Shown: positions 1 through 64,000 of the stretch, piece after piece
Layout of the letters: the number at the start of each line of letters is the position of its first letter
How positions within the stretch are numbered: the first letter of the stretch is position 1
DNA from: Shouchella clausii
GTDB lineage: Bacteria > Bacillota > Bacilli > Bacillales > Bacillaceae_D
Length of the DNA stretch: 64,000 nucleotides
Direction of reading: 5' to 3'
Assembly (NCBI RefSeq): GCF_001598215.1
Contig: NZ_BCXJ01000001.1
Span: 992,001 to 1,056,000 of the forward strand
Made by a program: the position numbers and the translations under genes
Notes under the pieces: model-generated
Database searches by the model: none
What the model was told of the DNA's origin: nothing
What the model saw: only the letters and a program-made list of their open reading frames with translations

Positions 1-132
1 CTTGGCTAATTATTTCAAAATCATATTGCTTGCCTTGGTTTTCCAGGGTAGAATTAGATGTTAACACATTACATTATATAATGAATTGTTAAAACAGTTT
101 TAGAAATTTTATATATAGAGAGAGGTTAGAGT

Positions 133-738
133 ATGGAGGAGCAGAGAGCAGGTTATACATTAATAGAGCGGTTGTTAATTTTCGCAATAGTTTTCTATTT
201 GCTTGGCTTTATTGTTCTTGCATTCAGTCTATTATTTTTACCTTATGGAGATTTGCTTCTCAATAATTTAGTCCCTCAAGGTGACCCTAAAGCTTCGTTC
301 TACATATTATCCTTTAGTGTTTTTAATGCAGGTTTACTTGGGGGAGCTTTTTATGCTGCTAGAGGACTTTATAGAAGACTGACGTCAGATGGTACGCAAC
401 GGACTGTAGAATTTGAAGATAGATTTGATGTGAAGGTATGGTTCTTTTGGTATATCTTTCGCCCCCTCCAAGGGGGAGTATTAGCTATAATAATACTTTC
501 ATTATTAAATGCTGGCTTTGTAGGTTTCTCTAACGTAAATGAACCAGATCCTCAATCACTTTACTTTCAAATAAGCTTAGGATTTCTTGTCGGATATGGA
601 ACTCATGACGTTCTGAAGAAAATAGACGAGATTATCAAGGTAACCTTTTCTACTTCCAAAAAAAATGATTCTATGAACGTCATTAAAGAATCGAAAGATA
701 AAATTCGCGAAAATAAGGATCAAGGTTTACATTTATAA
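133..738 (+). CDS. Hypothetical integral membrane protein
   Basis: A 201-residue protein I do not recognise. It has about four hydrophobic segments (roughly residues 13-38, 55-76, 103-131 and 141-160), and its last 35 residues are highly charged and Lys-rich, likely a cytoplasmic tail. A weak purine-rich ribosome site (GAGAGAGGTTAGAG) precedes the ATG. The gene and the DNA before it look more AT-rich than most of the window, so it may be an accessory gene. It stands alone with no recognisable partner. Confidence is good that it is expressed as a membrane protein, but nothing can be said about its role. Confidence 0.7.
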   Translation: MEEQRAGYTLIERLLIFAIVFYLLGFIVLAFSLLFLPYGDLLLNNLVPQGDPKASFYILSFSVFNAGLLGGAFYAARGLYRRLTSDGTQRTVEFEDRFDVKVWFFWYIFRPLQGGVLAIIILSLLNAGFVGFSNVNEPDPQSLYFQISLGFLVGYGTHDVLKKIDEIIKVTFSTSKKNDSMNVIKESKDKIRENKDQGLHL

Positions 739-793
739 AAAATGTTTAGGAGTTTCTAATGCTGCAAAATGGATGATGGAGGTGAAGAGCACC

Positions 794-1258
794 TTGCGGA
801 TCGCTGTGTTCGTTTTTTTGCTCCTTGTCGGCTGTGAGCAGAGACACTTCAATAGCTTTGCCGAAACAAGAGCGTATCTCAAGGAGTTAGATGAGTTTCA
901 AGAAGCACAACTGCTTATAAGCGAACAAATATCAGATAAGCAGGAAATGAGCGCTTACCGAAGAGGTTCAGGGATTTTGTTTGTTTCAATCAAAAAAGAA
1001 GAGGATGAGTATGTATGGGAGAGCAGTGACAGCGATTGGGATTTTGCTAGTGATGGCGACTTCTCGTATGAGCTGCTTGCAATCGATGGCGTTCATGTGC
1101 TGTTTGGAAAAGTGCTAAGCGAACACGAGATTGAGTCGATTTCGTTAGATGGGCAGCCGCTTCATTATGATCAAGATTCGGATTTCTTTTTTGCCTTTCG
1201 TGAAGAACCGTTTGTGATTGAAGAAGAAAATGTGGACATAACCGTTTCAATGGAATAA
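794..1258 (+). CDS. Small secreted lipoprotein, unknown function
   Basis: The frame is open from an ATG at 773, but GGAGGTG at 778-784 sits nine bases before a TTG at 794, which gives a compact signal peptide. I prefer that start (154 residues). The N-terminus is a short hydrophobic stretch ending in the lipobox LLVGC, so the product should be lipid-anchored on the outer face of the membrane. The mature part is acidic, rich in Glu, Asp and Ser, with no domain I can name. It is monocistronic, about 185 bp ahead of manA. Possibly a small envelope protein; function unknown. Confidence 0.65.
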   Translation: MRIAVFVFLLLVGCEQRHFNSFAETRAYLKELDEFQEAQLLISEQISDKQEMSAYRRGSGILFVSIKKEEDEYVWESSDSDWDFASDGDFSYELLAIDGVHVLFGKVLSEHEIESISLDGQPLHYDQDSDFFFAFREEPFVIEEENVDITVSME

Positions 1259-1443
1259 GTCTTTTCCACCGTTCAACGCTGGCAACCATTTCTTCATGGC
1301 TGCTGGCTTTTTGTGTAGCTATCGTCTGGTGATCATTTCTATTCACTCCTTTAGCGCCAATCCACAAGGGCTTATCTTCCCTACAAAGATGTTTTATACT
1401 AGAGGGGCGATACATAACATCAAGGCGGAAAAGGGGAAAATGT

Positions 1444-2406
1444 ATGGACCATGCCAAAACGGAACCGATTTTTTTAGAGCCTGTTTTGCAAGAACGGATT
1501 TGGGGCGGACAGAAGCTAGCGGCGTACGGGTATGATTTGCCCTATGAGCGGACTGGGGAATGTTGGGGAATTTCGGCCCACCCTCATGGGCAAAGCAAAG
1601 TGGCAAGAGGGCCGCTAAAAGGTAAGACGTTGGCGGAGCTATGGGATCAGCATGGCGACTTGTTTGGCGGCAAAACGAGTGAAACGTTTCCGTTGCTCGT
1701 AAAACTATTGGATGCAAGAGAAGATTTATCTGTACAAGTCCATCCAAATGACGAGCAAGCGAAGCGATTGGAGGATCATGAAGCATACGGAAAGACTGAG
1801 TGCTGGTATGTAGTCGAAGCGGAACAAGGGGCGGAATTGATTTTAGGCCATACCGCAAAATCAAAAGCGGAGTTTGCAGAAATGGTTGAAGCGGGAAGAT
1901 GGGACGAGCTCCTCCGCCGCATTCCTATTCAAACAGGCGACTTTTTCCACGTACCAAGTGGAACAATCCATGCCCTCGGCGCTGGAAGTGTCATTTTGGA
2001 AACACAGCAAAGTTCAGATACGACTTACCGCGTATATGACTTTGACCGGATAGGGGCAGATGGGAAAAAGCGGGAGCTGCATTTAGACAAGGCGCAGGAA
2101 GTCGCGATGATTCCACACGCGCCATACCAAGCAAACACTGAAACGCTTGAAAAAAGCATTAGCCACACACTCACTCGCCTCGTGGCAACAGAATTCTTTA
2201 CAGTGTATAAAGCAGTTGTGCAGGAAAAATGGGAGGCGGCGTTTCAAGCCCCTTATGTACTCGTAAGCGTCATCAGTGGCGAGGGAGAGCTAGTCGTTAA
2301 CGGAAAAAAATATGCACTTGGAAAAGGCGACCATTTCATTTTGCCTGTACAAGCGACATCATTTGAAATCAACGGCCACATTGAAGCGATTTTAAGCCAC
2401 ACATAA
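1444..2406 (+). CDS. manA: Mannose-6-phosphate isomerase, class I
   Basis: This 320-residue enzyme interconverts mannose 6-phosphate and fructose 6-phosphate in the cytoplasm, linking mannose use to glycolysis and to GDP-mannose supply. The cupin metal site is visible: QVHPND near residues 98-103, KTECWY near 117-122 and GTIHALG near 174-180 supply the zinc-binding Gln, His, Glu and His. Length matches the short Bacillus type (about 315 residues). AAAAGGGG lies just ahead of the ATG. It appears monocistronic, followed by a clean hairpin terminator. No mannose transporter is adjacent. Confidence 0.95.
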   Translation: MDHAKTEPIFLEPVLQERIWGGQKLAAYGYDLPYERTGECWGISAHPHGQSKVARGPLKGKTLAELWDQHGDLFGGKTSETFPLLVKLLDAREDLSVQVHPNDEQAKRLEDHEAYGKTECWYVVEAEQGAELILGHTAKSKAEFAEMVEAGRWDELLRRIPIQTGDFFHVPSGTIHALGAGSVILETQQSSDTTYRVYDFDRIGADGKKRELHLDKAQEVAMIPHAPYQANTETLEKSISHTLTRLVATEFFTVYKAVVQEKWEAAFQAPYVLVSVISGEGELVVNGKKYALGKGDHFILPVQATSFEINGHIEAILSHT

Positions 2407-2467
2407 AAAACGAGGGCCTTTTATGAGTTTGTTAAAAGTGTATAAAGCCTGATAACTGAATGATCTC

Positions 2468-2495
2468 AACTGGCCATTGCTTGGCCAGTTTTTTG
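2468..2495 (+). terminator. Intrinsic terminator after manA
   Basis: A nine-base perfect stem (2468-2476 with 2482-2490) with a five-base loop is followed by a run of T. It ends the manA transcript before the rap promoter region. Confidence 0.8.
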
Positions 2496-2578
2496 TTGGG
2501 AAAATCGCAGAAAAGGTTTCTTTTATTTTCCTTTTTTGTAACAATGGATAATAATGCCTTTGGAAGGATGATGTCCCT

Positions 2579-3682
2579 ATGTCAACTGACATTGCTCCTG
2601 AAATGCTTGGTGCAAAAATTGTTGAATGGTATCGCTGTATTGTTGCTCGTGATATGGAACAAGTCATTACACTCAAAAACGAAGTGGAACGCTTTGTCGA
2701 AACAACTGAAATACATGATGAAAAAGTGTTATCATTTTACTCTTTGGTCATGTTCCGATACCAGCTTCTAATGGAAGATTTTCAAAAAAGAAAGGTAATA
2801 CCTCCTGACTTAGAAGTTATCAACAAAAATGATTCCGTTTATGATGGATTGTTAAAATTTCTCTACTACTTTATGAGTGGACAGGCAGAATTTTACCAAG
2901 GCCGTTACCAATCAGCCATTCGGCTTTATCGAATTGCCGAAGGTCTTGTTAATCATATACAAGATAAATCCGAAAAAGCGGAGTTTTTCTATCGTTTAGG
3001 AGAAAGCTATTATCGTATTGATCAATATACTTTTGCGGTCGCCTACATTGAGCAAGCGATTGATTTGTTTGAACAGCAACAGTTTTATAAGGAAAAAATT
3101 TTAAACTGCAAATTGCTGTTAGCCGCTATCAACACCGAACTTTCTTTATTTGAGAAGGCAGAGTCAGTATACCAATCAGTGCTTTCTGAAGCAAAGGATT
3201 TTCCTACTACACATGCTCTTATTCTCCGTAGCTTAGGGATGAATCGTACACGCCAACACAAGCTTGAAGAAGCGAGGCAGTATTTTATGCAAGCACTTGA
3301 TACGGGCAACCATATGGAAAGTGTTGTCGGCATGAAGACACAAGGGGACCTTGCAAATGTACTCTTTCGACTACAATGTGACTATGATTACGCATTAACA
3401 CAATTGCAAGAAGCAAAATCAAGAGCGGTTGAATATAAAAACCAAGAATATCTTGCACGTTGTACTGTTACTGAAACGTTATTTGTCAACGAGAGCAACG
3501 AGGAACAACTGTTGGAAGCATTGAAAAGACTTGAAGAACATAAACTTTATTTTGAGTATTATGAAGTAGCTGAAGAAATAGCGATTTATTATGAGGAAAG
3601 AGGCATTATCGATAAAGCGTTCTTTTTTATGAAAGAAGCTACTAAATATCGTATTAATCCAACCTTGTTAGGAGTTGAGTGA
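2579..3682 (+). CDS. Rap family TPR phosphatase or regulator
   Basis: The 367-residue length and all-helical make-up match the Rap family: an N-terminal three-helix bundle (about residues 1-70) followed by TPR repeats to the C-terminus, with typical A-x-F/Y pairs such as YQSAIRLYRIAE and YTFAVAYIEQAI. Known Rap proteins either dephosphorylate Spo0F or block ComA or other response regulators, and are inhibited by an imported Phr pentapeptide. AAGGATG precedes the ATG. The next reading frame, starting just past the stop, is a phr-type peptide gene, which confirms the family. The target regulator cannot be read from sequence. Codon use looks more AT-rich than in neighbouring core genes. Confidence 0.88.
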   Translation: MSTDIAPEMLGAKIVEWYRCIVARDMEQVITLKNEVERFVETTEIHDEKVLSFYSLVMFRYQLLMEDFQKRKVIPPDLEVINKNDSVYDGLLKFLYYFMSGQAEFYQGRYQSAIRLYRIAEGLVNHIQDKSEKAEFFYRLGESYYRIDQYTFAVAYIEQAIDLFEQQQFYKEKILNCKLLLAAINTELSLFEKAESVYQSVLSEAKDFPTTHALILRSLGMNRTRQHKLEEARQYFMQALDTGNHMESVVGMKTQGDLANVLFRLQCDYDYALTQLQEAKSRAVEYKNQEYLARCTVTETLFVNESNEEQLLEALKRLEEHKLYFEYYEVAEEIAIYYEERGIIDKAFFFMKEATKYRINPTLLGVE

Positions 3683-3684
3683 AA

Positions 3685-3807
3685 TTGAAAAAACTTGCGT
3701 GGATTACAGTCTTGGTAATTTGTTTAAGTTGTTCAGTTGACGTTGCCAATGTAAATACACCGTCTCTTATTGAAATTAATGGGGGTAAAACTGATACGGC
3801 CACTTAA
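3685..3807 (+). CDS. Phr-type signalling peptide precursor
   Basis: This is a 40-residue frame that begins two bases after the rap stop. The start is TTG at 3685, ten bases after AGGAG at 3670-3674; a GTG at 3679 is an alternative. The N-terminus is MKK plus a hydrophobic core (LAWITVLVICLSC), then a short polar tail ending GGKTDTAT. That layout, an export signal followed by a polar C-terminus directly after a rap gene, is the standard Phr precursor. In known precursors the mature signal is usually the last five residues, which here would be TDTAT. That assignment is inference; an internal pentapeptide is possible. Confidence 0.75.
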   Translation: MKKLAWITVLVICLSCSVDVANVNTPSLIEINGGKTDTAT

Positions 3808-4021
3808 CCATTCTCTAGTGGGGAGCAGAAAAATTCTACTTCTATCATGTAGTGTTCAATCGCAAAAAATGACGCTACAAGTGAAAAAACTGTAAATTGC
3901 CGAAAATCACACAGATAAAATAAATAAACTGGATTTGCTGCCATCAAAAAAACTAAGCACAGACAACGTTAAAGTCAGTAGATTGCTATGGTTACCTAGT
4001 GAATCGACTTTCGGCAAAACA

Positions 4022-4055
4022 AAGCAAGCGAATGCCTAAACGCATTCGCTTGCTT
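4022..4055 (-). terminator. Terminator of uppP
   Basis: A perfect 14-base stem (4022-4035 with 4042-4055) with a six-base loop lies just past the uppP stop. On the minus strand it runs into a T-rich stretch (CTTTGTTTTG). The 200 bases between phr and this hairpin show no other feature. Confidence 0.8.
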
Positions 4056-4062
4056 ATGACTT

Positions 4063-4890
4063 CTATGAAAACAAAAACAACAGCAGCAATCCCAGGGCAA
4101 TCCGGTACAGCGCGAACGGGACAAGCTTGATTTTGTTAATCAGCTTTAAAAAGAACCGGACCACAACAAGGGAAACGAGAAAGGCGCTAATAAAGCCGGT
4201 TGCGTAAAAGGGCAGCAAGCTTATCTCAAGGGCGTCCCAATTCTTGACCAGTGACAGCGTACTAGCGCCAACCATAATCGGGATAGCCATAATAAAGGTG
4301 AAGTTTGCGGCTGCTCGGTGTGTTAAGCCAAGCATGACGCCGCCTGATATCGTTGAGCCAGAACGGGAGAAGCCTGGCCAAAGGGCAAGGCATTGGAATA
4401 GCCCAATCGCCAGTGCTTGTTTGTAAGAAATGTCGTCTACTTGCTGTTTCTTTTTATCGTTACGCTTGTTTATAAAATCGGCGGCAATCATTAGAAAAGC
4501 ACCAGCAATTAAAGCAAATGCGACCATGCGGACATGGAAAATCGACTCCATTTTGTCCTCAAATAATAAACCAAGCACTGCAGCTGGCAACAAGCCAACA
4601 GCGACTTTTCCTAACGTCAAGCCCCGTCCTTCGCTCTGTGTTGCTGCTTGTTTTTTAAAGCCTGCCAGTTGCAAGAGGCGGTCCTTGAACAGAAGCGCGA
4701 CTGCTAAGATCGATCCTAGCTGGATCACAATTTTAAACACATAGGCATTTTGTGACCCGACCAACTCGCTTGATTTGAGCCATAAATCATCAACAATGAT
4801 CATATGCCCTGTTGATGACACTGGCGCATATTCCGTCAATCCTTCGACTAGGCCAAGGATAGCGGCAACCATCCATTCCCAAACGTCCAT
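4063..4890 (-). CDS. uppP: Undecaprenyl-diphosphatase UppP/BacA
   Basis: A 275-residue polytopic membrane enzyme that removes a phosphate from undecaprenyl diphosphate to recycle the lipid carrier for peptidoglycan and teichoic acid. Both signature regions are present: the N-terminal EGLTEYAPVSSTGH stretch (residues 15-28) and the PGFSRSGST loop around residue 172. About eight membrane segments follow the family pattern. Overproduction of this family gives bacitracin resistance in known hosts. It appears monocistronic. The Bce-type module at 25-30 kb may protect the same lipid cycle, but the two are not linked. Confidence 0.95.
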   Translation of the reverse strand: MDVWEWMVAAILGLVEGLTEYAPVSSTGHMIIVDDLWLKSSELVGSQNAYVFKIVIQLGSILAVALLFKDRLLQLAGFKKQAATQSEGRGLTLGKVAVGLLPAAVLGLLFEDKMESIFHVRMVAFALIAGAFLMIAADFINKRNDKKKQQVDDISYKQALAIGLFQCLALWPGFSRSGSTISGGVMLGLTHRAAANFTFIMAIPIMVGASTLSLVKNWDALEISLLPFYATGFISAFLVSLVVVRFFLKLINKIKLVPFALYRIALGLLLLFLFS

Positions 4891-5014
4891 CGCAAGTCTC
4901 CATTCTATCGATTCTTTTCAAGCTAAATCATACACGTTTTAAGAGAGGAAGACGTGTTTATTCTTGTCGGTTTCTAATGGAAGATTGTCAAAATGCTTCA
5001 TCTTTTAAACGTTG

Positions 5015-6292
5015 TTAACTGGCGTATGAATGGCGCTGTTCGTCTTTCGGTTCAGGTACTTTTGCTAGTAAAGCAAAACCAATCAAAAACAGCACGATCA
5101 GGCTAAAGACACCTGCATTGGTGTTGCCTGTCAATTGCGTCGTGAGCCCGAGCAAGAATGGGCCCATCACGGCGGCGAATTTGCCAAACACGTTATAAAA
5201 GCCAAAAAACTCATTTGCTTTCTGTTTAGGAACGAGTTTTGCAAAATAGGAACGGCTTAATGCTTGAATGCCTCCTTGTGAAGTGGCAACTAGCATCGCC
5301 AAAATCCAAAAATCAAGTGTGGTCCGTAAGAAAAACGCATACACGCAAACAACGATATAGACGCAAATGCCGGCATAAAGCATTTTCTTGCCTGTAAAAC
5401 GCTGTGACAGCCTGCCGTAAAGGATTGAACAGGGCGCGGCTACGATTTGCGTGGCAAATAAGACAATTAATAAATCGGTTGCGCTAATTCCGACATCACT
5501 GCCGTAAGCAGTAGACATGCGAATAATCGTGCCTACGCCGTCAATGTAAAAGAAATAGGCTAACAAAAATAAAAACAACGGTTTGTATTGGCGCACTTCG
5601 GCGAATGTTTGGCCAAGCTGTTTAAAACTATTGGCAATCGGTTTTGCTTCCCGTTTTTTATAATAACGTTGCGTCACATGCTTAAGCATCGGAATCGTGA
5701 AAGCAGCCCACCACAAGGCGGTAATTAAGAAAGCGATTTTGCTTGCGGCATAAAAAGAGAGTGGAATGATTTCCAACTGTGCCAATACAATCAAAGCAAT
5801 GCTGACGAGAAAGGGGATGCAGCTGCCGATATAGCCGAGCCCATAGCCCCGCGCAGAGATATCATGCATTCGTTTTTCTTCGGTTACATCGACTAAAAAA
5901 GCGTCGTAGAATACATTGGCGCCAGCAAAGCCAACTGCCGTCACTGTATAAAGGATAAGGAGAATAAGCCAGTTATCGCCAGGCACAAACGCAAGCAAAG
6001 CGGTAGAACCAGCGCCTAGTGAAAAAAAGAATACAAAAAAGCGTTTTTTCAAGCCTTGGTAGTCAGCAATCGTCCCTAAAATCGGGCTTAGCATGGCCAA
6101 AATGAATGTGGCTATCGCAACCGTGTAGCCGAGATACGCCGTTGACGTAGCGTCACTAAGGCCTGAGTCTGTTGCAACCGCTTTAAAAAAGAGTGGAAAC
6201 ACAGCTGTCGTAACGATAATCGAATAGGCCGAGTTGGCCCAATCGTAAAGCATCCAGCTTTTTTCTTGTTTACTAAATCGTCTTGTTTTCAT
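5015..6292 (-). CDS. YxiO-like MFS transporter (Atg22/UMF1 type)
   Basis: A 425-residue transporter with about twelve membrane helices. The N-terminal MLYDWANSAYS motif (about residues 15-25) is characteristic of the Atg22/UMF1 group of the major facilitator superfamily. In Bacillus subtilis the equivalent is YxiO (about 428 residues), of unknown substrate. Fungal Atg22 proteins export amino acids from the vacuole, so an efflux or nutrient-recycling role is possible but unproven. It is monocistronic and on the same strand as uppP, separated from it by about 125 bases. Confidence 0.85.
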   Translation of the reverse strand: MKTRRFSKQEKSWMLYDWANSAYSIIVTTAVFPLFFKAVATDSGLSDATSTAYLGYTVAIATFILAMLSPILGTIADYQGLKKRFFVFFFSLGAGSTALLAFVPGDNWLILLILYTVTAVGFAGANVFYDAFLVDVTEEKRMHDISARGYGLGYIGSCIPFLVSIALIVLAQLEIIPLSFYAASKIAFLITALWWAAFTIPMLKHVTQRYYKKREAKPIANSFKQLGQTFAEVRQYKPLFLFLLAYFFYIDGVGTIIRMSTAYGSDVGISATDLLIVLFATQIVAAPCSILYGRLSQRFTGKKMLYAGICVYIVVCVYAFFLRTTLDFWILAMLVATSQGGIQALSRSYFAKLVPKQKANEFFGFYNVFGKFAAVMGPFLLGLTTQLTGNTNAGVFSLIVLFLIGFALLAKVPEPKDEQRHSYAS

Positions 6293-6517
6293 TGATTATC
6301 CTCCTGGCATAGTCGTTATAATAGAACTGTGGCTGCAAAGAAAAGACTATGTTTTTGCGTACATGCTATAAGTATATACAGTGATTGTTAAGACATGTTT
6401 GACGGCTATTAAAATGTTTGCCTAAGCAGAATAGGCCGTAGCGTTTGCAAAATATGCCAAAAACAGTTGGGCGTGATAAACTGTAAGGACAACTATGACA
6501 AAAGGGGGCGGCGATTT

Positions 6518-7633
6518 TTGCTGACGGATGTGCTTGCACAAAAAATTATAGCCGAAGCGTCGCAATTGATAAAAGAAGATCTCATCATTGTCAATAGAGA
6601 CGGCTACATTATTGCCAGCACCGACCCGAACCGAGTCGGCACTTTTCATGAAGGCGCCAGCCTATGTTTGGCCGAGCGGCGTAGACGTCTCATTACAGCC
6701 AAAGACGCAAACCATTTAAAAGGAGTCAAGCCAGGGCTTAATTTGCCAATTGTTGTGTTTCAGCAAGTAGCAGGCGTGATTGGCATAACGGGACAACCTG
6801 AGCAAATGGAGCCGTACGGCGAATTGTTGCGGCGGATGACAGAATTGCTCATTCAGGAAGCCCATATGATGGAGCAAATGCAATGGCAAACTCGTGCTCT
6901 GCAAGGGTTTGTGCAAGAGTGGCTTGAAGCAGGGGCGTTGACCGAACCTTTAAAACGGCAAGCTGCAGCCCATTCCCTTGACGTGCAAACCGAAAAACAA
7001 ATTGTCCTGATTGAGACAGGATTGGATGAATCGATCCACTGGCGTGGTTTGGCGCAGTGGCGTGAACAAAGAAAAGGGATGATTGCCATTCCGTGGGAAA
7101 GAAATAAGGTTTTGCTTGTATGCTCGCCGCAGCCAGAAACTGCGCTTAAAGCGACTGTCCATACATTGGCGGAAACGCTGGACATTGGCGGGAGCTGGTG
7201 GGGAGGCGCCGGCAGGGCGTTGCCGCCTGATGAGATTAAGAAGAGTTACACGGAAGCGCAAGCGGCCTTAGCGGCAGCAAGAAAAACAAACCGTTTCGTA
7301 TTTGAGCATGAGTTGAAGTTGGAACTGTGTGTAGAGGCAATTCCCGCTGATACAAAAGCACGCTTTGTTGAACGGGTTTTAAAAAAAGTGGGCGATGAAC
7401 AAGAGCTTTTAGGGACATTGGCTGCTTTTTTAGAGAACGACCAATCGTTGAAACGCACAGCAGAAGCGCTTCATGTTCATATCAACACACTCCATTACCG
7501 TTTTCACAAGCTTAAACAGCATACAGGTTTAGATGTACGGAAGAGTGAGGATTTTGTTCTTTTTTATTTGGCCCATTTGTTTTTGGAGGATTCTACAAAG
7601 AAAGCAGATTTGAACGGGGATAATTTTGCATGA
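6518..7633 (+). CDS. CdaR-family regulator of glycolate oxidation (YsfB-like)
   Basis: The frame is open from a TTG at 6467, but AAAGGGGG at 6501-6508 points to TTG 6518, giving MLTDVLAQKI, which lines up with the start of the diacid-recognition domain. That sensor domain covers about residues 1-135 and the PucR/CdaR-type helix-turn-helix is at the end (about 305-360, with the sequence INTLHYRFHKL). Bacillus subtilis YsfB has this architecture and activates glcD-glcF in response to glycolate or a related acid. Here it lies 74 bp upstream of glcDF in the same orientation, so it is probably co-transcribed or directly controls them. Confidence 0.85.
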   Translation: MLTDVLAQKIIAEASQLIKEDLIIVNRDGYIIASTDPNRVGTFHEGASLCLAERRRRLITAKDANHLKGVKPGLNLPIVVFQQVAGVIGITGQPEQMEPYGELLRRMTELLIQEAHMMEQMQWQTRALQGFVQEWLEAGALTEPLKRQAAAHSLDVQTEKQIVLIETGLDESIHWRGLAQWREQRKGMIAIPWERNKVLLVCSPQPETALKATVHTLAETLDIGGSWWGGAGRALPPDEIKKSYTEAQAALAAARKTNRFVFEHELKLELCVEAIPADTKARFVERVLKKVGDEQELLGTLAAFLENDQSLKRTAEALHVHINTLHYRFHKLKQHTGLDVRKSEDFVLFYLAHLFLEDSTKKADLNGDNFA

Positions 7634-7707
7634 GCTCCTATAGAAAAGCGATTTCCGATTTTGTAAGCTTAAGAGATTAAGAACAAAAGAGGAAGAGGGA
7701 TGAGAGC

Positions 7708-9120
7708 ATGCTGTCTCAAGCAATAACAGAAGAATTGGAGAAGATTGTCGGCAATGGCAATGTGCAAACGTCTCAGGCGAGTCGCCTTGTCTATTCCTAT
7801 GATGCCACCCCAAACTTTCAATCGCTTCCTGACGCCGTGGTCGCGCCGCGATCGACCGAGGAAGTGGCTGAGGTGGTCAAAGTATGCAACCGGGAAAGGA
7901 TTCCGATTGTGCCAAGAGGTTCAGGCACGAATTTATGCGCAGGGACCGTGCCGACAGAAGGCGGTATTGTTCTGCTGTTCAAACATATGAACAAAATCAT
8001 TGAAATCGATGAGGATAATTTGACGGTAACCGTACAACCAGGTGTCATCACATTGGATATGATTGAGGCTGTTGAAAAAAAGCAGCTTTTCTACCCACCT
8101 GACCCAAGTTCGATGAAAATTTCTACAATTGGCGGCAATATTAATGAAAACTCAGGTGGTTTGCGTGGGTTAAAATATGGCGTGACCCGGGATTATGTGT
8201 TGGCGCTTGAAGCGGTGTTGCCAAATGGTGATATTATCCGGACTGGCGGGAAATTGGCGAAAGACGTTGCCGGCTACGACTTAACGCGCTTGCTTGTTGG
8301 AGCGGAAGGAACGCTTGGCGTTATCACGGAAGCGACACTAAAACTTGTGCCGATGCCAGAGACGAAACAGACGATGCTTGCTTTGTTTTCTGATATGGAA
8401 GCAGCAGCACGGTCCGTTTCTTCCATTATTGCGAACCGCATTATTCCCGTTACGCTTGAATTTCTGGACCAGCCAACATTAAAAGCGGTGGAAGATTTTG
8501 CGAAAATCGGGCTCCCGACTGATGCCGAAGCGGTATTGCTCATTGAACAAGACGGAACAAAAGAAGTGGTCGAACGGGACATTCAGCATATAGCTGAGAT
8601 TTGTTTGAATCAAGGAGCGCTTTCGGCTGAAGTCGCATCGTCAAAAGAAGAAGCGCTCGAACTGACGGCAGCTCGCCGTGCAGCATTGTCTGCGCTGGCA
8701 AGGCTCCGTCCGACAACGATTTTAGAGGACGCAACCGTGCCCCGCTCAGAAGTGGCGAATATGGTCCGGGCAATTAACGAGATTGCGAAGGAATACAATG
8801 TGACGATTTGTACGTTTGGGCATGCTGGAGATGGCAACTTGCACCCGACATGCTTAACGGATGTCCGTGATGAAGAGGAAATGCACCGAGTCGAGGAAGC
8901 ATTTGCCGCTATTTTTGCGAAGGCGATCGAACTTGGCGGCACGATTACGGGTGAGCATGGCGTCGGCATGATGAAAGCGCCTTATTTGGAATGGAAGCTA
9001 GGGGAGGAAGGGATTGCGTTGATGCGCGCGATCAAACAAGCGATTGATCCACACCATATTATGAACCCGGCAAAGCTGTTTGCGAAGGAAACAAGAAAAC
9101 GGGTGGTGGTGAGCCAATGA
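7708..9120 (+). CDS. glcD: Glycolate oxidase FAD subunit GlcD
   Basis: A 470-residue FAD-linked oxidase of the GlcD/lactate dehydrogenase group. The FAD_binding_4 region is N-terminal (about residues 40-215), with PRGSGTN near residue 71 and the glycine-rich stretch TIGGNINENSGG around 140; the C-terminal FAD-oxidase domain carries the conserved GEHGVGMMK near residue 415. With GlcF it oxidises glycolate to glyoxylate and passes electrons to the chain. The coding region ends in ATGA, overlapping the glcF start by four bases, which suggests translational coupling. Confidence 0.93.
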   Translation: MLSQAITEELEKIVGNGNVQTSQASRLVYSYDATPNFQSLPDAVVAPRSTEEVAEVVKVCNRERIPIVPRGSGTNLCAGTVPTEGGIVLLFKHMNKIIEIDEDNLTVTVQPGVITLDMIEAVEKKQLFYPPDPSSMKISTIGGNINENSGGLRGLKYGVTRDYVLALEAVLPNGDIIRTGGKLAKDVAGYDLTRLLVGAEGTLGVITEATLKLVPMPETKQTMLALFSDMEAAARSVSSIIANRIIPVTLEFLDQPTLKAVEDFAKIGLPTDAEAVLLIEQDGTKEVVERDIQHIAEICLNQGALSAEVASSKEEALELTAARRAALSALARLRPTTILEDATVPRSEVANMVRAINEIAKEYNVTICTFGHAGDGNLHPTCLTDVRDEEEMHRVEEAFAAIFAKAIELGGTITGEHGVGMMKAPYLEWKLGEEGIALMRAIKQAIDPHHIMNPAKLFAKETRKRVVVSQ

Positions 9121-10448
9121 GCCAAGTGGAGATGACGGTACGGGAGCAGGCAATTCAAGCTGATTTTGCAAAACGGATGGACGAAACTGAGCTCCTTAAC
9201 TGCATGCAATGCGGGTTTTGTTTGCCACACTGCCCAACTTACTTGGAGACAGGTTATCAAGAAGCACACTCGCCCCGGGGCCGCATTGCCCTGATGAAAG
9301 CGGTCCATGACGGTTTGATCGCCCCAGATGAGGAAGTCAAACGCTCCTTGGACTTATGCCTTGGCTGTCGCGCTTGCGAACCGGTTTGTCCTGCGGGCGT
9401 GAACTATGGCCATATGCTTGAAGAGGCCCGTGATATTTTTGAAGACCATTCCACCCACTCTGCCGGTGTCAAAACGATGCGCAAAACCGTGTTTGAAGGG
9501 TTGTTTCCCCACCAAAACCGGATGGAAAAAGCGATGAGCCTTGTTGGCTTTTACCAGCGTAGCGGACTGCAACATATTACCCGAAAAATAGGGTTTATGA
9601 AGTTGTTTCCAGAGAGCATGCAGGCGATGGAGAGGGCGATGCCAAGCGTCCTTCCCCGTAAAGAGCGGAAGGCACACAAACGTGTATATGAAGCAGAGCA
9701 AGCGCCGGTTGCTACAGTTGCTTTTTTCAAAGGCTGTTTAATGGATACGATGTTTTACGAAACCAACAAAAACACCATTTTGTTATTGCAAAAGGCTGGT
9801 TGCCGTATTGTCGTGCCAGATAGTCAAGGATGCTGCGGCGCCCTCCACGGCCATAGCGGCGAGAAGGCAAAGGCGCAAGAAATGGCGCGCAAAAACATTG
9901 ATGCCTTTGAGGATAGCGGTGCCGATTTCATTATTTCAAATGCTGGCGGTTGTGGCGCTTTTCTCCAAGACTATAGCCATTTGCTTAGCAAAGACCGTGA
10001 TTACGCTGAGCGTGCCGCTGATTTTACAGCCAAGATGAAAGACATCTCGCAAATTTTAGTAGAAGTCGGCTTTCATGAGCGCGTGCCACTGAAATTGGCC
10101 TCTCAGCGGATCACATACCAAGACTCGTGCCATTTACGCAATGTCATGAAAACAGCTTCTGCTCCCCGGCAGTTGCTCCAGGCAATTGAAGGGGTTGAAT
10201 TGATCGAAATGGAAAAAGCCGATAGTTGTTGCGGGTCAGCCGGTATTTACAACATCATTGAGTCAGAAATGTCGATGCAAATTCTTGACCGAAAAATGGA
10301 ACATACAAAAGCGACGAAAGCAACGACAGTTGTCACAGCGAACCCTGGCTGCCTTCTGCAAATGAAGCTCGGCATTGAACGCGAAGGCTTACAACAAAAA
10401 ATGGAGGCTGTCCATATCGTCGATTTACTTGCAGAAGCAGTTCAATAA
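9117..10448 (+). CDS. glcF: Glycolate oxidase iron-sulfur subunit GlcF
   Basis: A 443-residue protein with two 4Fe-4S ferredoxin motifs in the N-terminal part (CMQCGFCLPHCP near residue 28 and CLGCRACEPVCP near 82) and two CCG domains further on (GCCGALHG near 237 and SCCGSAG near 373), the layout of GlcF and lactate-utilisation LutA relatives. It transfers electrons from the GlcD flavin to the membrane chain. It overlaps glcD by four bases and ends at a strong terminator, so the glc transcript closes here. No glcE homologue is present, as usual in bacilli. Confidence 0.92.
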   Translation: MSQVEMTVREQAIQADFAKRMDETELLNCMQCGFCLPHCPTYLETGYQEAHSPRGRIALMKAVHDGLIAPDEEVKRSLDLCLGCRACEPVCPAGVNYGHMLEEARDIFEDHSTHSAGVKTMRKTVFEGLFPHQNRMEKAMSLVGFYQRSGLQHITRKIGFMKLFPESMQAMERAMPSVLPRKERKAHKRVYEAEQAPVATVAFFKGCLMDTMFYETNKNTILLLQKAGCRIVVPDSQGCCGALHGHSGEKAKAQEMARKNIDAFEDSGADFIISNAGGCGAFLQDYSHLLSKDRDYAERAADFTAKMKDISQILVEVGFHERVPLKLASQRITYQDSCHLRNVMKTASAPRQLLQAIEGVELIEMEKADSCCGSAGIYNIIESEMSMQILDRKMEHTKATKATTVVTANPGCLLQMKLGIEREGLQQKMEAVHIVDLLAEAVQ

Positions 10449-10484
10449 AAAAGCCTTGCTAGGTTTTCCTAGCAAGGCTTTTTT
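10449..10484 (+). terminator. Terminator of the glc operon
   Basis: A perfect 13-base stem (10451-10463 with 10468-10480) with a TTTT loop and a T tail directly after the glcF stop. Confidence 0.9.
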
Positions 10485-10518
10485 GCGTTCACGCCCGATG
10501 TTTAGGGGGATGAAACCG

Positions 10519-10547
10519 TTGACGGTGAAAGCTCCCTCCATTAAAAT
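10519..10547 (+). promoter_or_regulatory. Sigma-A promoter of the ABC importer operon
   Basis: TTGACG at 10519-10524 and TAAAAT at 10542-10547 are separated by 17 bases, about 60 bases ahead of the first gene. Confidence 0.55.
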
Positions 10548-10607
10548 GAATAAATGTTACTATCCTTATTAATAATCTTGGTTTTATAGGTTAAAGGGGG
10601 GATCGCG

Positions 10608-11450
10608 ATGCAAGTAAAAATGAGCCATGTGGAAAAGACATTTGCCAAAGGCAAAAACGATACGCTCCATGTTTTAAATGATATTGACATGACGATTAAC
10701 GAAGGCGACTTCGTTTCGCTTCTCGGCCCTTCAGGCTGCGGAAAATCGACGATTCTCAACTTAATTGCTGGGCTTGACTCGCCGACGAGCGGCGACGTGT
10801 TCGTCAATGGGAAGCAAGTAAACAAACCTGGCAACGACCGTGTTGTTGTTTTCCAAGAAGCAGGTTTGTTTCCATGGATGAATGTGCTTGAAAATGTCGC
10901 GTATGGACTAAAATTAAAAGGCTTTTCCAATCAAGAAAGTGCAGAAAAGGCACGTGAAGGTTTGAAAATGGTTCATCTGGGCAACTTTTCCACTGCTTAT
11001 CCCCATGAGCTATCTGGAGGAATGAAGCAACGTGTCGCGATTGCACGGGCGCTTGTGATGGATCCTGATATTTTGCTCATGGATGAACCTTTTGCCGCTC
11101 TTGATGAGCAAACGAGAATGGTCCTCCATAAAGAACTGTTGGAAATATGGGCAGAGACAGGCAAAACGATTTTATTCATTACTCATAATATCCGCGAAGC
11201 TGTCATGCTTTCCAATCGAATTGTGTTAATGGGAACAAGACCTGGGCGAATAAAAAAAGAGTTTATCGTTCAAGCGGCGTTGCCTCGTGACCCGGCAGAT
11301 AGTTACCTAGTGGATTTGGAAAGAAGAATCATGAAAGAACTTGAAGACGAGATGGAAAAAGTGTTAAAGGAGGAGTTTGGAGATGGTTACAGCTATAAGA
11401 CGGACCGTATTCGTCGCGGCGATCATAGCTATATGGGAGATCATATCTAA
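10608..11450 (+). CDS. ABC transporter ATPase, SsuB/TauB/NrtD type
   Basis: A 280-residue nucleotide-binding subunit. The Walker A motif GPSGCGKST (about residue 43), signature LSGGMKQR (about 133), Walker B ILLMDEPFAALDEQ (about 152) and the switch His in FITHN are all intact. This subfamily powers import of aliphatic sulfonates, taurine, nitrate, cyanate or thiamine precursors. It is the first gene of a three-gene operon, and its end overlaps the permease start by 68 bases. The substrate is not determined by sequence; no sulfonate monooxygenase is in the window. Confidence 0.9.
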   Translation: MQVKMSHVEKTFAKGKNDTLHVLNDIDMTINEGDFVSLLGPSGCGKSTILNLIAGLDSPTSGDVFVNGKQVNKPGNDRVVVFQEAGLFPWMNVLENVAYGLKLKGFSNQESAEKAREGLKMVHLGNFSTAYPHELSGGMKQRVAIARALVMDPDILLMDEPFAALDEQTRMVLHKELLEIWAETGKTILFITHNIREAVMLSNRIVLMGTRPGRIKKEFIVQAALPRDPADSYLVDLERRIMKELEDEMEKVLKEEFGDGYSYKTDRIRRGDHSYMGDHI

Positions 11451-12168
11451 AAGCGGCTTATTTCCAACCTTCCTTTTCCCTCCTTTGATTCTGCCAAATG
11501 ATTCAGGCGGCGTTACCGTAGTAGGAACACTTATAAATGGTATTGTGGACGGGCGCCTGTTAACAGCAACGGGCCTCACGCTCGGACGGCTGTTGATCGG
11601 TTTTGCAATTGCGATTTCTCTTGGCCTTTTGTTCGGTTATTTGATTGCCCGTTACAAATGGGTAGACGACACACTCGGCTTTTTGGTGACGGCGTTGCAG
11701 TCGATTCCAAGCATTGTTTGGTTTCCACTTGCGATTGTTTGGTTTGGTTTGGGCAATGCATCGATCTTGTTTATTGTCACGATCGGGGCAACTTGGACAA
11801 TGACAGTTAGTGCCAGCACGGGCTTTAAAAACGTGCCTAGCCTGTATTTAAATGTAGCACGGACGCTTGGCTCATCAGGGGCTCATCTCGTGCGGACTGT
11901 TGTGTTGCCCGCTTCTGTCCCACACTTGATTTCTGGTTTGCGGATGGCCTGGGCTTTCGCTTGGCGGGCAATTATGGCTGGTGAACTGCTAGGTGGTTCA
12001 GGCGGTTTAGGGTATTTGCTTAATATGGGGCGCTCGCTCCAGCAAATGGATCTTGTCTTGTCAGTGATGATCATCATCGGCATCATTGGCACGTTAATGG
12101 ATAATCTCGTGTTTTTACGCGCTGAACGATCTGTTCAAAAAAAGTGGGGCTTGAAGCCAAGTCTATAA
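11383..12168 (+). CDS. ABC transporter permease, SsuC/TauC type
   Basis: The start is ATG 11383, nine bases after AAAGGAGG; a TTG at 11377 is too close. The 261-residue protein has six membrane segments and the inner-membrane-component EAA-like loop (LGSSGAHLVRTVVLPAS...). It is the permease of the sulfonate/nitrate/taurine-type importer. The 68-base overlap with the upstream ATPase gene in another frame indicates tight coupling. Confidence 0.9.
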   Translation: MVTAIRRTVFVAAIIAIWEIISKSGLFPTFLFPPLILPNDSGGVTVVGTLINGIVDGRLLTATGLTLGRLLIGFAIAISLGLLFGYLIARYKWVDDTLGFLVTALQSIPSIVWFPLAIVWFGLGNASILFIVTIGATWTMTVSASTGFKNVPSLYLNVARTLGSSGAHLVRTVVLPASVPHLISGLRMAWAFAWRAIMAGELLGGSGGLGYLLNMGRSLQQMDLVLSVMIIIGIIGTLMDNLVFLRAERSVQKKWGLKPSL

Positions 12169-12202
12169 ACAAAGGACATACGATAAAGAAGGGGAGAGTG
12201 GA

Positions 12203-13168
12203 ATGAAAGGAATTATAAAAGCAGGCGCGTTTGCCTGCGTGGCAGCGCTTGCCTTAGCAGGATGCGGCCAAGGCGCAACAGAAGGGGAAGTTCGGATTGG
12301 TTATTTTCCGAATCTCACCCATATTGCCACCATTATTGCGTTGGAAAATGGCTATTTTGATGAAGAATTTGGCGAGGAGACGACGATTCAAACAAGGACT
12401 GTTCCAGACGGCAGCGCTTTTATGGAGGCAATGTCGACAAATGAGATTGATATCGGCACAGTCGGGCCAGGACCAGCAATGAATACGTATACGTCCAATC
12501 CTGCCCATTCGATTATTGCTGGTGCAGTCAATGGCGGTGCTGTATTAATGGTTCGTGAGGATACGGAAGTGGAGACAGTTGCTGATTTAGCTGGGGAACG
12601 GGTAGCAGTGCCGACATTAGGTTCGACGCAGGATGTCATGCTCCGTAAAGCATTAGCTGATGCAGGCGTTAATGCCGAGGAGGTAGAACTCATTCCACAA
12701 GCGCCGGCGGATACGTCGACGTTGTTTAACCAAGGAGACGTGGCAGCGGCAGCGACCCAGGAACCGTGGGGCAGCTATTTGGAGGAACAAACAGGGGCTC
12801 GCTTTTTATTGGACGCTAATGCGTTTGCGTGGGGAGAGGAATCTACCAACACGGTTGTTGTAGCGACGCATGACTTTCTCGATGTCAATGAGGAGTTAGC
12901 ACGGGCCTATTTGCGCGCACACAAAAAAGCGGTTCAGTTTGTCCAAGAGCAACCTCAAGAAGCAGCCGGCATTTTTGTCAGCCATATCAAGGAAGAAACG
13001 GGGAACGAGCTGAACATAGCAGAAATAGAGCAATCAATGGAGCGGTTATTCCCAACCGTTGACGTCAATGAACAAGTATTGCAAGAGATGGCCGAAATCG
13101 CCCATGAGGCAGGCAATATGAGTTCAACTGATATGGATGGATTGGTTGATTTAAGCTATCTAGAATAA
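12203..13168 (+). CDS. Substrate-binding lipoprotein, SsuA/TauA/NrtA-like
   Basis: A 321-residue protein with a lipoprotein signal ending LALAGC (Cys 20), then an NMT1/SsuA-type periplasmic-binding fold. Typical family stretches are GYFPNLTHI at the start of the mature protein and TVGPGPAMN near residue 90. It should capture the ligand at the outer membrane face and deliver it to the two preceding subunits. The conserved stretch QEPWGSYLEE agrees with sulfonate/nitrate binders, but the ligand is not identifiable. GGGGAG lies before the ATG, and a terminator follows. Confidence 0.9.
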   Translation: MKGIIKAGAFACVAALALAGCGQGATEGEVRIGYFPNLTHIATIIALENGYFDEEFGEETTIQTRTVPDGSAFMEAMSTNEIDIGTVGPGPAMNTYTSNPAHSIIAGAVNGGAVLMVREDTEVETVADLAGERVAVPTLGSTQDVMLRKALADAGVNAEEVELIPQAPADTSTLFNQGDVAAAATQEPWGSYLEEQTGARFLLDANAFAWGEESTNTVVVATHDFLDVNEELARAYLRAHKKAVQFVQEQPQEAAGIFVSHIKEETGNELNIAEIEQSMERLFPTVDVNEQVLQEMAEIAHEAGNMSSTDMDGLVDLSYLE

Positions 13169-13491
13169 TAAAAACAATAGCTTGAAAGGAGAGTTTTCTT
13201 ATTTGAGGTAGCCAAGCGAAACGGACTGAATCGTGAGGGTTCAGTCCGTTTTGAAGCCGCAAGCATACTAGAGCGAGAGAACTTGACGCCTGCTTTTAGC
13301 CCTGATATTTGCCGTACTTGGTTTGTCAAACTGCAAGCATTTGCTGGTTTCATCCATCGTTGATTCAAACGTGTAAATGACAATATTTATTTTATGTTAC
13401 TAGAAGATCAGTGATGTACTGTTCTCATTAAGAAAGCTATCTTTCTCGATACAATCGTCTCATGCTTAGGGGGGTTCGATCACAAGGCTAT
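13169..13491. other. Intergenic stretch without a supported gene
   Basis: A gap of 323 bases between the ABC operon and the GNAT gene. Apart from the terminator at 13219-13252 I see no supported feature. A short open frame runs through it on the plus strand to the stop at about 13363, but it has no start, no ribosome site and no recognisable motif. Confidence 0.5.
13219..13252 (+). terminator. Terminator of the SsuABC-type operon
   Basis: A perfect 12-base stem (13219-13230 with 13240-13251) with a nine-base loop and a short T tail. Confidence 0.75.
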
Positions 13492-14492
<1,001 letters not shown>

Positions 14493-14510
14493 TAAAACTC
14501 CTTAACGTTA

Positions 14511-14532
14511 TTTTGTTGTAAATGCAACAAAA
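14511..14532. promoter_or_regulatory. Operator-like palindrome 1 upstream of marR
   Basis: TTTTGTTG and CAACAAAA are perfect eight-base arms around a six-base centre. The same architecture is repeated at 14556-14577, 45 bases away centre to centre. Confidence 0.65.
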
Positions 14533-14555
14533 TTAATATGTTCATTTTACTCGAA

Positions 14556-14577
14556 TTTTATTGTATTTGCAATAAAA
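14556..14577. promoter_or_regulatory. Operator-like palindrome 2 upstream of marR
   Basis: TTTTATTG and CAATAAAA are perfect eight-base arms around a six-base centre. It differs from site 1 by one base per arm, as expected for two sites of one dimeric regulator. Confidence 0.65.
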
Positions 14578-14841
14578 AAAGATCATAAAGTAGTCATGAA
14601 TACGAGCAAAGCATCCGAGATGCAAACAGGCTTTAGGTTAGGCGAATCTTTATTTTAAGAGACTGAAAATGTTGCCAACAGGTGATGAATCACCAAAAAC
14701 AAAATGAACATCATTAGACAGTTTCCCGATATTTTTGACGCCACTGCCTAGTGATTTTAGGCTATAATGGAGCAACGACATAAGATCGGTTGTTTGCAAA
14801 AAGAGAGAGAGGCACGTACAGCAAACGTGAAAGGAGAGGCC

Positions 14842-15405
14842 ATGTCGCGTTTTGTTAAAATTGCCGTTGTTGTTATGCTGCTAGCCGCAGCTATTGGCAT
14901 TATTGCTTATTCGAGCTCCACACCATACGCCAACCAAGACATGAGGGGCATCCTGAGCAGGCTGCCGCTATCGTGGCTCGAACAGACATTTATCGGCCAG
15001 ATTTCTTTTGTCTATGGTGGAAGGCCGGTTGGCATTGCTTATACAGGCGTAGAAGCGTTTGTTGAATTTTTCTTGCGCAAAGGGGCCCATTTTGTTTCTT
15101 TCTTCGTGATTGGTGCTTTGGCTTGCCGGTTGTTTGCGTACGTCTTCCGCCTACGCTTTGCAAGTTTTTTCGCCCTCCTATTCGTCATTGGTTATGCTTC
15201 CTTCGATGAGTACAGGCAATCGCTTGTACCGGATCGAACGCCATTATTGGAAGACGTTTTATTGGATACAGCAGGTGGAATAACAGGCATTCTCCTTGTG
15301 GTGATTTGGTTGTCTGTTCGAAAAATGAGGCAAAACCGAACGCTTCCTCCAGCAAGCCAAGAGCCGCGGACGAGAATGGAACGCAGGCAACGGCAACGCG
15401 CTTAG
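14842..15405 (+). CDS. VanZ-like membrane protein
   Basis: The frame is open from 14767, but AAAGGAGAGG just ahead of ATG 14842 gives a clean N-terminal membrane segment (MSRFVKIAVVVMLL). The 187-residue protein has about four membrane helices and the VanZ-type stretches KGAHFVSFFVIGAL (near residue 83) and ASFDEYRQSLVPDRT (near 116). VanZ proteins give low-level teicoplanin resistance in some hosts; for most chromosomal homologues the function is unknown. Monocistronic, closed by a perfect palindrome terminator. Confidence 0.85.
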   Translation: MSRFVKIAVVVMLLAAAIGIIAYSSSTPYANQDMRGILSRLPLSWLEQTFIGQISFVYGGRPVGIAYTGVEAFVEFFLRKGAHFVSFFVIGALACRLFAYVFRLRFASFFALLFVIGYASFDEYRQSLVPDRTPLLEDVLLDTAGGITGILLVVIWLSVRKMRQNRTLPPASQEPRTRMERRQRQRA

Positions 15406-15422
15406 CAAAGAGATAGAAAGAA

Positions 15423-15454
15423 GCGGCAGCCCAGCGATATCGCTGGGCTGCCGC
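15423..15454 (+). terminator. Perfect 32-base palindrome, probable terminator
   Basis: Both 16-base arms match exactly with no loop bases, and a T-rich tail (GGTTGTTTTTG) follows on the plus strand. Most likely the terminator of the VanZ gene. Confidence 0.7.
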
Positions 15455-15555
15455 ATGGTTGTTTTTGTGTCGGTTAGACTTTGCTAATTCGTTAGCGTAT
15501 GTTGCTGTGTAAAGTCGTTCATGTGACAGCGTGATTGCCGGCTTTATCTTTTCAT

Positions 15556-16260
15556 CTATTGTGGTTTTTCCAGGTCTTGCACAAGTGCAGCCGTTTTTTT
15601 GTGCTTTTCAAAGTGGAGCGCTTTTTCAAAAGCACGGTATGCCTTTTTCTCGCCATGAAATCGGAACATCGCGTACTGATGGAGTTCAAATGTCTTTTCT
15701 GTTTCAAATAGGTTGATTGCTTCTTTAAGGTTGTCTGCCCGCTGGTGAAGGAAATACGTTTTAAATTTTTGGATGGCATAGGGTTTTAAATAGTAAGGTG
15801 GAATATCCGTTTCGGATAGAAGCTGTTGAAGTGATTCTCTGGCAGTCGTTCTTGCCGAATCTAACCGTTGCTTTGCGTGCTCTAGTTTCCGTTTATACGA
15901 GCGGCTGTTTTTAATGAGTCGGTTGATGCCATACATTCCAACAACGTAAAAGAATAGAGGCGCTAAAATGAACAGGGCCAGAAACAGCAACGCCTTGTAT
16001 AGAAAGAAAGGCAAAGAAAGGAGTTGGAATGAAGCGATCAGCATATTGCCAAATAACGTGTGAAAGGAAAAAAGGAATAGAATGATTGCACAAGCAAACC
16101 ATGTGTTCAGATAGCGTGGGAGAAAAAAGTGACGCAGCGGCCCGCTTGTCAGTTGCTGAAACTGTTCCAGGCATTGCCTCTCTTCTCCTTGTGCTTGTTC
16201 GTTTTGTTCAACGAGCACTTCCAGAGACTGAATATGGGCAAGCCATTGCTTTTGGTTCAT
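15556..16260 (-). CDS. Hypothetical membrane protein with coiled-coil flanks
   Basis: The start is ATG 16260 behind GGAAAGGCGGG, giving 234 residues; the open frame upstream is non-coding. Residues 1-40 are Gln/Glu-rich and likely helical, two hydrophobic segments lie near 53-75 and 86-112, and the rest is a basic helical cytoplasmic region with a TPR-like patch (KEAINLFETEKTFELHQYAMF). I do not recognise the family. It is transcribed away from the HPr-like gene and is probably monocistronic. Confidence 0.7.
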   Translation of the reverse strand: MNQKQWLAHIQSLEVLVEQNEQAQGEERQCLEQFQQLTSGPLRHFFLPRYLNTWFACAIILFLFSFHTLFGNMLIASFQLLSLPFFLYKALLFLALFILAPLFFYVVGMYGINRLIKNSRSYKRKLEHAKQRLDSARTTARESLQQLLSETDIPPYYLKPYAIQKFKTYFLHQRADNLKEAINLFETEKTFELHQYAMFRFHGEKKAYRAFEKALHFEKHKKTAALVQDLEKPQ

Positions 16261-16411
16261 ACTATCCCGCCTTTCCTTGTTCTTGTCCAGTTGTTTTATT
16301 TTTATGATGTCCGTTTGGCAACAATGACTGTTTTCGCAAGAAGTTCTTGTTCCTCGGTATTTTCGAGTGAAGGCTGCATATAGATGATTCGAGACGAAAG
16401 GAGAGGAAAAG

Positions 16412-16663
16412 ATGGAAAAAACGGTTACGGTCGGACTCGAACATGGGCTCCATGCGAACGCTGCTTCGGCATTTGTCCATGAAGCAGGGCAGTACAAAGC
16501 GGATGTCTACCTTAAGAAAGGATCTTCAACGATTAACGCAAAAAGCATTCTTGGCTTAATGAGCATCGTTGTTCAAAAAGGAGATGACGTGTTGTTGACA
16601 GCAGAAGGTGCAGATGAGGAAGCCGCGATTGAACGATTAAGCACATTTTTGGAAGGAAAATAA
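16412..16663 (+). CDS. HPr/Crh-like phosphocarrier with altered active site
   Basis: An 83-residue HPr fold protein. HPr passes phosphate from enzyme I to sugar PTS enzymes via His15, and when phosphorylated on Ser46 acts with CcpA. Here the phospho-His is retained (His14 in GLHANAAS) and so is the regulatory serine (Ser45 in NAKSILGLMS), but the HARPA motif reads HANAA: the Arg that contacts the phospho-His is Asn16 and the Pro is Ala17. Outside that site it resembles Crh more than HPr. It stands alone, without ptsI and not in a yvcJKL-crh cluster. AAAGGAGAGG precedes the ATG. Confidence 0.88.
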   Translation: MEKTVTVGLEHGLHANAASAFVHEAGQYKADVYLKKGSSTINAKSILGLMSIVVQKGDDVLLTAEGADEEAAIERLSTFLEGK

Positions 16664-16666
16664 CGA

Positions 16667-16700
16667 AAAAACCGGTGCCACGTGCATCGGTTTTTTTATT
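16667..16700 (+). terminator. Terminator of the HPr-like gene
   Basis: AAAAAACCGGTGC pairs with GCATCGGTTTTTT around a short loop, with one G-T pair, ending in a T run. Confidence 0.8.
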
Positions 16701-16810
16701 TAACAAACGATTACCTTCCTTGTAGTAAGCAAAGGTCTAACCGACTTTGTGGTAGCCACTTTGCCATAGCTGGAGAAAAGGGCATCATTGTCCTTTTTGT
16801 GAAAAAAGAT

Positions 16811-16839
16811 TTGACAACGCTTTCTCAAGAGACTACAAT
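16811..16839 (+). promoter_or_regulatory. Sigma-A promoter overlapped by a cre-like box
   Basis: TTGACA at 16811-16816 and TACAAT at 16834-16839 with 17 bases between, about 120 bases ahead of the glucitol operon. The bases 16811-16825 match the CcpA cre consensus WTGNAANCGNWNNCW at all but one conserved position, and they cover the -35, so glucose repression is likely. Confidence 0.7.
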
Positions 16840-16852
16840 AACCAATAAGTTC

Positions 16853-16923
16853 ATATCATATGATATAACTTATAACATATGTTACCGAATTTAAACTAAT
16901 AATATGAAGTGTAACATATGTAA
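16853..16923. promoter_or_regulatory. Cluster of related palindromes upstream of the glucitol operon
   Basis: Three A/T-rich inverted repeats lie between the promoter and the first gene: ATATCATATGATAT at 16853-16866, TAACATATGTTA at 16873-16884 and TAACATATGTAA at 16912-16923. The last two share TAACATATGT. They are candidate sites for the SorC-type regulator encoded at the end of the operon. Confidence 0.5.
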
Positions 16924-16959
16924 AATGATGATTCGTTCTAAAAACGAGGAGGAAGATGT

Positions 16960-18216
16960 ATGTCCATTTATCGGGAATTACAAGAGCGTGATAAACAACA
17001 ACAGCCAATTAAAGTGGGAGTGATCGGTGTCGGTCAAATGGGATTCGGTTTAATTTCTCAAATCTCTCGAATTCCAGGAATGGTCGTTGGTGGGATTTGC
17101 GATGTCCATATTGAAAATGCAGAAAAAGCACGTGATTTTTATCATTCTCAAGAAAATAGAAAAGTGGAGACTGTTGTTTCTTCTGATTACCGGGCAGTAA
17201 TCCAATCAAATACAGTAGAGGTGGTCGTCGATGCAACAGGCGTCCCAGAAGTTGGTGCCAATATTGCCTTGGAGGCACTCCGTTCAAGAAAGCATCTTGT
17301 GCTACTGAATGTTGAAGTAGACATTACAATCGGATCGTATATGCATAGCATGTTCGATGCGGCTGGCCTTGTTTATTCTGGTTCAGCAGGAGACGAGCCG
17401 GCAGCGATTGTAGAACTTTATGAATTCGCGAAAACAATGGGGTTAGAAGTAGTCGTAGCAGGAAAAGGTAAAAACAACCCACTTAAGCCAACAGCAAATC
17501 CTGACACATGTGCAGAGGAAGCTAAACAGAAACATATGAGCGCACATATGCTGGCAGCATTCCAGGATGGCACAAAGACAATGGCTGAGATGAATTTGTT
17601 GAGCAACGCGATTGGACTTGTGCCGGATAAAGTCGGAATGCATGGAGTCGACGCTAACTTAGATAATGTCGCTAAGAAGCTAGATTTGAAAGAAAACGGT
17701 GGCGTCCTTGACTCACTTGGTGTTGTAGAATATGTAAACGGTTTAGCACCTGGGGTGTTTGTCATTGTCAAAAGTGAATTGGAACCTGTAGATGAAGAAC
17801 TGCGCTACTTGTTAAAAGTCAACGCCAACCATGGCCGCCATTACACTTTATACCGTCCGTACCATCTGGCAAGCCTAGAAACGCCAATTACGATTGCTAA
17901 GGCAGTGCTTCATCATGATACGTCGATTCATCCCCTTGGCGCACCGGTTTCTGAAACCGTAGCAGTTGCAAAACGTGCGATTCAGCCAGGTGAGAGACTA
18001 GATGGAATTGGCGGCTATAGCGTAAGAGGCATGTTGGAAACACATCAGGATATGAAGCAGAATGGCCATATTCCGATTGGCCTGATTAGTGGCAATGTCG
18101 TCGCCAAACGAGCCATTGAAGAAGGACAGTTTTTAACGATGGATGATGTCGAACTCGACACAATGACTACCGTTTGGAAACTCCGTGCATTGCAAGACCA
18201 TTTATTTGCTGAATAA
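16960..18216 (+). CDS. NAD(P)-dependent oxidoreductase with SAF domain, first gene of glucitol-type operon
   Basis: A 418-residue protein. The N-terminal Rossmann fold shows VGVIGVGQMGFG (about residues 19-30) like homoserine-dehydrogenase-related oxidoreductases; the middle has a substrate domain with GKGKNNPLKPT (near 169); and the C-terminus (about 335-405) is a SAF-like domain (GISGN..AKRAIEEGQ.L type). It opens an operon with gutM and three glucitol PTS genes. A canonical SrlD-type sorbitol-6-phosphate dehydrogenase is missing, so this enzyme probably oxidises the phosphorylated polyol, or another step of its breakdown. Substrate unproven. AGGAGGAAG precedes the ATG. Confidence 0.8.
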   Translation: MSIYRELQERDKQQQPIKVGVIGVGQMGFGLISQISRIPGMVVGGICDVHIENAEKARDFYHSQENRKVETVVSSDYRAVIQSNTVEVVVDATGVPEVGANIALEALRSRKHLVLLNVEVDITIGSYMHSMFDAAGLVYSGSAGDEPAAIVELYEFAKTMGLEVVVAGKGKNNPLKPTANPDTCAEEAKQKHMSAHMLAAFQDGTKTMAEMNLLSNAIGLVPDKVGMHGVDANLDNVAKKLDLKENGGVLDSLGVVEYVNGLAPGVFVIVKSELEPVDEELRYLLKVNANHGRHYTLYRPYHLASLETPITIAKAVLHHDTSIHPLGAPVSETVAVAKRAIQPGERLDGIGGYSVRGMLETHQDMKQNGHIPIGLISGNVVAKRAIEEGQFLTMDDVELDTMTTVWKLRALQDHLFAE

Positions 18217-18232
18217 CAAGGAGAAGGTGGAT

Positions 18233-18652
18233 ATGAAGCTTGTACTAATTGCTTGCTGTCTGTTGCTCATTCAATCAGCGTTGACTGCCATCCAAGTTCG
18301 CTATTACCAAAAATCGATGAGAGCACTAGTCGGAAAATATAAAGGAGAAAAGGGATACCACCTCTTCTCAGGACAATCCCGTCGTCGAATCGGGCCTGGT
18401 TCTATCGTTCTCTTAGTAGTAGATGAGTCTTACATCATCCAAGAATGCCAGTGTATGCGAGGAGTAAGTATTCTGTCTACTTTTAAAGAGATGGAAGAAT
18501 ACGAAGGAATGCACTTGGGCGAGCTGTTGGACAGGCTTCACACTTCAGAAAAAAAACGCAAGTCGCCTGCATTGCAAACTGCCTTACAGGCGGCTGGCGA
18601 GCAAGCGCTTACGGCGATTTCAAAGATGAGGAGAACGACCTCGATTTCTTAA
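18233..18652 (+). CDS. gutM: GutM-like glucitol operon activator protein
   Basis: The start is ATG 18233 behind AAGGAGAAGG, 16 bases after the oxidoreductase stop, giving 139 residues. It has one N-terminal membrane segment (LVLIACCLLLIQSAL) followed by a small domain with the family stretch GPGSIVLLVVDE and the Cys pair in IQECQCMRG. GutM was first described as an activator of the E. coli gut operon and travels with glucitol PTS genes; its mechanism is poorly known and it may act at the membrane. Confidence 0.85.
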   Translation: MKLVLIACCLLLIQSALTAIQVRYYQKSMRALVGKYKGEKGYHLFSGQSRRRIGPGSIVLLVVDESYIIQECQCMRGVSILSTFKEMEEYEGMHLGELLDRLHTSEKKRKSPALQTALQAAGEQALTAISKMRRTTSIS

Positions 18653-18667
18653 AAAGGAGTGAAAGAG

Positions 18668-19183
18668 ATGGACTGGATTGAATGGTTCGGCGAGCATTTT
18701 ATCGGCATGTTTAATGCAGGTGGAGAACAATTCATGAATCTCCTTACTGGCATTGTCCCAACGCTAGTCGTTTTACTAACCTTCACTTACGCACTAATTA
18801 AATTTATCGGAGAGGAACGGGTCACGAAAGCGATCCGTTTCACTTCAAAATACGCACTGCTACGTTACACCGTTATGCCAATCCTATCGATTCTACTGCT
18901 TACGAATCCAATGGCTTACACATTTGGGCGTTTTGTCGAAGAGCGCCAAAAACCTGCTTTCTTTGATTCGCTCGTGTCATTTTTGCATCCGGTTACAGCC
19001 TTGTTTCCATACGCAAACGCTGGGGAGCTATTTGTCTATCTCGGCATAGCAAATGGATTGACACAAGCAGGTTACTCGACGTCGGAGTTAGCAGTGCGGT
19101 TTTTCCTGGTCGGTATTCTGGTTATGCTGATCAGAGGGTTACTGACGGAGCAAATCACAAAATACCTGATGAAGAGAATGTGA
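18668..19183 (+). CDS. srlA: PTS glucitol/sorbitol-type EIIC (EIIC2) component
   Basis: The start is ATG 18668, eight bases after AAAAAGGAG; the GTG at 18659 lies inside the ribosome site. The 171-residue protein is the first membrane part of the split glucitol permease: about four to five helices, with [14 protein letters not shown] and [12 protein letters not shown] (near residue 80) typical of the family. With SrlE it forms the translocation channel that phosphorylates the polyol during uptake. Confidence 0.9.
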
Positions 19184-19199
19184 CAGGAGGGAAACCGGC

Positions 19200-20213
19200 A
19201 TGGCATATAAAGCAGTATTTATCAGCAAAGGTTCAGGTGGGTGGGGGACTGGCCTCCGCATTGAACCGAAAGGGAAAAAGACGAAAGTCGTGTCGATCAC
19301 AGGCGGGGGAATTCACCCTGTCGCCCAACGCATTGCTGAATTGACTGGGGCGGAAGCAGTCGATGGCTTCAAACATTCAGTCCCAGAAGATGAAATGATG
19401 TGTGTCGTGATTGATTGCGGCGGAACGGCCAGAATTGGACTATACCCAATGAAACGAATTCCTACAGTTGATATTCTCGCTTCTTCTCCATCAGGCCCAT
19501 TGGCAAAACATATCAAAGAAGACATTTTCGTCTCTGGTGTTACACCGAAAGAAGTGTCATTGGCAGAAGCAACAGAGGAGAAGACCGATTCAGCCCCTGC
19601 AGAGGAAGAAAGTCGTTTCAACCCAGCAAATAAAGAAGAATTTAAGGAAGAGTACGAAAAAGTCAAAAATGAACATCGTTCTCAAAATGATAACTGGCTC
19701 ATGCGATTTTCAAAAGGAATCGGAAAAGTCACTGGTGTATTCTATCAGGCCGGACGTGATTCGATTGAAATGCTTATTAAAAATATCATCCCATTCATGG
19801 CTTTTGTAAGCATGCTGATCGGCATTATCAATTACACGGGAATCGGCGATTTGATTGCGAATACAATGTCGCCGCTTGCTAGCTCCATTTGGGGATTGAT
19901 CATCATTGTTATGATCTGCACACTGCCATTTTTATCGCCAGTGCTTGGCCCAGGAGCCGTCATTGCCCAAGTAATCGGTGTCTTGATCGGTAGCCAAATT
20001 GCGCTTGGGAATATTCCGCCGCAATTTGCGTTACCAGCATTATTTGCGATTAACGGCCAAGTGGGAGCCGATTTCGTACCAGTTGGGTTATCATTAGGGG
20101 AAGCGAAGCCAGAAACAGTACAGTATGGCGTACCTGCCGTCCTGTATAGCCGCTTGATTACAGGCGTGTTGGCTGTTGTCATTGCCTATGTGGCTAGTTT
20201 TGGTATGTATTAA
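19200..20213 (+). CDS. srlE: PTS glucitol/sorbitol-type EIIBC component
   Basis: A 337-residue protein. The N-terminal IIB domain (about 1-120) carries the motif [12 protein letters not shown] and the phospho-acceptor Cys in [11 protein letters not shown] near residue 66; the C-terminal IIC part (about 190-335) has the membrane segments and [26 protein letters not shown]. It receives phosphate from SrlB and transfers it to the incoming polyol. A charged linker at about 125-160 joins the domains. AGGAGGG precedes the ATG, 16 bases after srlA. Confidence 0.93.
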
Positions 20214-20225
20214 GGAGGAAAAAGA

Positions 20226-20582
20226 ATGTATCAAACAATCGTAAAAGAAATTGGACAGATGGCACCATCTTTTGCAGACGACAAAATCGTGATTCTTTTT
20301 GGGATGGAAGCGCCAGCAGAACTTAGGGAAATTTCATTCCTCCATGAAGTAGACGGGGAATTTGAAGGCAATCCCATTAAAGAAGGCGGTACACTTATTA
20401 TTGATGAACAGGAATTTGTGATCGAAAAAGTCGGTTCGGCTGCAAATGAAAATTTGCGGACATTGGGCCACATCTCGATTTACTTTACAGAACCGCAAGA
20501 AGAGGTATTGCCTGGTGCTGTGTTTGCCAGTCCACATACATTTCCTGTTATAGAAAAGGGTAGCAAAATCACATTTAAGTAG
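20226..20582 (+). CDS. srlB: PTS glucitol/sorbitol-type EIIA component
   Basis: A 118-residue cytoplasmic phosphocarrier. The phospho-acceptor His is in FLHEVDGE (near residue 39), aligned with the FIH site of E. coli SrlB, and the family stretch VGSAANENLRTLGHISIYF follows. It takes phosphate from HPr and passes it to the IIB domain of SrlE. AAGGAGG lies seven bases ahead of the ATG, 12 bases past the srlE stop. Confidence 0.92.
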   Translation: MYQTIVKEIGQMAPSFADDKIVILFGMEAPAELREISFLHEVDGEFEGNPIKEGGTLIIDEQEFVIEKVGSAANENLRTLGHISIYFTEPQEEVLPGAVFASPHTFPVIEKGSKITFK

Positions 20583-20635
20583 TACAATAATAGTTGGAAA
20601 TCTTGTTATGTAAAACCACAGGATAGGGTGGTCAA

Positions 20636-21574
20636 ATGTCACTTTTGGGAGATCGAAGACTTTTAGTGAAAATCGCCCAAATGTATTACGAGGAAGGGGC
20701 GACACAATCGGAAATTGCCCAGGCCATTGGTGTAAGTCGGCCGCTTATTTCAAAGTATTTAGCGAAAGCAAGGGAGTTGGGTGTGGTAGAGATTATCATT
20801 CATGATCACGACACACATCCATTTACCGGATTGGAATCGAAAGTAGAGAAACGCTATGGATTACGGGAAGTTGTTTGTGTAGAATCCAATGAAAATGATG
20901 CTTCTAAAGCGCGGATGGGACAAGCGGCAAGCCATTATTTGTTGCGGATGATTCGCGATGGCCAGACAATTGGCATTAGCTCTGGGACAACTTTGTATGA
21001 AGTGGCGATGGCATTGTCATCTAGCCAGCACTTTCCAAACCTGCAATTCATCCCTCTTGTCGGTGGAATGGGCGATGAAAGACTCGACATTCATGCCAAC
21101 CAAATTGTTGCCAAATTGGCTGATGTCCTTAAAGCGAAGTGCAAGTTGTTGCATGCTCCCGTATTAGTCGATTCAAAGGAAGCAAAGGAGATCATTGTCA
21201 ATCAGTCTTCGATTAGAGAGATTTTTGAGATTGGCGCAAAAGCGGATATTGCCTTGGTCGGCATAGGGGGGACACCAGAGCACTCAACAATGGTAAAGTC
21301 TTATCTCCAGCAGACAAAAGGCGTAATCGAGTATGAGAACATCGTAGGCGACATTTGCTACAATTTCATTGGAGAAGATGGTTGTACGATTGATAATGAT
21401 TGGAATTCCAGAGTCATTTCGATGGATTTAGACCATGTAAAACAAATTCCTCTCGTGATTGGTGTAGCAAGTGGGAAGGAAAAGGTCAAAGCGATTAAAG
21501 CAGCACTTGTTGCAAAGTTGATACACGTGCTTATAACGGATGATGGGACGGCGCGGATGTTATTGGATAGTTGA
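20636..21574 (+). CDS. SorC-family regulator of the glucitol-type operon
   Basis: A 312-residue regulator: N-terminal helix-turn-helix (about residues 20-50, GATQSEIAQAIGVSRPLISKYL) and a C-terminal sugar-phosphate-binding domain of the SorC/DeoR-C type (GISSGTTLYEVA near 107, ALVGIGGT near 202). Regulators of this class bind phosphorylated sugars. It ends the glucitol operon and is likely to control it through the palindromes at 16853-16923. Whether it activates or represses cannot be read. GGGTGG precedes the ATG. Confidence 0.88.
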   Translation: MSLLGDRRLLVKIAQMYYEEGATQSEIAQAIGVSRPLISKYLAKARELGVVEIIIHDHDTHPFTGLESKVEKRYGLREVVCVESNENDASKARMGQAASHYLLRMIRDGQTIGISSGTTLYEVAMALSSSQHFPNLQFIPLVGGMGDERLDIHANQIVAKLADVLKAKCKLLHAPVLVDSKEAKEIIVNQSSIREIFEIGAKADIALVGIGGTPEHSTMVKSYLQQTKGVIEYENIVGDICYNFIGEDGCTIDNDWNSRVISMDLDHVKQIPLVIGVASGKEKVKAIKAALVAKLIHVLITDDGTARMLLDS

Positions 21575-21581
21575 AAAGGAG

Positions 21582-21620
21582 AAGGCTATTGAGAAAACGA
21601 ATCTCAACAGCCTTTTTTTG
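21582..21620 (+). terminator. Terminator of the glucitol-type operon
   Basis: A 13-base stem with one mismatch (21582-21594 with 21602-21614) followed by seven T. Confidence 0.85.
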
Positions 21621-21713
21621 GTTTTCTGCCGATGTTCGGCTACGATGAGATTTGCCTACATTTGAGCAAACAGAGACATACCTGTTTTTGCAAACTGGCC
21701 GTGAGAGCTGGAC

Positions 21714-22604
21714 TTAGCGAGAAATGCCGTGTTCAAACGATTTATTAATCGTTTTACGGGTACAAAAGTAGAGAACGAGGTTGATGCTCCCTAGAACGAT
21801 AAAGCCAGCAACACCGGTAATCCCGTTGATTAGTTCGGGGTTTCCGCCTGCGACAAGAATGAGACCAATCCCAGCTGTCGCATTCATGACACCATGAAAG
21901 AAAGCGGCGGGGTAGATCGTTTTTGCTTTTATCGTTATAAAGCATAAAAGCGGCGACAACAGCATGCAAAAAACAGTCATCATCAAAATACCAAATAAAG
22001 GCGTACTTGGGTAATTGTGTCCTGCCAGCGTTAGTGGAGCATGCCATGGCCCCCACAGCAAGCCAATCGCAAAAGACGCTTTCCAGAAGCCAAGGCTTTT
22101 TAATTCAGTCAATAACAAGCCGCGCCAAGCTGCTTCTTCACCAAAAGCAAAGGCCGCATTGAGCGTGACACCGGCAAGCAAGGCGTTGATTGCCATCATC
22201 CATAGTGGATGAAAAGGCAACGCTTCAAAAGCAGCTTCAGTTGCATTCCTCGTATTCTCATCCATTGCGGAGTAATAGGCTTCCATCGTTAAGGAAAGGC
22301 TAGTTCCTGGGAAAACTAATGCGACTAAAAGTGTTGCTGAAACAAGGAAGAATGGTAGAAAGGCGGCGAGAACCCACCAAAGAGAAAAGCGCCCTTTTAA
22401 TAGCAAAGCAGGTGCGAGCGGCTGTTTGAAGACCGCTTTTTGCGTTATCACGGCACTGGCGAACGGGAAAAGCATATACACCATCGCGAATAATTGAAAG
22501 GCTAGAGGATTTCTGTAGGCACCGCTCAGCAAAAATACCGCCCCTGTACCAAAGCTGATACCAAAAAGAATACAAACAAACACAATGAGTTTCTTTTTAT
22601 CCAT
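21714..22604 (-). CDS. CPBP-family intramembrane metalloprotease
   Basis: A 296-residue polytopic protein of the CPBP/Abi (CaaX protease and bacteriocin-processing) family. The catalytic motif GEEAAWRGLL (EExxxR, near residue 159) and the downstream WGPWHAPL His motif (near 189) are intact, and a third conserved His lies in FFHGVMNA (near 239), so it is probably active. Bacterial members are linked to bacteriocin immunity or membrane protein processing; the substrate is unknown. Eight or so membrane helices. Monocistronic, divergent from copA. Confidence 0.88.
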   Translation of the reverse strand: MDKKKLIVFVCILFGISFGTGAVFLLSGAYRNPLAFQLFAMVYMLFPFASAVITQKAVFKQPLAPALLLKGRFSLWWVLAAFLPFFLVSATLLVALVFPGTSLSLTMEAYYSAMDENTRNATEAAFEALPFHPLWMMAINALLAGVTLNAAFAFGEEAAWRGLLLTELKSLGFWKASFAIGLLWGPWHAPLTLAGHNYPSTPLFGILMMTVFCMLLSPLLCFITIKAKTIYPAAFFHGVMNATAGIGLILVAGGNPELINGITGVAGFIVLGSINLVLYFCTRKTINKSFEHGISR

Positions 22605-22666
22605 GGGCTTTCACGTCCTCGTTTTTTCTATATGTACGTAGAGAAGATAGAAAGGATTCATTTCTC

Positions 22667-22695
22667 TTGATATACCCCTATAGGGTATGTTATGG
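22667..22695 (+). promoter_or_regulatory. copA promoter with CsoR-like operator
   Basis: TTGATA at 22667-22672 and TTATGG at 22690-22695 with 17 bases between. Between them is ATACCC-CTATA-GGGTAT (22672-22688), the ATACCC/GGGTAT inverted repeat known for CsoR copper operators in bacilli. Its place inside the promoter fits repression in the absence of Cu(I). Confidence 0.7.
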
Positions 22696-22735
22696 TTTAA
22701 GCAGATACTTCATTTTAGCCGAGAAGGTGAAATAG

Positions 22736-25165
22736 ATGAGTGAGAAAAAAGCAGCGCTCTCGATTACCGGAATGACGTGTGCCGCCTGTGCAACGAGAAT
22801 TGAAAAAGGGCTTAACAAGATCGAAGGTGTCTCACAGGCGACGGTTAATTTAGCGAATGAGAAAGCGACCATTATCTATGACAGCAACAAAACCGAGCCG
22901 AACGTTTTTGCTGAGAAAATCGACAAGCTTGGCTATGGCGTACGTCTTGAAAAAGCGATCTTTAATGTAAAAGGAATGACTTGTGCTGCTTGTGCAACGA
23001 GAATCGAAAAACGACTCAAAAAAATGCCTGGTGTCACAGAAGCAAACGTAAATTTAGCGATAGAGCGGGCAACGGTTGTCTACAATGAGGCAGAAACAAA
23101 CGAACAGGAAATGATTCGCGTTGTTGACAAGCTTGGCTACCAGCTTGAACACGAAGCGGCTAGTAACGGGAACGCCAAAGAAGAAGAAAGCCAGAAGCGT
23201 TTCGGATTGTTTCTTTTTTCAGCCATCTTGTCACTGCCACTTCTTTGGACGATGGTGACCCATTTTGAATTTACATCGTTTTTGTATGTACCTGATATGT
23301 TCATGAATCCATGGGTGCAACTGGCACTGGCGACGCCGGTACAACTAATTGTTGGCGCGCCTTTTTACAAAGGTGCCTACAAGGCATTGGCAAACAAAAG
23401 CGCCAATATGGACGTCCTTGTTGCCCTTGGGACGACAGTTGCCTATGTTTACAGCATTTTTCTTGGCTGGGAATGGTACCAGAGCGGCCAAGTTGGCATG
23501 CCTGAATTGTACTTTGAAGCGGCAGCTGTCATTCTTACATTAATTGTGTTGGGCAAATGGTTTGAAGCAAGAGCCAAAGGAAGAACAAGCAAAGCCATTT
23601 CTACTTTATTAGGATTGCAGGCGAAAACGGCTCGAGTGATCCGTAATGGCAGTGAAGTCGAGTTGCCGATTGAAGAAGTAAAGGCAGGCGATGAACTTGT
23701 CATTCGACCGGGAGAAAAAATTCCGGTCGACGGTTACGTAAAAAGCGGTGCCTCTTCCGTCGATGAATCGATGATTACAGGAGAAGCGCTCCCAGTCAGC
23801 AAGGGAGCAGATGATCCGCTAATCGGAGCAACGCTGAACAAGCAAGGGTCGCTGCGGATGATTGCTACAAAAGTCGGCAAGGATACAGCACTTGCGCAAA
23901 TTGTCAAAGTGGTCGAAGAGGCGCAAGGGTCGAAAGCGGATATTCAACGTATCGCTGATAAGGTGTCTGGCGTTTTTGTGCCTGTTGTCGTTCTCCTAGC
24001 GGCAGCCACTTTTCTGATTTGGTATGTACTCATTGATCCAGGCAATATTCGAGCAGCGATTGTTCCATTTATCACGATTTTGGTCATTGCCTGCCCATGT
24101 GCGTTAGGTTTGGCGACGCCGACTTCGATTATGGCTGGATCTGGCCGAGCGGCTGAACTAGGGCTGTTGTTTAGAGGCGGCGAACATTTGGAAAATACAC
24201 GATCGCTTACAACGGTTGTCCTCGACAAAACCGGCACTGTGACGAGAGGGACACCGCAATTAACGGACATTGTGCCTGCAGAAGGAATCGACGAAAACGA
24301 GCTACTTGCTGTAGTGGCAAGTGCTGAATTTGAATCGGAACATCCATTAGCGAATGCCATCGTGCAAGGTGCTGCTGACCGTGCCGTTTCCTTAAAGAAG
24401 GCTGAGGCGTTTGAAGCATTAACTGGCTATGGCATTCGCGCAAAAGTGGACGGCGTTGTTATTCATATTGGTACACGAAAGCTGATGGAACAGGCAACAA
24501 TCGATTACACGGCGTTAGAAGAGCGTATGGAAGAACTGGAGCAGCAAGGGAAAACGGCGATGTTGGTAGGCATCGATACAAACATTGCTGGATTGGTTGC
24601 AGTAGCCGATACAGTGAAGGAAACCTCTAAGGAAGCGGTGGAACGCCTCCATGAACTTGGACTTGAAGTGATTATGCTTACTGGCGATAATGAGCGAACG
24701 GCAAAAGCGATTGCATATGAAGTGGGGATCAACCATGTGATAGCCGGTGTGTTGCCAGAGGAGAAAAGCGATGAAGTGAAACGTCTTCAAGCAGAAGGCA
24801 AACGAGTAGCAATGGTGGGCGACGGCATTAACGATGCCCCTGCTCTTGCGGTAGCAGATGTAGGGATGGCGATGGGAACGGGCGCTGATGTGGCGATTGA
24901 AACAGCCGATGTCACGTTAATGCGTGGCGATGTAAACAGCGTCGCTGACGCGTTTCTCATGAGCAAAAAAACGATGCGCAACATTAAACAAAATTTGTTT
25001 TTCGCCTTTTTTTACAATTCGGCGGCGATACCAATTGCAGCGGCTGGACTCCTCGCCCCATGGGTAGCAGGAGCAGCGATGGCCTTTTCTTCTGTATCCG
25101 TTGTCGCAAATGCCCTGCGGTTGCAACGGATCCGTATGCCTCAGAGAGGAGCTGCCAGTAAATGA
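22736..25165 (+). CDS. copA: Copper-exporting P1B-type ATPase CopA
   Basis: An 809-residue Cu(I) pump. Two N-terminal HMA domains carry GMTCAAC (residues 12-18 and about 82-88). The membrane CPC metal site is at 453-455, the phosphorylated Asp at 497 (DKTGT), and the hinge GDGINDAP starts at 695; the eight-helix P1B plan is complete. It exports Cu(I) from the cytoplasm at the cost of ATP. No copZ or csoR is adjacent, unlike the Bacillus subtilis csoR-copZ-copA arrangement. Its stop overlaps the start of a 42-codon gene. Confidence 0.96.
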
Positions 25166-25290
25166 CGATTAAACGCTGGGTACTAGCGGCTATCTGCTAC
25201 ATGATTCTTGTCGTGTCAGGCTACGGTTTGCTAACTGGAACCAATCCGTTCGAAAGCACGGACATTCATGAGAGCGAGCCTCACGAGTGA
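25162..25290 (+). CDS. Small membrane peptide overlapping copA
   Basis: A 42-residue frame whose ATG overlaps the copA stop (ATGA), with AGAGGAG about a dozen bases upstream inside copA. It has a single membrane segment (about residues 6-25, [19 protein letters not shown]) and a short acidic tail with two His (DIHESEPHE). The coupling to copA and the potential metal-binding tail suggest an accessory of the copper pump. No known family comes to mind; function is inference only. Confidence 0.6.
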
Positions 25291-25303
25291 GAAATTGGAT
25301 TAA

Positions 25304-25345
25304 AAAACCTCAAGCCCCTGGCAATTGCCAGGGGCTTGAGGTTTT
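25304..25345. terminator. Bidirectional terminator between copA and bceB
   Basis: A perfect 42-base palindrome, arms 25304-25324 and 25325-25345, with A and T runs at the two ends so it can terminate transcripts from both sides. Confidence 0.9.
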
Positions 25346-25359
25346 CGACTGTGTAAGTT

Positions 25360-27264
25360 TTAGTTGAGAGCGGCGCGGAAGTAAAGCAGTCTCGTGATCA
25401 AAAAGTAAATCAATTGCAAGACGGCGTAGATGGAAATAACCAAGATCGCATTTAGCACTAGGTTGACATCTAGCATGTTGCTGAGCATGACATAAGCAAA
25501 GCTGGCATGGATGCTGCCGACAAGCACAGGCACGAAGAAAAGGAAGGCCATTTGCTTATCCAAAATCCGGCGTTTTTCTTTGTCTGTCAAGCCAATGCGG
25601 CTTAAGGCAAACAGTTGTTTTTTCGTATCGGCCAAGTCAGTAAACAATTTTAAATAGAGCATGCTTCCTTGAACAATGAAGAAAAGCAAGCTGACAAACA
25701 AGCCGATAAACAGAATTAAGGAATACATTTGCATCAGCATATGGTATTGATACGGCTTAGCTTGCACTAAATAACCGTGTTCTCCTGTTGCGTCCATAAT
25801 CGCTTCGGATACTTCCGTTTCATTTTGCCAATCGTCAAGTTCATAGGCAATGAAGCGATCGTGTTGAACGGCAGGCGCTTGCTCAGCTTTGGCGAACGCT
25901 TCGTCTGAAAGGATAAAGGTACTGTTGCTACTAAACAAGACTTCATTGCGCACTTCAAGATCCGTAAAGGTTTGCTCTGTCTCGCCAAACGTAATCGTCA
26001 GTTCATTAAATTGATCAGCTGCAAACAGGTCGGCTTCTCTACTATAAGCGATGACCTCATTGCCTTCTAGGGAAACGGGCTCTAAACCAATGTCTGTACT
26101 AATGCGGTTAAATGTGCTTTCTGAGATGGCTGAACCAAATAATACGCTAGGTTCGTTCATATAAGATGGCGTGCCTTGGAACATGGCGACCAGCGTTTGT
26201 TCATCAATTTTAAACAGAACCTCAGAGTCGTATTCTGCTAGCAATGATTCAACCTTTTCGGTCGTAATTATATCGGCCTCATCGTCAACTTCTTCAACCG
26301 TCCAGAAAATTGAGTACGGCATATTCCCCATTCCTTCAGTGAGAATCGCATTAAAAAACATATAAACGGTTCCCGAGGCTGTCAGGACGACAGCGCTAAT
26401 GACAGATGTCAAAAACAGCATGCGTGCGTAATCTTTTAAACGAAACAAAATGTTTGTCCGCGTAATTAAAGTCGTGCCTGAGTATAAGGAGCGTTTGTTA
26501 CTGTAAAGGCGCTTGTAAAGCGCTACCGTGCCCTGTGTAAATAGAAAATAAGTGCCGACTACCACAAGCCCTAATACTGGGAACATGGTTAGCATGACGG
26601 TCATCATGTTGGTTGTGACAGCTAGCCCATAGCCAGCTCCAAGGCAAATCACCGTAAGCACGGTGAGCCAAACGGATGTCTTTGGCATCATCTTTGGCTT
26701 GCTTGCTTCTTTCAGCATTTGAATCACTTCTTGGTTGCGAAGTTTCCAAAATGAAAGGAGCGAGAGAACCTGGAATAATAAGAAAAAGCCAACGCCAGTT
26801 ACAAGATAAGCAGCAGGCACAAATTTGAACGTAATCGGCGCGTCTACAGCAAGCAACATGGTCATGAACATCAAAAACAATTTCGAGAAAAGCGTGCCAA
26901 GCAGAAGCCCGCAGATGATGGCGACAATCGAGATAATCGTTTGCTCATAATAGACAAGGGAGCGCAACTGGTGTCTGTTCATGCCAAAAAGCGTTAAAAG
27001 GCCAAACTCCTGTGAACGCACTTGCAAAAAGACATTGTTCGAATAGGCGATAAAAAAGATCGAAAATAAGACAATGATTACTTGTGCTGCCACCATGCCG
27101 TTTTTGACGACCTGGTGTATGCTTTCCTCGGCGATATCTGGGTGAAAAATAAACTGGGCATAGATAAAAAAGATCATGACGGTGAACACGCAACTTAGAA
27201 AATAAGCAGCATAGCGTTGGGCGTTGCCAGTGATGTTTCTACGGGCGAGTGTGCGCAGATTCAT
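25360..27264 (-). CDS. BceB-type ABC permease
   Basis: A 634-residue permease of the peptide-7-exporter class: ten membrane helices with two FtsX domains and one large extracellular loop (about residues 310-515) that in known systems contacts the peptide and signals to the kinase. It works with the ATPase encoded upstream to free undecaprenyl-pyrophosphate-binding antibiotics from their targets. The start overlaps the ATPase gene by 26 bases. Which peptide it recognises (bacitracin, lantibiotics or others) cannot be told from sequence. Confidence 0.9.
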   Translation of the reverse strand: MNLRTLARRNITGNAQRYAAYFLSCVFTVMIFFIYAQFIFHPDIAEESIHQVVKNGMVAAQVIIVLFSIFFIAYSNNVFLQVRSQEFGLLTLFGMNRHQLRSLVYYEQTIISIVAIICGLLLGTLFSKLFLMFMTMLLAVDAPITFKFVPAAYLVTGVGFFLLFQVLSLLSFWKLRNQEVIQMLKEASKPKMMPKTSVWLTVLTVICLGAGYGLAVTTNMMTVMLTMFPVLGLVVVGTYFLFTQGTVALYKRLYSNKRSLYSGTTLITRTNILFRLKDYARMLFLTSVISAVVLTASGTVYMFFNAILTEGMGNMPYSIFWTVEEVDDEADIITTEKVESLLAEYDSEVLFKIDEQTLVAMFQGTPSYMNEPSVLFGSAISESTFNRISTDIGLEPVSLEGNEVIAYSREADLFAADQFNELTITFGETEQTFTDLEVRNEVLFSSNSTFILSDEAFAKAEQAPAVQHDRFIAYELDDWQNETEVSEAIMDATGEHGYLVQAKPYQYHMLMQMYSLILFIGLFVSLLFFIVQGSMLYLKLFTDLADTKKQLFALSRIGLTDKEKRRILDKQMAFLFFVPVLVGSIHASFAYVMLSNMLDVNLVLNAILVISIYAVLQLIYFLITRLLYFRAALN

Positions 27265-28018
27265 GGAAATCGCCCCCTAAAACGCTAAGCGTGTCTAAAA
27301 TGTTTTGGTAAAACGTTTGTTGGCGGTCGCCTTTGCGGATCTCGGAGAAAAAGGCGCCGTCTTTGATAAAAATGATCCGGTCGCAATAGCTGGCCGCGGT
27401 AGGGTCGTGTGTAACCATTAAAATGGTCGCGTCTCGTTCTTTATTCATGGCCGTAAGCGTATCAAGCACCTGTCTTGCTGCTTTTGAATCAAGGTTTCCT
27501 GTCGGTTCGTCGGCTAACACCATTGCTGGTTGGTGGATAAAGGCCCGTGCGCATGCAGTACGTTGTTGCTGGCCTCCTGAAATTTCAGAAGTACGCTTAT
27601 CCAAAATCGAAGTAATGCTAAGCAATTCAGCAATATTGGCAAGGCGTTTTTCCATTTCTTTGTATGGTACTTTGTCCAATGCCAATGGGAGCAAAATATT
27701 TTCGCGAACAGTTAACGTGTCTAGCAAGTTAAAATCCTGGAACACAAAGCCAAGTTCTTTGCGGCGAAAAAGTGCTAATTTATTGTTTGACAGTGTTGCC
27801 GGATTGGTGCCGTTAATGATGATTTCGCCTGCTGTCGGTTTGTCAATCGTTGCTAACATATTGAGCAAAGTCGTTTTTCCGCTGCCAGACGGACCCATGA
27901 CACCAACAAATTCGCCTTTATCAACTTGAAGTTGGAAAGGCAGCAATGCCTTATAGGCGAGCCCTTCCTTTTTCGGATAATAGGTTTTCGTTAAATTTTT
28001 GACTTGAAGAATGGACAT
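27239..28018 (-). CDS. BceA-type ABC transporter ATPase
   Basis: A 259-residue ATPase of the MacB/BceA class: Walker A GPSGSGKTT (about residue 41), signature SGGQQQR (about 145), Walker B MVLADEPTGNLDS (about 163) and the switch His in MVTHD. AGGAGG precedes the ATG. It forms an export or target-protection complex with the downstream permease. Its own promoter and operator lie in the 105 bases after the kinase gene, so the transporter can be induced separately from the two-component genes. Confidence 0.92.
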   Translation of the reverse strand: MSILQVKNLTKTYYPKKEGLAYKALLPFQLQVDKGEFVGVMGPSGSGKTTLLNMLATIDKPTAGEIIINGTNPATLSNNKLALFRRKELGFVFQDFNLLDTLTVRENILLPLALDKVPYKEMEKRLANIAELLSITSILDKRTSEISGGQQQRTACARAFIHQPAMVLADEPTGNLDSKAARQVLDTLTAMNKERDATILMVTHDPTAASYCDRIIFIKDGAFFSEIRKGDRQQTFYQNILDTLSVLGGDFHESAHTRP

Positions 28019-28052
28019 CGTGCGTTCCTCCTATCACAACGTTTGTGTAATC

Positions 28053-28058
28053 AGTATA
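28053..28058 (-). promoter_or_regulatory. Probable -10 of the bceAB-type promoter
   Basis: On the minus strand TATACT, about 55 bases downstream of the regulator site and 35 bases ahead of the ATPase start. The -35 is poor, as expected for an activated promoter. Confidence 0.45.
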
Positions 28059-28112
28059 GAAAAGAACGGATGCGTTTCCCATTGAATCAGCTTTCAAATT
28101 TCTATGTTTAGC

Positions 28113-28126
28113 TTACATTTTTGTCA
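28113..28126 (-). promoter_or_regulatory. BceR-type operator upstream of the ABC genes
   Basis: Read on the minus strand the site is TGACA-AAAA-TGTAA, matching the TNACA-N4-TGTAA inverted repeat known for BceR-like regulators. It overlaps the stop codon of the kinase gene. Confidence 0.7.
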
Positions 28127-29176
28127 TGTTTGATGAAGTGTCTTTGAAGAAAAAACAAGTGTAGCCGTCGTGCCTTTGCCAGGCTCAGAATGTAAATAGA
28201 GCCTGTGGCCAAGCTCACGGGCGATCGTTTGCGCCAAATAGAGCCCCATCCCTGTAGATTCTTGGTAGCGCCTGCCATTTTCGCCAGTGAAAAACGGGTC
28301 AAATACTCGGGGCAAATCTTTTGCTGGGATGCCTACACCTGAATCGGCTATTGAAAATTCAAGTTGGCTACGCTGTTTTTTAAATGAAAAACGGATGCGT
28401 GCTTGTTGCTTTTGCGGCGAATATTTTAAGGCGTTATGCAAAAGCTGGGCGATGATGACGCGAAGCCACTTGCTGTCGCTAGCGACGGGTTCAGCTTCCT
28501 CAGCGTCAAGTTCTGGGAAAATGCCACGGCGGATGAACTGGCGCTTTTCCTCATTAATGAGCTCCCTAGCAATTGCTGCAGGATCGACGAGCTCCGCCTT
28601 TAAGTCGAGAGAAAAGTGGTCAAGCCGAGCAAGGTGAAGCATCAGTTCAAGACCATGGCGGAAGCGGTCATTTTCGGCACTTATGTCGTCAAGCCATTCT
28701 TTATCGGTTAGTGTTTGTTTTCCCTCTTGAACGAGCAAGGAAATGACGGAAACAGGCGTTTTCATATGGTGAACCCACTGATTAATAAACATTTGGTGCT
28801 GCTTTTGCGCTTGTTCAAGCCTCTCGACTTCTCGTTGAATGTCTTCTTGTGCCCGCTTATGAAGGCGAAGCCATGCTTGCGCTTCACGAGAAGGAGGATT
28901 GGTGGCCTCCAATTCATAGCTTGAGTCAAGAGATATCGTTTTTTGATGAGCAAGGCGATGCAATTTCTTTAAATATGTTTTTTGGCGGAGGTAATCGACC
29001 GCGAGCCATACAATTAAGAAAAAACTAGTTAACAGCAACAAATAAAAGGCGATCGGCGCGTTGATATTTTCATGGCTTATATGCATATACAACGATGCCG
29101 TTAAGATGAGCAAACCTGCGTTCATGTAAAAAAACAAAATCACCGCTAGACGGTCTTTTAAAAACGTACGAATCAT
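28124..29176 (-). CDS. BceS-type intramembrane-sensing histidine kinase
   Basis: The start is ATG 29176, overlapping the regulator stop as ATGA; the longer frame is not needed. The 350-residue kinase has two membrane helices (about 10-30 and 38-60) joined by a very short loop, so it has no external sensor and must take its signal from the BceB-type permease. H-box HHMKTPVS near residue 134, N-box LLHNALKYS and G-box DSGVGIP near 290 are intact. It phosphorylates the adjacent response regulator. Confidence 0.92.
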   Translation of the reverse strand: MIRTFLKDRLAVILFFYMNAGLLILTASLYMHISHENINAPIAFYLLLLTSFFLIVWLAVDYLRQKTYLKKLHRLAHQKTISLDSSYELEATNPPSREAQAWLRLHKRAQEDIQREVERLEQAQKQHQMFINQWVHHMKTPVSVISLLVQEGKQTLTDKEWLDDISAENDRFRHGLELMLHLARLDHFSLDLKAELVDPAAIARELINEEKRQFIRRGIFPELDAEEAEPVASDSKWLRVIIAQLLHNALKYSPQKQQARIRFSFKKQRSQLEFSIADSGVGIPAKDLPRVFDPFFTGENGRRYQESTGMGLYLAQTIARELGHRLYLHSEPGKGTTATLVFSSKTLHQT

Positions 29177-29883
29177 GATGACCGCCCACCCCAATTGACG
29201 TCCAGCCTATATCCTTGTCCGCGGATGGTTTGGATCGCATCAGTGATGCCAAGTTCTTGCAGGCGCTTTCGTAGTCGTGTCACATTTACAGATAACGTAT
29301 TGTCATCGACAAAATCCACTTCATCCCACAGCGTTTCCAAGAGCTCGTCCCGACTAACAATCGCATTTGGTGATTCCGCTAAGCGCTGGAACAATAAAAA
29401 CTCTTTTTTCGTTAATTCCAATTTGGCATCGTTATAGACGAGTTCATTTCGGTCAGGGTAAAAATAAAGGTTGTCCAGTTCTCTTACCGTTTGCTGGATG
29501 TCCCGGGCATGGGCGTACTCCCCGTATGAACGGCGCAAGGCGCTTTTTACTTTAGCCAGCAGCACTTCTAAATGAAATGGTTTTGTAATGTAATCATCGC
29601 CGCCATTCTCAATCGCCATCACTTGGTTCATGTCGTCTGTCCGGGCCGAGATAAACAATACCGGTACATTGGAAACAGTGCGGAGTTGCCTACACCAATA
29701 AAAGCCGTCATAAAGGGGCAAATTAATATCGAGTAAGACAAGATCAGGCTGAATCGCAACAAATTCCTGTTTGATCGTTTCGAAATTCTCCGCCAATGTA
29801 ACTCGATAGCCGTACCGTTCTAAATGGTCAGCCATAATCCGGCGAATTTGCTGGTCATCCTCGACTATATAAATATGGTACAT
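29173..29883 (-). CDS. BceR-type OmpR-family response regulator
   Basis: Of the two in-frame starts I prefer ATG 29883, nine bases after AAAAGG, giving 236 residues. The receiver domain has the acidic pair EDD at 8-10, phospho-Asp in LLDINLP near 52 and Lys in ITKPFHLE near 101; the C-terminal winged helix (about 130-232) ends in RGQGYRLD. It should bind the TGACA-N4-TGTAA site at 28113-28126 and switch on the ABC genes. Confidence 0.92.
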   Translation of the reverse strand: MYHIYIVEDDQQIRRIMADHLERYGYRVTLAENFETIKQEFVAIQPDLVLLDINLPLYDGFYWCRQLRTVSNVPVLFISARTDDMNQVMAIENGGDDYITKPFHLEVLLAKVKSALRRSYGEYAHARDIQQTVRELDNLYFYPDRNELVYNDAKLELTKKEFLLFQRLAESPNAIVSRDELLETLWDEVDFVDDNTLSVNVTRLRKRLQELGITDAIQTIRGQGYRLDVNWGGRSS

Positions 29884-30255
29884 ATAAACCATCCTTTTCT
29901 TGCACTATTCACTCTCTAGCATAGCATGTCCACTCGCAAAAGGGGACAATCATCGCTAGGTGTTTAAAATCTAGGCAAACGAGAATAAAATAATCAGATA
30001 GATGAGGTTAACATTTCCTTTTATCTATATCTTTTTACCTGTATATAGTATAAATGGAATAGGTAATAATGTTCAGAAATGGAATGTAGCGGTTGGATAA
30101 AACAGGTTACTTTTTCATTGTCTTATGTCTATTTGTCTGGTTTTTCTGATGATTTTATAGGAAATAAGAGTCAATTCTTAAAATGTTTGGCATTTAGGGA
30201 GGGGTTTTCTTTCGGGCCGCGAATTTTATATAGCATAACAGAGGAGGCCCAAGAT
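29884..30255. other. Divergent intergenic region
   Basis: About 370 AT-rich bases between the response regulator and the YwqE-like gene. Both genes should have promoters here. I see several TATAAT-like stretches (for example around 30047-30055), but no -35 and -10 pair convincing enough to mark, and no gene. Confidence 0.4.
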
Positions 30256-31002
30256 ATGTACGACATAATGAATCAACCACTTCCAGCCTCTGAAGGAATT
30301 TCACGTACCAATTCGCGCATGCTGGAACAAATGAAGAGACTACACGCATCAGGCGTTCAATCGCTATGCTACGCTCCGTATTTTGAAGCGATGGAGCCTG
30401 ATACCCATGGAAAAGCGATTCGCACCGCTATAAAAGCGTACCAAGATCAAGGTATATTGCCGCTCTTGCCAGGCCATACGCTGCGCCTTTCCTATGATCT
30501 TCCAGAAGCGTTACGCTCTGGCCGTGCTCTTTCCCTAAATGATACGATGTATGTTCTTATCGACATAGAGAATAAGCCAATTACTGAAGTCGACATCCAA
30601 TTATATGAGTTGGAGCTTGCCGGATATATACCGGTCATTCTTCATCCAGAAAAACAAACTTGCTTCCAAAATGACACAGACAAACTGTACCGCCTTGTAA
30701 AAAACGGCGCCCTTGCGCAAATCCAAGCTGCCAGTCTGCTAGGGGAGAATGGAAAAAAGGCGAAAAAACTTGCACAACAGTTCGTTAAGCATAAGCTAGC
30801 CCATACGATTGCTAGTTTTGAATGGCCAACAGATGGCGGCGATTGCTCGCTTTCAAAAGCGGTACCCCTTGTAGAAAAAATCGAACATCCATATGGGGAT
30901 GAAGTCGTGAAAAACTTGGCGAGGATTTTTAATGGCGAACAAATAGCCATGGAAGAACCCGTCCGTGTGGAAAGAAGTCGCTTTTCCTCCTTTTTCAATT
31001 GA
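30256..31002 (+). CDS. YwqE/CpsB-like PHP protein, probably catalytically inactive
   Basis: The start is ATG 30256 behind AGAGGAGG, giving 248 residues, close to the 254 of Bacillus subtilis YwqE, a manganese-dependent protein-tyrosine phosphatase. The overall match is clear (ALSLNDT near residue 91, YIPVILHPEK near 124), but the PHP metal ligands are largely gone. The first motif DIHCHILP has become DIMNQPLP, the PHH motif reads PYF, the Glu in GQEIRI is lost (GHTLRL), and the late D-x-H reads FEWP. Only His130 and Asp3 remain. Likely a pseudo-phosphatase. No tyrosine kinase pair is adjacent. Confidence 0.75.
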   Translation: MYDIMNQPLPASEGISRTNSRMLEQMKRLHASGVQSLCYAPYFEAMEPDTHGKAIRTAIKAYQDQGILPLLPGHTLRLSYDLPEALRSGRALSLNDTMYVLIDIENKPITEVDIQLYELELAGYIPVILHPEKQTCFQNDTDKLYRLVKNGALAQIQAASLLGENGKKAKKLAQQFVKHKLAHTIASFEWPTDGGDCSLSKAVPLVEKIEHPYGDEVVKNLARIFNGEQIAMEEPVRVERSRFSSFFN

Positions 31003-31038
31003 CGTGTGACTGGTACACTGATATTGGAGGTAGGATAA

Positions 31039-31341
31039 ATGATGAACTCAGTTGCAGAAACACTCATTAGCCAGATCCAAGCACAGGGAAAGGAATTTAT
31101 TAGTGAGTGGCAGTTTGAAGGCTACATTCCGATGGATGAGGGCGTGCTTTTGTATGTAAAAACCCGTCAAGGCCAGCCAGTTGTCATTAGTCTTAAACAA
31201 GAGAGCGAAGACCGCTATCATGTGGAAATGGTGCGAAATAATGATAAATTTGACCGCATCGTTCTTGGTGGCGACTACGATGTGCCAGGATCTGAGTTGG
31301 CTATACGCATTGATATGTTGCTTGGCGCTGCGAAACATTAA
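31039..31341 (+). CDS. Small conserved-looking hypothetical protein
   Basis: A 100-residue soluble, acidic protein (pattern of strands and one C-terminal helix), with GGAGG eight bases ahead of the ATG. It begins 36 bases after the YwqE-like gene and is probably co-transcribed with it. I do not recognise the family and see no motif that points to a function. Confidence 0.65.
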   Translation: MMNSVAETLISQIQAQGKEFISEWQFEGYIPMDEGVLLYVKTRQGQPVVISLKQESEDRYHVEMVRNNDKFDRIVLGGDYDVPGSELAIRIDMLLGAAKH

Positions 31342-31683
31342 AAAGAAGCAGCGCCTTTTCCGCTTCTCCAAAAATTGTGAACGGATAGCAGAGGGCTATA
31401 ACGGCTTTGTTCTTAAATTCTCATTTACGTTGACGGCTCCGTAATGTCCACTCGATCAGTATACCCTTTCATTGATGTTCCTCCCTATCGATCTGTGGCC
31501 AAACGCTAGGCACATCGTATTTTTATCCGTATTGATTGGTTAGCACTGGGTTCGATTCACTTGCATCATTCCTTGGGGAAGCGCCGTTCATTTTTCTCTT
31601 TGAAGAGATTCAATCTTTTCACTGCGAGCCTGCCAAGGGAATGGTATACTAACAGAAAAAGCTCTAGTGCAGGGGGAACGAAA
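31342..31683. other. Leader region of the ROK kinase gene
   Basis: 342 bases with no gene. The one recognisable element is an extended -10, TGGTATACT at 31642-31650, 34 bases ahead of the kinase start and lacking a good -35. The open frame that runs through from 31561 has no ribosome site. Confidence 0.5.
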
Positions 31684-32577
31684 GTGGAACAAGTACGATA
31701 TGGTGGTTTAGAAGCAGGGGGAACAAAAATGGTTTGTGGCGTCGCCAATGAAACAGGCGAGTGGTTGGCGAAGCTGACGATTCCTACCAAACATCCACAA
31801 GAAACAATGCCAGAGATTATCGCGTTTTTTGAAGAACAACAAATTGATAGTTTGGGGATTGGCAGTTTTGGGCCACTTGATCTTGTAAAAGGATCTTCTA
31901 CATACGGCTCACTGGCAAGTACGCCTAAAAAAGGATGGCAAGGCTATTCGCTCCTTGGCGCCTTTGCCCATTTAAACATTCCTATCTCGATTACAACAGA
32001 TGTGAATGGAGCTGCGCTTGCTGAAGCTGCTGTTGGTGCTGCCAAGGGGCTTGACAGTTGCGTTTATATTACAGTCGGTACTGGCATTGGCGCTGGCGCA
32101 GTCGTAAACGGGACGATTTTGGAAGGGCTTAGCCATCCAGAAATGGGGCATATCCCTGTTGTACGCCATAAAAATGACCGCTATGAGGGCAATTGCCCAT
32201 ACCATGGTGATTGTCTTGAGGGGCTTGCTGCTGGTCCCGCTATTCAAGGGCGATGGGGCAAAGCAGGTGTAGAGCTTGCCGAAGTTAGCGAAGTATGGGA
32301 AATGGAAGCATACTATCTAGCCCAAGCAATCGCTACTTACACATACGTGCTGTCGCCAAAGCGAGTTATTTTAGGAGGCGGTGTCATGAAACAACGCCAC
32401 TTGTATCCGCTTATTCGCAAAGCGTTGGCTACGCAAATCAATGGCTATGTGGAGATGGGCGATCTTGAGGAATATGTTGTGCCTCCAGGACTCGGCGATG
32501 ACGCGGGTCTTACAGGAGCCGTTTTACTTGCTAAGCAAGCATTTGCCCAAAAGGGGCTTAAGTCGGCAAACCTATAG
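31684..32577 (+). CDS. ROK-family fructokinase
   Basis: The start is GTG 31684 behind a GGGGGAACG ribosome site; the upstream in-frame extension to 31561 has no homology-like content. The 297-residue length fits bacterial ROK fructokinases. ATP site LEAGGTK is near residue 9, catalytic Asp in ITTDVNGAAL near 106, and the zinc motif (GHIPV.R followed by NCPYHGDCLEGL) is near 155-180. It should phosphorylate fructose (possibly mannose) to the 6-phosphate, feeding the same pool as ManA. A terminator follows. Confidence 0.9.
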   Translation: MEQVRYGGLEAGGTKMVCGVANETGEWLAKLTIPTKHPQETMPEIIAFFEEQQIDSLGIGSFGPLDLVKGSSTYGSLASTPKKGWQGYSLLGAFAHLNIPISITTDVNGAALAEAAVGAAKGLDSCVYITVGTGIGAGAVVNGTILEGLSHPEMGHIPVVRHKNDRYEGNCPYHGDCLEGLAAGPAIQGRWGKAGVELAEVSEVWEMEAYYLAQAIATYTYVLSPKRVILGGGVMKQRHLYPLIRKALATQINGYVEMGDLEEYVVPPGLGDDAGLTGAVLLAKQAFAQKGLKSANL

Positions 32578-32603
32578 CCAAATAAAAAGGCAAAGTGACA
32601 GAG

Positions 32604-32638
32604 AAAAACGCTTAGCGGAAAGCCGCTTTGCGTTTTTT
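32604..32638 (+). terminator. Terminator of the ROK kinase gene
   Basis: AAAAACGC and AGCGG pair with CCGCT and GCGTTTTT around an AAAG loop, with a two-base internal mismatch, ending in a T run. Confidence 0.8.
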
Positions 32639-32665
32639 CTACAAACCAAAATAGAGGAAGCGGGG

Positions 32666-34327
32666 ATGGCGATGTCAGAACGGTACCCACATGCAAAGCG
32701 TGTCTATCAATTGACGCTGGAGCTAATGAAGCAGCCAAGCATTTCTGGAACGACACAAGAACGGGAAATGGCTGACCGCATTGTTGCGGTGCTAGAGCGA
32801 ATCCCTTATTACCAAGCCTATCCGCAGCACATCAAACGCGTCCCTTTAAAAGGCGACTCTCTCGGACGGGAAGCGGTTGTCGCGCTTTTGGCGAAAGCGC
32901 CTACGACAAAAAAAGCGACCATGTTGTTAAGCCATTTTGATGTTGTTGGCGTCGATGATTTTGGAATGTATAAAGAGGATGCGTTTACTCCTGATTTGTT
33001 AAAAGAAAAGCTTTTGGCCGAGCAAGAGGGCTATCTTGACAAGGACGCACGTCATGATTTGGAATCTAACCATTATTTGTTTGGACGTGGCAGTATGGAC
33101 ATGAAGGCCGGACTTGCGATGCAGTTGTCTGTTTTGCAAGACATCGCTGATGATAAAGACGCAAAGGCCAATGTATGTCTGGTCGCCGTGCCCGACGAAG
33201 AAAAGCTGTCAATGGGAATGTTTGCCGCTATCCATGAATTGAAAGCGATGCAGGAAGATGGCTGGAACTTCCAAGCATGCATTTGTTCGGAGCCGAATTT
33301 TTCTGCTTATCCGAATGATTGGAACAAATACATTTATACGGGCTCAACAGGGAAGCTGCTCCCGTTCATTTACTGTATCGGCAAGGAAACGCATGTTGGC
33401 CAACCGTTGGAAGGCATTAATGCTGCTGTTATGGCTGCCCAACTCGCCGTGGAAATGGAATGGTCAGAGCGGTTTTCGAATAAAGTCGATGGTGAAGTTT
33501 CTCCGTCGCCAACATGTTTGCGCATTCGAGACTTAAAGGAAACGTACGATGTGCAAACGCCAAATGAATCTTATTTATTTTATAATGTGTTAACGCTAGA
33601 CTCAGGACCCCAGGAAGTTATGGAGCGTGTAAAAGAGGCTTGCAACCAGGCAAGCACGCTCATTTATGAGCGCCTTCTCCGCCATCGCCAAGCATTTGGC
33701 AATGAATCACTGACAGCACTAGTGAAACAGCCAAAAGTCTATACGTTAACTGATCTTTACAAGCTCGGAGTTCACAAGTATGGAAAGCATGCATTTAAGG
33801 ACGTTTACGAAGAAGCATTATCCGAAAGTGTAGCGGAAACGGCTGATTACACGACGCAAACACTTGCATTTGCACGGCGAGTGTCAGCCCATTTTTTAGA
33901 CAGGGCACCTTTTTATTTGCTGTTGCTTGCTCCGCCCTATTATCCACATGTGCGTCTTGACCAGAAACAAGATCAAAGTTTGTTGGCGCTTGTAGAGGAG
34001 CTCAAGCAAGTTTGTGCCGATCAATTTGGCGAACGACTTGTGCAAAAAACCTTTTTTCCAGGTCTCTCGGATGTGAGTTATTGCCGGGTAACGAGAGAGG
34101 CTGCTGCTCCAGATGTGGCATTGAAAGAGCATATGCCATTATACGAACGAAGTTATCACATTCCCTTAAGGGAAATCGCTGCGCTTAACATTCCGACAAT
34201 AAACTTAGGGCCTTTTGGCAAAGACGCCCATAAGCGGACTGAACGTTTAGAATTGACATACTCCACGGAAGTGGCCCCAGCGTTACTACTTCATGCTGTA
34301 AAACGGCTGGCGGAGCAAATGGACTAA
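32666..34327 (+). CDS. rocB: RocB-like M20 family peptidase
   Basis: A 553-residue protein matching Bacillus subtilis RocB (566 residues), an M20 metallopeptidase-like protein of the arginine utilisation regulon whose exact reaction is not established. Metal-site stretches LLSHFDVVG (near residue 89), GRGSMDMKAG (near 137) and VAVPDEEKLSMG (near 172) are intact. ATG 32666 and ATG 32672 are both possible behind AGAGGAAG. Unlike in Bacillus subtilis, no rocA/rocC/rocF gene is adjacent. The open frame further upstream overlaps the ROK gene and is not coding. Confidence 0.88.
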   Translation: MAMSERYPHAKRVYQLTLELMKQPSISGTTQEREMADRIVAVLERIPYYQAYPQHIKRVPLKGDSLGREAVVALLAKAPTTKKATMLLSHFDVVGVDDFGMYKEDAFTPDLLKEKLLAEQEGYLDKDARHDLESNHYLFGRGSMDMKAGLAMQLSVLQDIADDKDAKANVCLVAVPDEEKLSMGMFAAIHELKAMQEDGWNFQACICSEPNFSAYPNDWNKYIYTGSTGKLLPFIYCIGKETHVGQPLEGINAAVMAAQLAVEMEWSERFSNKVDGEVSPSPTCLRIRDLKETYDVQTPNESYLFYNVLTLDSGPQEVMERVKEACNQASTLIYERLLRHRQAFGNESLTALVKQPKVYTLTDLYKLGVHKYGKHAFKDVYEEALSESVAETADYTTQTLAFARRVSAHFLDRAPFYLLLLAPPYYPHVRLDQKQDQSLLALVEELKQVCADQFGERLVQKTFFPGLSDVSYCRVTREAAAPDVALKEHMPLYERSYHIPLREIAALNIPTINLGPFGKDAHKRTERLELTYSTEVAPALLLHAVKRLAEQMD

Positions 34328-34412
34328 AGCAAAACGATAGGTGAAAAATCCTCATGTCTCTGTTAAAGAGTAGGGAGCAAAGTGACGTAAGGGAGCCTTT
34401 GTTTCAGGTTAT

Positions 34413-34438
34413 GGCGCCACTTTTACGGGCGCCTTTTT
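34413..34438 (+). terminator. Terminator after rocB
   Basis: GGCGCC pairs with GGCGCC (34413-34418 with 34428-34433) across a nine-base loop, followed by TTTTT, 86 bases past the rocB stop. Confidence 0.7.
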
Positions 34439-34534
34439 ACAGGCTGTTGTAAGAAAGTAGAAGAACCCGGCTATTTGTCGTAAACTGTGATAAGCTATGC
34501 GTAGTGTACTGGTTTTATTGAGGAGATTATACAT

Positions 34535-36052
34535 ATGAAGAAAACAAATTCCACTTCCTTCGTAACAGCGGGTTTGCTGCTAGGCATTTTTATGGCCGCC
34601 ATCGACAATACGATTGTAGCGACAGCAATGGGCACCATTGTTGGCGACCTCGGTCATTATGAGCAATTTGTATGGGTAACGGCTGGATATATGGTCGCGA
34701 TGATGGCCGGTATGCCTATATACGGGAAATTATCTGACATGTATGGCCGGAAACGTTTTTTCGTATTTGGCTTGCTCATGTTTTTGCTTGGCTCTGTCTT
34801 ATGTGGCCTGTCGCAAACGATGAATCAATTAATAGCGTTTCGCATCATTCAAGGGATCGGCGGCGGAGCCCTGATGCCTATAGCCTTTACGATTATTTTC
34901 GACCTCTTCCCGCCAGAGAAACGAGGAAAGATGACTGGGCTTATTGGCGCTGTGTTTGGCCTTTCCAGTGTCCTTGGACCTCTATTAGGTGCATTTATAA
35001 CGGAAGCGCTAAGCTGGCATTGGATTTTTTATATCAATGTGCCAATCGGTGCGGTGGCGCTGTTTTTAATTGTCCGTTATTACAAAGATACGATGGAGGC
35101 ATCGAAACAAAAAATAGACTGGCTTGGCGCTGGATCCCTTGTTCTTGCAGTTAGTTGCTTAATGTTTGCCCTTGAACTTGGGGGCGGTACGTACAGTTGG
35201 GGTTCTCCAACGATCCTTTTGCTGTTTGCGGCTGCGGCGGTTCTGTTTACCGTGTTTGCGTTCGCCGAACGGAAAGCAGAGGAGCCAATCATTTCGTTTT
35301 GGATGTTTAAAAAACGTCTATTTGCCACGTCGCAGCTAATTGCCTTTGCTTACGGCGGCACATTTGTGCTTTTGGCTGTGTTTATTCCAATCTTTGTCCA
35401 GGCCGTATTCGGCGGTACGGCATCTGACGCTGGGACAACGTTAATGCCAATGATGCTTGGCTCGGTAGTTGGAAGCATGATTGGCGGAGCGCTGCAGACG
35501 AAAATCTCGTTTCGGGCAATGATGGTATTTTCAGGCGTCTGCTTTTTTACAGGCATGGCACTGCTAGCAACAATGGGTACAGATGTCACAAGAATAGCAT
35601 TGGCGCTTTATATCGCTTTAGCTGGGCTAGGCGTAGGCTTTTCGTTTTCGCTTTTGCCTGCTGCTTCCATTAATCAATTATCGCCGCGATTCCGTGGTTC
35701 AGCCAACTCAACCAACTCGTTTTTGCGCTCATTTGGCATGACGGTCGGTCTCGCTGTTTTCGGTACTGTCCAAACGCTTTCCTTTTCCAACCGATTAAAC
35801 GGAGCATTCAAGGAAGCACCAATTCAAGTGGAAAGCCAAAACTTACAAGAATTGTTTACGCCAGAAGGCAGAGCGCAAATACCGCCTGATGTGCTTAGCA
35901 CAATTACGGAAGCGATGTCCGATTCAATTACATTTATCTTCTCCCTTGCGCTCATTCCGATTGCGGTTGCACTAGTAGCGGCGTTTTTTATGGGCAATGA
36001 CAAGGTTGAGACAAGCAAAAGCATGAAACGGAACCCGTCGTCGGAAGTATAG
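34535..36052 (+). CDS. MFS drug exporter, DHA2 (14-TM) family
   Basis: A 505-residue transporter with about 14 membrane helices. Helix 1 carries LDNTIV-like MAAIDNTIVATAM (motif D1), the loop between helices 2 and 3 has GKLSDMYGRKR (motif A), and helix 5 has the antiporter motif C (GAVFGLSSVLGPLLG). This family exports drugs, dyes or toxic metabolites using the proton gradient. No regulator is adjacent. A hairpin terminator follows at 36069-36108. Confidence 0.9.
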   Translation: MKKTNSTSFVTAGLLLGIFMAAIDNTIVATAMGTIVGDLGHYEQFVWVTAGYMVAMMAGMPIYGKLSDMYGRKRFFVFGLLMFLLGSVLCGLSQTMNQLIAFRIIQGIGGGALMPIAFTIIFDLFPPEKRGKMTGLIGAVFGLSSVLGPLLGAFITEALSWHWIFYINVPIGAVALFLIVRYYKDTMEASKQKIDWLGAGSLVLAVSCLMFALELGGGTYSWGSPTILLLFAAAAVLFTVFAFAERKAEEPIISFWMFKKRLFATSQLIAFAYGGTFVLLAVFIPIFVQAVFGGTASDAGTTLMPMMLGSVVGSMIGGALQTKISFRAMMVFSGVCFFTGMALLATMGTDVTRIALALYIALAGLGVGFSFSLLPAASINQLSPRFRGSANSTNSFLRSFGMTVGLAVFGTVQTLSFSNRLNGAFKEAPIQVESQNLQELFTPEGRAQIPPDVLSTITEAMSDSITFIFSLALIPIAVALVAAFFMGNDKVETSKSMKRNPSSEV

Positions 36053-36068
36053 CATAGGGAGAATGAAG

Positions 36069-36108
36069 CAAGGAGACTGCACGAATGTATGGTGTTGTCT
36101 CCTTGTTT
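36069..36108 (+). terminator. Terminator of the MFS exporter gene
   Basis: CAAGGAGAC (36069-36077) pairs perfectly with GTCTCCTTG (36097-36105) over a 19-base loop, followed by TTTGTTT. Confidence 0.65.
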
Positions 36109-36166
36109 GTTTATTAGGGAAGTCATTACTAGCTGTAAGCACCTTGGCAAATCCAGAAGTTATAAC

Positions 36167-36195
36167 TTGACAAAAAAATTTATTTATGCTATAAT
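36167..36195 (+). promoter_or_regulatory. Consensus sigma-A promoter of the methyltransferase gene
   Basis: TTGACA at 36167-36172, 17 bases, TATAAT at 36190-36195, with TGC directly before the -10 (extended -10). A second possible promoter, TTGAAT-16-TATAAT (36195-36222), overlaps the leader hairpin. Confidence 0.85.
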
Positions 36196-36219
36196 TGAAT
36201 ATTATTGTTTTTATTGTAT

Positions 36220-36257
36220 AATAGGATTCTCCTGGCCAGGGGAATCCTATTTTTTTG
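36220..36257 (+). terminator. Leader terminator (attenuator) ahead of the methyltransferase gene
   Basis: A 14-base stem with one G-T pair (36220-36233 with 36238-36251), GGCC loop and seven T lies between the consensus promoter and the ribosome site of the gene. The preceding exporter gene has its own terminator at 36069-36108, so this one acts inside the methyltransferase transcript. Confidence 0.85.
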
Positions 36258-36279
36258 AAGATGAAGGAGCGTGTATGGC

Positions 36280-37194
36280 TTGCAAAAGGGGAGTCCTAGT
36301 TTAACTTCTATTATTTCTGCATTTGGAAGAGCATACCATAGTCAGTTTGATCAACCGAAGATTTTTGATGATTATTTAGCGGACCGTTTGCTCTCCGAAG
36401 ACGAATATGAGGAGATCAAGGCCAACATGATTCAGGGGATTGGTTTTTTTAACGAAGAAATTGCCCAAAAATGGAAAGGCCATTCGGAACAGATATTAAA
36501 GTGGATTACCCAAGTACAACTTTCTCCAACGCCTTTAGCGCGTGCCTCCTATTGTGAAGGCGTGCTTCTGAATGAAGTGCGGCTAGGGGCCAAACAGTAC
36601 GTCATCCTTGGTGCTGGTTTGGACACATTTTGTTTTAGGAATCCAGAGCTGCAGGATACATTAGACATTTTTGAGGTTGATTCTCCGATGACGCAGGAAT
36701 TTAAGAAGAAAAAGTTAGAGCAGGCTGGTTTTGAGATTCCAAGCCACCTTCATTTCGTTCCTATGGACTTCAGCAAGACGTTTTCTGGGCAACCATTAAT
36801 CGAGGCAGGGTTTGCTGGCAAGAAGACGTTCTTTAGCCTTTTAGGTGTTTCCTACTATTTGACGAAGGAAGAGCTTTCAAGCTTAATTGCCCATTTGTTT
36901 GCCCTTGTGCCAACGGGAAGTTCGATTGTGTTTGATTATGCAGATGAGACGCTTTTTGAAGAAAAAGGGGTTTCAAATCGAGTCGAAAACATGGTGAAAA
37001 TGGCAGCCGCAAGTGGAGAGCCGATGAAGTCCTGTTATTCTTATAGTGAAATGGAATGGCTATTGGAACAATGCGGTTTGCTTATCTATGAGACGCTTAC
37101 GCCTGAGAAAATCAATGAACGGTACTTTTCTAACAGGCAAGATCATTTGTCAGCATTTGAAACCATTCATTATGTTCATGCAGTCAAAAAATAA
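36280..37194 (+). CDS. YktD-like SAM methyltransferase (LCMT/PPM1 family)
   Basis: TTG 36280 lies ten bases after AAGGAG; the GTG at 36271 lies too near the ribosome site. The result is 304 residues, the size I expect for Bacillus YktD. The class I methyltransferase motif I is VILGAGLDTF (near residue 110) with the LCMT-type Cys/Arg in FCFR, an acidic residue EVDSP closing strand 2, and SLLGVSYYLT near 189. Family members methylate carboxylates or secondary metabolites; the substrate is unknown. Expression is probably controlled by the strong hairpin in its leader. Confidence 0.85.
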   Translation: MQKGSPSLTSIISAFGRAYHSQFDQPKIFDDYLADRLLSEDEYEEIKANMIQGIGFFNEEIAQKWKGHSEQILKWITQVQLSPTPLARASYCEGVLLNEVRLGAKQYVILGAGLDTFCFRNPELQDTLDIFEVDSPMTQEFKKKKLEQAGFEIPSHLHFVPMDFSKTFSGQPLIEAGFAGKKTFFSLLGVSYYLTKEELSSLIAHLFALVPTGSSIVFDYADETLFEEKGVSNRVENMVKMAAASGEPMKSCYSYSEMEWLLEQCGLLIYETLTPEKINERYFSNRQDHLSAFETIHYVHAVKK

Positions 37195-37228
37195 AAGTGG
37201 CTGGTTCATGAAAGTAGAGAATGAGAGG

Positions 37229-37259
37229 AAAACACATGGCGGCAATCGCCATGTGTTTT
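37229..37259. terminator. Bidirectional terminator between methyltransferase gene and galT
   Basis: A perfect 13-base stem (37229-37241 with 37247-37259), five-base loop, A run before and T run after, between convergent genes. Confidence 0.85.
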
Positions 37260-38786
37260 TTATATCAAATCTGATTTTTTGAGAAAACGGATGAAACCAG
37301 CCTCCCCTGAGTCTGTATCTTTAAAGACGCCGGCATGGGAGAGGACAGTCGCAAACAGCCGACCGACTTCTTGCTTAAGGAGCTCCTCCACATTCGCTGC
37401 TGTAAGGTTCGGCTTTTGCTCTTTTAGCGTTAGTGCCCACTCTTTGTGTTTCGCAATGGCTTCATTTTGCTCAATTTGTTCTGCAGCATTAGCACTCGGT
37501 AAGACAGTTGCTAGCTCAGCTAGTTCTTGTTTTAAGCGTCCAGGCAATACGGCTAAGCCCATTACTTCAATCAAGCCAATGTTCTCTTTTTTGATCGCGT
37601 GCACGTCCGCATGGGGATGAAATAACCCGAGCGGATGGGCTTTTGTCGTCCGGTTATTGCGAAGGACGAGATCGAGTTCAAACAAGCCGCCCTTGTTGCG
37701 GGCAATCGGCGTAATGGTATTATGAGGTGTGCCGTCACTATCTGCATAAATGTCGAGCGATGGGTCGCTATACGTTTTCCAAGCCAAAAGGATAGCAGTA
37801 GCAGCTGCTTGCAACGATGCTAGGTCTGCGCTAGCGAGACGAATGACAGACATAGGCCACTTGACAATGCCGGCTTTTATAGTTGGATATCCTTTTAGAG
37901 TAAAAGCCATTTTCAATGGCGCTTTCGCCATTGGAAATGTATGGGCTCCGCCTTGGTAATGGTCGTGGCTTAAAATCGAACCGCCGACTATTGGCAAATC
38001 GGCATTGGAGCCAATAAAATAATGAGTGTATTGTTGGACAAATTCAAGCAGCCTTGTAAATGTATCGGCGGTAATTTGCATAGGCCGCTGTTTTTCGAAA
38101 AGCACAATGGCGTGTTCTTCATAATAGACATAAGGAGAAAACTGCATAAACCACTGTTCGTTGCCAAGTGTTACCGGAATTAAGCGCAAGTTTTGCCGTG
38201 CGGGGTGGTTAACTCGACCGGCAAAGCCAACATTTTCTTTGGCAAGAAGCCCTTTAGGATAGTGGGAAGAGGCTTCTTTTTTGGCCGCAGCAATGGCAAC
38301 AGGGTCTTTTTCCGGCTTTGATAGATTGATCGTGATTTCGAGGTCGCCATAAGGGGTAGGCGCAAGCCAACTTTCATTTAAGGCGATCCTGTCTGTACGA
38401 ATGTAATGGGCGTCTTTGCAAAACTGATAAAACGCAGCAGTTGCCGCTTGTGGGCCTTGTTGTTCGCAAATACGGAAAAAATACTCAATGACTGTACTTG
38501 GACGCGGCAAAATCGCATCAATCAATTTTGTGTCGAATAAGTCCCGGTATGTGACTGTATTCGCTTCAAGGCGACCATTGTCTGCTGCCCAATCAAGAAT
38601 CGGGGCAACGATGTCGTAAATGGGCTCATTGGTCTCAGGGAGCGTTTCCCCGATCATCGGCGCATCGAGGCCAAGACGGTCCAGAAGCTGGTTTCGGCTA
38701 TAGTCGACGTCAGCAAGAGGGAGCAGCTTTTTTTTAACGCCGTAAGCAAGCAATTTTTCAATTTGTGTGTAGATCTGTTTTTCCAT
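37260..38786 (-). CDS. galT: UTP/UDP-glucose-hexose-1-phosphate uridylyltransferase, firmicute type
   Basis: A 508-residue enzyme of the GalT type 2 group found in bacilli and lactobacilli, unrelated in length to E. coli GalT (about 350). It exchanges galactose 1-phosphate and UDP-glucose in the Leloir pathway. The HDHYQGGAHTFPM region (near residue 270) supplies the catalytic His cluster. It begins ten bases after the galK stop and is translationally close to it, so galK-galT is one operon. No galE or galM lies in the window. Confidence 0.93.
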   Translation of the reverse strand: MEKQIYTQIEKLLAYGVKKKLLPLADVDYSRNQLLDRLGLDAPMIGETLPETNEPIYDIVAPILDWAADNGRLEANTVTYRDLFDTKLIDAILPRPSTVIEYFFRICEQQGPQAATAAFYQFCKDAHYIRTDRIALNESWLAPTPYGDLEITINLSKPEKDPVAIAAAKKEASSHYPKGLLAKENVGFAGRVNHPARQNLRLIPVTLGNEQWFMQFSPYVYYEEHAIVLFEKQRPMQITADTFTRLLEFVQQYTHYFIGSNADLPIVGGSILSHDHYQGGAHTFPMAKAPLKMAFTLKGYPTIKAGIVKWPMSVIRLASADLASLQAAATAILLAWKTYSDPSLDIYADSDGTPHNTITPIARNKGGLFELDLVLRNNRTTKAHPLGLFHPHADVHAIKKENIGLIEVMGLAVLPGRLKQELAELATVLPSANAAEQIEQNEAIAKHKEWALTLKEQKPNLTAANVEELLKQEVGRLFATVLSHAGVFKDTDSGEAGFIRFLKKSDLI

Positions 38787-38796
38787 CTTATTGCCC

Positions 38797-39975
38797 TCAA
38801 TCTGCCGCAGCGGCCAAAGGCAGTTCGGTTACGCCATCACCGGCACGGCTAATATAGAAGCTTGGTTGAAAGCCAAATTCGCTCTCGTAGCCTTTTTTAA
38901 CATGTGCTTGAAACGCTTCAATTTTGTCTGTTTGTACAAGGCTGACGGTACAGCCGCCAAATCCTGCTCCAGTCATACGTGTGCCAATGCAGCCAGGGGC
39001 TCGGTGTTGCAACTGATATAAAGCATCAAGCTCTTTGCCAGTCACTTCGTAATCGTGTGCCAGCGATTGGTGGGACTCATTCATCAGTTGCCCGAAGGCA
39101 TGAAGGTTTCCGGCTTTTAGCGCCGATACAGCTTCAAGCACACGTTTGTTTTCGCTGACAACATGGCTAGCTCGTTTGGCAACCGTCGCCGTCGAAAAAG
39201 CGGTGCGGTGTTTTTCGAGCACAGCTAGTGTGACATCACTTAATGTGCGAATGTCGAGACCAGTTGCTTGAAGGTCAGCGAGCGCTTGTTCACATTCGGC
39301 CCGTCGCTCATTGTATTTAGAATCGGCTAGTCCTCTGCGTTTATTTGAATTGGTAATAACGATATCGTGATTGCCCAGCGTTAGTGGCACAAGTTCGTAC
39401 TGCAACGAATCCGTTTGCAAAAATAGCGCATGGTCAGCTTTGCCCATGCCAACAGCAAATTGGTCCATAATGCCGCTGTTCACACCGATAAAGTTGTTTT
39501 CAACATGTTGGCATGTTTTTATAAGGTCGAGGCGGTCCCAATTGGCGCCTGTTAGGGAAGATACCATATAGGCTGTCACCATCTCGATCGAGGCTGAAGA
39601 AGACAAGCCTGCCCCATTCGGAATGTTTCCAAAAAAATAAAGATCGGCCCCGCCTAAATCAAAACCATGATGTTGAAAGGAAGCAATGACACCTTTAGGG
39701 TAATTGCCCCAATCATCTTCTTTATTGTACGAAAGTTCATTGTTTGGAAAAGCAATCCGTTGGCTAAAATTTTTGCTCGCTAAGCGAAATTCGTTCGTGT
39801 TTGTGCGGCGGACTGCTAAGTAAGTCCCCATTGTTAAAGCGGCGGGAAAGACAAAACCGCCATTATAATCAGTATGTTCGCCAATTAAGTTCACACGTCC
39901 TGGCGCGAAAAAAAGCCGGTCTGGCAAAGAGCCAAAAATTGTTTTAAATTCAGCAGCAATCTCATTCGGGTTCAT
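38797..39975 (-). CDS. galK: Galactokinase
   Basis: A 392-residue GHMP kinase phosphorylating galactose to galactose 1-phosphate. The galactokinase signature GRVNLIGEHTDYNGG (near residue 27) and the ATP loop PNGAGLSSSAS (near 121) are intact, as is the C-terminal GAGFGGCTV. AAAGGAGTGA is ahead of the ATG. It is divergent from a DeoR-family gene with which it shares an operator region, and heads the galKT operon. Confidence 0.96.
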   Translation of the reverse strand: MNPNEIAAEFKTIFGSLPDRLFFAPGRVNLIGEHTDYNGGFVFPAALTMGTYLAVRRTNTNEFRLASKNFSQRIAFPNNELSYNKEDDWGNYPKGVIASFQHHGFDLGGADLYFFGNIPNGAGLSSSASIEMVTAYMVSSLTGANWDRLDLIKTCQHVENNFIGVNSGIMDQFAVGMGKADHALFLQTDSLQYELVPLTLGNHDIVITNSNKRRGLADSKYNERRAECEQALADLQATGLDIRTLSDVTLAVLEKHRTAFSTATVAKRASHVVSENKRVLEAVSALKAGNLHAFGQLMNESHQSLAHDYEVTGKELDALYQLQHRAPGCIGTRMTGAGFGGCTVSLVQTDKIEAFQAHVKKGYESEFGFQPSFYISRAGDGVTELPLAAAAD

Positions 39976-40020
39976 AGAGTCACTCCTTTTAGCGTAAAGA
40001 GACAGATAAGCAAATGCTAT

Positions 40021-40049
40021 TTGACAGCGGTTGCAAAACTTTCTATGAT
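40021..40049 (+). promoter_or_regulatory. Sigma-A promoter of the DeoR-type gene
   Basis: TTGACA at 40021-40026, 17 bases, TATGAT at 40044-40049. Transcription would start close to the operator-like repeats at 40056-40079. Confidence 0.75.
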
Positions 40050-40079
40050 TATATCAACAAAAACGAACAATAACAAACA
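40048..40079 (-). promoter_or_regulatory. galK promoter with overlapping DeoR-type operator
   Basis: On the minus strand TTGTTA (40071-40076), 17 bases, TATAAT (40048-40053). The same segment, 40056-40079, is built of AACAAA/AACGAAC/AACAAAC repeats about ten bases apart, in the style of DeoR-family operators (TGTTTNNTTTTTGTT), so one bound regulator would block both divergent promoters. Confidence 0.65.
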
Positions 40080-40106
40080 CTTTTTAACATAATAGAGGTG
40101 CAAGTA

Positions 40107-40865
40107 ATGTTAAAAGAAGAAAGACTGCAACGGATAGTAAAGATGCTCGAACAGAGTGACATGATTAAAGTGGCAGATGTAATGAAAGAGCTGCAAGTGG
40201 CAGATATGACGGTGCGCCGCGATTTGCAGGCGCTTGAAGAAGCAGGATTGCTTGTGCGTTTACATGGCGGAGCCACAAAAGCAGGCTACAAAGAGCTATC
40301 GAACACAGAAAAGCAGAGTTTAAATCAAAAAGAAAAAAAGGCGATTGCGAAACAAGCAGCTTCACTCATTCATGACCATGACACGGTCTTTCTTGGGCCT
40401 GGCACAACAAATGAATCGATGCATGCGTACATTCAGGCTAGTGGAGTGAAAATTGTGACGACTTCGTTGCCGATTTTTATGGAATTTAAAGGCGATCCTC
40501 GTTTTGAGCTATTATTAGCAGGAGGAGAATACCGTGAACGGACTGGTTCATTCATCGGAGCTCTAACAAGGCAGTTGTTAGGGACACTGCGGTTTAATAA
40601 AGCATTTATCGGCACGAATGGCATTCACGGGAGCGAAGTAACGGCGGCTAATGAAGAAGAAGGGGAAGGCCATCGGATCGTCTGCAATCGGACTGAGCAG
40701 TTGTATATTACAGCAGACCACAGCAAATTTGGGGTAAGCGCGTTTTATACATTTTGCCGTTTGCAAGAGGCGACGGCAATTATCACCGATAGCCTGCTTG
40801 ATAAAAACACGTTGAACGAGCTGAAAAATCAAACACAAGTGTTTACCGCTCAATTGCCACAGTAA
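40107..40865 (+). CDS. DeoR-family regulator, probably of galKT
   Basis: AGAGGTG six bases ahead supports ATG 40107 over the GTG at 40098, giving 252 residues. N-terminal DeoR helix-turn-helix (about 6-55, with MTVRRDLQALEEAGLLVRLHGGA) and C-terminal DeoR sugar-phosphate domain (FLGPGTTNE near 92, FIGTNGI near 168). It is divergent from galKT, and the operator-like repeats lie between them, so it most likely represses galKT and itself until a phosphorylated sugar binds. Confidence 0.87.
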   Translation: MLKEERLQRIVKMLEQSDMIKVADVMKELQVADMTVRRDLQALEEAGLLVRLHGGATKAGYKELSNTEKQSLNQKEKKAIAKQAASLIHDHDTVFLGPGTTNESMHAYIQASGVKIVTTSLPIFMEFKGDPRFELLLAGGEYRERTGSFIGALTRQLLGTLRFNKAFIGTNGIHGSEVTAANEEEGEGHRIVCNRTEQLYITADHSKFGVSAFYTFCRLQEATAIITDSLLDKNTLNELKNQTQVFTAQLPQ

Positions 40866-40886
40866 GCAAAAAGGTTGTTCCCACTT

Positions 40887-40917
40887 AGGGGACAAGGATT
40901 TTTGCAATCTTACACAA
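40887..40917. repeat. Short dispersed repeat, copy 1
   Basis: Begins AGGGGACAAGGATTTTTGC and ends CTTACACAAT. The element at 59823-59850 shares AGGGGACAAG, ATTT-GC and CTACACA with a two-base gap. Both copies are intergenic, downstream of a gene end. Confidence 0.4.
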
Positions 40918-41004
40918 TGCTTTAAAAAGTGGCTAAACCCCTTTGTTAACCGCTTTAAAGACAATGGGGGCTGTTATCGTTATCCAATTTATTTCCAATA
41001 TTCA

Positions 41005-41033
41005 TTGCTAGAAAACGAATTTCCGAATATAAT
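41005..41033 (+). promoter_or_regulatory. Sigma-A promoter of ltaS
   Basis: TTGCTA at 41005-41010, 17 bases, TATAAT at 41028-41033, about 70 bases ahead of the start codon. Confidence 0.6.
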
Positions 41034-41100
41034 AGTTGACTAGTTATGGGTGTTTTATGCGATGAAATAAGGAAATTCTATTGGAAAGAAGAGATGTCCA

Positions 41101-43044
41101 ATGTCAAATTTAAAAAGGTTGGCTTCAAAGAAGCTGATGTTTTTTTGGCTTGCTCTATTTTTATATTGGCTCAAAACATATGTGACGTATAAAACAGAAT
41201 TTAATTTAGGGGTCAAAGGGCCGTACCAGGAATTACTGCTCGCCTTGAACCCATTAAGCATGGGCGTTTTATTATTTGGGTTGGCATTGTTTGCAAAAGG
41301 GCGACGTTCCAACTTATGGATCATTGTGTTTGCTTCCCTGCTTGGCGCCATTCTTTATGCGAATGTGCTGTTTTACCGCTTTTTCGATGACTTTATTACG
41401 CTGCCTAACGTAATGCAGGCATCCAACTTAAGCACGATGTCTGGAAACGTGTTTGCCGCCATGCGTTGGTATGATCTATGGTTCTTTTTCGATGTAGCGT
41501 TTTTAATTGGCCTCTATTTATGGAAAAGGGAAGTTCCTGAAATACGCTTTCGCAAAAGCGTGGCCACAACTGCGGTTGTTACAGCGATTGCTCTGTTCGT
41601 TGCCAATTTAGCTATGGCAGAAATCGATCGCCCACAGTTGCTTGCACGGACGTTTGACCGCAACTATATTGTGAAATATTTAGGTTTGTATAATTACACC
41701 ATTTATGATGGTATCCAGACCGTGCAAGCGGAATCGCAACGTGCGTATGCAAGCAGCGATGATTTAACGGAAATTGAAAATTACACGGTTTCCCGTTTCG
41801 CCAAGCCGAATGAGGACTACTTTGGCATCGCAGAGGGCAAAAATATCATTAAAATCCATTTAGAGAGCTTCCAGTCGTTTCTAATTGATTATGAGCTTAA
41901 CGGCGAGGAAGTTACGCCATTCTTGAATTCATTAGCCGCCGGGGCTGAGGATATGACGTACTTTGACAACTTTTTCCATCAAACGGGGCAAGGGAAGACA
42001 GCGGATGCGGAGTTGATGCTTGACACTGGTTTATTTGGTTTGCCGCAAGGTTCTGCCTTTGTGACGAAAGCGCAAAATACGTACCAATCGCTTCCAGCCA
42101 TTTTAAACCAAGAGCATGGCTACGAGAGCGCTGTTTTACACGGCGACTATAAATCCTTTTGGAATCGCGATACGATGTATAAACAGCTTGGTATCGATCA
42201 ATTTTTTGATGCAAGCTATTATGATATGAGCGAAGAACAAACCGTTAACTTAGGCTTAAAAGACAAGCCATTTTTCGAAGAATCGATTCCAATGCTTGAG
42301 TCATTGGAAACGCCGTTTTACGCCCATTTGATTACGCTCACGCACCACTATCCGTTTAACTTGGATCCAGAAGATGCAACGATTGAGCGGGCCACTACTG
42401 GAGACAATACAGTCGATAACTATTTTCAGACGGCCCGTTATTTGGATGAAGCCCTTGAGCAATTTTTTGCTGACCTAAAAGCGTCAGGCTTGTACGAGGA
42501 CTCGGTGATCATGATTTACGGAGACCATAATGGCATTTCCGAAAACCATAACAGGGCGATGGCTGAAATTCAAGGTACAGAAATCACTCCTCACCAAAAT
42601 GCTCAAAACCAGCGAGTGCCACTGCTGATTCGTGTTCCTGGCATGGAAGGCGGCGTGGACCACACATATGGCGGGGAAATTGATGTAATGGCGACGCTCC
42701 TCCATTTACAAGGCATTAGCGCCAAACCATATGTGCAATTTGGGACGGACTTGTTTTCCAAAGAGCATGATGAGATTGTTTCGTTTCGAAGTGGCGACTA
42801 TATAACGCCAGCGTATACGTCAGTGAATGGTGTTCTTTACGATACGGAGACAGGAGAAATTCTGGAACCGACAGAAGAAACAAATGAAATCCAGGAAAAA
42901 GTTGACCAGCAGTTAGATTACTCAGACCGTGTGCTTTACGAAGATTTGCTTCGTTTCCATGCGATTGATGGCTTTGAACCAATTGAGCCAACTAATTATC
43001 AGTATGGCAACCCAAATAAAGAACCGACAAATGAAGATGAATAA
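41101..43044 (+). CDS. ltaS: Lipoteichoic acid synthase (LtaS family)
   Basis: A 647-residue membrane sulfatase-fold enzyme that polymerises glycerol phosphate from phosphatidylglycerol onto the lipoteichoic acid anchor. Five N-terminal helices (to about residue 185) are followed by the extracellular alkaline-phosphatase-like domain with the nucleophile Thr in TGQGKTADAE (near 300), the metal site HLESFQSF and GDHNGISENHN (near 476). Bacilli usually have several paralogues (LtaS, YfnI, YqgS, YvgJ), and I cannot say which this is. GGAAAGAAGAG precedes the ATG. Monocistronic. Confidence 0.92.
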   Translation: MSNLKRLASKKLMFFWLALFLYWLKTYVTYKTEFNLGVKGPYQELLLALNPLSMGVLLFGLALFAKGRRSNLWIIVFASLLGAILYANVLFYRFFDDFITLPNVMQASNLSTMSGNVFAAMRWYDLWFFFDVAFLIGLYLWKREVPEIRFRKSVATTAVVTAIALFVANLAMAEIDRPQLLARTFDRNYIVKYLGLYNYTIYDGIQTVQAESQRAYASSDDLTEIENYTVSRFAKPNEDYFGIAEGKNIIKIHLESFQSFLIDYELNGEEVTPFLNSLAAGAEDMTYFDNFFHQTGQGKTADAELMLDTGLFGLPQGSAFVTKAQNTYQSLPAILNQEHGYESAVLHGDYKSFWNRDTMYKQLGIDQFFDASYYDMSEEQTVNLGLKDKPFFEESIPMLESLETPFYAHLITLTHHYPFNLDPEDATIERATTGDNTVDNYFQTARYLDEALEQFFADLKASGLYEDSVIMIYGDHNGISENHNRAMAEIQGTEITPHQNAQNQRVPLLIRVPGMEGGVDHTYGGEIDVMATLLHLQGISAKPYVQFGTDLFSKEHDEIVSFRSGDYITPAYTSVNGVLYDTETGEILEPTEETNEIQEKVDQQLDYSDRVLYEDLLRFHAIDGFEPIEPTNYQYGNPNKEPTNEDE

Positions 43045-43070
43045 AAGAACCAGCGGGAGCTGGTTCTTTT
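43043..43070 (+). terminator. Terminator of ltaS
   Basis: A perfect 12-base stem (43043-43054 with 43059-43070) with a GGGA loop, ending in TTTT. Confidence 0.85.
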
Positions 43071-43161
43071 GCTGTTCGCACAGAAGAACGGCAGGCCATG
43101 CTTTTTTTTATAAAACAACAGTGGAAGCAATAAAATGAGGCGTTTTCTGTCTAAATAAACT

Positions 43162-43190
43162 TTGACAACGGTTCCGCGATCATGTATATT
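43162..43190 (+). promoter_or_regulatory. Sigma-A promoter of guaC
   Basis: TTGACA at 43162-43167, 17 bases, TATATT at 43185-43190. Downstream in the leader CGAATG (43201-43206) can pair with CATTCG (43230-43235), which is followed by TTTTT, a weak attenuator-like hairpin. Confidence 0.7.
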
Positions 43191-43253
43191 ACCCTATGGG
43201 CGAATGATTTTTGTTTTTTTATTCTATAACATTCGTTTTTAGGGGTGTGAATG

Positions 43254-44237
43254 ATGGAAAACGTTTTTGACTATGAAGATATTCAACTTATTCCAGCAAA
43301 ATGTATTGTTGGAAGTCGTGCTGAATGCGATACAAGTGTGGAACTTGGAGGCCGTACGTTCAAGCTTCCAGTTGTTCCAGCAAATATGCAAACGATTATT
43401 GATGAGAAAATTGCTCGTTATCTCGCGGAAAATGATTATTTTTATATTATGCACCGTTTCCAGCCAGAAACACGCCTTGCTTTTGTCAAAGACATGCATG
43501 AACGGGGATTGTACGCATCCATTAGCGTTGGTGTAAAAGAAGAAGAATACGCATTTGTTGAACAATTGGCTGACCAACGTATAGTGCCTGAATATGTGAC
43601 GATTGATATAGCCCATGGCCATTCCGAAGCGGTCATCAACATGATCCGCCATATTAAAACGCACTTGCCAGAGAGTTTCGTTATTGCTGGCAATGTCGGC
43701 ACACCAGAAGCTGTACGTGAACTTGAACATGCTGGGGCAGACGCGACAAAAGTCGGCATAGGACCTGGAAAAGTGTGCATCACTAAAATCAAAACAGGCT
43801 TCGGTACGGGAGGCTGGCAGCTTGCAGCGCTACGCTGGTGCGCGAAAGCTGCAAGCAAACCGATTATCGCCGACGGCGGCATTCGCACGCACGGCGATAT
43901 TGCCAAGTCGGTCCGTTTTGGCGCAACAATGGTGATGATCGGTTCCTTGTTCGCAGGCCACGAAGAATCTCCTGGCGAGACGATCGAAAAGGACGGCAAG
44001 CTTTATAAAGAGTATTTTGGTTCAGCGTCAGAATACCAAAAAGGCGAACGAAAAAATGTCGAAGGCAAGAAAATGTATGTCGAGCACAAAGGTTCGTTAG
44101 CCGAAACACTATTAGAAATGGAACAAGACCTCCAGTCTTCGATTTCCTATGCAGGAGGCAAAAAACTAGACGCAATCCGTAATGTTGATTATGTCGTTGT
44201 GAAGAATTCCATTTTTAATGGCGACAAAATTTATTAA
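43254..44237 (+). CDS. guaC: GMP reductase
   Basis: AGGGGTG suits the second ATG (43254) better than the first (43251), giving 327 residues, the size of the firmicute GuaC2 type. It converts GMP to IMP with NADPH, letting guanine nucleotides feed adenine nucleotide synthesis. The IMPDH/GMPR active-site loop [16 protein letters not shown] (catalytic Cys near residue 178) and the phosphate site [15 protein letters not shown] are intact. Monocistronic with its own promoter. Confidence 0.96.
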
Positions 44238-44375
44238 CGATCAATATCTTCATAATGAGGATGGAGTCTGTCTTGGGCAGGCTCCATTTATTTATTTTAA
44301 GCTGCTGGCGATAAGGCGGAATAATAAACAAGGAATCAAAAGATTATAATAGTACAGAATTGGACCATTTTTCAC

Positions 44376-44424
44376 TTGACAAGAAAAACGATCGTTGGAA
44401 TAATGAAATTTGAAAGCGCTTTCT
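44376..44424 (+). promoter_or_regulatory. Promoter and perfect cre box of the sugar ABC operon
   Basis: TTGACA at 44376-44381, 17 bases, AATAAT at 44399-44404, and at 44410-44424 a full match to the cre consensus (TTGAAAGCGCTTTCT). The cre covers the expected transcription start, so CcpA should repress the operon strongly when preferred sugars are present. Confidence 0.85.
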
Positions 44425-44519
44425 TTTTTTGGGTTGGCTATTCTTCGGATAGGTAACACTTGCCAACTTAGTTTATTTCATAAACAAACAAAGTTAATGA
44501 CATGATTGGAGGGTTATGT

Positions 44520-45779
44520 ATGGGGAAAAAAGTGGTGACTTTGGCGGCAGTTTTAAGTTTCTTTTTAATCGGATGCAGCCCAGAAGAAGAGGAAAACGAG
44601 ATTACGATTTGGAGCTTTACGAATGAAGGTGAGTACGCTGTTGCCGCATTCTTGGAAGAGTACCCAGATGTAAAAGTTAATTTTCAATATATTCCTTCAA
44701 GCCAATATGAAACAAAGCTCCGGTCTGCTTTGTCAACAGGAATACGGGCGCCTGATGTATTTGCGCTAGAAGCTCAATATGTTCGGAAATTTATTGACCA
44801 TCCATCACTAGAATCGTTAACAGGAGCGCCATACCACGCAGATGCGTTAGTCGAGGACCATTACGAATATATTCAGGGCATTGAAAAGGACTCAAATGGA
44901 GATGTTCGCACAATTGGCTATCAAGGCACGACCGGCGGCTTTTATTTTCGCAGAGATTTGGCGGAAGAGTACTTAGGAACAGATGACCCAAAAGAGGTTA
45001 GTGCGATGATCGAAACGTGGGATGATGTGTTTTCGATTAGCAAACGCATTTATGAGGAAAGCGGTGGAACAGTCCGTGGTTTGCCAAATTGGAATTCAAT
45101 CGGGCAAGTGCAAGATGCACTCGTTAACCAAGCATGGGTCGTCGACAATAAACTAGTCATCGATCAAGCAAAGAGTGATGTGCTGGATTTGGTTGATCAA
45201 GCAATTGAGGCGGACGCACTGGCGATGTTAGATGATTGGTCTCCTGGGTGGACTGCTTCTATGCAGCAAGGCTCAGTCCTGTTTTATCCAGGGCCATCCT
45301 GGTATTTGCAATATGTCTTGCAAGCAAATGCCCCTGACACTAGCGGGCTATGGGGACTGGCGAGCGGCCCTGCTGCTTTTAGTGGAGGCGGAACATTTTA
45401 TTCCGTCTATTCTGGCAGCGATAACAAAGAGTTGGCTTGGGAATTTGTGAAGTTTTACGGCTTCGACGTTGACTTCTTGCAAAACTTAGCCGTTGACGAA
45501 CAGTATTATACAAGCCATCGTGAGGCAAATGAAGGAGTGGCAGCAGAGATTACAAGCGATTTTTTAGCTGGCCAAAACTATTTTGAATTCTTTAATGAGG
45601 AGTCAGAAAATGTGCAGGCAGTGGTCCGCTCATCATTTGATGGCGATATTAATGACATTTTTAATGAGCTGATGGATGCATACGCCCGGGGAAACTTTCG
45701 TTCACAGGAAGAATTTTGGCAGCGGTTCAAACGTGATGTGCAAACGTATTTTCCAGAACTTGAGATCGATTCATTTTAA
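44520..45779 (+). CDS. Sugar ABC transporter substrate-binding lipoprotein
   Basis: GGAGGG six bases ahead fixes ATG 44520 (419 residues); the open frame starts at 44502. The signal peptide ends FFLIGC (Cys 19) and the mature protein is a family 1 (MalE/UgpB-like) solute-binding protein, with ITIWSFTNEGE at the start, Trp-rich binding patches (SPGWTASMQQG, GPSWYLQY) and a typical C-terminal lobe. It should bind an oligosaccharide or polyol at the cell surface. Two permeases follow; no hydrolase hints at the substrate. Confidence 0.92.
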   Translation: MGKKVVTLAAVLSFFLIGCSPEEEENEITIWSFTNEGEYAVAAFLEEYPDVKVNFQYIPSSQYETKLRSALSTGIRAPDVFALEAQYVRKFIDHPSLESLTGAPYHADALVEDHYEYIQGIEKDSNGDVRTIGYQGTTGGFYFRRDLAEEYLGTDDPKEVSAMIETWDDVFSISKRIYEESGGTVRGLPNWNSIGQVQDALVNQAWVVDNKLVIDQAKSDVLDLVDQAIEADALAMLDDWSPGWTASMQQGSVLFYPGPSWYLQYVLQANAPDTSGLWGLASGPAAFSGGGTFYSVYSGSDNKELAWEFVKFYGFDVDFLQNLAVDEQYYTSHREANEGVAAEITSDFLAGQNYFEFFNEESENVQAVVRSSFDGDINDIFNELMDAYARGNFRSQEEFWQRFKRDVQTYFPELEIDSF

Positions 45780-45811
45780 CGGCTCTAGCGCCGGATCCGA
45801 GGAGGGCTTTC

Positions 45812-46705
45812 ATGTTCATTAATCGCATTAATAAAGGGAACTGTGGATACTTTTTTATTGCCCCGTTTTTTATCGTATTTTTATTGTTTGGGCTTTATCC
45901 GATTCTCTATTCTTTCTATTTAAGCTTAACGAATTGGGATGGGCTCAACGACCCAGAATTCATCGGTCTTGCGAACTACACCCGAGCGATCATTGATCCG
46001 TTGTTTCTTCAATCATTGTTTAATACATTTTTTATTTGGATTGTCTCGGTTATCCCCCAGCTTACTGTCAGTTTAGTACTCGCCGTCATTTTGACGAACA
46101 CATTTTTAAAAGGCAAAGATTTTTTCAGAGCGGTCTATTTCTTTCCGAACATTGTGACGGCTGCTTCGCTCGGATTGCTCGTCAGTCTCATGTTTGACTG
46201 GCAAACAGGCAGTGTCAACCAATTGCTACTATCGATTGGTTTCTTGGATCAGGCCATTGATTGGAAAAACAATGCCTTATTTATGCAACTGCTCGTGTCA
46301 GCGATTCTATTTTTCCAGTACTTTGGCTACTCGATGCTTATCTATATAGCTGGTTTGCAGGGAATTTCGCCAGAATATGCCGAAGCTGCTAAAGTAGACG
46401 GCGCGTCGAAAACCCAGATTTTCTTTAAAATAACCGTTCCGTTACTAAAGCCGATTATTATTTTCCAAGTGATTACTTCATTAATTGGCGGAGTGCAAAT
46501 CTTTGACCAGCCATACATGTTAACGGAAGGGGCTGGTTCGCCTAACCATGCGACGTTGACGAGTGTTATGTATTTGTATCGGACTGCTTTTGAACAAGGA
46601 AGGTTTGGCTACGGGGCAACCATTGCGTTTTGTTTATTTGTTGTCATTGTTAGTTTATCGGTAGTTTCCTATTTGGTTTCAAGAAATCGAAGCAAAATTG
46701 CTTAA
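45812..46705 (+). CDS. Sugar ABC permease, MalF/UgpA type
   Basis: A 297-residue permease with six membrane helices and the EAA loop EYAEAAKVDGASKTQIFFKITVPLL (residues about 190-214, quoted in part: EAAKVDGA). GAGGAGGG precedes the ATG, 32 bases past the binding-protein gene. It pairs with the downstream MalG-type permease to form the channel of a CUT1 sugar importer. Confidence 0.93.
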   Translation: MFINRINKGNCGYFFIAPFFIVFLLFGLYPILYSFYLSLTNWDGLNDPEFIGLANYTRAIIDPLFLQSLFNTFFIWIVSVIPQLTVSLVLAVILTNTFLKGKDFFRAVYFFPNIVTAASLGLLVSLMFDWQTGSVNQLLLSIGFLDQAIDWKNNALFMQLLVSAILFFQYFGYSMLIYIAGLQGISPEYAEAAKVDGASKTQIFFKITVPLLKPIIIFQVITSLIGGVQIFDQPYMLTEGAGSPNHATLTSVMYLYRTAFEQGRFGYGATIAFCLFVVIVSLSVVSYLVSRNRSKIA

Positions 46706-46718
46706 AGGGGGAGTTAGA

Positions 46719-47591
46719 GTGAGCAAAGGAGCGTTGCCTGTAAACGATGGAAAACTGTCTATAGAAGGGCGCAGAAAAAAGCGGGCTCATCTCTCCCTTT
46801 ATACAGGATTGATTGTGCTTGCCATCATTTGTTTGTTTCCGTTTTATTTAATGATCATGTATTCGACTCATTCAAACGCGGATATTGCCTCAACGTTTTT
46901 GTTTTTCCCTGGCGGGGAATTGGTTGAGAATTTCACTCGTATGATTGAAAATGTCGATATTTTTCGCGGGTTTATGAATAGTTTCATTATTGCTGGCGGT
47001 TCAACTCTATTAACGCTTTATTTCGGCGGCATGACAGCTTACGGGTTTTCGAAATTCAAATTTCGCTTTAATACGATCTTGTTTTTGCTTATGTTGGCGA
47101 CAATGATGATCCCCGCCCAGCTTGCACTAATCGGCAGCTATCGTTGGCTCGGAATGATTGGCTTGCTTGATTCCCATGCAGCTATTATTCTTCCAGCTGC
47201 GGCCAACACATTTGCCGTTTTTTTTATTAAGCAGTTTCTTGATGGCAGCATTCCCGATGATGTGCTGGAATCAGCCAGGATTGACGGGGCAGGAGAGTTG
47301 AAGATTTTTCACCGGATTATTTTGCCGATGATCGTCCCTGCTCTTGCTGCGATTGGCATCTTTACCTTTATTGGTGCTTGGAACAATTTCATTAGTCCAC
47401 TTGTTTTATTGTTTTCCGAAGAGAAATACCCATTGCCAGTCATGGTGGCCTTGATACAAGGTTACTATAACACAGATTACGGCTTACTGTATTTAGGCGT
47501 AGCCTTGTCTGTTTTACCGATTATTATCGTGTTTTCGCTGTTCTCTAAACGGATTATGGGCAGCGTGGCGATTGGAGCCGTGAAAGGGTAA
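46719..47591 (+). CDS. Sugar ABC permease, MalG/UgpE type
   Basis: The start is GTG 46719 behind AAAGGGGGAG, giving 290 residues; the upstream TTG at 46698 overlaps the previous gene. Six membrane helices and the EAA loop ESARIDGAGELKIFHRIILP (near residue 195). It completes the membrane domain of the CUT1 importer. No ATPase gene follows, so the transporter presumably borrows a shared MsmX-type ATPase encoded elsewhere, as is usual in bacilli. Confidence 0.93.
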   Translation: MSKGALPVNDGKLSIEGRRKKRAHLSLYTGLIVLAIICLFPFYLMIMYSTHSNADIASTFLFFPGGELVENFTRMIENVDIFRGFMNSFIIAGGSTLLTLYFGGMTAYGFSKFKFRFNTILFLLMLATMMIPAQLALIGSYRWLGMIGLLDSHAAIILPAAANTFAVFFIKQFLDGSIPDDVLESARIDGAGELKIFHRIILPMIVPALAAIGIFTFIGAWNNFISPLVLLFSEEKYPLPVMVALIQGYYNTDYGLLYLGVALSVLPIIIVFSLFSKRIMGSVAIGAVKG

Positions 47592-47815
47592 ACGGCCCTA
47601 TTTCCTTACTTTTCTTTATGGCTTCTGGTTATGTTCCAAGCACATGAAATCAACCATACTGCCTCATTAGTTTGCAGGTAGTGAAATCATTGAAGAACCA
47701 TTTGACGAACCGTTTTCATTCTGGTGAAATAAAGTTATAACAATTGTAGGAAGCATGACATAACAATGCATGTAGATTGGCAAGGATAAAGATAGGGAAA
47801 GAGAGTGGTCCAACA

Positions 47816-48160
47816 GTGGTTAACTATGACGGTAAGCAATTTGTCGCAAAGGAAAACAGTGAAAATGGCGAAGTTTCTTCGGCTACAGTCTTTAAATACA
47901 AACAGGAAGGGCGGATTTTGTCTGGAACGTATAGCGGGGGCGAGATCCTTACAGGCACATTAATTGGTTTAGTTGACGATCAAGGCCATTTGCGTTTTCG
48001 CTATAACCATGTAAACGTCGATTACGAAATACGAGGTGGGGAATGCTACTCTATACCAGAACAATTGGCAGACGGCCGAATTCGTTTGCATGAAGAATGG
48101 AAATGGAATGATGATAGCAAAAGCGAAGGGACATCGATTGTAGAAGAGATCTTACGTTGA
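47816..48160 (+). CDS. Small conserved protein (often labelled N-acetylglutamate synthase-like)
   Basis: The start is GTG 47816 (MVNYDGKQF), which matches the usual start of this small family better than the TTG at 47777; 114 residues. It is an all-beta protein with [30 protein letters not shown] and YNHVN. Database entries often call such proteins N-acetylglutamate synthase, but no GNAT motif is visible, so the label is doubtful. Monocistronic, with a terminator following. Confidence 0.7.
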
Positions 48161-48180
48161 TCGTTAACGTTAAAATGCCA

Positions 48181-48216
48181 AAGAAACGCCTTGGGCAACA
48201 GCCCAAAGCGTTTCTT
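48181..48216. terminator. Terminator between convergent genes
   Basis: A 16-base stem with one mismatch (48181-48196 with 48201-48216), AACA loop, between the small conserved gene and the coat gene. AA and TT runs at the ends suit both directions. Confidence 0.8.
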
Positions 48217-48222
48217 GACACC

Positions 48223-48555
48223 TTAAATCCAACTCCAGCCGCGACGTCGACCTCCATAATAGCCTCCGCCGTTGTTTCCATTGCCATTTTCGACAACTGA
48301 TTCGTACTCTGTCCGCTCTTCGACTGATTCCGATTGCGGATAACTGTGCACACGGCGTACAACTTGGTTGTTGACATAAGTCGTATGAGATGGATGCACT
48401 TCAGGGATAATGACGACTTCCGTTTGTTCAACCACACGGTGTTGGGTAGGGTGAATGATTGGATCACATTTTTTCACCTTTGTTGGAAGTGTTTCGTAGC
48501 AGGTGTGCTTAGACTTTTTACAGTCGCATGAGCATTTCTTATGGTCGCAGCTCAT
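48223..48555 (-). CDS. CotD-like inner spore coat protein
   Basis: A 110-residue protein with Cys-, Lys- and His-rich N-terminus (CDHKKCSCDCKK) and the CotD-type core: PIIHPTQHRVVEQ, then EVHPSHTTYVNNQ and VVRRVHSYPQ, matching the HPTH and HPQHTTNVNHQ pattern of Bacillus subtilis CotD. The C-terminus is Asn/Gly/Tyr/Arg-rich. It would be assembled into the coat from the mother cell. AAGGAGG-like GGAGGTAAGG is ahead of the ATG. Evidence that the organism sporulates. Confidence 0.88.
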   Translation of the reverse strand: MSCDHKKCSCDCKKSKHTCYETLPTKVKKCDPIIHPTQHRVVEQTEVVIIPEVHPSHTTYVNNQVVRRVHSYPQSESVEERTEYESVVENGNGNNGGGYYGGRRRGWSWI

Positions 48556-48601
48556 TCCTTACCTCCATGAAGAATTATTTAAAGCGTGGAGCTTTATACG
48601 A

Positions 48602-48610
48602 TAATGTATG
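48602..48610 (-). promoter_or_regulatory. Possible sigma-K promoter of the coat gene
   Basis: Read on the minus strand, CATACATTA matches the sigma-K -10 CATANNNTA, with an AC dinucleotide 17 bases upstream as a possible -35. It lies about 47 bases before the start codon. Confidence 0.4.
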
Positions 48611-48820
48611 TAAAAAGCTGAATGCTCGTACTGGTTGGCTTTCCTATTTACGGAAAAATGGCTAAAACGTGTATCAGCAAAGAGGAAGTTTCGCAAGAAT
48701 TGTAAAGAAACGACTATGTGATTCGAAAGTTTCGTAAAGTTCTCCCTTTTTTGGCCGTTGTATGTTTGCCATTTGCTATACTAATCGTGAAGCATTTCAT
48801 TTCTTATGAGGAGGGCCAGT

Positions 48821-50443
48821 ATGAAAAGAGTGATTCAAAAAAGGGCGATTCAGTCGGTTATCATTTTTGCTAGTTTTACAGTAGGCATTCCGGCGTTGGC
48901 AGAAAGCATAAGCGATCCTCCACCCGTATTGGAACCAAGTGACCCGAATGGAAAACGTGTATTGTTTGATAACAGCCATGGGCAAACAGCTGGTCAATCT
49001 GATTGGGTCATAGACGGAGCCTTTTCGGACTTTGCGGATGCGCTAGTGGAAAACGGGTACTATGTCAAGGAACACCGTAGTGCAGAACCGCTAACTAGCA
49101 CCGATTTAGACGGGTACGATGTGTTTATTATTCCTGAAGCACAAATTCCATTTAAGACTGTTGAGCAAGAGGCGATTGCCTCGTTTGCAGAAGAAGGGGG
49201 CGGCGTGTTTTTTATTGCTGACCACTACAATGCAGACCGTAATTTTAACCGGCTTGACTCAAATGAAATTATGAACGGTTGGCGCCGAGGTGCTTATGAT
49301 GACATAACAAAAGGGATGAGCAACGAAGAAAAAGAAGCACTCGAAGGTGTCGTAAGTTCAGACTGGCTTGCCGAAGAATTTGGCGTTCGTTTTCGTTACA
49401 ATGCCATTGACCATACAGTAGCAGATACGATTGTTCGCTCAGAAGAGGTGTTTGGCATTACGGAAAACATTAGCGCTCTCTCCATTCATGCTGGATCAAC
49501 GCTTGCGATTATTGACCCAAACGTCGCTAAAGGCGTTGCTTATTTGCCTGATGGCCTGACGCCGGAAGCGAATAAATGGAACAACGCAGTCGACCAAGGT
49601 GTTTATCACGGCGGCGGAATCGAGGAAGGTCCTTATGCGGCTATCGGAAAAAAGGGGTTAGGCAAAGCAGCCTTTATCGGCGATTCATCGCCAGTTGAGG
49701 ATTCGACCCCAAAATACCGCAACGAAGAACATGGTGGCCAAAAGCGTACGTATGATGGATTTATCGATCAAGACAATGGTGCTTTCCTCGTGCAGGTGGT
49801 CGATTGGCTTGCTGAACAGGAATCCTATACCAACTTTACCGAAGCAGGAATCCCTTTAGACGAACCGTCTCCGCTTTTGGACATGGAACAGCCTGAAAAG
49901 ACGACAGAACCACAGGCTGAGCCATGGCGACAGCCGCAAGGGGAGTATCGATGGTATGACCGTTCTACTTTTGCGGCCGGCTCGTTTGGAAGTGGAAAGG
50001 AAGCACCGCTAGAAGTGGAATATGGTTTAGAAACGCCTGATGCGCTTCCATTAGGAGGGCAGACGTTTTCTGTGACTGTAGAGCTCCGTCATTTAACGCC
50101 AAACCAAACGGTCAACAGCCTTGACATGCAAGTGTACTTGCCGGGAGGACGTTCGATTTCGCAGATTCAAGGGGAGGATGGAAGTTGGCCTAGCTCTTAC
50201 AGCTACCATCATATCGGTACGTTGATCGCTGATGCTACAGGGACAGCAACGAAAACGGTCACGATGCGATTGAACCCGTCCGTGGAGGCCGATTCGGCGA
50301 TGATTCGATTGCGCAATGACCGCCAAAATGTCGTGACGCAAACAGTTGCCCTTACTGCTGCCAGCGAAAAGGTGATGAAACACCCGACGATTCAAAAGAG
50401 CTTAAAACGAAAAAGCGTGCCAGCGGCAATAGCAGGAAGCTAG
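48821..50443 (+). CDS. Secreted protein with GATase-like (GIFT/DUF4350-type) domain
   Basis: GAGGAGGG ahead of ATG 48821 sets the start (540 residues). A signal peptide ends PALAES. The mature N-terminal part (about 45-330) looks like a class I glutamine-amidotransferase-like fold: KRVLFDNSHGQ, DGYDVFIIPEAQIPF, GGGVFFIADHYNAD and GKAAFIGDSSPVED. It has no Cys nucleophile, so it is probably a binding or hydrolase derivative. The C-terminal part (about 385-510) is beta-rich and Ig-like. I do not know its function. Exported, likely cell-surface or released. Monocistronic. Confidence 0.7.
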   Translation: MKRVIQKRAIQSVIIFASFTVGIPALAESISDPPPVLEPSDPNGKRVLFDNSHGQTAGQSDWVIDGAFSDFADALVENGYYVKEHRSAEPLTSTDLDGYDVFIIPEAQIPFKTVEQEAIASFAEEGGGVFFIADHYNADRNFNRLDSNEIMNGWRRGAYDDITKGMSNEEKEALEGVVSSDWLAEEFGVRFRYNAIDHTVADTIVRSEEVFGITENISALSIHAGSTLAIIDPNVAKGVAYLPDGLTPEANKWNNAVDQGVYHGGGIEEGPYAAIGKKGLGKAAFIGDSSPVEDSTPKYRNEEHGGQKRTYDGFIDQDNGAFLVQVVDWLAEQESYTNFTEAGIPLDEPSPLLDMEQPEKTTEPQAEPWRQPQGEYRWYDRSTFAAGSFGSGKEAPLEVEYGLETPDALPLGGQTFSVTVELRHLTPNQTVNSLDMQVYLPGGRSISQIQGEDGSWPSSYSYHHIGTLIADATGTATKTVTMRLNPSVEADSAMIRLRNDRQNVVTQTVALTAASEKVMKHPTIQKSLKRKSVPAAIAGS

Positions 50444-50467
50444 GGGATTTTCCCCTAGCTTTTTTTG
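50438..50467. terminator. Terminator overlapping the stop of the secreted protein gene
   Basis: A perfect ten-base stem (50438-50447 with 50451-50460), TTT loop, T7 tail. The stop codon of the plus-strand gene is inside the stem and the minus-strand ade gene ends in the tail. Confidence 0.8.
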
Positions 50468-52176
50468 TTTACAAACAATGGAACGACTTTGCCTTTGTTA
50501 ACATCGATTAACCCAAAATCAGTAATTTTCAGCGCAGGGCTAACTGGCAAAGAGAGCGTCGATAGGGACATAATCGGATTGTAATGCTTATAACCTAATG
50601 CCGTTAGCGCTTTAACAAACGCTTCGACTTTTGGTGCAAGCTCGGCTAGGGGCGCTTCAGAAAGAATACCGCCGACTGGCAGTTCCAGCATCGCTTTCAC
50701 TTCCCCGTTCTCTACTGCCGCACAGCCCCCTTGTGCTTGGATGACCGCGTTCGCTGCACAAACCATGTCTTTGACGTTTGCGCCAACAACGAGCAAGTTA
50801 TGATTGTCATGGGAATACGTTGTTGCCACTGCTCCGCGCCGTATAATGTCTCCGGCGATCAGGCCGTGGGCACGCCCACCTGTTTTGCCGTAGCGTTCAA
50901 ATGTGGCAATAAGACGAAGGCCGCTGTCTTGCCATTGTAGGAGGCCGTTTGCGACAGGCACTTTTTCCTGTGTTTCCTTCGTAAAGGTCGAGCCATCTGC
51001 CACATTCATCACCCGGCAAACGTGCATGCCGTCTTGACGGTCGGCAACCACGTTAAAATCCTCCTTTTTCAAAGGAGCAAGCTTGACGCTTTCGTAAAAA
51101 TGTTGTGGAAACTGTTTTGGCTTTGGCGTTTGTTTGTACGGGCTAGTTGCATCATAGGCGAGCACACCATTTTTATAAACAGCAGAAAAAACAAATTGGC
51201 CGTCTTCTGCAAGAAGACTGAAGTCAGCGATTTTTCCAGGAGCAATAGCACCACGGTCTTCAAGTTTCATCCGCTTGGCAGGTGCCATTGTACAAGCATA
51301 AATGACGTCCTCAAACTTCATGCCTGCTGCGAGCGCTTTGTTTGCGAGAACATTTAAGTGGCCACGTTTATATAGGGAATCAGCCATGACATCGTCAGTA
51401 ACAAAGCAAAAATGTTCGCGGGCGTCGTTTTCAATCAAAAAGGAAAGCACGTCGTCGGTCATCGATTTTTCTTGGATTTCTAAAAACATGCCCGCTTTAA
51501 TACGTGCTACCATTCCTTCTCTCGTTTGGTGTGTATGATCAGACCCAATTCCAGCGGCAACAATTTGATGAAGGTCGAGCCCTGTCAACTTTGGCACATG
51601 CCCTTCGATAGGAAGAGCAGGGTAGGAACGCCGGAAATGTTTGAGGATTTGGTTTGTTTTTGAATCAGGTTGTGAAATGACATCGACATAGTTCATGATT
51701 TCCCCTAAGCATTGGATGTCCTCTGTGTCCATTAATTCGTCCATTTCTGCGATTCCGATTGTGCCGCCAGTCGTTTCCAAACTTGTAGCGGGAACAGAAC
51801 TAGGGATCGCGTATTTCATATCAACTATACAGGCGGCGCTTGCCTCGATCATGGCTTTAATGCCTTCGATCCCAAACACATTGGCCATTTCATGAGGCTC
51901 TGGAACGATCGTTGTCACGCCATTTTGCAAAAGTGCCCAAGAAAAGGTTTCTGGTGTGACCATTGAGCTCTCGATATGCAAATGGATATCAATTAAGCCA
52001 GGAATCATTTGCTGGCCTTGGCCATCAATAGTGGCATTGGCTTGGATCGATTCAAGTTCGTCGCTGTGCCCGATCGCCACAAATCGGCCTTGGTCAATCG
52101 CGACGTCGCTGGCGATAAACTGTTGTGTATAGGCATTATAGACGCGTACGTTTTTCACTAAAGTATCTACATACAT
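50455..52176 (-). CDS. ade: Adenine deaminase
   Basis: The start is ATG 52176 behind GGAGG; the open frame upstream to 52248 is not needed. The 573 residues match Bacillus subtilis Ade (577). It hydrolyses adenine to hypoxanthine and ammonia. Amidohydrolase metal motifs are visible: GLIDIHLHIESS (near residue 72), the Ade-specific PEPHEMANV (near 100) and VTDDVMAD (near 260). It is the last gene of a six-gene minus-strand operon with an ABC importer and a nucleoside hydrolase, which implies that adenine arises from imported nucleoside. Confidence 0.94.
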   Translation of the reverse strand: MYVDTLVKNVRVYNAYTQQFIASDVAIDQGRFVAIGHSDELESIQANATIDGQGQQMIPGLIDIHLHIESSMVTPETFSWALLQNGVTTIVPEPHEMANVFGIEGIKAMIEASAACIVDMKYAIPSSVPATSLETTGGTIGIAEMDELMDTEDIQCLGEIMNYVDVISQPDSKTNQILKHFRRSYPALPIEGHVPKLTGLDLHQIVAAGIGSDHTHQTREGMVARIKAGMFLEIQEKSMTDDVLSFLIENDAREHFCFVTDDVMADSLYKRGHLNVLANKALAAGMKFEDVIYACTMAPAKRMKLEDRGAIAPGKIADFSLLAEDGQFVFSAVYKNGVLAYDATSPYKQTPKPKQFPQHFYESVKLAPLKKEDFNVVADRQDGMHVCRVMNVADGSTFTKETQEKVPVANGLLQWQDSGLRLIATFERYGKTGGRAHGLIAGDIIRRGAVATTYSHDNHNLLVVGANVKDMVCAANAVIQAQGGCAAVENGEVKAMLELPVGGILSEAPLAELAPKVEAFVKALTALGYKHYNPIMSLSTLSLPVSPALKITDFGLIDVNKGKVVPLFVNKKS

Positions 52177-52247
52177 AATAAAGTCAGTCCTCCAACTTCC
52201 GCAATGGACAATGGTTGTATTTCGCTTTCGTATAGACATAGGAAGCA

Positions 52248-53303
52248 TTATTGGGTAATAACGATTTTATTGCTTGGAAAATGGAGGGCAACAGGCGTGC
52301 CAATGTCAAGGGGCGTTGCCATGTCAGTATGGACTGTAAACGTACCGGCTGCCGTTTCTACGATACATTGGTAACTACGGCCGAGAAAAGTGCAGACGAG
52401 CACTTTTCCAGCTATGTGATTTTCAGCGTCCCCTTGGTTTAAATCGAGAACAAGCTCAATGTCGTCAGGGCGGATCGCTCCTGTCATGCCTAATTCAGAA
52501 CCGGCATGTTTGGCGACTGAAAAGCGTTGTGTTCCCGAGGCAAATGTCCAATAAGCTCCGTTGTCTTCCCTGTCTGAGAACGGCAAGAAGTTCTTGAAGC
52601 CGATAAATTCAGCAACAAAGCGCGTTTTTGGATAGCTGTAAATATGGGACGGGGCATCAAGCTGTTCGATGATCCCTTTATTCATAATCGCGACATTGTC
52701 GGAAATCGAAAAGCATTCTTCTTGGTCATGAGAGACATATACAGCTGTGATGCCGAGCTCTTGTTGAATGCGGCGAATTTCCACGCGCATTGTTTCACGC
52801 AAGTTTGCGTCCAAGTTGCTCAACGGTTCATCAAACAACAACAGGTCCGGTTCAATCACTAATGCCCGGGCGATAGCGACACGCTGCCGTTGCCCGCCGG
52901 AAAGTTCTTTTGGAAACCGATTTTCAAAACCTGTTAAATTAACGACATCGAGCACATGGGCAATCCGTTTTTTCATTTCGCTTTGCGTTTGTTTGCGCAT
53001 TTTTAAGCCAAAGGCGATGTTGTTATACACAGACAAATGGGGAAAAAGCGCATAATTTTGGAAAACGAAGCCAAAGTTCCGTTTCGAAACGGGGACGCGT
53101 GTGTAATCTTTGTCGTTAAACAAAAAGCGGCCCGATTTGGATTCGAGAAAGCCGGCAATGAGTCGCAGTGTCGTCGTCTTTCCACAGCCACTTGGTCCTA
53201 GCAAGGATAGGAGCTCGCCTTTCTCAATTTTTAAATCAAACTGTTTTAAAATGTCTTGTTTTTGGTAAGCGACCGTCACTTGGTCTAATGTTAGTAAAGC
53301 CAT
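52248..53303 (-). CDS. PotA-type ABC importer ATPase
   Basis: The start is ATG 53303 behind GGAGGTC (351 residues). Walker A GPSGCGKTT (near 35), signature LSGGQRQR, Walker B LLLFDEPLSNLDA and switch His VSHDQEE are intact, and the C-terminal TOBE domain (about 260-350) is that of the spermidine/iron/2-aminoethylphosphonate group. It powers the two permeases encoded upstream. The neighbours (nucleoside hydrolase and adenine deaminase) argue that the cargo is not a polyamine but a purine nucleoside or related compound. Confidence 0.9.
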   Translation of the reverse strand: MALLTLDQVTVAYQKQDILKQFDLKIEKGELLSLLGPSGCGKTTTLRLIAGFLESKSGRFLFNDKDYTRVPVSKRNFGFVFQNYALFPHLSVYNNIAFGLKMRKQTQSEMKKRIAHVLDVVNLTGFENRFPKELSGGQRQRVAIARALVIEPDLLLFDEPLSNLDANLRETMRVEIRRIQQELGITAVYVSHDQEECFSISDNVAIMNKGIIEQLDAPSHIYSYPKTRFVAEFIGFKNFLPFSDREDNGAYWTFASGTQRFSVAKHAGSELGMTGAIRPDDIELVLDLNQGDAENHIAGKVLVCTFLGRSYQCIVETAAGTFTVHTDMATPLDIGTPVALHFPSNKIVITQ

Positions 53304-53366
53304 GAGAGACCTCCATTCTTTTACAAAAGTTGCAATCAAGCATAGGAGAAACGGGACCCCGTTTCA

Positions 53367-54158
53367 TTACCGTTTCGTAAAATACGACAAGCCGACTAGC
53401 CTTTCAATTGCAAACATCAATAAAGCTGTTAATGCCATTAGCATCACCGAAATGGCAGCAACCGTTGGATCAAAATAATGTTCGACGTACGTCAGCATCT
53501 GGATAGGCAGTGTCGAAAGCCCTGGACCGGTAAGAAAGACGGAAATATCGACGTTGTTAAATGACTCTAAAAATGCAATGAGCACTGCAGCGATAATGCC
53601 AGATTTAATATTAGGCAAAATGACTTTGAAAAACGCGCCAAGGCGGCTTGCACCGAGGCTCATCGCTGCTTCTTCAATCGAGAAGTCAAACGTGGCCATA
53701 CTAGAAGCAATCACACGGATAATAAAGGGCAGCATCAAAATCGTATGACCTACAAATAGCGCGACTTCAAGTGGAAGTTGATAAGCAACAATTAAATAGC
53801 GCAAAAATGTAAAACCAAGTACGGTGCCGGGAATGAGTATCGGCGAAACAAACAACACATTTAACAGCGCTTTTCCTGGAAACTCGTAGCGGCTTAATGC
53901 ATAGGCAGCTGGAATCCCAAGCAACAGTGCACACAGGTTGCCTAACAAGCTAACGAGCATCGAAAGCTTGAACGTGTCCATGAAGGCAGACACAGCAAAA
54001 ATATTCGCGTACCATTCAAGGGAAAAGCCACTTGGCGGAAACTGCAGCACTGTACTAGGCTCAAAAGAAGCGACCGAAATAATAAAGAGCGGCCCGAGCA
54101 GAAATAAAAAAATGAGAAAGGAAACAAACCCAAGGCCGATATGTTTTGATTGGTTCAT
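53367..54158 (-). CDS. PotC-type ABC permease
   Basis: A 263-residue permease with six membrane helices and the EAA loop IEEAAMSLGASRLGAFFKVILP (near residue 165). AAGGGGG precedes the ATG, four bases after the first permease gene. It forms a heterodimer with the PotB-type subunit. Confidence 0.92.
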   Translation of the reverse strand: MNQSKHIGLGFVSFLIFLFLLGPLFIISVASFEPSTVLQFPPSGFSLEWYANIFAVSAFMDTFKLSMLVSLLGNLCALLLGIPAAYALSRYEFPGKALLNVLFVSPILIPGTVLGFTFLRYLIVAYQLPLEVALFVGHTILMLPFIIRVIASSMATFDFSIEEAAMSLGASRLGAFFKVILPNIKSGIIAAVLIAFLESFNNVDISVFLTGPGLSTLPIQMLTYVEHYFDPTVAAISVMLMALTALLMFAIERLVGLSYFTKR

Positions 54159-54162
54159 CTGT

Positions 54163-54984
54163 TTACCCCCTTGGATTTAAAATCGCTGCGATTTTTTGGA
54201 AAAGGCCGGTCACTACAAACGTGATGACAATCATAATGGTTGCAATCATCGCAGCAGCATGCCAATCATTTAACGTAATCGCATTTTGATATAAAAATGT
54301 CGAAATGACCCGTTGTTGGCCGCCGAGAAGCGCTGGCGTTGTATAGGCGGTAAAACTGCCTACAAATACGAGTGTGCTGCCAATTACAAGGCCAGGCACA
54401 CAGAGTGGCACCATCACTTTTAAGAATGCTTTTGCTTTTGAGGCGCCAAGACTTTCAGCAGCTAAAAACAAATCAGCATCAATGTTCTCCATCACGCCAA
54501 CTAATGTAACAATCATGAGTGGCAAAAATAAATGGATAAGGCCGATAGCGACAGCGGCTGGTGTATATAGAATCGATAATGGTTCGTGTATAAGACCAGT
54601 TGCCAAAAGAAACTCGTTAAGCAAACCATTGCGGCCGAGAATAATCATCCAGCTAAAAGACCGAACGACTGGGCTAACGAGCAATGGGAAAATGGCGAGC
54701 ATGAGCATGATTGCTTTTTTGCCGCCTTTTAACTTAGAAATGTAATAAGCGGCGGGAAAAGCAAGTATGACGCAGCAAAAAGTGGTCAATAGAGCGACAA
54801 AAAGAGTCGTCCATAAAATTTCTAAAAAGTAGGCATCACCTAAAAAACGAAAATAACCGTTTAAGGAAAAGCTGCCGTTTTCGACAAATGTCGAGCTGAT
54901 GGTGAGCACGAGTGGAATAAGCATAAAAACAGTTAAAAACAGCAGCCCCGGAATGAGCAAAATCATGCGCATTGAACGGTTCAC
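54163..54984 (-). CDS. PotB-type ABC permease
   Basis: GAGGTGA eight bases ahead fits GTG 54984 (273 residues); the TTG at 54990 is too close. Six membrane helices, EAA loop FLAAESLGASKAKAFLKVMVP (near residue 175, LGASKAKAF). It forms the translocation path with the PotC-type permease. It lies 56 bases downstream of the nucleoside hydrolase gene. Confidence 0.92.
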   Translation of the reverse strand: MNRSMRMILLIPGLLFLTVFMLIPLVLTISSTFVENGSFSLNGYFRFLGDAYFLEILWTTLFVALLTTFCCVILAFPAAYYISKLKGGKKAIMLMLAIFPLLVSPVVRSFSWMIILGRNGLLNEFLLATGLIHEPLSILYTPAAVAIGLIHLFLPLMIVTLVGVMENIDADLFLAAESLGASKAKAFLKVMVPLCVPGLVIGSTLVFVGSFTAYTTPALLGGQQRVISTFLYQNAITLNDWHAAAMIATIMIVITFVVTGLFQKIAAILNPRG

Positions 54985-55040
54985 GAACAAATCACCTCAC
55001 AGAAAAGAATGGCCCGGCATCGAAATGCCTAAGGCCATGT

Positions 55041-55973
55041 TCAGTTTTGGATTGAATGCAAAAAGTACGATAAAAATGCATCACTGTCGATCTCAGTGGC
55101 AACTTTAACATTTGCCGGTTTTCCTAAGCGCTTTTGCCTGTCGCATACCGTTTGTCCATCGCAAAATTGGCTGTTTGTTTCTACTTCTACAAACATCTCG
55201 TTTAAATAGAGCAATTCGGGTTTTAATGCATAAGCAACTGCAAGGGGATCGTGGAGGGCACAAGCTGCCACGTTGTTCCGCGCTTCATACCGTTTTATAT
55301 AGTCTGCGGTGCACATTTTGATAAATTGCTTGACAGGTGAGTCAACGAGTGATTCAATGTCTCGGCTAGTAAGGAGTGCTTTGCGGGTAACATCTAAACC
55401 GACTTGCACAATGGGGGTGAAGCCAGCATGGATCACCTCGCGCGCTGCCTCAGGATCGACATACATGTTGTACTCAGCCACAGGGGTGACATTGCCATGT
55501 GTAAACGCGGCACCACCCATATAGACGACGCCTGCCACGAGTTTTGGCAAATCAGGGCATTTTTCAAGCGCTAACGCCAAGTTTGTCAGCGGTCCTGTCA
55601 TGACAAGCGTTAGTTCGCCAGGATAACGTTTTGCCTGTTCGATTATATAATCAGGCGCATAACCGTCAGCAGGCTGTGCCGTTGGCTTAAAATGAGGCAA
55701 AGCGCCGCCAAGGCCATCATTGCCGTGGACGCTATGTTCAAAAAAGCAAGGGCGCCGAAGTGGAGCGTGAGCGCCTTGGATAACGGGAATGTCGCCCTCT
55801 TTATGAATGAGTGTTAACACTTTTAACGTGTTAACAGTCGCTTTTTCTAAAGAGACATTTCCGTTCACTGTCGTAATCGCAAGCAGTTGGGCATCGATGC
55901 TCTTGGCGGCAAGGATAATGGCAAGGGCGTCATCTACGCCTGTGTCAACGTCAAGTAGGATCTTTTTGGCCAC
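55041..55973 (-). CDS. Inosine/uridine-preferring nucleoside hydrolase (IunH family)
   Basis: A 310-residue enzyme starting at GTG 55973 behind AAGGAGG. It cleaves the N-glycosidic bond of nucleosides to base and ribose. The calcium-binding Asp cluster DVDTGVDDAL (residues 8-17), the ribose site EYNMYVDPEAA near 166 and HDPLAV near 241 are intact, so it should be active. The family includes purine- and pyrimidine-preferring members. Lying between the binding protein and permease genes of the importer, it suggests a nucleoside cargo. Confidence 0.93.
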   Translation of the reverse strand: MAKKILLDVDTGVDDALAIILAAKSIDAQLLAITTVNGNVSLEKATVNTLKVLTLIHKEGDIPVIQGAHAPLRRPCFFEHSVHGNDGLGGALPHFKPTAQPADGYAPDYIIEQAKRYPGELTLVMTGPLTNLALALEKCPDLPKLVAGVVYMGGAAFTHGNVTPVAEYNMYVDPEAAREVIHAGFTPIVQVGLDVTRKALLTSRDIESLVDSPVKQFIKMCTADYIKRYEARNNVAACALHDPLAVAYALKPELLYLNEMFVEVETNSQFCDGQTVCDRQKRLGKPANVKVATEIDSDAFLSYFLHSIQN

Positions 55974-55985
55974 TTCAATGCCTCC

Positions 55986-57032
55986 TTAATTGGCAATTTC
56001 TTTATTCCAGCGGTCAATCCATTCAGCTGATTCGCTGTTTACGTACTCCATGTCAAGGAGGTTTAGCGCCTCAATCGTTTCTTCCCCATACGTGACACCT
56101 TCCGCTTCCTGTTCAGACAACTCGACATGGATGTTCACTGGGGAGTCGACTTTCGCTTTTGCAGACGCCTCCTGGACTTCCTTGCTTAAATGCCAATTGA
56201 TAAATGCTTCTGCTAGTTCTTTGTTATCGCTGTCTTTAACGACATTGACTGTATTCATAACTGCGTAGCCGCCTTCTGTTGGTGTAATGAACTCAGCTTC
56301 AGGGACAGCGGCTTGCAAATCATGAAAATACATTTCCATAAATGGACCAGCAGCAATCTCACCTTGGGTAAACATGTTGACGAAGTCCGATGATTTATCG
56401 TATTCTTTGACAATATTTCCTTTCAGGTCGGCAATGGCGGCAAATGCTCCATCGGCATTGAATTCGTCATGTCCTGCTACGATGGAAGCGGCATCTAAAA
56501 ACATCGGTCCTGTTGTTGATGTAATGGAAGGAATCGTCAAATTGCCTGCAAGAGAGTCATTCCATAAGTCGCTCCAGCTTTCAATTGGACCATTCGTTTG
56601 CTCAGGATTATAGGCAATGCCGAATTGGCCAATCGTGTAGGCCGGTCCGTATTCTTCGCCAAGAGGGGCTTTTGCTATATCGTAAAGGTTGTCAATATTT
56701 TCGATGTTGCTGCGGTCAATTTCAGCGAATAAGCCTTCCTCGATGCCTTGCTGGGCGTAATAATCGGATAAATAAACGACATCTACATTAGCAGTTCCTT
56801 GGCGGATTTTGTTAAGGCGTTCTGCATTGTTGCCGATATCGACGACAATGTTGACGTTGTATTCTTCTTCAAATGGCTTGTAAACTTCTTCCTTAAAAAA
56901 ATCCTCTGCAAATCCCCAAGTGGAAATGACAAGGTCTGTTGGTTTTTCACTGTCGTCTGCCGAAGTGGAGCATGCGCTAACAGCGACCAAGCTTGAAGTG
57001 ATCACAAATAAGCAAGAAAGATGTTTTTTCAT
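55986..57032 (-). CDS. PotD-type substrate-binding lipoprotein, putative nucleoside binder
   Basis: A 348-residue lipoprotein (signal ending AVSAC, Cys 21) of the spermidine/putrescine-binding family, with LVISTWGFAEDFF at the start, the DVVYLSDYYAQQG hinge (near 93) and GPAYTIGQFGIAYNP (near 125). Polyamine binders carry acidic residues for the cation; I cannot map the pocket well enough to say whether they remain. AGGAGG precedes the ATG. It heads the six-gene operon and should determine the cargo. Confidence 0.88.
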   Translation of the reverse strand: MKKHLSCLFVITSSLVAVSACSTSADDSEKPTDLVISTWGFAEDFFKEEVYKPFEEEYNVNIVVDIGNNAERLNKIRQGTANVDVVYLSDYYAQQGIEEGLFAEIDRSNIENIDNLYDIAKAPLGEEYGPAYTIGQFGIAYNPEQTNGPIESWSDLWNDSLAGNLTIPSITSTTGPMFLDAASIVAGHDEFNADGAFAAIADLKGNIVKEYDKSSDFVNMFTQGEIAAGPFMEMYFHDLQAAVPEAEFITPTEGGYAVMNTVNVVKDSDNKELAEAFINWHLSKEVQEASAKAKVDSPVNIHVELSEQEAEGVTYGEETIEALNLLDMEYVNSESAEWIDRWNKEIAN

Positions 57033-57068
57033 TTAGAAAGTCCTCCTAGTAAAACTTTTTTTATGAAG

Positions 57069-57120
57069 AAAAAAAGAAGACACACCTGTAGCAGCATTTG
57101 CCATCTACAGGTGCATCTTC
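57069..57120 (-). terminator. Leader hairpin (attenuator-like) of the purine salvage operon
   Basis: A 16-base stem with a two-base internal mismatch (57076-57091 with 57105-57120) and a 13-base loop is followed, on the minus strand, by seven T (57069-57075) and then after about 25 bases by the ribosome site of the binding-protein gene. There is no room for a promoter between T run and ribosome site, so transcription of the operon must read through this terminator. Confidence 0.75.
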
Positions 57121-57195
57121 CTTATGTAAACATAAGCAAAAGCAACCGTATTGAAAAGAATCGTAAATCCTCAACCAGACATGTCCAGCCTGCAT

Positions 57196-57537
57196 TTACG
57201 AAGTAGAAAAAAGAATGTTTGTAAAAGCCCATTGCGTTTTTGCATCATAATCACGCAGCACAACCTCGATCGGGTCGTGGAAGTGCGTCGCTAATTGTTC
57301 TGCAAGTTTCCGTTTATAGAGAAGGGAAAGATGAAAATCAACTTCCATTTTTAAAGAAGGCACTTCTCCTTCAAGTGCGGTTGAACGGGCTGCCCGTTTA
57401 TGTTTCGCTTGAATGGTTACAAGTGCCCCAGAGATGGAAACTTTTAATAAAGTTGTGCCAACACCGAACATTTCTTTTGAAACATCATTATATAGATGAG
57501 CCAACATTTTTTTATTTTCGTTTGTATCGCCTATCAT
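57196..57537 (-). CDS. DUF2294-family protein
   Basis: AAAGGTGATGGG ahead of ATG 57537 sets the start (113 residues). The sequence pattern, an amphipathic N-terminal helix, EMFGVGTTLLKVSISGALVTI and YKRKLAEQLATHF, matches the DUF2294 family of small bacillar proteins with unknown function. It lies upstream of the purine operon on the same strand; read-through could join them, but a CGTAAAT/ATTTACG hairpin right after its stop may end the transcript. Confidence 0.75.
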   Translation of the reverse strand: MIGDTNENKKMLAHLYNDVSKEMFGVGTTLLKVSISGALVTIQAKHKRAARSTALEGEVPSLKMEVDFHLSLLYKRKLAEQLATHFHDPIEVVLRDYDAKTQWAFTNILFSTS

Positions 57538-57773
57538 CCCATCACCTTTAAACGAAAAACAAATCATTGTAAACTATTGTACATAAATTGCTAGTGGTAT
57601 GCAATAAAATGTTCGGATTTAATTGGGTGTAATTTTCTTGAAGTCGAAAAAGGATATCAAAAACAAGCAAACGACGAACATTGATGATAGGAAACGATAT
57701 ATTTTATTTTCTGTTTAGATTTTTATCTAATTAGATTATAATGAAATTAATAAGTGGAAAGGAGAATGGCAAA

Positions 57774-58079
57774 ATGATCATCAGCCAACTAGAGAAGGAA
57801 AACATCATACGTCATTTTATAGGGAAAGATGGCCGCTTAAAGACGATGCCAGCTAAATTCAAAAAAAAGCTCATTCTGTTAGAACATATGTTAATGGGTT
57901 TAGAGGAGGATGTCGTTTATGAAGAACGGGAGATTAACGCTCATATTCAGTCTTTTCATGATGACTTTGCCACTATCCGTAGAGCATGGGTAGATACGGG
58001 GTTTATGGAAAGAAAAGAGGGGCGCTACACACTTGTGTCGCCAGCGAAGCGGCCATCTTTTTTTAACGAAACTAATTAG
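57774..58079 (+). CDS. DUF2087-family small winged-helix-like protein
   Basis: AAAGGAG nine bases ahead of ATG 57774 gives 101 residues. The family stretch HFIGKDGRLKTMPAKFKKKLILLEHML (IGKDGRLKTMPAK, about 16-28), then EREINAHIQSFHDDFATIRRAWVDTGFMERKEG, is that of DUF2087, a wHTH-like domain often found fused to regulators. A DNA-binding role is likely but unproven. Followed by a terminator. Confidence 0.8.
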   Translation: MIISQLEKENIIRHFIGKDGRLKTMPAKFKKKLILLEHMLMGLEEDVVYEEREINAHIQSFHDDFATIRRAWVDTGFMERKEGRYTLVSPAKRPSFFNETN

Positions 58080-58177
58080 ATGCATGTCTAACTTATTGCA
58101 ACGGGCAGTGGGATCGAAAACGAGACAATGACGTGGCGGCAGCAAACAAAGTCGTGATTTTAGATTGGTTTGACAGT

Positions 58178-58214
58178 AGCATCTGAGGCTTTTAGAGCGC
58201 TCAGATGCTTTTTT
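58178..58214 (+). terminator. Terminator of the DUF2087 gene
   Basis: A perfect ten-base stem (58178-58187 with 58200-58209) with a 12-base loop and a T run. Confidence 0.75.
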
Positions 58215-58270
58215 ATAGTTGTATTTAAAATACATGGTGCCATCGTTTTCATCCATGATGAAGGAAGTGA

Positions 58271-58770
58271 GTGGTATGGTTGGAGAAAAAGAGGAACCGT
58301 TTGTCGATCTGTGCCTTGGAATGGTTGCTAGATTGCATTCGAACAGGAAATCTTGGCCAAATGACGAATTTGCAATCAAGAGCGAGGGAGCTTTTAGCCG
58401 CTGAAAGGAATGTCGATAACGCAGCCATCCCTCTTTACTTGCTCAATTTACACCTCCATTCTGAACAGTTAAAAGGCAATGGGAACACCGCTGACTTCGT
58501 TAATTTTTTTGCCATTTCATGAGTGGCAGGATCAAACTGAGCAAAGCTGATTTGAATGGAGCTTTGCGACATTATTTAAAGGCGGAACATGTGCTTAGTT
58601 TTATTGAAGACAGCTGTAAAAAAAGCAAAATTTTACGAGGCAGTAACGGCTGCTTATAAAAAACTTCAGAAGGAAATCGCTGTAAACGCCAAACATAAGG
58701 AAGAGGCGGCAAAGTGCGTGCGCGTTGGCGATGTAGCAGTTCCATGTTGGTACTGTTAGAATTTTTCTAA
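58271..58770 (+). pseudogene. Decayed, multiply frameshifted coding region
   Basis: AAGGAAG at 58261 precedes an ATG at 58276, but that frame stops after 42 codons. The next frame carries coding-like helical sequence (QSRARELLAAERN, PLYLLNLHLHSEQL) to a stop at 58522; a T7 run there marks a likely slip. Two further frames continue with KLSKADLNGALRHYLKAEHVL and KKAKFYEAVTAAYKKLQKEIA to a stop at about 58757-58759. Read together they resemble one helical protein broken by several single-base changes. Family unknown; alternatively short unrelated ORFs. Confidence 0.4.
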
Positions 58771-58867
58771 GAATGTTCATAACATGAAAGCGAAAGGCGT
58801 TGTCATAGCTGTTATAATAAAAGAGAAGGATGCTTTTAAAGTCTCTAATCAGGAGGGAGCTGGAAGC

Positions 58868-59758
58868 ATGTATAAACGAATTCTTGTTGGCGTCGATGGA
58901 TCGAACCAGTCTGACCACGCCTTTTCGAAAGCGCTTTCGATCGCCGGAGAATGTGGGGCAACACTCATCATTGGTCATGTATTGGACATTCGCAATTTTC
59001 CCAATGAGCATATGCTTTACGCAGGAGAGTTGTGGGAGGAGTGGAAAGGCCAGGCGGACGCCATGCTTTCTCGTTATAAAGAACAAGCAGAGGCAGCAGG
59101 CATCAAAACGGAAATCGCGTTTGCATCAGGGAATCCGCGCATTCAAGTCGCAAAAACATTGACAAAGGAGCATGGAGCGGATTTACTCGTTACGTCAGCG
59201 ACAGGGCGGAACCGAATTGAACGGTTTTTTACCGGCAGCGTCGCTGAAGCGTCCATTCGTCATGCGCCATGTGACTATTTGATGGTCAAAGACTATGAAA
59301 CGGCTTCTCCTTACTATAAGACGATTCTTGTCGGCGTGGATGGCTCCGATCAAGCGGAAGACGCTTTGTCGGAAGCGGCATGGTTGGCCAAACAATATGA
59401 GGCGGCACTTACGATTGTTTATGTGGAGCCAATTGGCATTTATACAGGAGGAGCGATGGCCGCCGCCCCGCTATCCTATGAAGATAACAATCGACTAGAA
59501 GCTGAGCGCATGTTGACATCGTATAAACAAAAGGCCGAGGAGTCTGGGGTTTCAACAGTAAAAACGGAATACTTGCATGGGAACCCCCGTGCCAAACTTT
59601 CTACCGATCTACCGAAATCGCTTCAAGCGGATTTGCTCGTTTGTGGCGCAACTGGAACAAATACAGTCACCCGCCTTATGATTGGTAGTGTGGCAGAGGC
59701 AGCGATGCGCCATGCACCATGCGATGTGCTAATGGTAAAGCGGGACAACAGCCGTTAG
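58868..59758 (+). CDS. Universal stress protein with tandem UspA domains
   Basis: GGAGGGAGC ahead of ATG 58868 sets the start (296 residues). Two UspA domains (about 1-142 and 148-296) each begin ILVGVDGS and end with the ATP-binding motif G-x2-G-x9-G-S (SATGRNRIERFFTGSVAEA and CGATGTNTVTRLMIGSVAEA). The second half is a clear duplication of the first. Such proteins bind ATP and help survival under stress or energy limitation. Monocistronic with a strong hairpin behind it. Confidence 0.93.
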   Translation: MYKRILVGVDGSNQSDHAFSKALSIAGECGATLIIGHVLDIRNFPNEHMLYAGELWEEWKGQADAMLSRYKEQAEAAGIKTEIAFASGNPRIQVAKTLTKEHGADLLVTSATGRNRIERFFTGSVAEASIRHAPCDYLMVKDYETASPYYKTILVGVDGSDQAEDALSEAAWLAKQYEAALTIVYVEPIGIYTGGAMAAAPLSYEDNNRLEAERMLTSYKQKAEESGVSTVKTEYLHGNPRAKLSTDLPKSLQADLLVCGATGTNTVTRLMIGSVAEAAMRHAPCDVLMVKRDNSR

Positions 59759-59764
59759 CCTGCA

Positions 59765-59793
59765 AGGAGCCGTCCTCAAAGAGGACGGCTCCT
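59765..59793 (+). terminator. Terminator of the usp gene
   Basis: A perfect 13-base stem (59765-59777 with 59781-59793) with an AAA loop; the T tail is weak. Confidence 0.7.
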
Positions 59794-59822
59794 GTTGGTG
59801 CAGTGATAGGAAGGTACAGCCA

Positions 59823-59850
59823 AGGGGACAAGCATTTGCCTTCCTACACA
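59823..59850. repeat. Short dispersed repeat, copy 2
   Basis: AGGGGACAAG-ATTT-GC-CT-ACACA; a similar sequence lies at 40887-40917. See the other copy. Confidence 0.4.
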
Positions 59851-59993
59851 GTACCGTAATCGCCTCAGGTATTTAGCGATACTCGGCTACTATGCGTACA
59901 CTTGGAGATAATAAAGAGAAACAAAAAAAGAGAGGACGATAAACACAAAGCTTGATAAGCCTAGTGCGAATAATATGGATAAGAGTGGTGCAT

Positions 59994-60794
59994 ATGAGCA
60001 AACCGTTATTTAACATTCCTTATAATACATTTGAACGACTTAGCGACACAGAGCGTTATTTGTTAACCTACATTCATGACCATCTGGATGAAATTGCGAC
60101 GATGTCGATTGTTACATTAAGCGAACGGGCAGCAGTCTCTACTGCCACCGTTGTCCGGCTGATGAAAAAAATTGGTTTTAAAGGCTATACGTCGTTTAAA
60201 TACAAGCTTGAACAAGATAAGCAAATGGTAGACAAAGAAGGAAGTTTGAGCGACATTGGCAACGAAATAAAGCAAGCGTTGCAAAAAAACGAAGAGGAAG
60301 TGCGCCGTACGATTCAGCTGCAAAGCATTGGCCAAATTGAGGACGCAGTGCAAAAAATGCATGACGCCAAGAAAATATACATCTTTGCCCGTGGCTTTTC
60401 GCAAATGATTGCGAAGGAAATGACTGTTAAGTTGCAAGTCCTTGACAAAACGTGTGAGATGCATGATGATCCGAATATTATCCGCATCAAATCGCAAAAA
60501 ATGCATCATGATACGGACTTGGCGATTTTTATTTCATTAAATGGTGAGACGAAAGAACTTGTGCAAGCTTGCCAAAACTTGAGCATCCGCCAAGTGACGA
60601 CCATTACGTTAACGACCAAAGTAAATTCAACACTGAATAAGTTGTCTGATATGACGTTGATCGGGTACAAAAGTGAACACTCGTTAATCCCAGATTATGA
60701 AGTTCGTTCACGCCTTTCCTTAAACGTGATCGCCAGAGTGCTCCTTGACGCCTATGTCATCCGTACAAAAAAATCTGTAAAACCGCCCCATTGA
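59994..60794 (+). CDS. MurR/RpiR-family regulator
   Basis: ATG 59994 is preceded by AAGAGTGGTG (266 residues); the in-frame extension to 59952 has no ribosome site. N-terminal RpiR helix-turn-helix (about 1-77, SERAAVSTATVVRLMKKIGF) and a C-terminal SIS sugar-phosphate domain (about 120-250, IFARGFSQMIAKE). It is 154 bases ahead of a fructose-type PTS operon in the same direction, with its own terminator, and probably controls that operon in response to a sugar phosphate. Confidence 0.9.
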   Translation: MSKPLFNIPYNTFERLSDTERYLLTYIHDHLDEIATMSIVTLSERAAVSTATVVRLMKKIGFKGYTSFKYKLEQDKQMVDKEGSLSDIGNEIKQALQKNEEEVRRTIQLQSIGQIEDAVQKMHDAKKIYIFARGFSQMIAKEMTVKLQVLDKTCEMHDDPNIIRIKSQKMHHDTDLAIFISLNGETKELVQACQNLSIRQVTTITLTTKVNSTLNKLSDMTLIGYKSEHSLIPDYEVRSRLSLNVIARVLLDAYVIRTKKSVKPPH

Positions 60795-60811
60795 ACTAGA
60801 GGGCGGTTTTT
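60779..60811 (+). terminator. Terminator of the RpiR gene
   Basis: AAACCGCCC (60779-60787) pairs with GGGCGGTTT (60800-60808) over a 12-base loop, then a T run. The stop codon is in the loop. Confidence 0.75.
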
Positions 60812-60864
60812 TCTTATAAGATCAACGTTGAAGGCGCTTTTACCAAATATTGTTTTTCAGGATG

Positions 60865-60878
60865 TGAAAACATTTTCA
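60865..60878. promoter_or_regulatory. Candidate RpiR operator
   Basis: TGAAAA-CA-TTTTCA, a perfect inverted repeat 70 bases ahead of the kinase gene. Binding by the adjacent RpiR protein is inference. Confidence 0.4.
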
Positions 60879-60948
60879 TATATACCAATGGGATAATAAA
60901 GACATCAAGAACCGCAATTCTGAGACATTAACGAAGTTGGTGAGCAAA

Positions 60949-61881
60949 ATGATTTATACATGCACGATGAACACAGCAATCGACTTATATGTGCAGTTGG
61001 AAAAGCTTATGCCCGACAAAGTCAACCGCACGATTGATGAAGATTACCAGCCAAACGGCAAAGGCGTCAATGTATCGATTATGCTAAAACGCTACGGAAT
61101 TGAAAGCGTCGCCACAGGCTTTATAGCTGGTTTCACTGGGGAATTTATTCAGGATTCTTTACAGAGGCTAAACATCAAGACTGACTTTGTGCGCGTCGAG
61201 GGCATTACACGGATTAACGTGTTTATGAATGCAGATAAGGAATACAAAATAGTCAATCAAGGGCCGTCCATTAGCAAAGAAAGACAACGCTTGCTAATAG
61301 AAAAAATCGGCCAAATGAAAGCAGGCAGCACATTGATTGTTTCAGGAAGTTTACCTGTAGGCGTGTCAGAAGCCATTCTCGCCGAGATTGGCGCCATTTG
61401 TAAAATGAACGGTGTTCATTATGTCCTTGATACGAGCATTTCTTCTTTAGACGGCGTGTTGGCCTCTCAACCTTATTTATTGAAGCCGAATGAAGAAGAG
61501 TTAGCAGGTTTCTTTCAAGTGCAACATCGATTGAGTGAGAAGGAGCTTGTCTACTATGGGTATGAACTGATAAAACGTGGAGCAAAACAAGTGCTTATTT
61601 CTCGCGGAAAAGAGGGCAGCATTTATTTAAATGAGAACACTTGCTTGTTTGCAACGTCTCCTAAAGGCAAAGTACTGAATACAGCTTGTGCTGGCGATGC
61701 TTTGTTGGCAACGTTCATTGGCCATATCCAGCAAGGCACACCTGTGGAAGAAGCGCTAGCGAAAGCAACAGCAACAGGGGCTTCTACTGCCTTTTCAAAG
61801 GGGTTAAGCGATTTAAAAGATGTTCCAAAGCTTCTTGATCAAGTAAAAATCACACGGAGGGGATTCACATGGCAAAAGTAA
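60949..61881 (+). CDS. 1-phosphofructokinase (FruK/LacC family)
   Basis: The start is ATG 60949 (MIYTCTMNTAID), 310 residues. A PfkB-family kinase: N-terminal substrate motif NGKGVNVS (near residue 39) and C-terminal anion-hole motif, here NTACAGDALLA (near 248) with Cys-Ala before GD where most have GA. It phosphorylates fructose 1-phosphate, or tagatose 6-phosphate as LacC does, to the bisphosphate. It overlaps the next PTS gene by 13 bases, and a class II aldolase follows two genes on, so kinase and aldolase act in sequence. Confidence 0.87.
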   Translation: MIYTCTMNTAIDLYVQLEKLMPDKVNRTIDEDYQPNGKGVNVSIMLKRYGIESVATGFIAGFTGEFIQDSLQRLNIKTDFVRVEGITRINVFMNADKEYKIVNQGPSISKERQRLLIEKIGQMKAGSTLIVSGSLPVGVSEAILAEIGAICKMNGVHYVLDTSISSLDGVLASQPYLLKPNEEELAGFFQVQHRLSEKELVYYGYELIKRGAKQVLISRGKEGSIYLNENTCLFATSPKGKVLNTACAGDALLATFIGHIQQGTPVEEALAKATATGASTAFSKGLSDLKDVPKLLDQVKITRRGFTWQK

Positions 61882-63287
61882 AGATCGTAGCTGCAACAGG
61901 CTGTCCTACGGGCATCGCTCATACCTTTATGGCAGCGGAAGCGCTGAAAAAAGCGGCGAAAAACATGGACGTGGAGATCAAAGTTGAGACGCATGGCCAG
62001 GCGGGAATCGAAAATGCGTTAACAAAAGAAGAAATTGAAGCGGCAGACGGTGTGATCGTTGCTGCTGACAAGGATGTCAATACGGAACGCTTTCATGGCA
62101 AACGGCTCGTTGATGTCCCCGTTGCGAAGGCATTGCGAGGCGCGGAAGAACTAATCCAACAAATTATTGATAAAAGTGCGCCGATTTATCGAACTAAAGG
62201 CGGAGTGCTGCCAGAAGATGCGACTGGCGAAGACAATCAGCCAACTGGCAAAAAGAGCATTGGTCGTTCGCTTTATAAGTCACTGATGAATGGCGTTTCC
62301 CACATGCTTCCATTTGTAGTTGGCGGCGGCGTATTGATCGCAATTTCCTTTTTGTTCGGCATTTATTCTGCTGATCCAAACCATGAGTCTTACAATGCAT
62401 TTGCGGCATTTCTGAATAAGATTGGTGGCTTGAGTTTTAGTGTGATGGTACCGATTTTAGCCGCATTTATTGCCGAAGCGATCGGCAAACGTTCTGGCAT
62501 GGTCGCCGGATTTATCGGTGGTTTGCTCGCGGTTGAATCGGGCGCTGGTTTTCTTGGCGGCATCATTGCCGGTTTTGCTGCTGGCTATTTAATTGTGCTG
62601 TTGCAATACCTATTCAAAAAATTACCTCGTTCATTAGACGGGCTTAAAACAATTTTCCTTTTTCCGGTACTTGGCATCTTTCTAATTGGCGCGGTCATGT
62701 ATCCATTGATGTCGCCAGTCGCCGCTCTAAACGAAGCAATGATGGCGTTTTTAGCTTCCGTTCAATCATCAAGTCCGCTGCTGCTCGGATTAATCGTAGG
62801 AGCCATGTGCGCATTTGACATGGGCGGGCCTGTCAACAAAGCCGCATACGTAACAGGGACATTGTTGCTTTCTGAAGGAAATTTGTACTTCATGGCTGGC
62901 GTGTCCGCTGCGTGTATAGCGCCACCGCTTATCACTGCATTTGCGGTCTTATTCTTTGGAAAGTACTTCAATAAAGAAGAGCGAAACTCAGGGATGGTGA
63001 ACTTTATTTTAGGATCCACCCATATTACAGAAGGGGCGATTCCGTTTGCTGCCAAAAACCCGATTGTCGTCTTGCCGATATTGATGATTGGTTCAGCCAT
63101 TGCAGCAATTATGACGTATATGTTTGGCGTGCAAGTACCAGCACCCCATGGAGGCTTTCTTGTGCTACCGGTTGTGACTGGCGCGATCAAATGGGTGATA
63201 GCGATTTTAACGGGATCGGTTATTGGCGGGGTACTGTTCGGGCTATACCGTAAAAAAATAGCTAATGGAAAACCAATCGAAGGGTAA
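61869..63287 (+). CDS. PTS fructose-type EIIBC component
   Basis: A 472-residue membrane transporter. The IIB-fru domain (about 1-105) carries ATGCPTGIAHTFMAAE with phospho-Cys 12; after a linker the IIC domain (about 135-465) has the eight to ten helices with IAEAIGKRSGM and GSTHITEGAIPFA. It imports and phosphorylates a hexose of the fructose/mannose class. The start overlaps the kinase gene, and GGAGGGG lies inside it ahead of the ATG. Confidence 0.93.
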   Translation: MAKVKIVAATGCPTGIAHTFMAAEALKKAAKNMDVEIKVETHGQAGIENALTKEEIEAADGVIVAADKDVNTERFHGKRLVDVPVAKALRGAEELIQQIIDKSAPIYRTKGGVLPEDATGEDNQPTGKKSIGRSLYKSLMNGVSHMLPFVVGGGVLIAISFLFGIYSADPNHESYNAFAAFLNKIGGLSFSVMVPILAAFIAEAIGKRSGMVAGFIGGLLAVESGAGFLGGIIAGFAAGYLIVLLQYLFKKLPRSLDGLKTIFLFPVLGIFLIGAVMYPLMSPVAALNEAMMAFLASVQSSSPLLLGLIVGAMCAFDMGGPVNKAAYVTGTLLLSEGNLYFMAGVSAACIAPPLITAFAVLFFGKYFNKEERNSGMVNFILGSTHITEGAIPFAAKNPIVVLPILMIGSAIAAIMTYMFGVQVPAPHGGFLVLPVVTGAIKWVIAILTGSVIGGVLFGLYRKKIANGKPIEG

Positions 63288-63301
63288 AAGGGGAGACAGC
63301 G

Positions 63302-63754
63302 ATGATTACAGAGAAGCAAATTCAATTGCACTCAAGCGCTTCAACGCAGGAAGGCGTTTTTCAGACGATTGCAGATATTGCCGTGGAAAACGGCATAGCT
63401 GTAGACAACGCTAGTGTCGTTGCTGGATTAAAAGAGCGGGAGGCATTAAGTACGACTGGCTTCCAAGATGGTTTTGCAATTCCACATACACAGTCTGACT
63501 CGATTACAAAACCAGCGGTTATAATCGTCCGCACCGAAACAGGAATTGAGTGGGAATCATTTGATGGGAAGCCAGCATTCTTTTTTATTTCATTGCTCGT
63601 GCCTCAGGGAGAAGCGGGAACAACGCATTTACAAGCGTTAGCGGCTCTGTCTCGGGCATTAATGGACGATGAGTCGCGCCAAGCTTTCCTTACTGCGCAA
63701 TCTAGTGAACAACTTGCACATTTAATTAAAAACGCCATTCAAGGAGATGAGTAA
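63302..63754 (+). CDS. PTS fructose-type EIIA component
   Basis: A 150-residue IIA-fru/Ntr fold protein with phospho-acceptor His62 in DGFAIPHTQSD and LLVPQGEAGTTHLQALAALSRAL further on. It passes phosphate from HPr to the IIB domain encoded just upstream (14-base gap). The separate EIIA, rather than one fused as in FruA of Bacillus subtilis, is the layout often seen for fructose-like permeases. Confidence 0.92.
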   Translation: MITEKQIQLHSSASTQEGVFQTIADIAVENGIAVDNASVVAGLKEREALSTTGFQDGFAIPHTQSDSITKPAVIIVRTETGIEWESFDGKPAFFFISLLVPQGEAGTTHLQALAALSRALMDDESRQAFLTAQSSEQLAHLIKNAIQGDE

Positions 63755-63755
63755 T

Positions 63756-64000
63756 TTGGGCATTGTATCGACTACACCAATGCTAAAAAGAGCAAAAGCA
63801 AATAAACATGGGGTGGTGGCATTTAACGTCCACTCGTTCGACAGCATTTTTTGGGTGCTCGAAGCTGCGGCAGACTTGAGATCACCGGTTATTTTGCAAA
63901 CAACAGTTGGTACTGTAAAAGCGCTTGGCGCCAAAAACATAGTGGAAGTTACTCAGGTCGCCTCTGAACATTTTCAAGTGCCAACAGGCCTTCATTTAGA
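63756..64000 (+). CDS. Class II fructose/tagatose-bisphosphate aldolase, partial
   Basis: Starts at TTG 63756, eight bases after AAGGAG, two bases after the EIIA stop, and is cut by the window end after about 81 codons. The N-terminus (STTPMLKRAKANKHG, VVAFNVHS, SPVILQTT, PTGLHL) is that of the FbaA/KbaY class II aldolases, with the zinc-binding LHLDH motif about to begin. It should split the bisphosphate made by the kinase into dihydroxyacetone phosphate and glyceraldehyde 3-phosphate. Confidence 0.85.
   Translation, partial: MGIVSTTPMLKRAKANKHGVVAFNVHSFDSIFWVLEAAADLRSPVILQTTVGTVKALGAKNIVEVTQVASEHFQVPTGLHL

Follow-up and report, generated by a model that had tools for sequence, protein, structure and literature searches.

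The question raised by this locus is why an importer of polyamine type is encoded together with enzymes of nucleoside breakdown, and how such a set of genes may be controlled. The window analysed here is a 64,000-nucleotide stretch of a Shouchella clausii-group genome, in which six open reading frames, their positions rechecked, lie on the minus strand at 50455-57032. They encode a substrate-binding lipoprotein with a PotD-like fold and a proposed nucleoside-binding role (SBP; 55986-57032; Pfam SBP_bac_6), an IunH-type nucleoside hydrolase (55041-55973; Pfam PF01156/IU_nuc_hydro, 318.9 bits against a cut-off of 34.2), a PotB-like permease (54163-54990; BPD_transp_1, nearest PotB by Pfam and NCBIfam), a PotC-like permease (53367-54158; BPD_transp_1, nearest PotC by the same databases), a PhnT2/PotA-like ABC ATPase (52248-53339; ABC_tran and TOBE_2), for which an internal ATG near 53303 is a possible alternative start, and a metal hydrolase that resembles adenine deaminase and belongs to a DHT subfamily (Ade; 50455-52176; Amidohydro_1 and Adenine_deam_C). 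The longest frame for Ade reaches 52248, and we chose the internal ATG at 52176 based on ortholog starts; the intergenic gaps then range from 4 to about 71 bases, the upper value holding if Ade begins at 52176. The coordinates and the Pfam/NCBIfam assignments bear out the preliminary description of six minus-strand genes with short gaps. Its boundaries were too narrow, since a seventh gene, at 57196-57537 on the same strand, lies directly upstream, with an RNA element between it and the SBP gene. This first gene of the operon encodes a conserved small protein of 113 aa, hereafter ORF7.

We consider it probable that these seven genes form an operon for uptake and breakdown of purine nucleosides, with an attenuator that is released by the leader RNA and ORF7. 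In this scheme, a purine nucleoside, with adenosine or a near relative of it as the likeliest candidate, would be imported by the lipoprotein and the PotABC-like transporter. Cleavage by the IunH-type hydrolase would then yield ribose and the free base, from which the Ade-like enzyme would strip the amino group. A terminator between ORF7 and the transporter genes, which are presumably co-transcribed, would restrain expression, and the leader RNA and ORF7 would release it when a purine or nucleoside is present. The earlier idea of a compact salvage pathway overlooked the seventh gene and the attenuator-like RNA.

The preliminary description had proposed a search for the same gene order in other genomes. 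Among the best 80 of 133 confirmed related loci, the order SBP-IunH-permease-permease-ATPase-Ade was kept in 78, and the remaining two (L007 and L032) end at contig boundaries; because of this retention, the gene order is not due to chance. Five of the 19 more distant neighbourhoods fetched (L146-L150, Bacillota) carry permease-permease-ATPase-SBP-Ade, and in all five the next gene encodes a PF01048 nucleoside phosphorylase, replacing the hydrolase of Bacilli. Similarly, the order on pSymB of Sinorhizobium meliloti is transporter-IunH-Ade, and genes for an NCS2 permease and a phosphoribosyltransferase lie in the vicinity. Against the cargo stand some alphaproteobacterial relatives of the binding protein, of which L085 and L143 lack a nucleoside enzyme nearby and others have a carbamoylase-like and an Ade-like gene as neighbours. 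The locus is unannotated in the S. meliloti 1021 record and likewise in Rhizobium rhizoryzae. Our search of open-licence PMC articles, which covered nucleosides as a cargo of the polyamine family, structural work on adenine deaminase and DUF2294/MpsC, found no description of the operon. Taken together, the linkage across phyla and the exchange of hydrolase for phosphorylase make a purine-nucleoside cargo well supported by genomic context.

ORF7 had a tblastn match in 79 of the best 80 of 133 confirmed loci, the exception (L067) lying on a contig that extends only 216 bases upstream. Its AlphaFold2 model reached a mean pLDDT of 89.0. The protein had no Pfam family above cut-off, and the fold search gave no PDB match at E 0.001 or better. 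Of 29 ORF7 sequences, 6 weakly matched MpsC/DUF2294 (PF10057), under the cut-off and with E 0.0025 as the best value, and PF10057 was absent among the matches of the window's own ORF7. With sub-threshold matches only, naming ORF7 through Pfam or fold was rejected.

The gap between ORF7 and SBP holds a conserved leader RNA (57072-57198, minus strand) with a terminator at its end, which matched our covariance model at 62.1 bits. It includes a hairpin with a GUUUAC loop (57122-57135) and a terminator hairpin with a trailing U run (57076-57120), both on the minus strand. A terminator-like hairpin was found in 76 of 79 ORF7-SBP gaps (best 80 of 133 confirmed loci) versus 7 of 395 shuffled gaps. In the leader alignment 94.4% of cells were paired and double changes occurred in 17 of 24 pairs; 0 of 500 shuffles came as high, and slid controls were at most 59.0% paired. 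The loops are strongly conserved, and most relatives also carry a hairpin with a GAUYUAUC loop. Hairpin 1, which is poorly kept in Shouchella, was added to the model by hand; the RNAalifold consensus consists of hairpin 2 and the terminator without it. Hairpin 2 appeared in the minimum-energy fold of only one of six single sequences, and in five of the six its 3′ arm was at least partly taken up in the terminator base. A column-based count gave at least three extra pairs in 17 of 34, with a probable one-base register problem, and we make no firm claim that hairpin 2 and the terminator pair in a mutually exclusive way.

Across 299 genomes, strong matches to ORF7, SBP and the leader RNA mark the same 33, as judged by comparing the lists by eye at thresholds of E up to 1e-25, 1e-100 and 1e-4, respectively, which were placed at gaps in the score lists after inspection; these 33 genomes represent four families and hence are not independent. 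Weaker ORF7 homologs occur in 7 further genomes and weaker SBPs in 2. Every RNA match in the 33 genomes adjoins its ORF7. Moreover, the 115 fetched loci contain 636 terminator-like sites, 145 of them preceded by a GUUYAC-type hairpin, and 144 of these 145 follow an ORF7 homolog at a distance of at most 250 bases. We also examined six distant ORF7 loci. Genes for purine-type degradation lie near five of them, and five have a GUUYAC hairpin plus terminator behind the ORF7 homolog, three of these five also being found by script. L191 has neither a recognised purine gene nor the hairpin.

Based on the above results, we propose that the attenuator is controlled by ORF7, by purines, or by both. More specifically, and tentatively, ORF7 may be the first recognised member of a family of purine-responsive RNA-binding antiterminators. 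It would bind the GUUUAC hairpin (and, in most relatives, the hairpin with the GAUYUAUC loop) of its own transcript, block the terminator and switch on the downstream purine genes, here those of the nucleoside importer and elsewhere, in genomes of the class, allantoinase-like, xanthine permease or UbiD/microcompartment genes. A possible but more doubtful explanation is that the leader RNA is itself a purine-sensing riboswitch, with ORF7 simply leading the set of co-regulated genes and acting perhaps as a chaperone or an accessory enzyme. The conserved loops and the classic terminator are consistent with it, and ORF7 is only a candidate regulator. However, in the 299 genomes no RNA match with E at most 1e-4 was found at a site away from ORF7, which would be unusual for a riboswitch, and the distant ORF7 homologs retain the GUUYAC hairpin and terminator in five of six cases before other genes. 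Rfam also argues against it: the window gave no match at gathering score, seven relatives gave only two unrelated matches elsewhere in the loci and none to the leader, and low-threshold scans of two leaders returned sub-threshold matches only, none of them plausible. A known riboswitch was rejected on these grounds.

We then consider what the two enzymes say about the cargo. Of the 80 orthologs, taken from the best 80 of 133 confirmed loci, 79 contain the IunH motif DxDxGxDDA and 78 contain HDP; the failures come from two short ORFs, 219 and 127 aa in length. IunH scored below the cut-offs of all four NCBIfam equivalogs matched. The operon Ade scored 401.1 bits with TIGR01178, under the curated cut-off of 472.5. 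Its DHE motif is changed to DHT in all 78 operon copies among the best 80 of 133 confirmed loci, and also in 8 of 8 copies from more distant Bacillota loci, whereas DHE is found in the YerA-like protein, in the AdeC of the host itself and in the five alphaproteobacterial copies aligned. A true AdeC (617 bits) is encoded elsewhere in the same genome. By score and motif the operon Ade is a divergent subfamily, for which the label "adenine deaminase" is less certain. Since Ade is divergent and a true AdeC lies elsewhere, the base is perhaps not plain adenine. Hydrolysis followed by deamination of adenine, as first suggested, is plausible. The same DHT pattern and the separate AdeC favour, as a rather unlikely variant, a modified purine nucleoside (e.g. 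N6-substituted) as cargo, from whose base the DHT enzyme would remove a group other than that removed by canonical adenine deaminase; yet the operon Ade keeps HxH, E, H, H and D motifs, which we take to be of the metal-ligand type, so that ordinary adenine deamination would still be possible.

Control could in principle also come from upstream of ORF7. A CCGAAC box lies 5′ of ORF7 (57608-57620, minus strand), and in several relatives, where this half-site match is conserved, the start of a TTCG box lies about 61 bases upstream of it. On this basis PurR could act through the CCGAAC boxes, with the terminator only insulating ORF7. We regard this as unlikely, because the spacing is unlike that of an inverted PurBox pair, for which PMC8789054 gives a spacer of 16 or 17 bp in Bacillus subtilis, and exact half-sites numbered 13 genome-wide versus 12 in the control, with no enrichment. 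The half-site matches are real, but the spacing and the counts do not fit PurR control.

Returning to the binding protein, Foldseek against the PDB placed 4edp at the top, with PotD/PotF types among the best matches; the TM score with 1pot was 0.73 by query length and 0.78 by target length. The spermidine contacts of PotD include Glu171 and Asp257, according to PMC4096761, and in our alignment these correspond to Thr173 and Asn260, in a numbering that relies on an inferred chain offset of 23. Two of the three acidic spermidine-contacting residues are therefore replaced; the stretch around the third, Glu36, falls outside the PotD alignment. Thr173 and Asn260 are invariant across 33 aligned sequences, and Thr/Asn at both positions also occurs in most relatives without a nucleoside enzyme nearby. 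Because of this, the replacements speak against polyamines and not for nucleosides. The interpretation offered earlier is partly supported, its nucleoside cargo indirectly. A polyamine or other PotD-family substrate, with the purine genes as mere neighbours, is very improbable, since the resemblance of the permeases and ATPase to polyamine and 2-aminoethylphosphonate systems, like the PotD fold, is outweighed by permease and ATPase scores all under equivalog cut-offs, the replaced acids, on which a polyamine cargo was rejected, and the nucleoside-enzyme linkage with enzyme exchange across phyla. The earlier phrase "new cargo class" needs care, as PMC4052901 names AdeR, a LacI regulator group for nucleoside utilisation.

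These results offer purine nucleosides as a well-supported candidate cargo for a transporter branch, often annotated spermidine/putrescine, in Bacilli, other Bacillota and rhizobia. They also define a compact and testable regulatory unit made up of an orphan small protein, a terminator and a covarying RNA for which Rfam gave no match; the three travel together and are apparently reused ahead of different purine-degradation genes. Should ORF7 prove to act on this RNA, it would establish a new family of antiterminators, and many purine loci would gain a known regulator.

Compared with known systems, the operon resembles the PotABCD spermidine/putrescine importers in binding-protein fold, two permeases and a PotA-like ATPase, and differs in its sub-equivalog scores, its linkage to nucleoside enzymes and the two replaced acids. 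BmpA/NupABC are nucleoside ABC importers; the proposed cargo is alike, whereas the binding-protein family differs (PF02608 versus SBP_bac_6). The same genome encodes one BmpA-type (PF02608) protein elsewhere and two NupC-type carriers, a point against our main reading. AdeC (TIGR01178) is alike in domain make-up and metal-type motifs, and the operon Ade differs in score (401 versus 472.5 bits) and in DHT for DHE. With the IunH/Rih hydrolases (PF01156), the operon enzyme shares the motifs and a score over the Pfam cut-off, and it lies below the four equivalog cut-offs. The fold search returned no PDB match at E 0.001 or better that would link ORF7 to HutP or PyrR, and its likeness to MpsC/DUF2294 is confined to the sub-cut-off similarity in other ORF7 sequences. 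In the attenuated hutP and pyrR operons of Bacillus, a small regulator gene comes first, then a terminator, then the transport or catabolic genes, and the locus appears to match this layout, with a regulator-like gene, a terminator and its putative target genes.

The six ORFs of the operon (50455-57032, minus strand) were found at the coordinates assigned to them in the preliminary description, and profile matches supported the families named there, namely a binding lipoprotein (SBP), a nucleoside hydrolase (IunH), two permeases, a PotA-type ATPase and an adenine-deaminase-like protein (Ade). The window SBP matched its S. tritolerans counterpart (L003) at 100% identity, and the host is a species of the Shouchella clausii group. 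Of 133 confirmed relatives the best 80 were compared; they come from Shouchella and further Bacillaceae as well as from Paenibacillus and Brevibacillus. Gene order and strand agree in 78 of these 80 loci; in the two exceptions (L007 and L032) the sequence stops before the third gene. The six genes are probably not the whole operon: a seventh gene, ORF7 (57196-57567, best start 57537, minus strand), had been missed, and its homologs lie directly upstream of the SBP gene in 79 of 80 loci. The sole locus in which none was seen, L067, has too little upstream sequence. On the plus strand, a 545-aa secreted-looking protein (48806-50443) is convergent with the end of ade, and a DUF2087 protein (57741-58079) is divergent from ORF7.

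ORF7 carries a nearly invariant basic KH-R-RS segment and an LRD(Y/F)D motif, both common to 29 aligned sequences. Comparison with Pfam gave sub-threshold matches only. AlphaFold2 predicted, with confidence (mean pLDDT 89.0), a small alpha/beta fold for which no fold match in the PDB was found at E 0.001. With thresholds placed at gaps in the score lists, ORF7 (E up to 1e-25) and SBP (E up to 1e-100) picked out the same 33 of 299 genomes of the class, which represent four families and are not independent events. The next genomes beyond the thresholds scored E 1.8e-19 for ORF7 and E 1.6e-68 for SBP, and looser thresholds gave 40 genomes for ORF7 (E up to 1e-8) and 35 for SBP (E up to 1e-50).

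Between ORF7 and the SBP gene we identified a leader RNA (57072-57198, minus strand; covariance model match of 62.1 bits). A strong terminator-like hairpin, as graded by an in-house score, was present in 76 of 79 ORF7-SBP gaps, versus 7 of 395 mononucleotide-shuffled gaps, and was preceded by a GAUYUAUC-loop hairpin (in most relatives) and a GUUUAC-loop hairpin. In a MAFFT alignment of 34 sequences chosen from 78 extracted, of which two are truncated 5′ among the 34, standard pairs filled 94.4% of cells, a percentage that is partly by construction because helices 2 and 3 came from an RNAalifold consensus lacking helix 1, and helix 1 was added from single-sequence folds. The both-side changes, seen at 17 of 24 pairs, are not by construction. 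None of 500 shuffles reached the observed values, and slid versions reached at most 59.0%. Helix 1 was the weakest (81.7% of cells paired), and Shouchella sequences lack four or five of its seven pairs. Of six sequences folded singly, one had hairpin 2 in its minimum-energy structure, and the other five placed the 3′ arm of this hairpin in the terminator base. The covariance model matched 47 of the 299 genomes at E up to 0.1. At E up to 1e-4 there were 33 matches, one per genome, each adjoining ORF7 and all in the 33 ORF7/SBP genomes when the lists were compared by eye. Matches at E 0.005 or worse were reverse-strand shadows of these 33 or isolated hits. No Rfam family matched the leader RNA.

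We also took seven neighbourhoods of weaker ORF7 homologs (L185-L191), leaving out G567, G667 and second copies in G559, G607 and L188. L185 contained the same operon, leader RNA included. Elsewhere, ORF7 was preceded by xanthine-dehydrogenase-type genes and followed by an allantoinase/dihydroorotase-like gene (L188), followed by a xanthine permease and an allantoinase-like gene (L189) or by an allantoinase-like gene (L190), or preceded by an allantoate-amidohydrolase/hydantoinase-family gene (L187); the allantoinase-like proteins score just under the AllB cut-off. In L186 (7735-15363), a gene resembling UbiX by eye, UbiD, and microcompartment (BMC) shell and AdeC-like genes come after the ORF7 homolog and may form a purine-related microcompartment locus. 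Reading of the gap after ORF7 revealed a GUU(U/C)AC hairpin and a terminator in these five purine-linked loci (L186-L190); L191 has no such hairpin in the gap, and no purine gene was recognised around its ORF7 homolog. The covariance model scored 41.7 bits at L186 and 35 bits at L187, was weak at L189 (E 0.12) and L188 (E 1.1), and found nothing at the expected place in L190; the stricter-filter search of the 299 genomes did not list the L186-L190 leaders. In 115 loci over 6 kb, most of them chosen for carrying the operon, a GUUYAC-type hairpin stood 5′ of 145 of 636 terminator-like sites, a count in which adjacent T runs may enter one terminator twice. Of the 145, 144 stood no more than 250 bases past an ORF7 homolog, spread over 77 loci, and one stood elsewhere; ORF7 homologs occur in 85 of the loci, 8 of which had no match, L187, L190 and L191 among them.

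The IunH motif DxDxGxDDA was conserved in 79 of 80 orthologs and HDP in 78, the failures being two short ORFs. IunH scored under the cut-offs of all four matching NCBIfam equivalogs, so these matches do not assign it a base preference. The operon Ade scored 401 against a cut-off of 472.5, and the host has a true AdeC elsewhere (617 bits), adjoining a YerA-like protein. All 78 operon Ades examined carry DHT, and so do the 8 Ades of more distant Bacillota loci; at this position DHE stands in the host AdeC, in the YerA-like protein and in five aligned alphaproteobacterial copies. An Arg near this motif is Gln in the aligned DHT proteins. Ade at E up to 1e-110 was found in 34 of the 299 genomes, the 33 full-set genomes and G244, which carries a TRZ variant. 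At the host AdeC locus (L115, 6145-10182; G000:C5), the YerA-like protein lacks the IESS motif, and upstream same-strand ORFs resemble by eye a glycine-betaine-type ABC system.

Three lines of evidence, cross-phylum linkage, enzyme replacement and the binding pocket, point to a nucleoside as the probable cargo. On S. meliloti pSymB, an SBP 35% identical to that of the window, two permeases, the ATPase, a nucleoside hydrolase and an adenine deaminase lie together, with a phosphoribosyltransferase and an NCS2 permease nearby. In Qingshengfaniella, the transporter accompanies a TRZ/deoxyadenosine-deaminase-type amidohydrolase, a nucleoside hydrolase, a phosphoribosyltransferase and an Ade relative. 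SBP at E up to 1e-30 occurred in 24 of 398 Bacillota genomes, and 19 neighbourhoods were drawn from less similar carriers, the majority outside class Bacilli. Five of these (L146-L150) showed the order permease-permease-ATPase-SBP-Ade, and in all five, the loci whose neighbours were searched for it, the next gene encodes a PF01048 nucleoside phosphorylase; thus hydrolase or phosphorylase can fill the glycosidic-bond step. Ade was also present in L151, L156 and L155, in the last followed by a TRZ-type amidohydrolase, which in L154 occurs without Ade; the remaining ten gave no Ade or IunH match. On plasmids of Agrobacterium vitis (L084, 9001-17505), Neorhizobium (L142, 7917-16321) and Martelella (L144, 8007-16399), genes for a carbamoylase-like hydrolase, an XRE regulator, an Ade-like protein and an alanine racemase accompany the same transporter type, which suggests a second cargo.

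The SBP predicted structure (mean pLDDT 89.7) resembles 4edp and PotD-type proteins. PMC4096761 gives Glu36, Glu171 and Asp257 as the spermidine contacts of PotD. As to whether these acids are kept, profile alignment placed Thr173 at Glu171 and Asn260 at Asp257 (numbers resting on an inferred chain offset of 23), hence two are replaced; the alignment did not include the Glu36 stretch. Both residues were invariant in 33 aligned SBP sequences, and a wider alignment showed them also in most relatives without nucleoside enzymes; they therefore argue against polyamines without singling out nucleosides.

Upstream of ORF7 stand CCGAAC boxes similar to half of a PurBox pair, but their spacing does not fit the 16- or 17-bp spacer of Bacillus subtilis PurBoxes (PMC8789054), so they point to no particular promoter regulator. 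Another exact AAATCCGAACATT box in the host genome (L106, near 1950-2150; G000:C4:470152) lies about 100 bases before a gene resembling by eye an M20-type amidohydrolase. No account of the operon turned up in searches of open-licence PMC listings. A LacI group called AdeR is assigned to nucleoside utilisation in PMC4052901, so the operon may already have been predicted computationally in some lineage. The transporter genes are a new variation on known kinds; the greater novelty lies in the ORF7-RNA pair. The main rival account of this pair is that the leader RNA is a pure riboswitch. Antitermination that depends on ORF7 or on purine would be the most likely account. In the hutP and pyrR operons, a small regulator gene is followed by an attenuator and then by transport or catabolic genes, and the ORF7 operon resembles them in running from a regulator-like small gene through an attenuator-like RNA to transport and catabolic genes.
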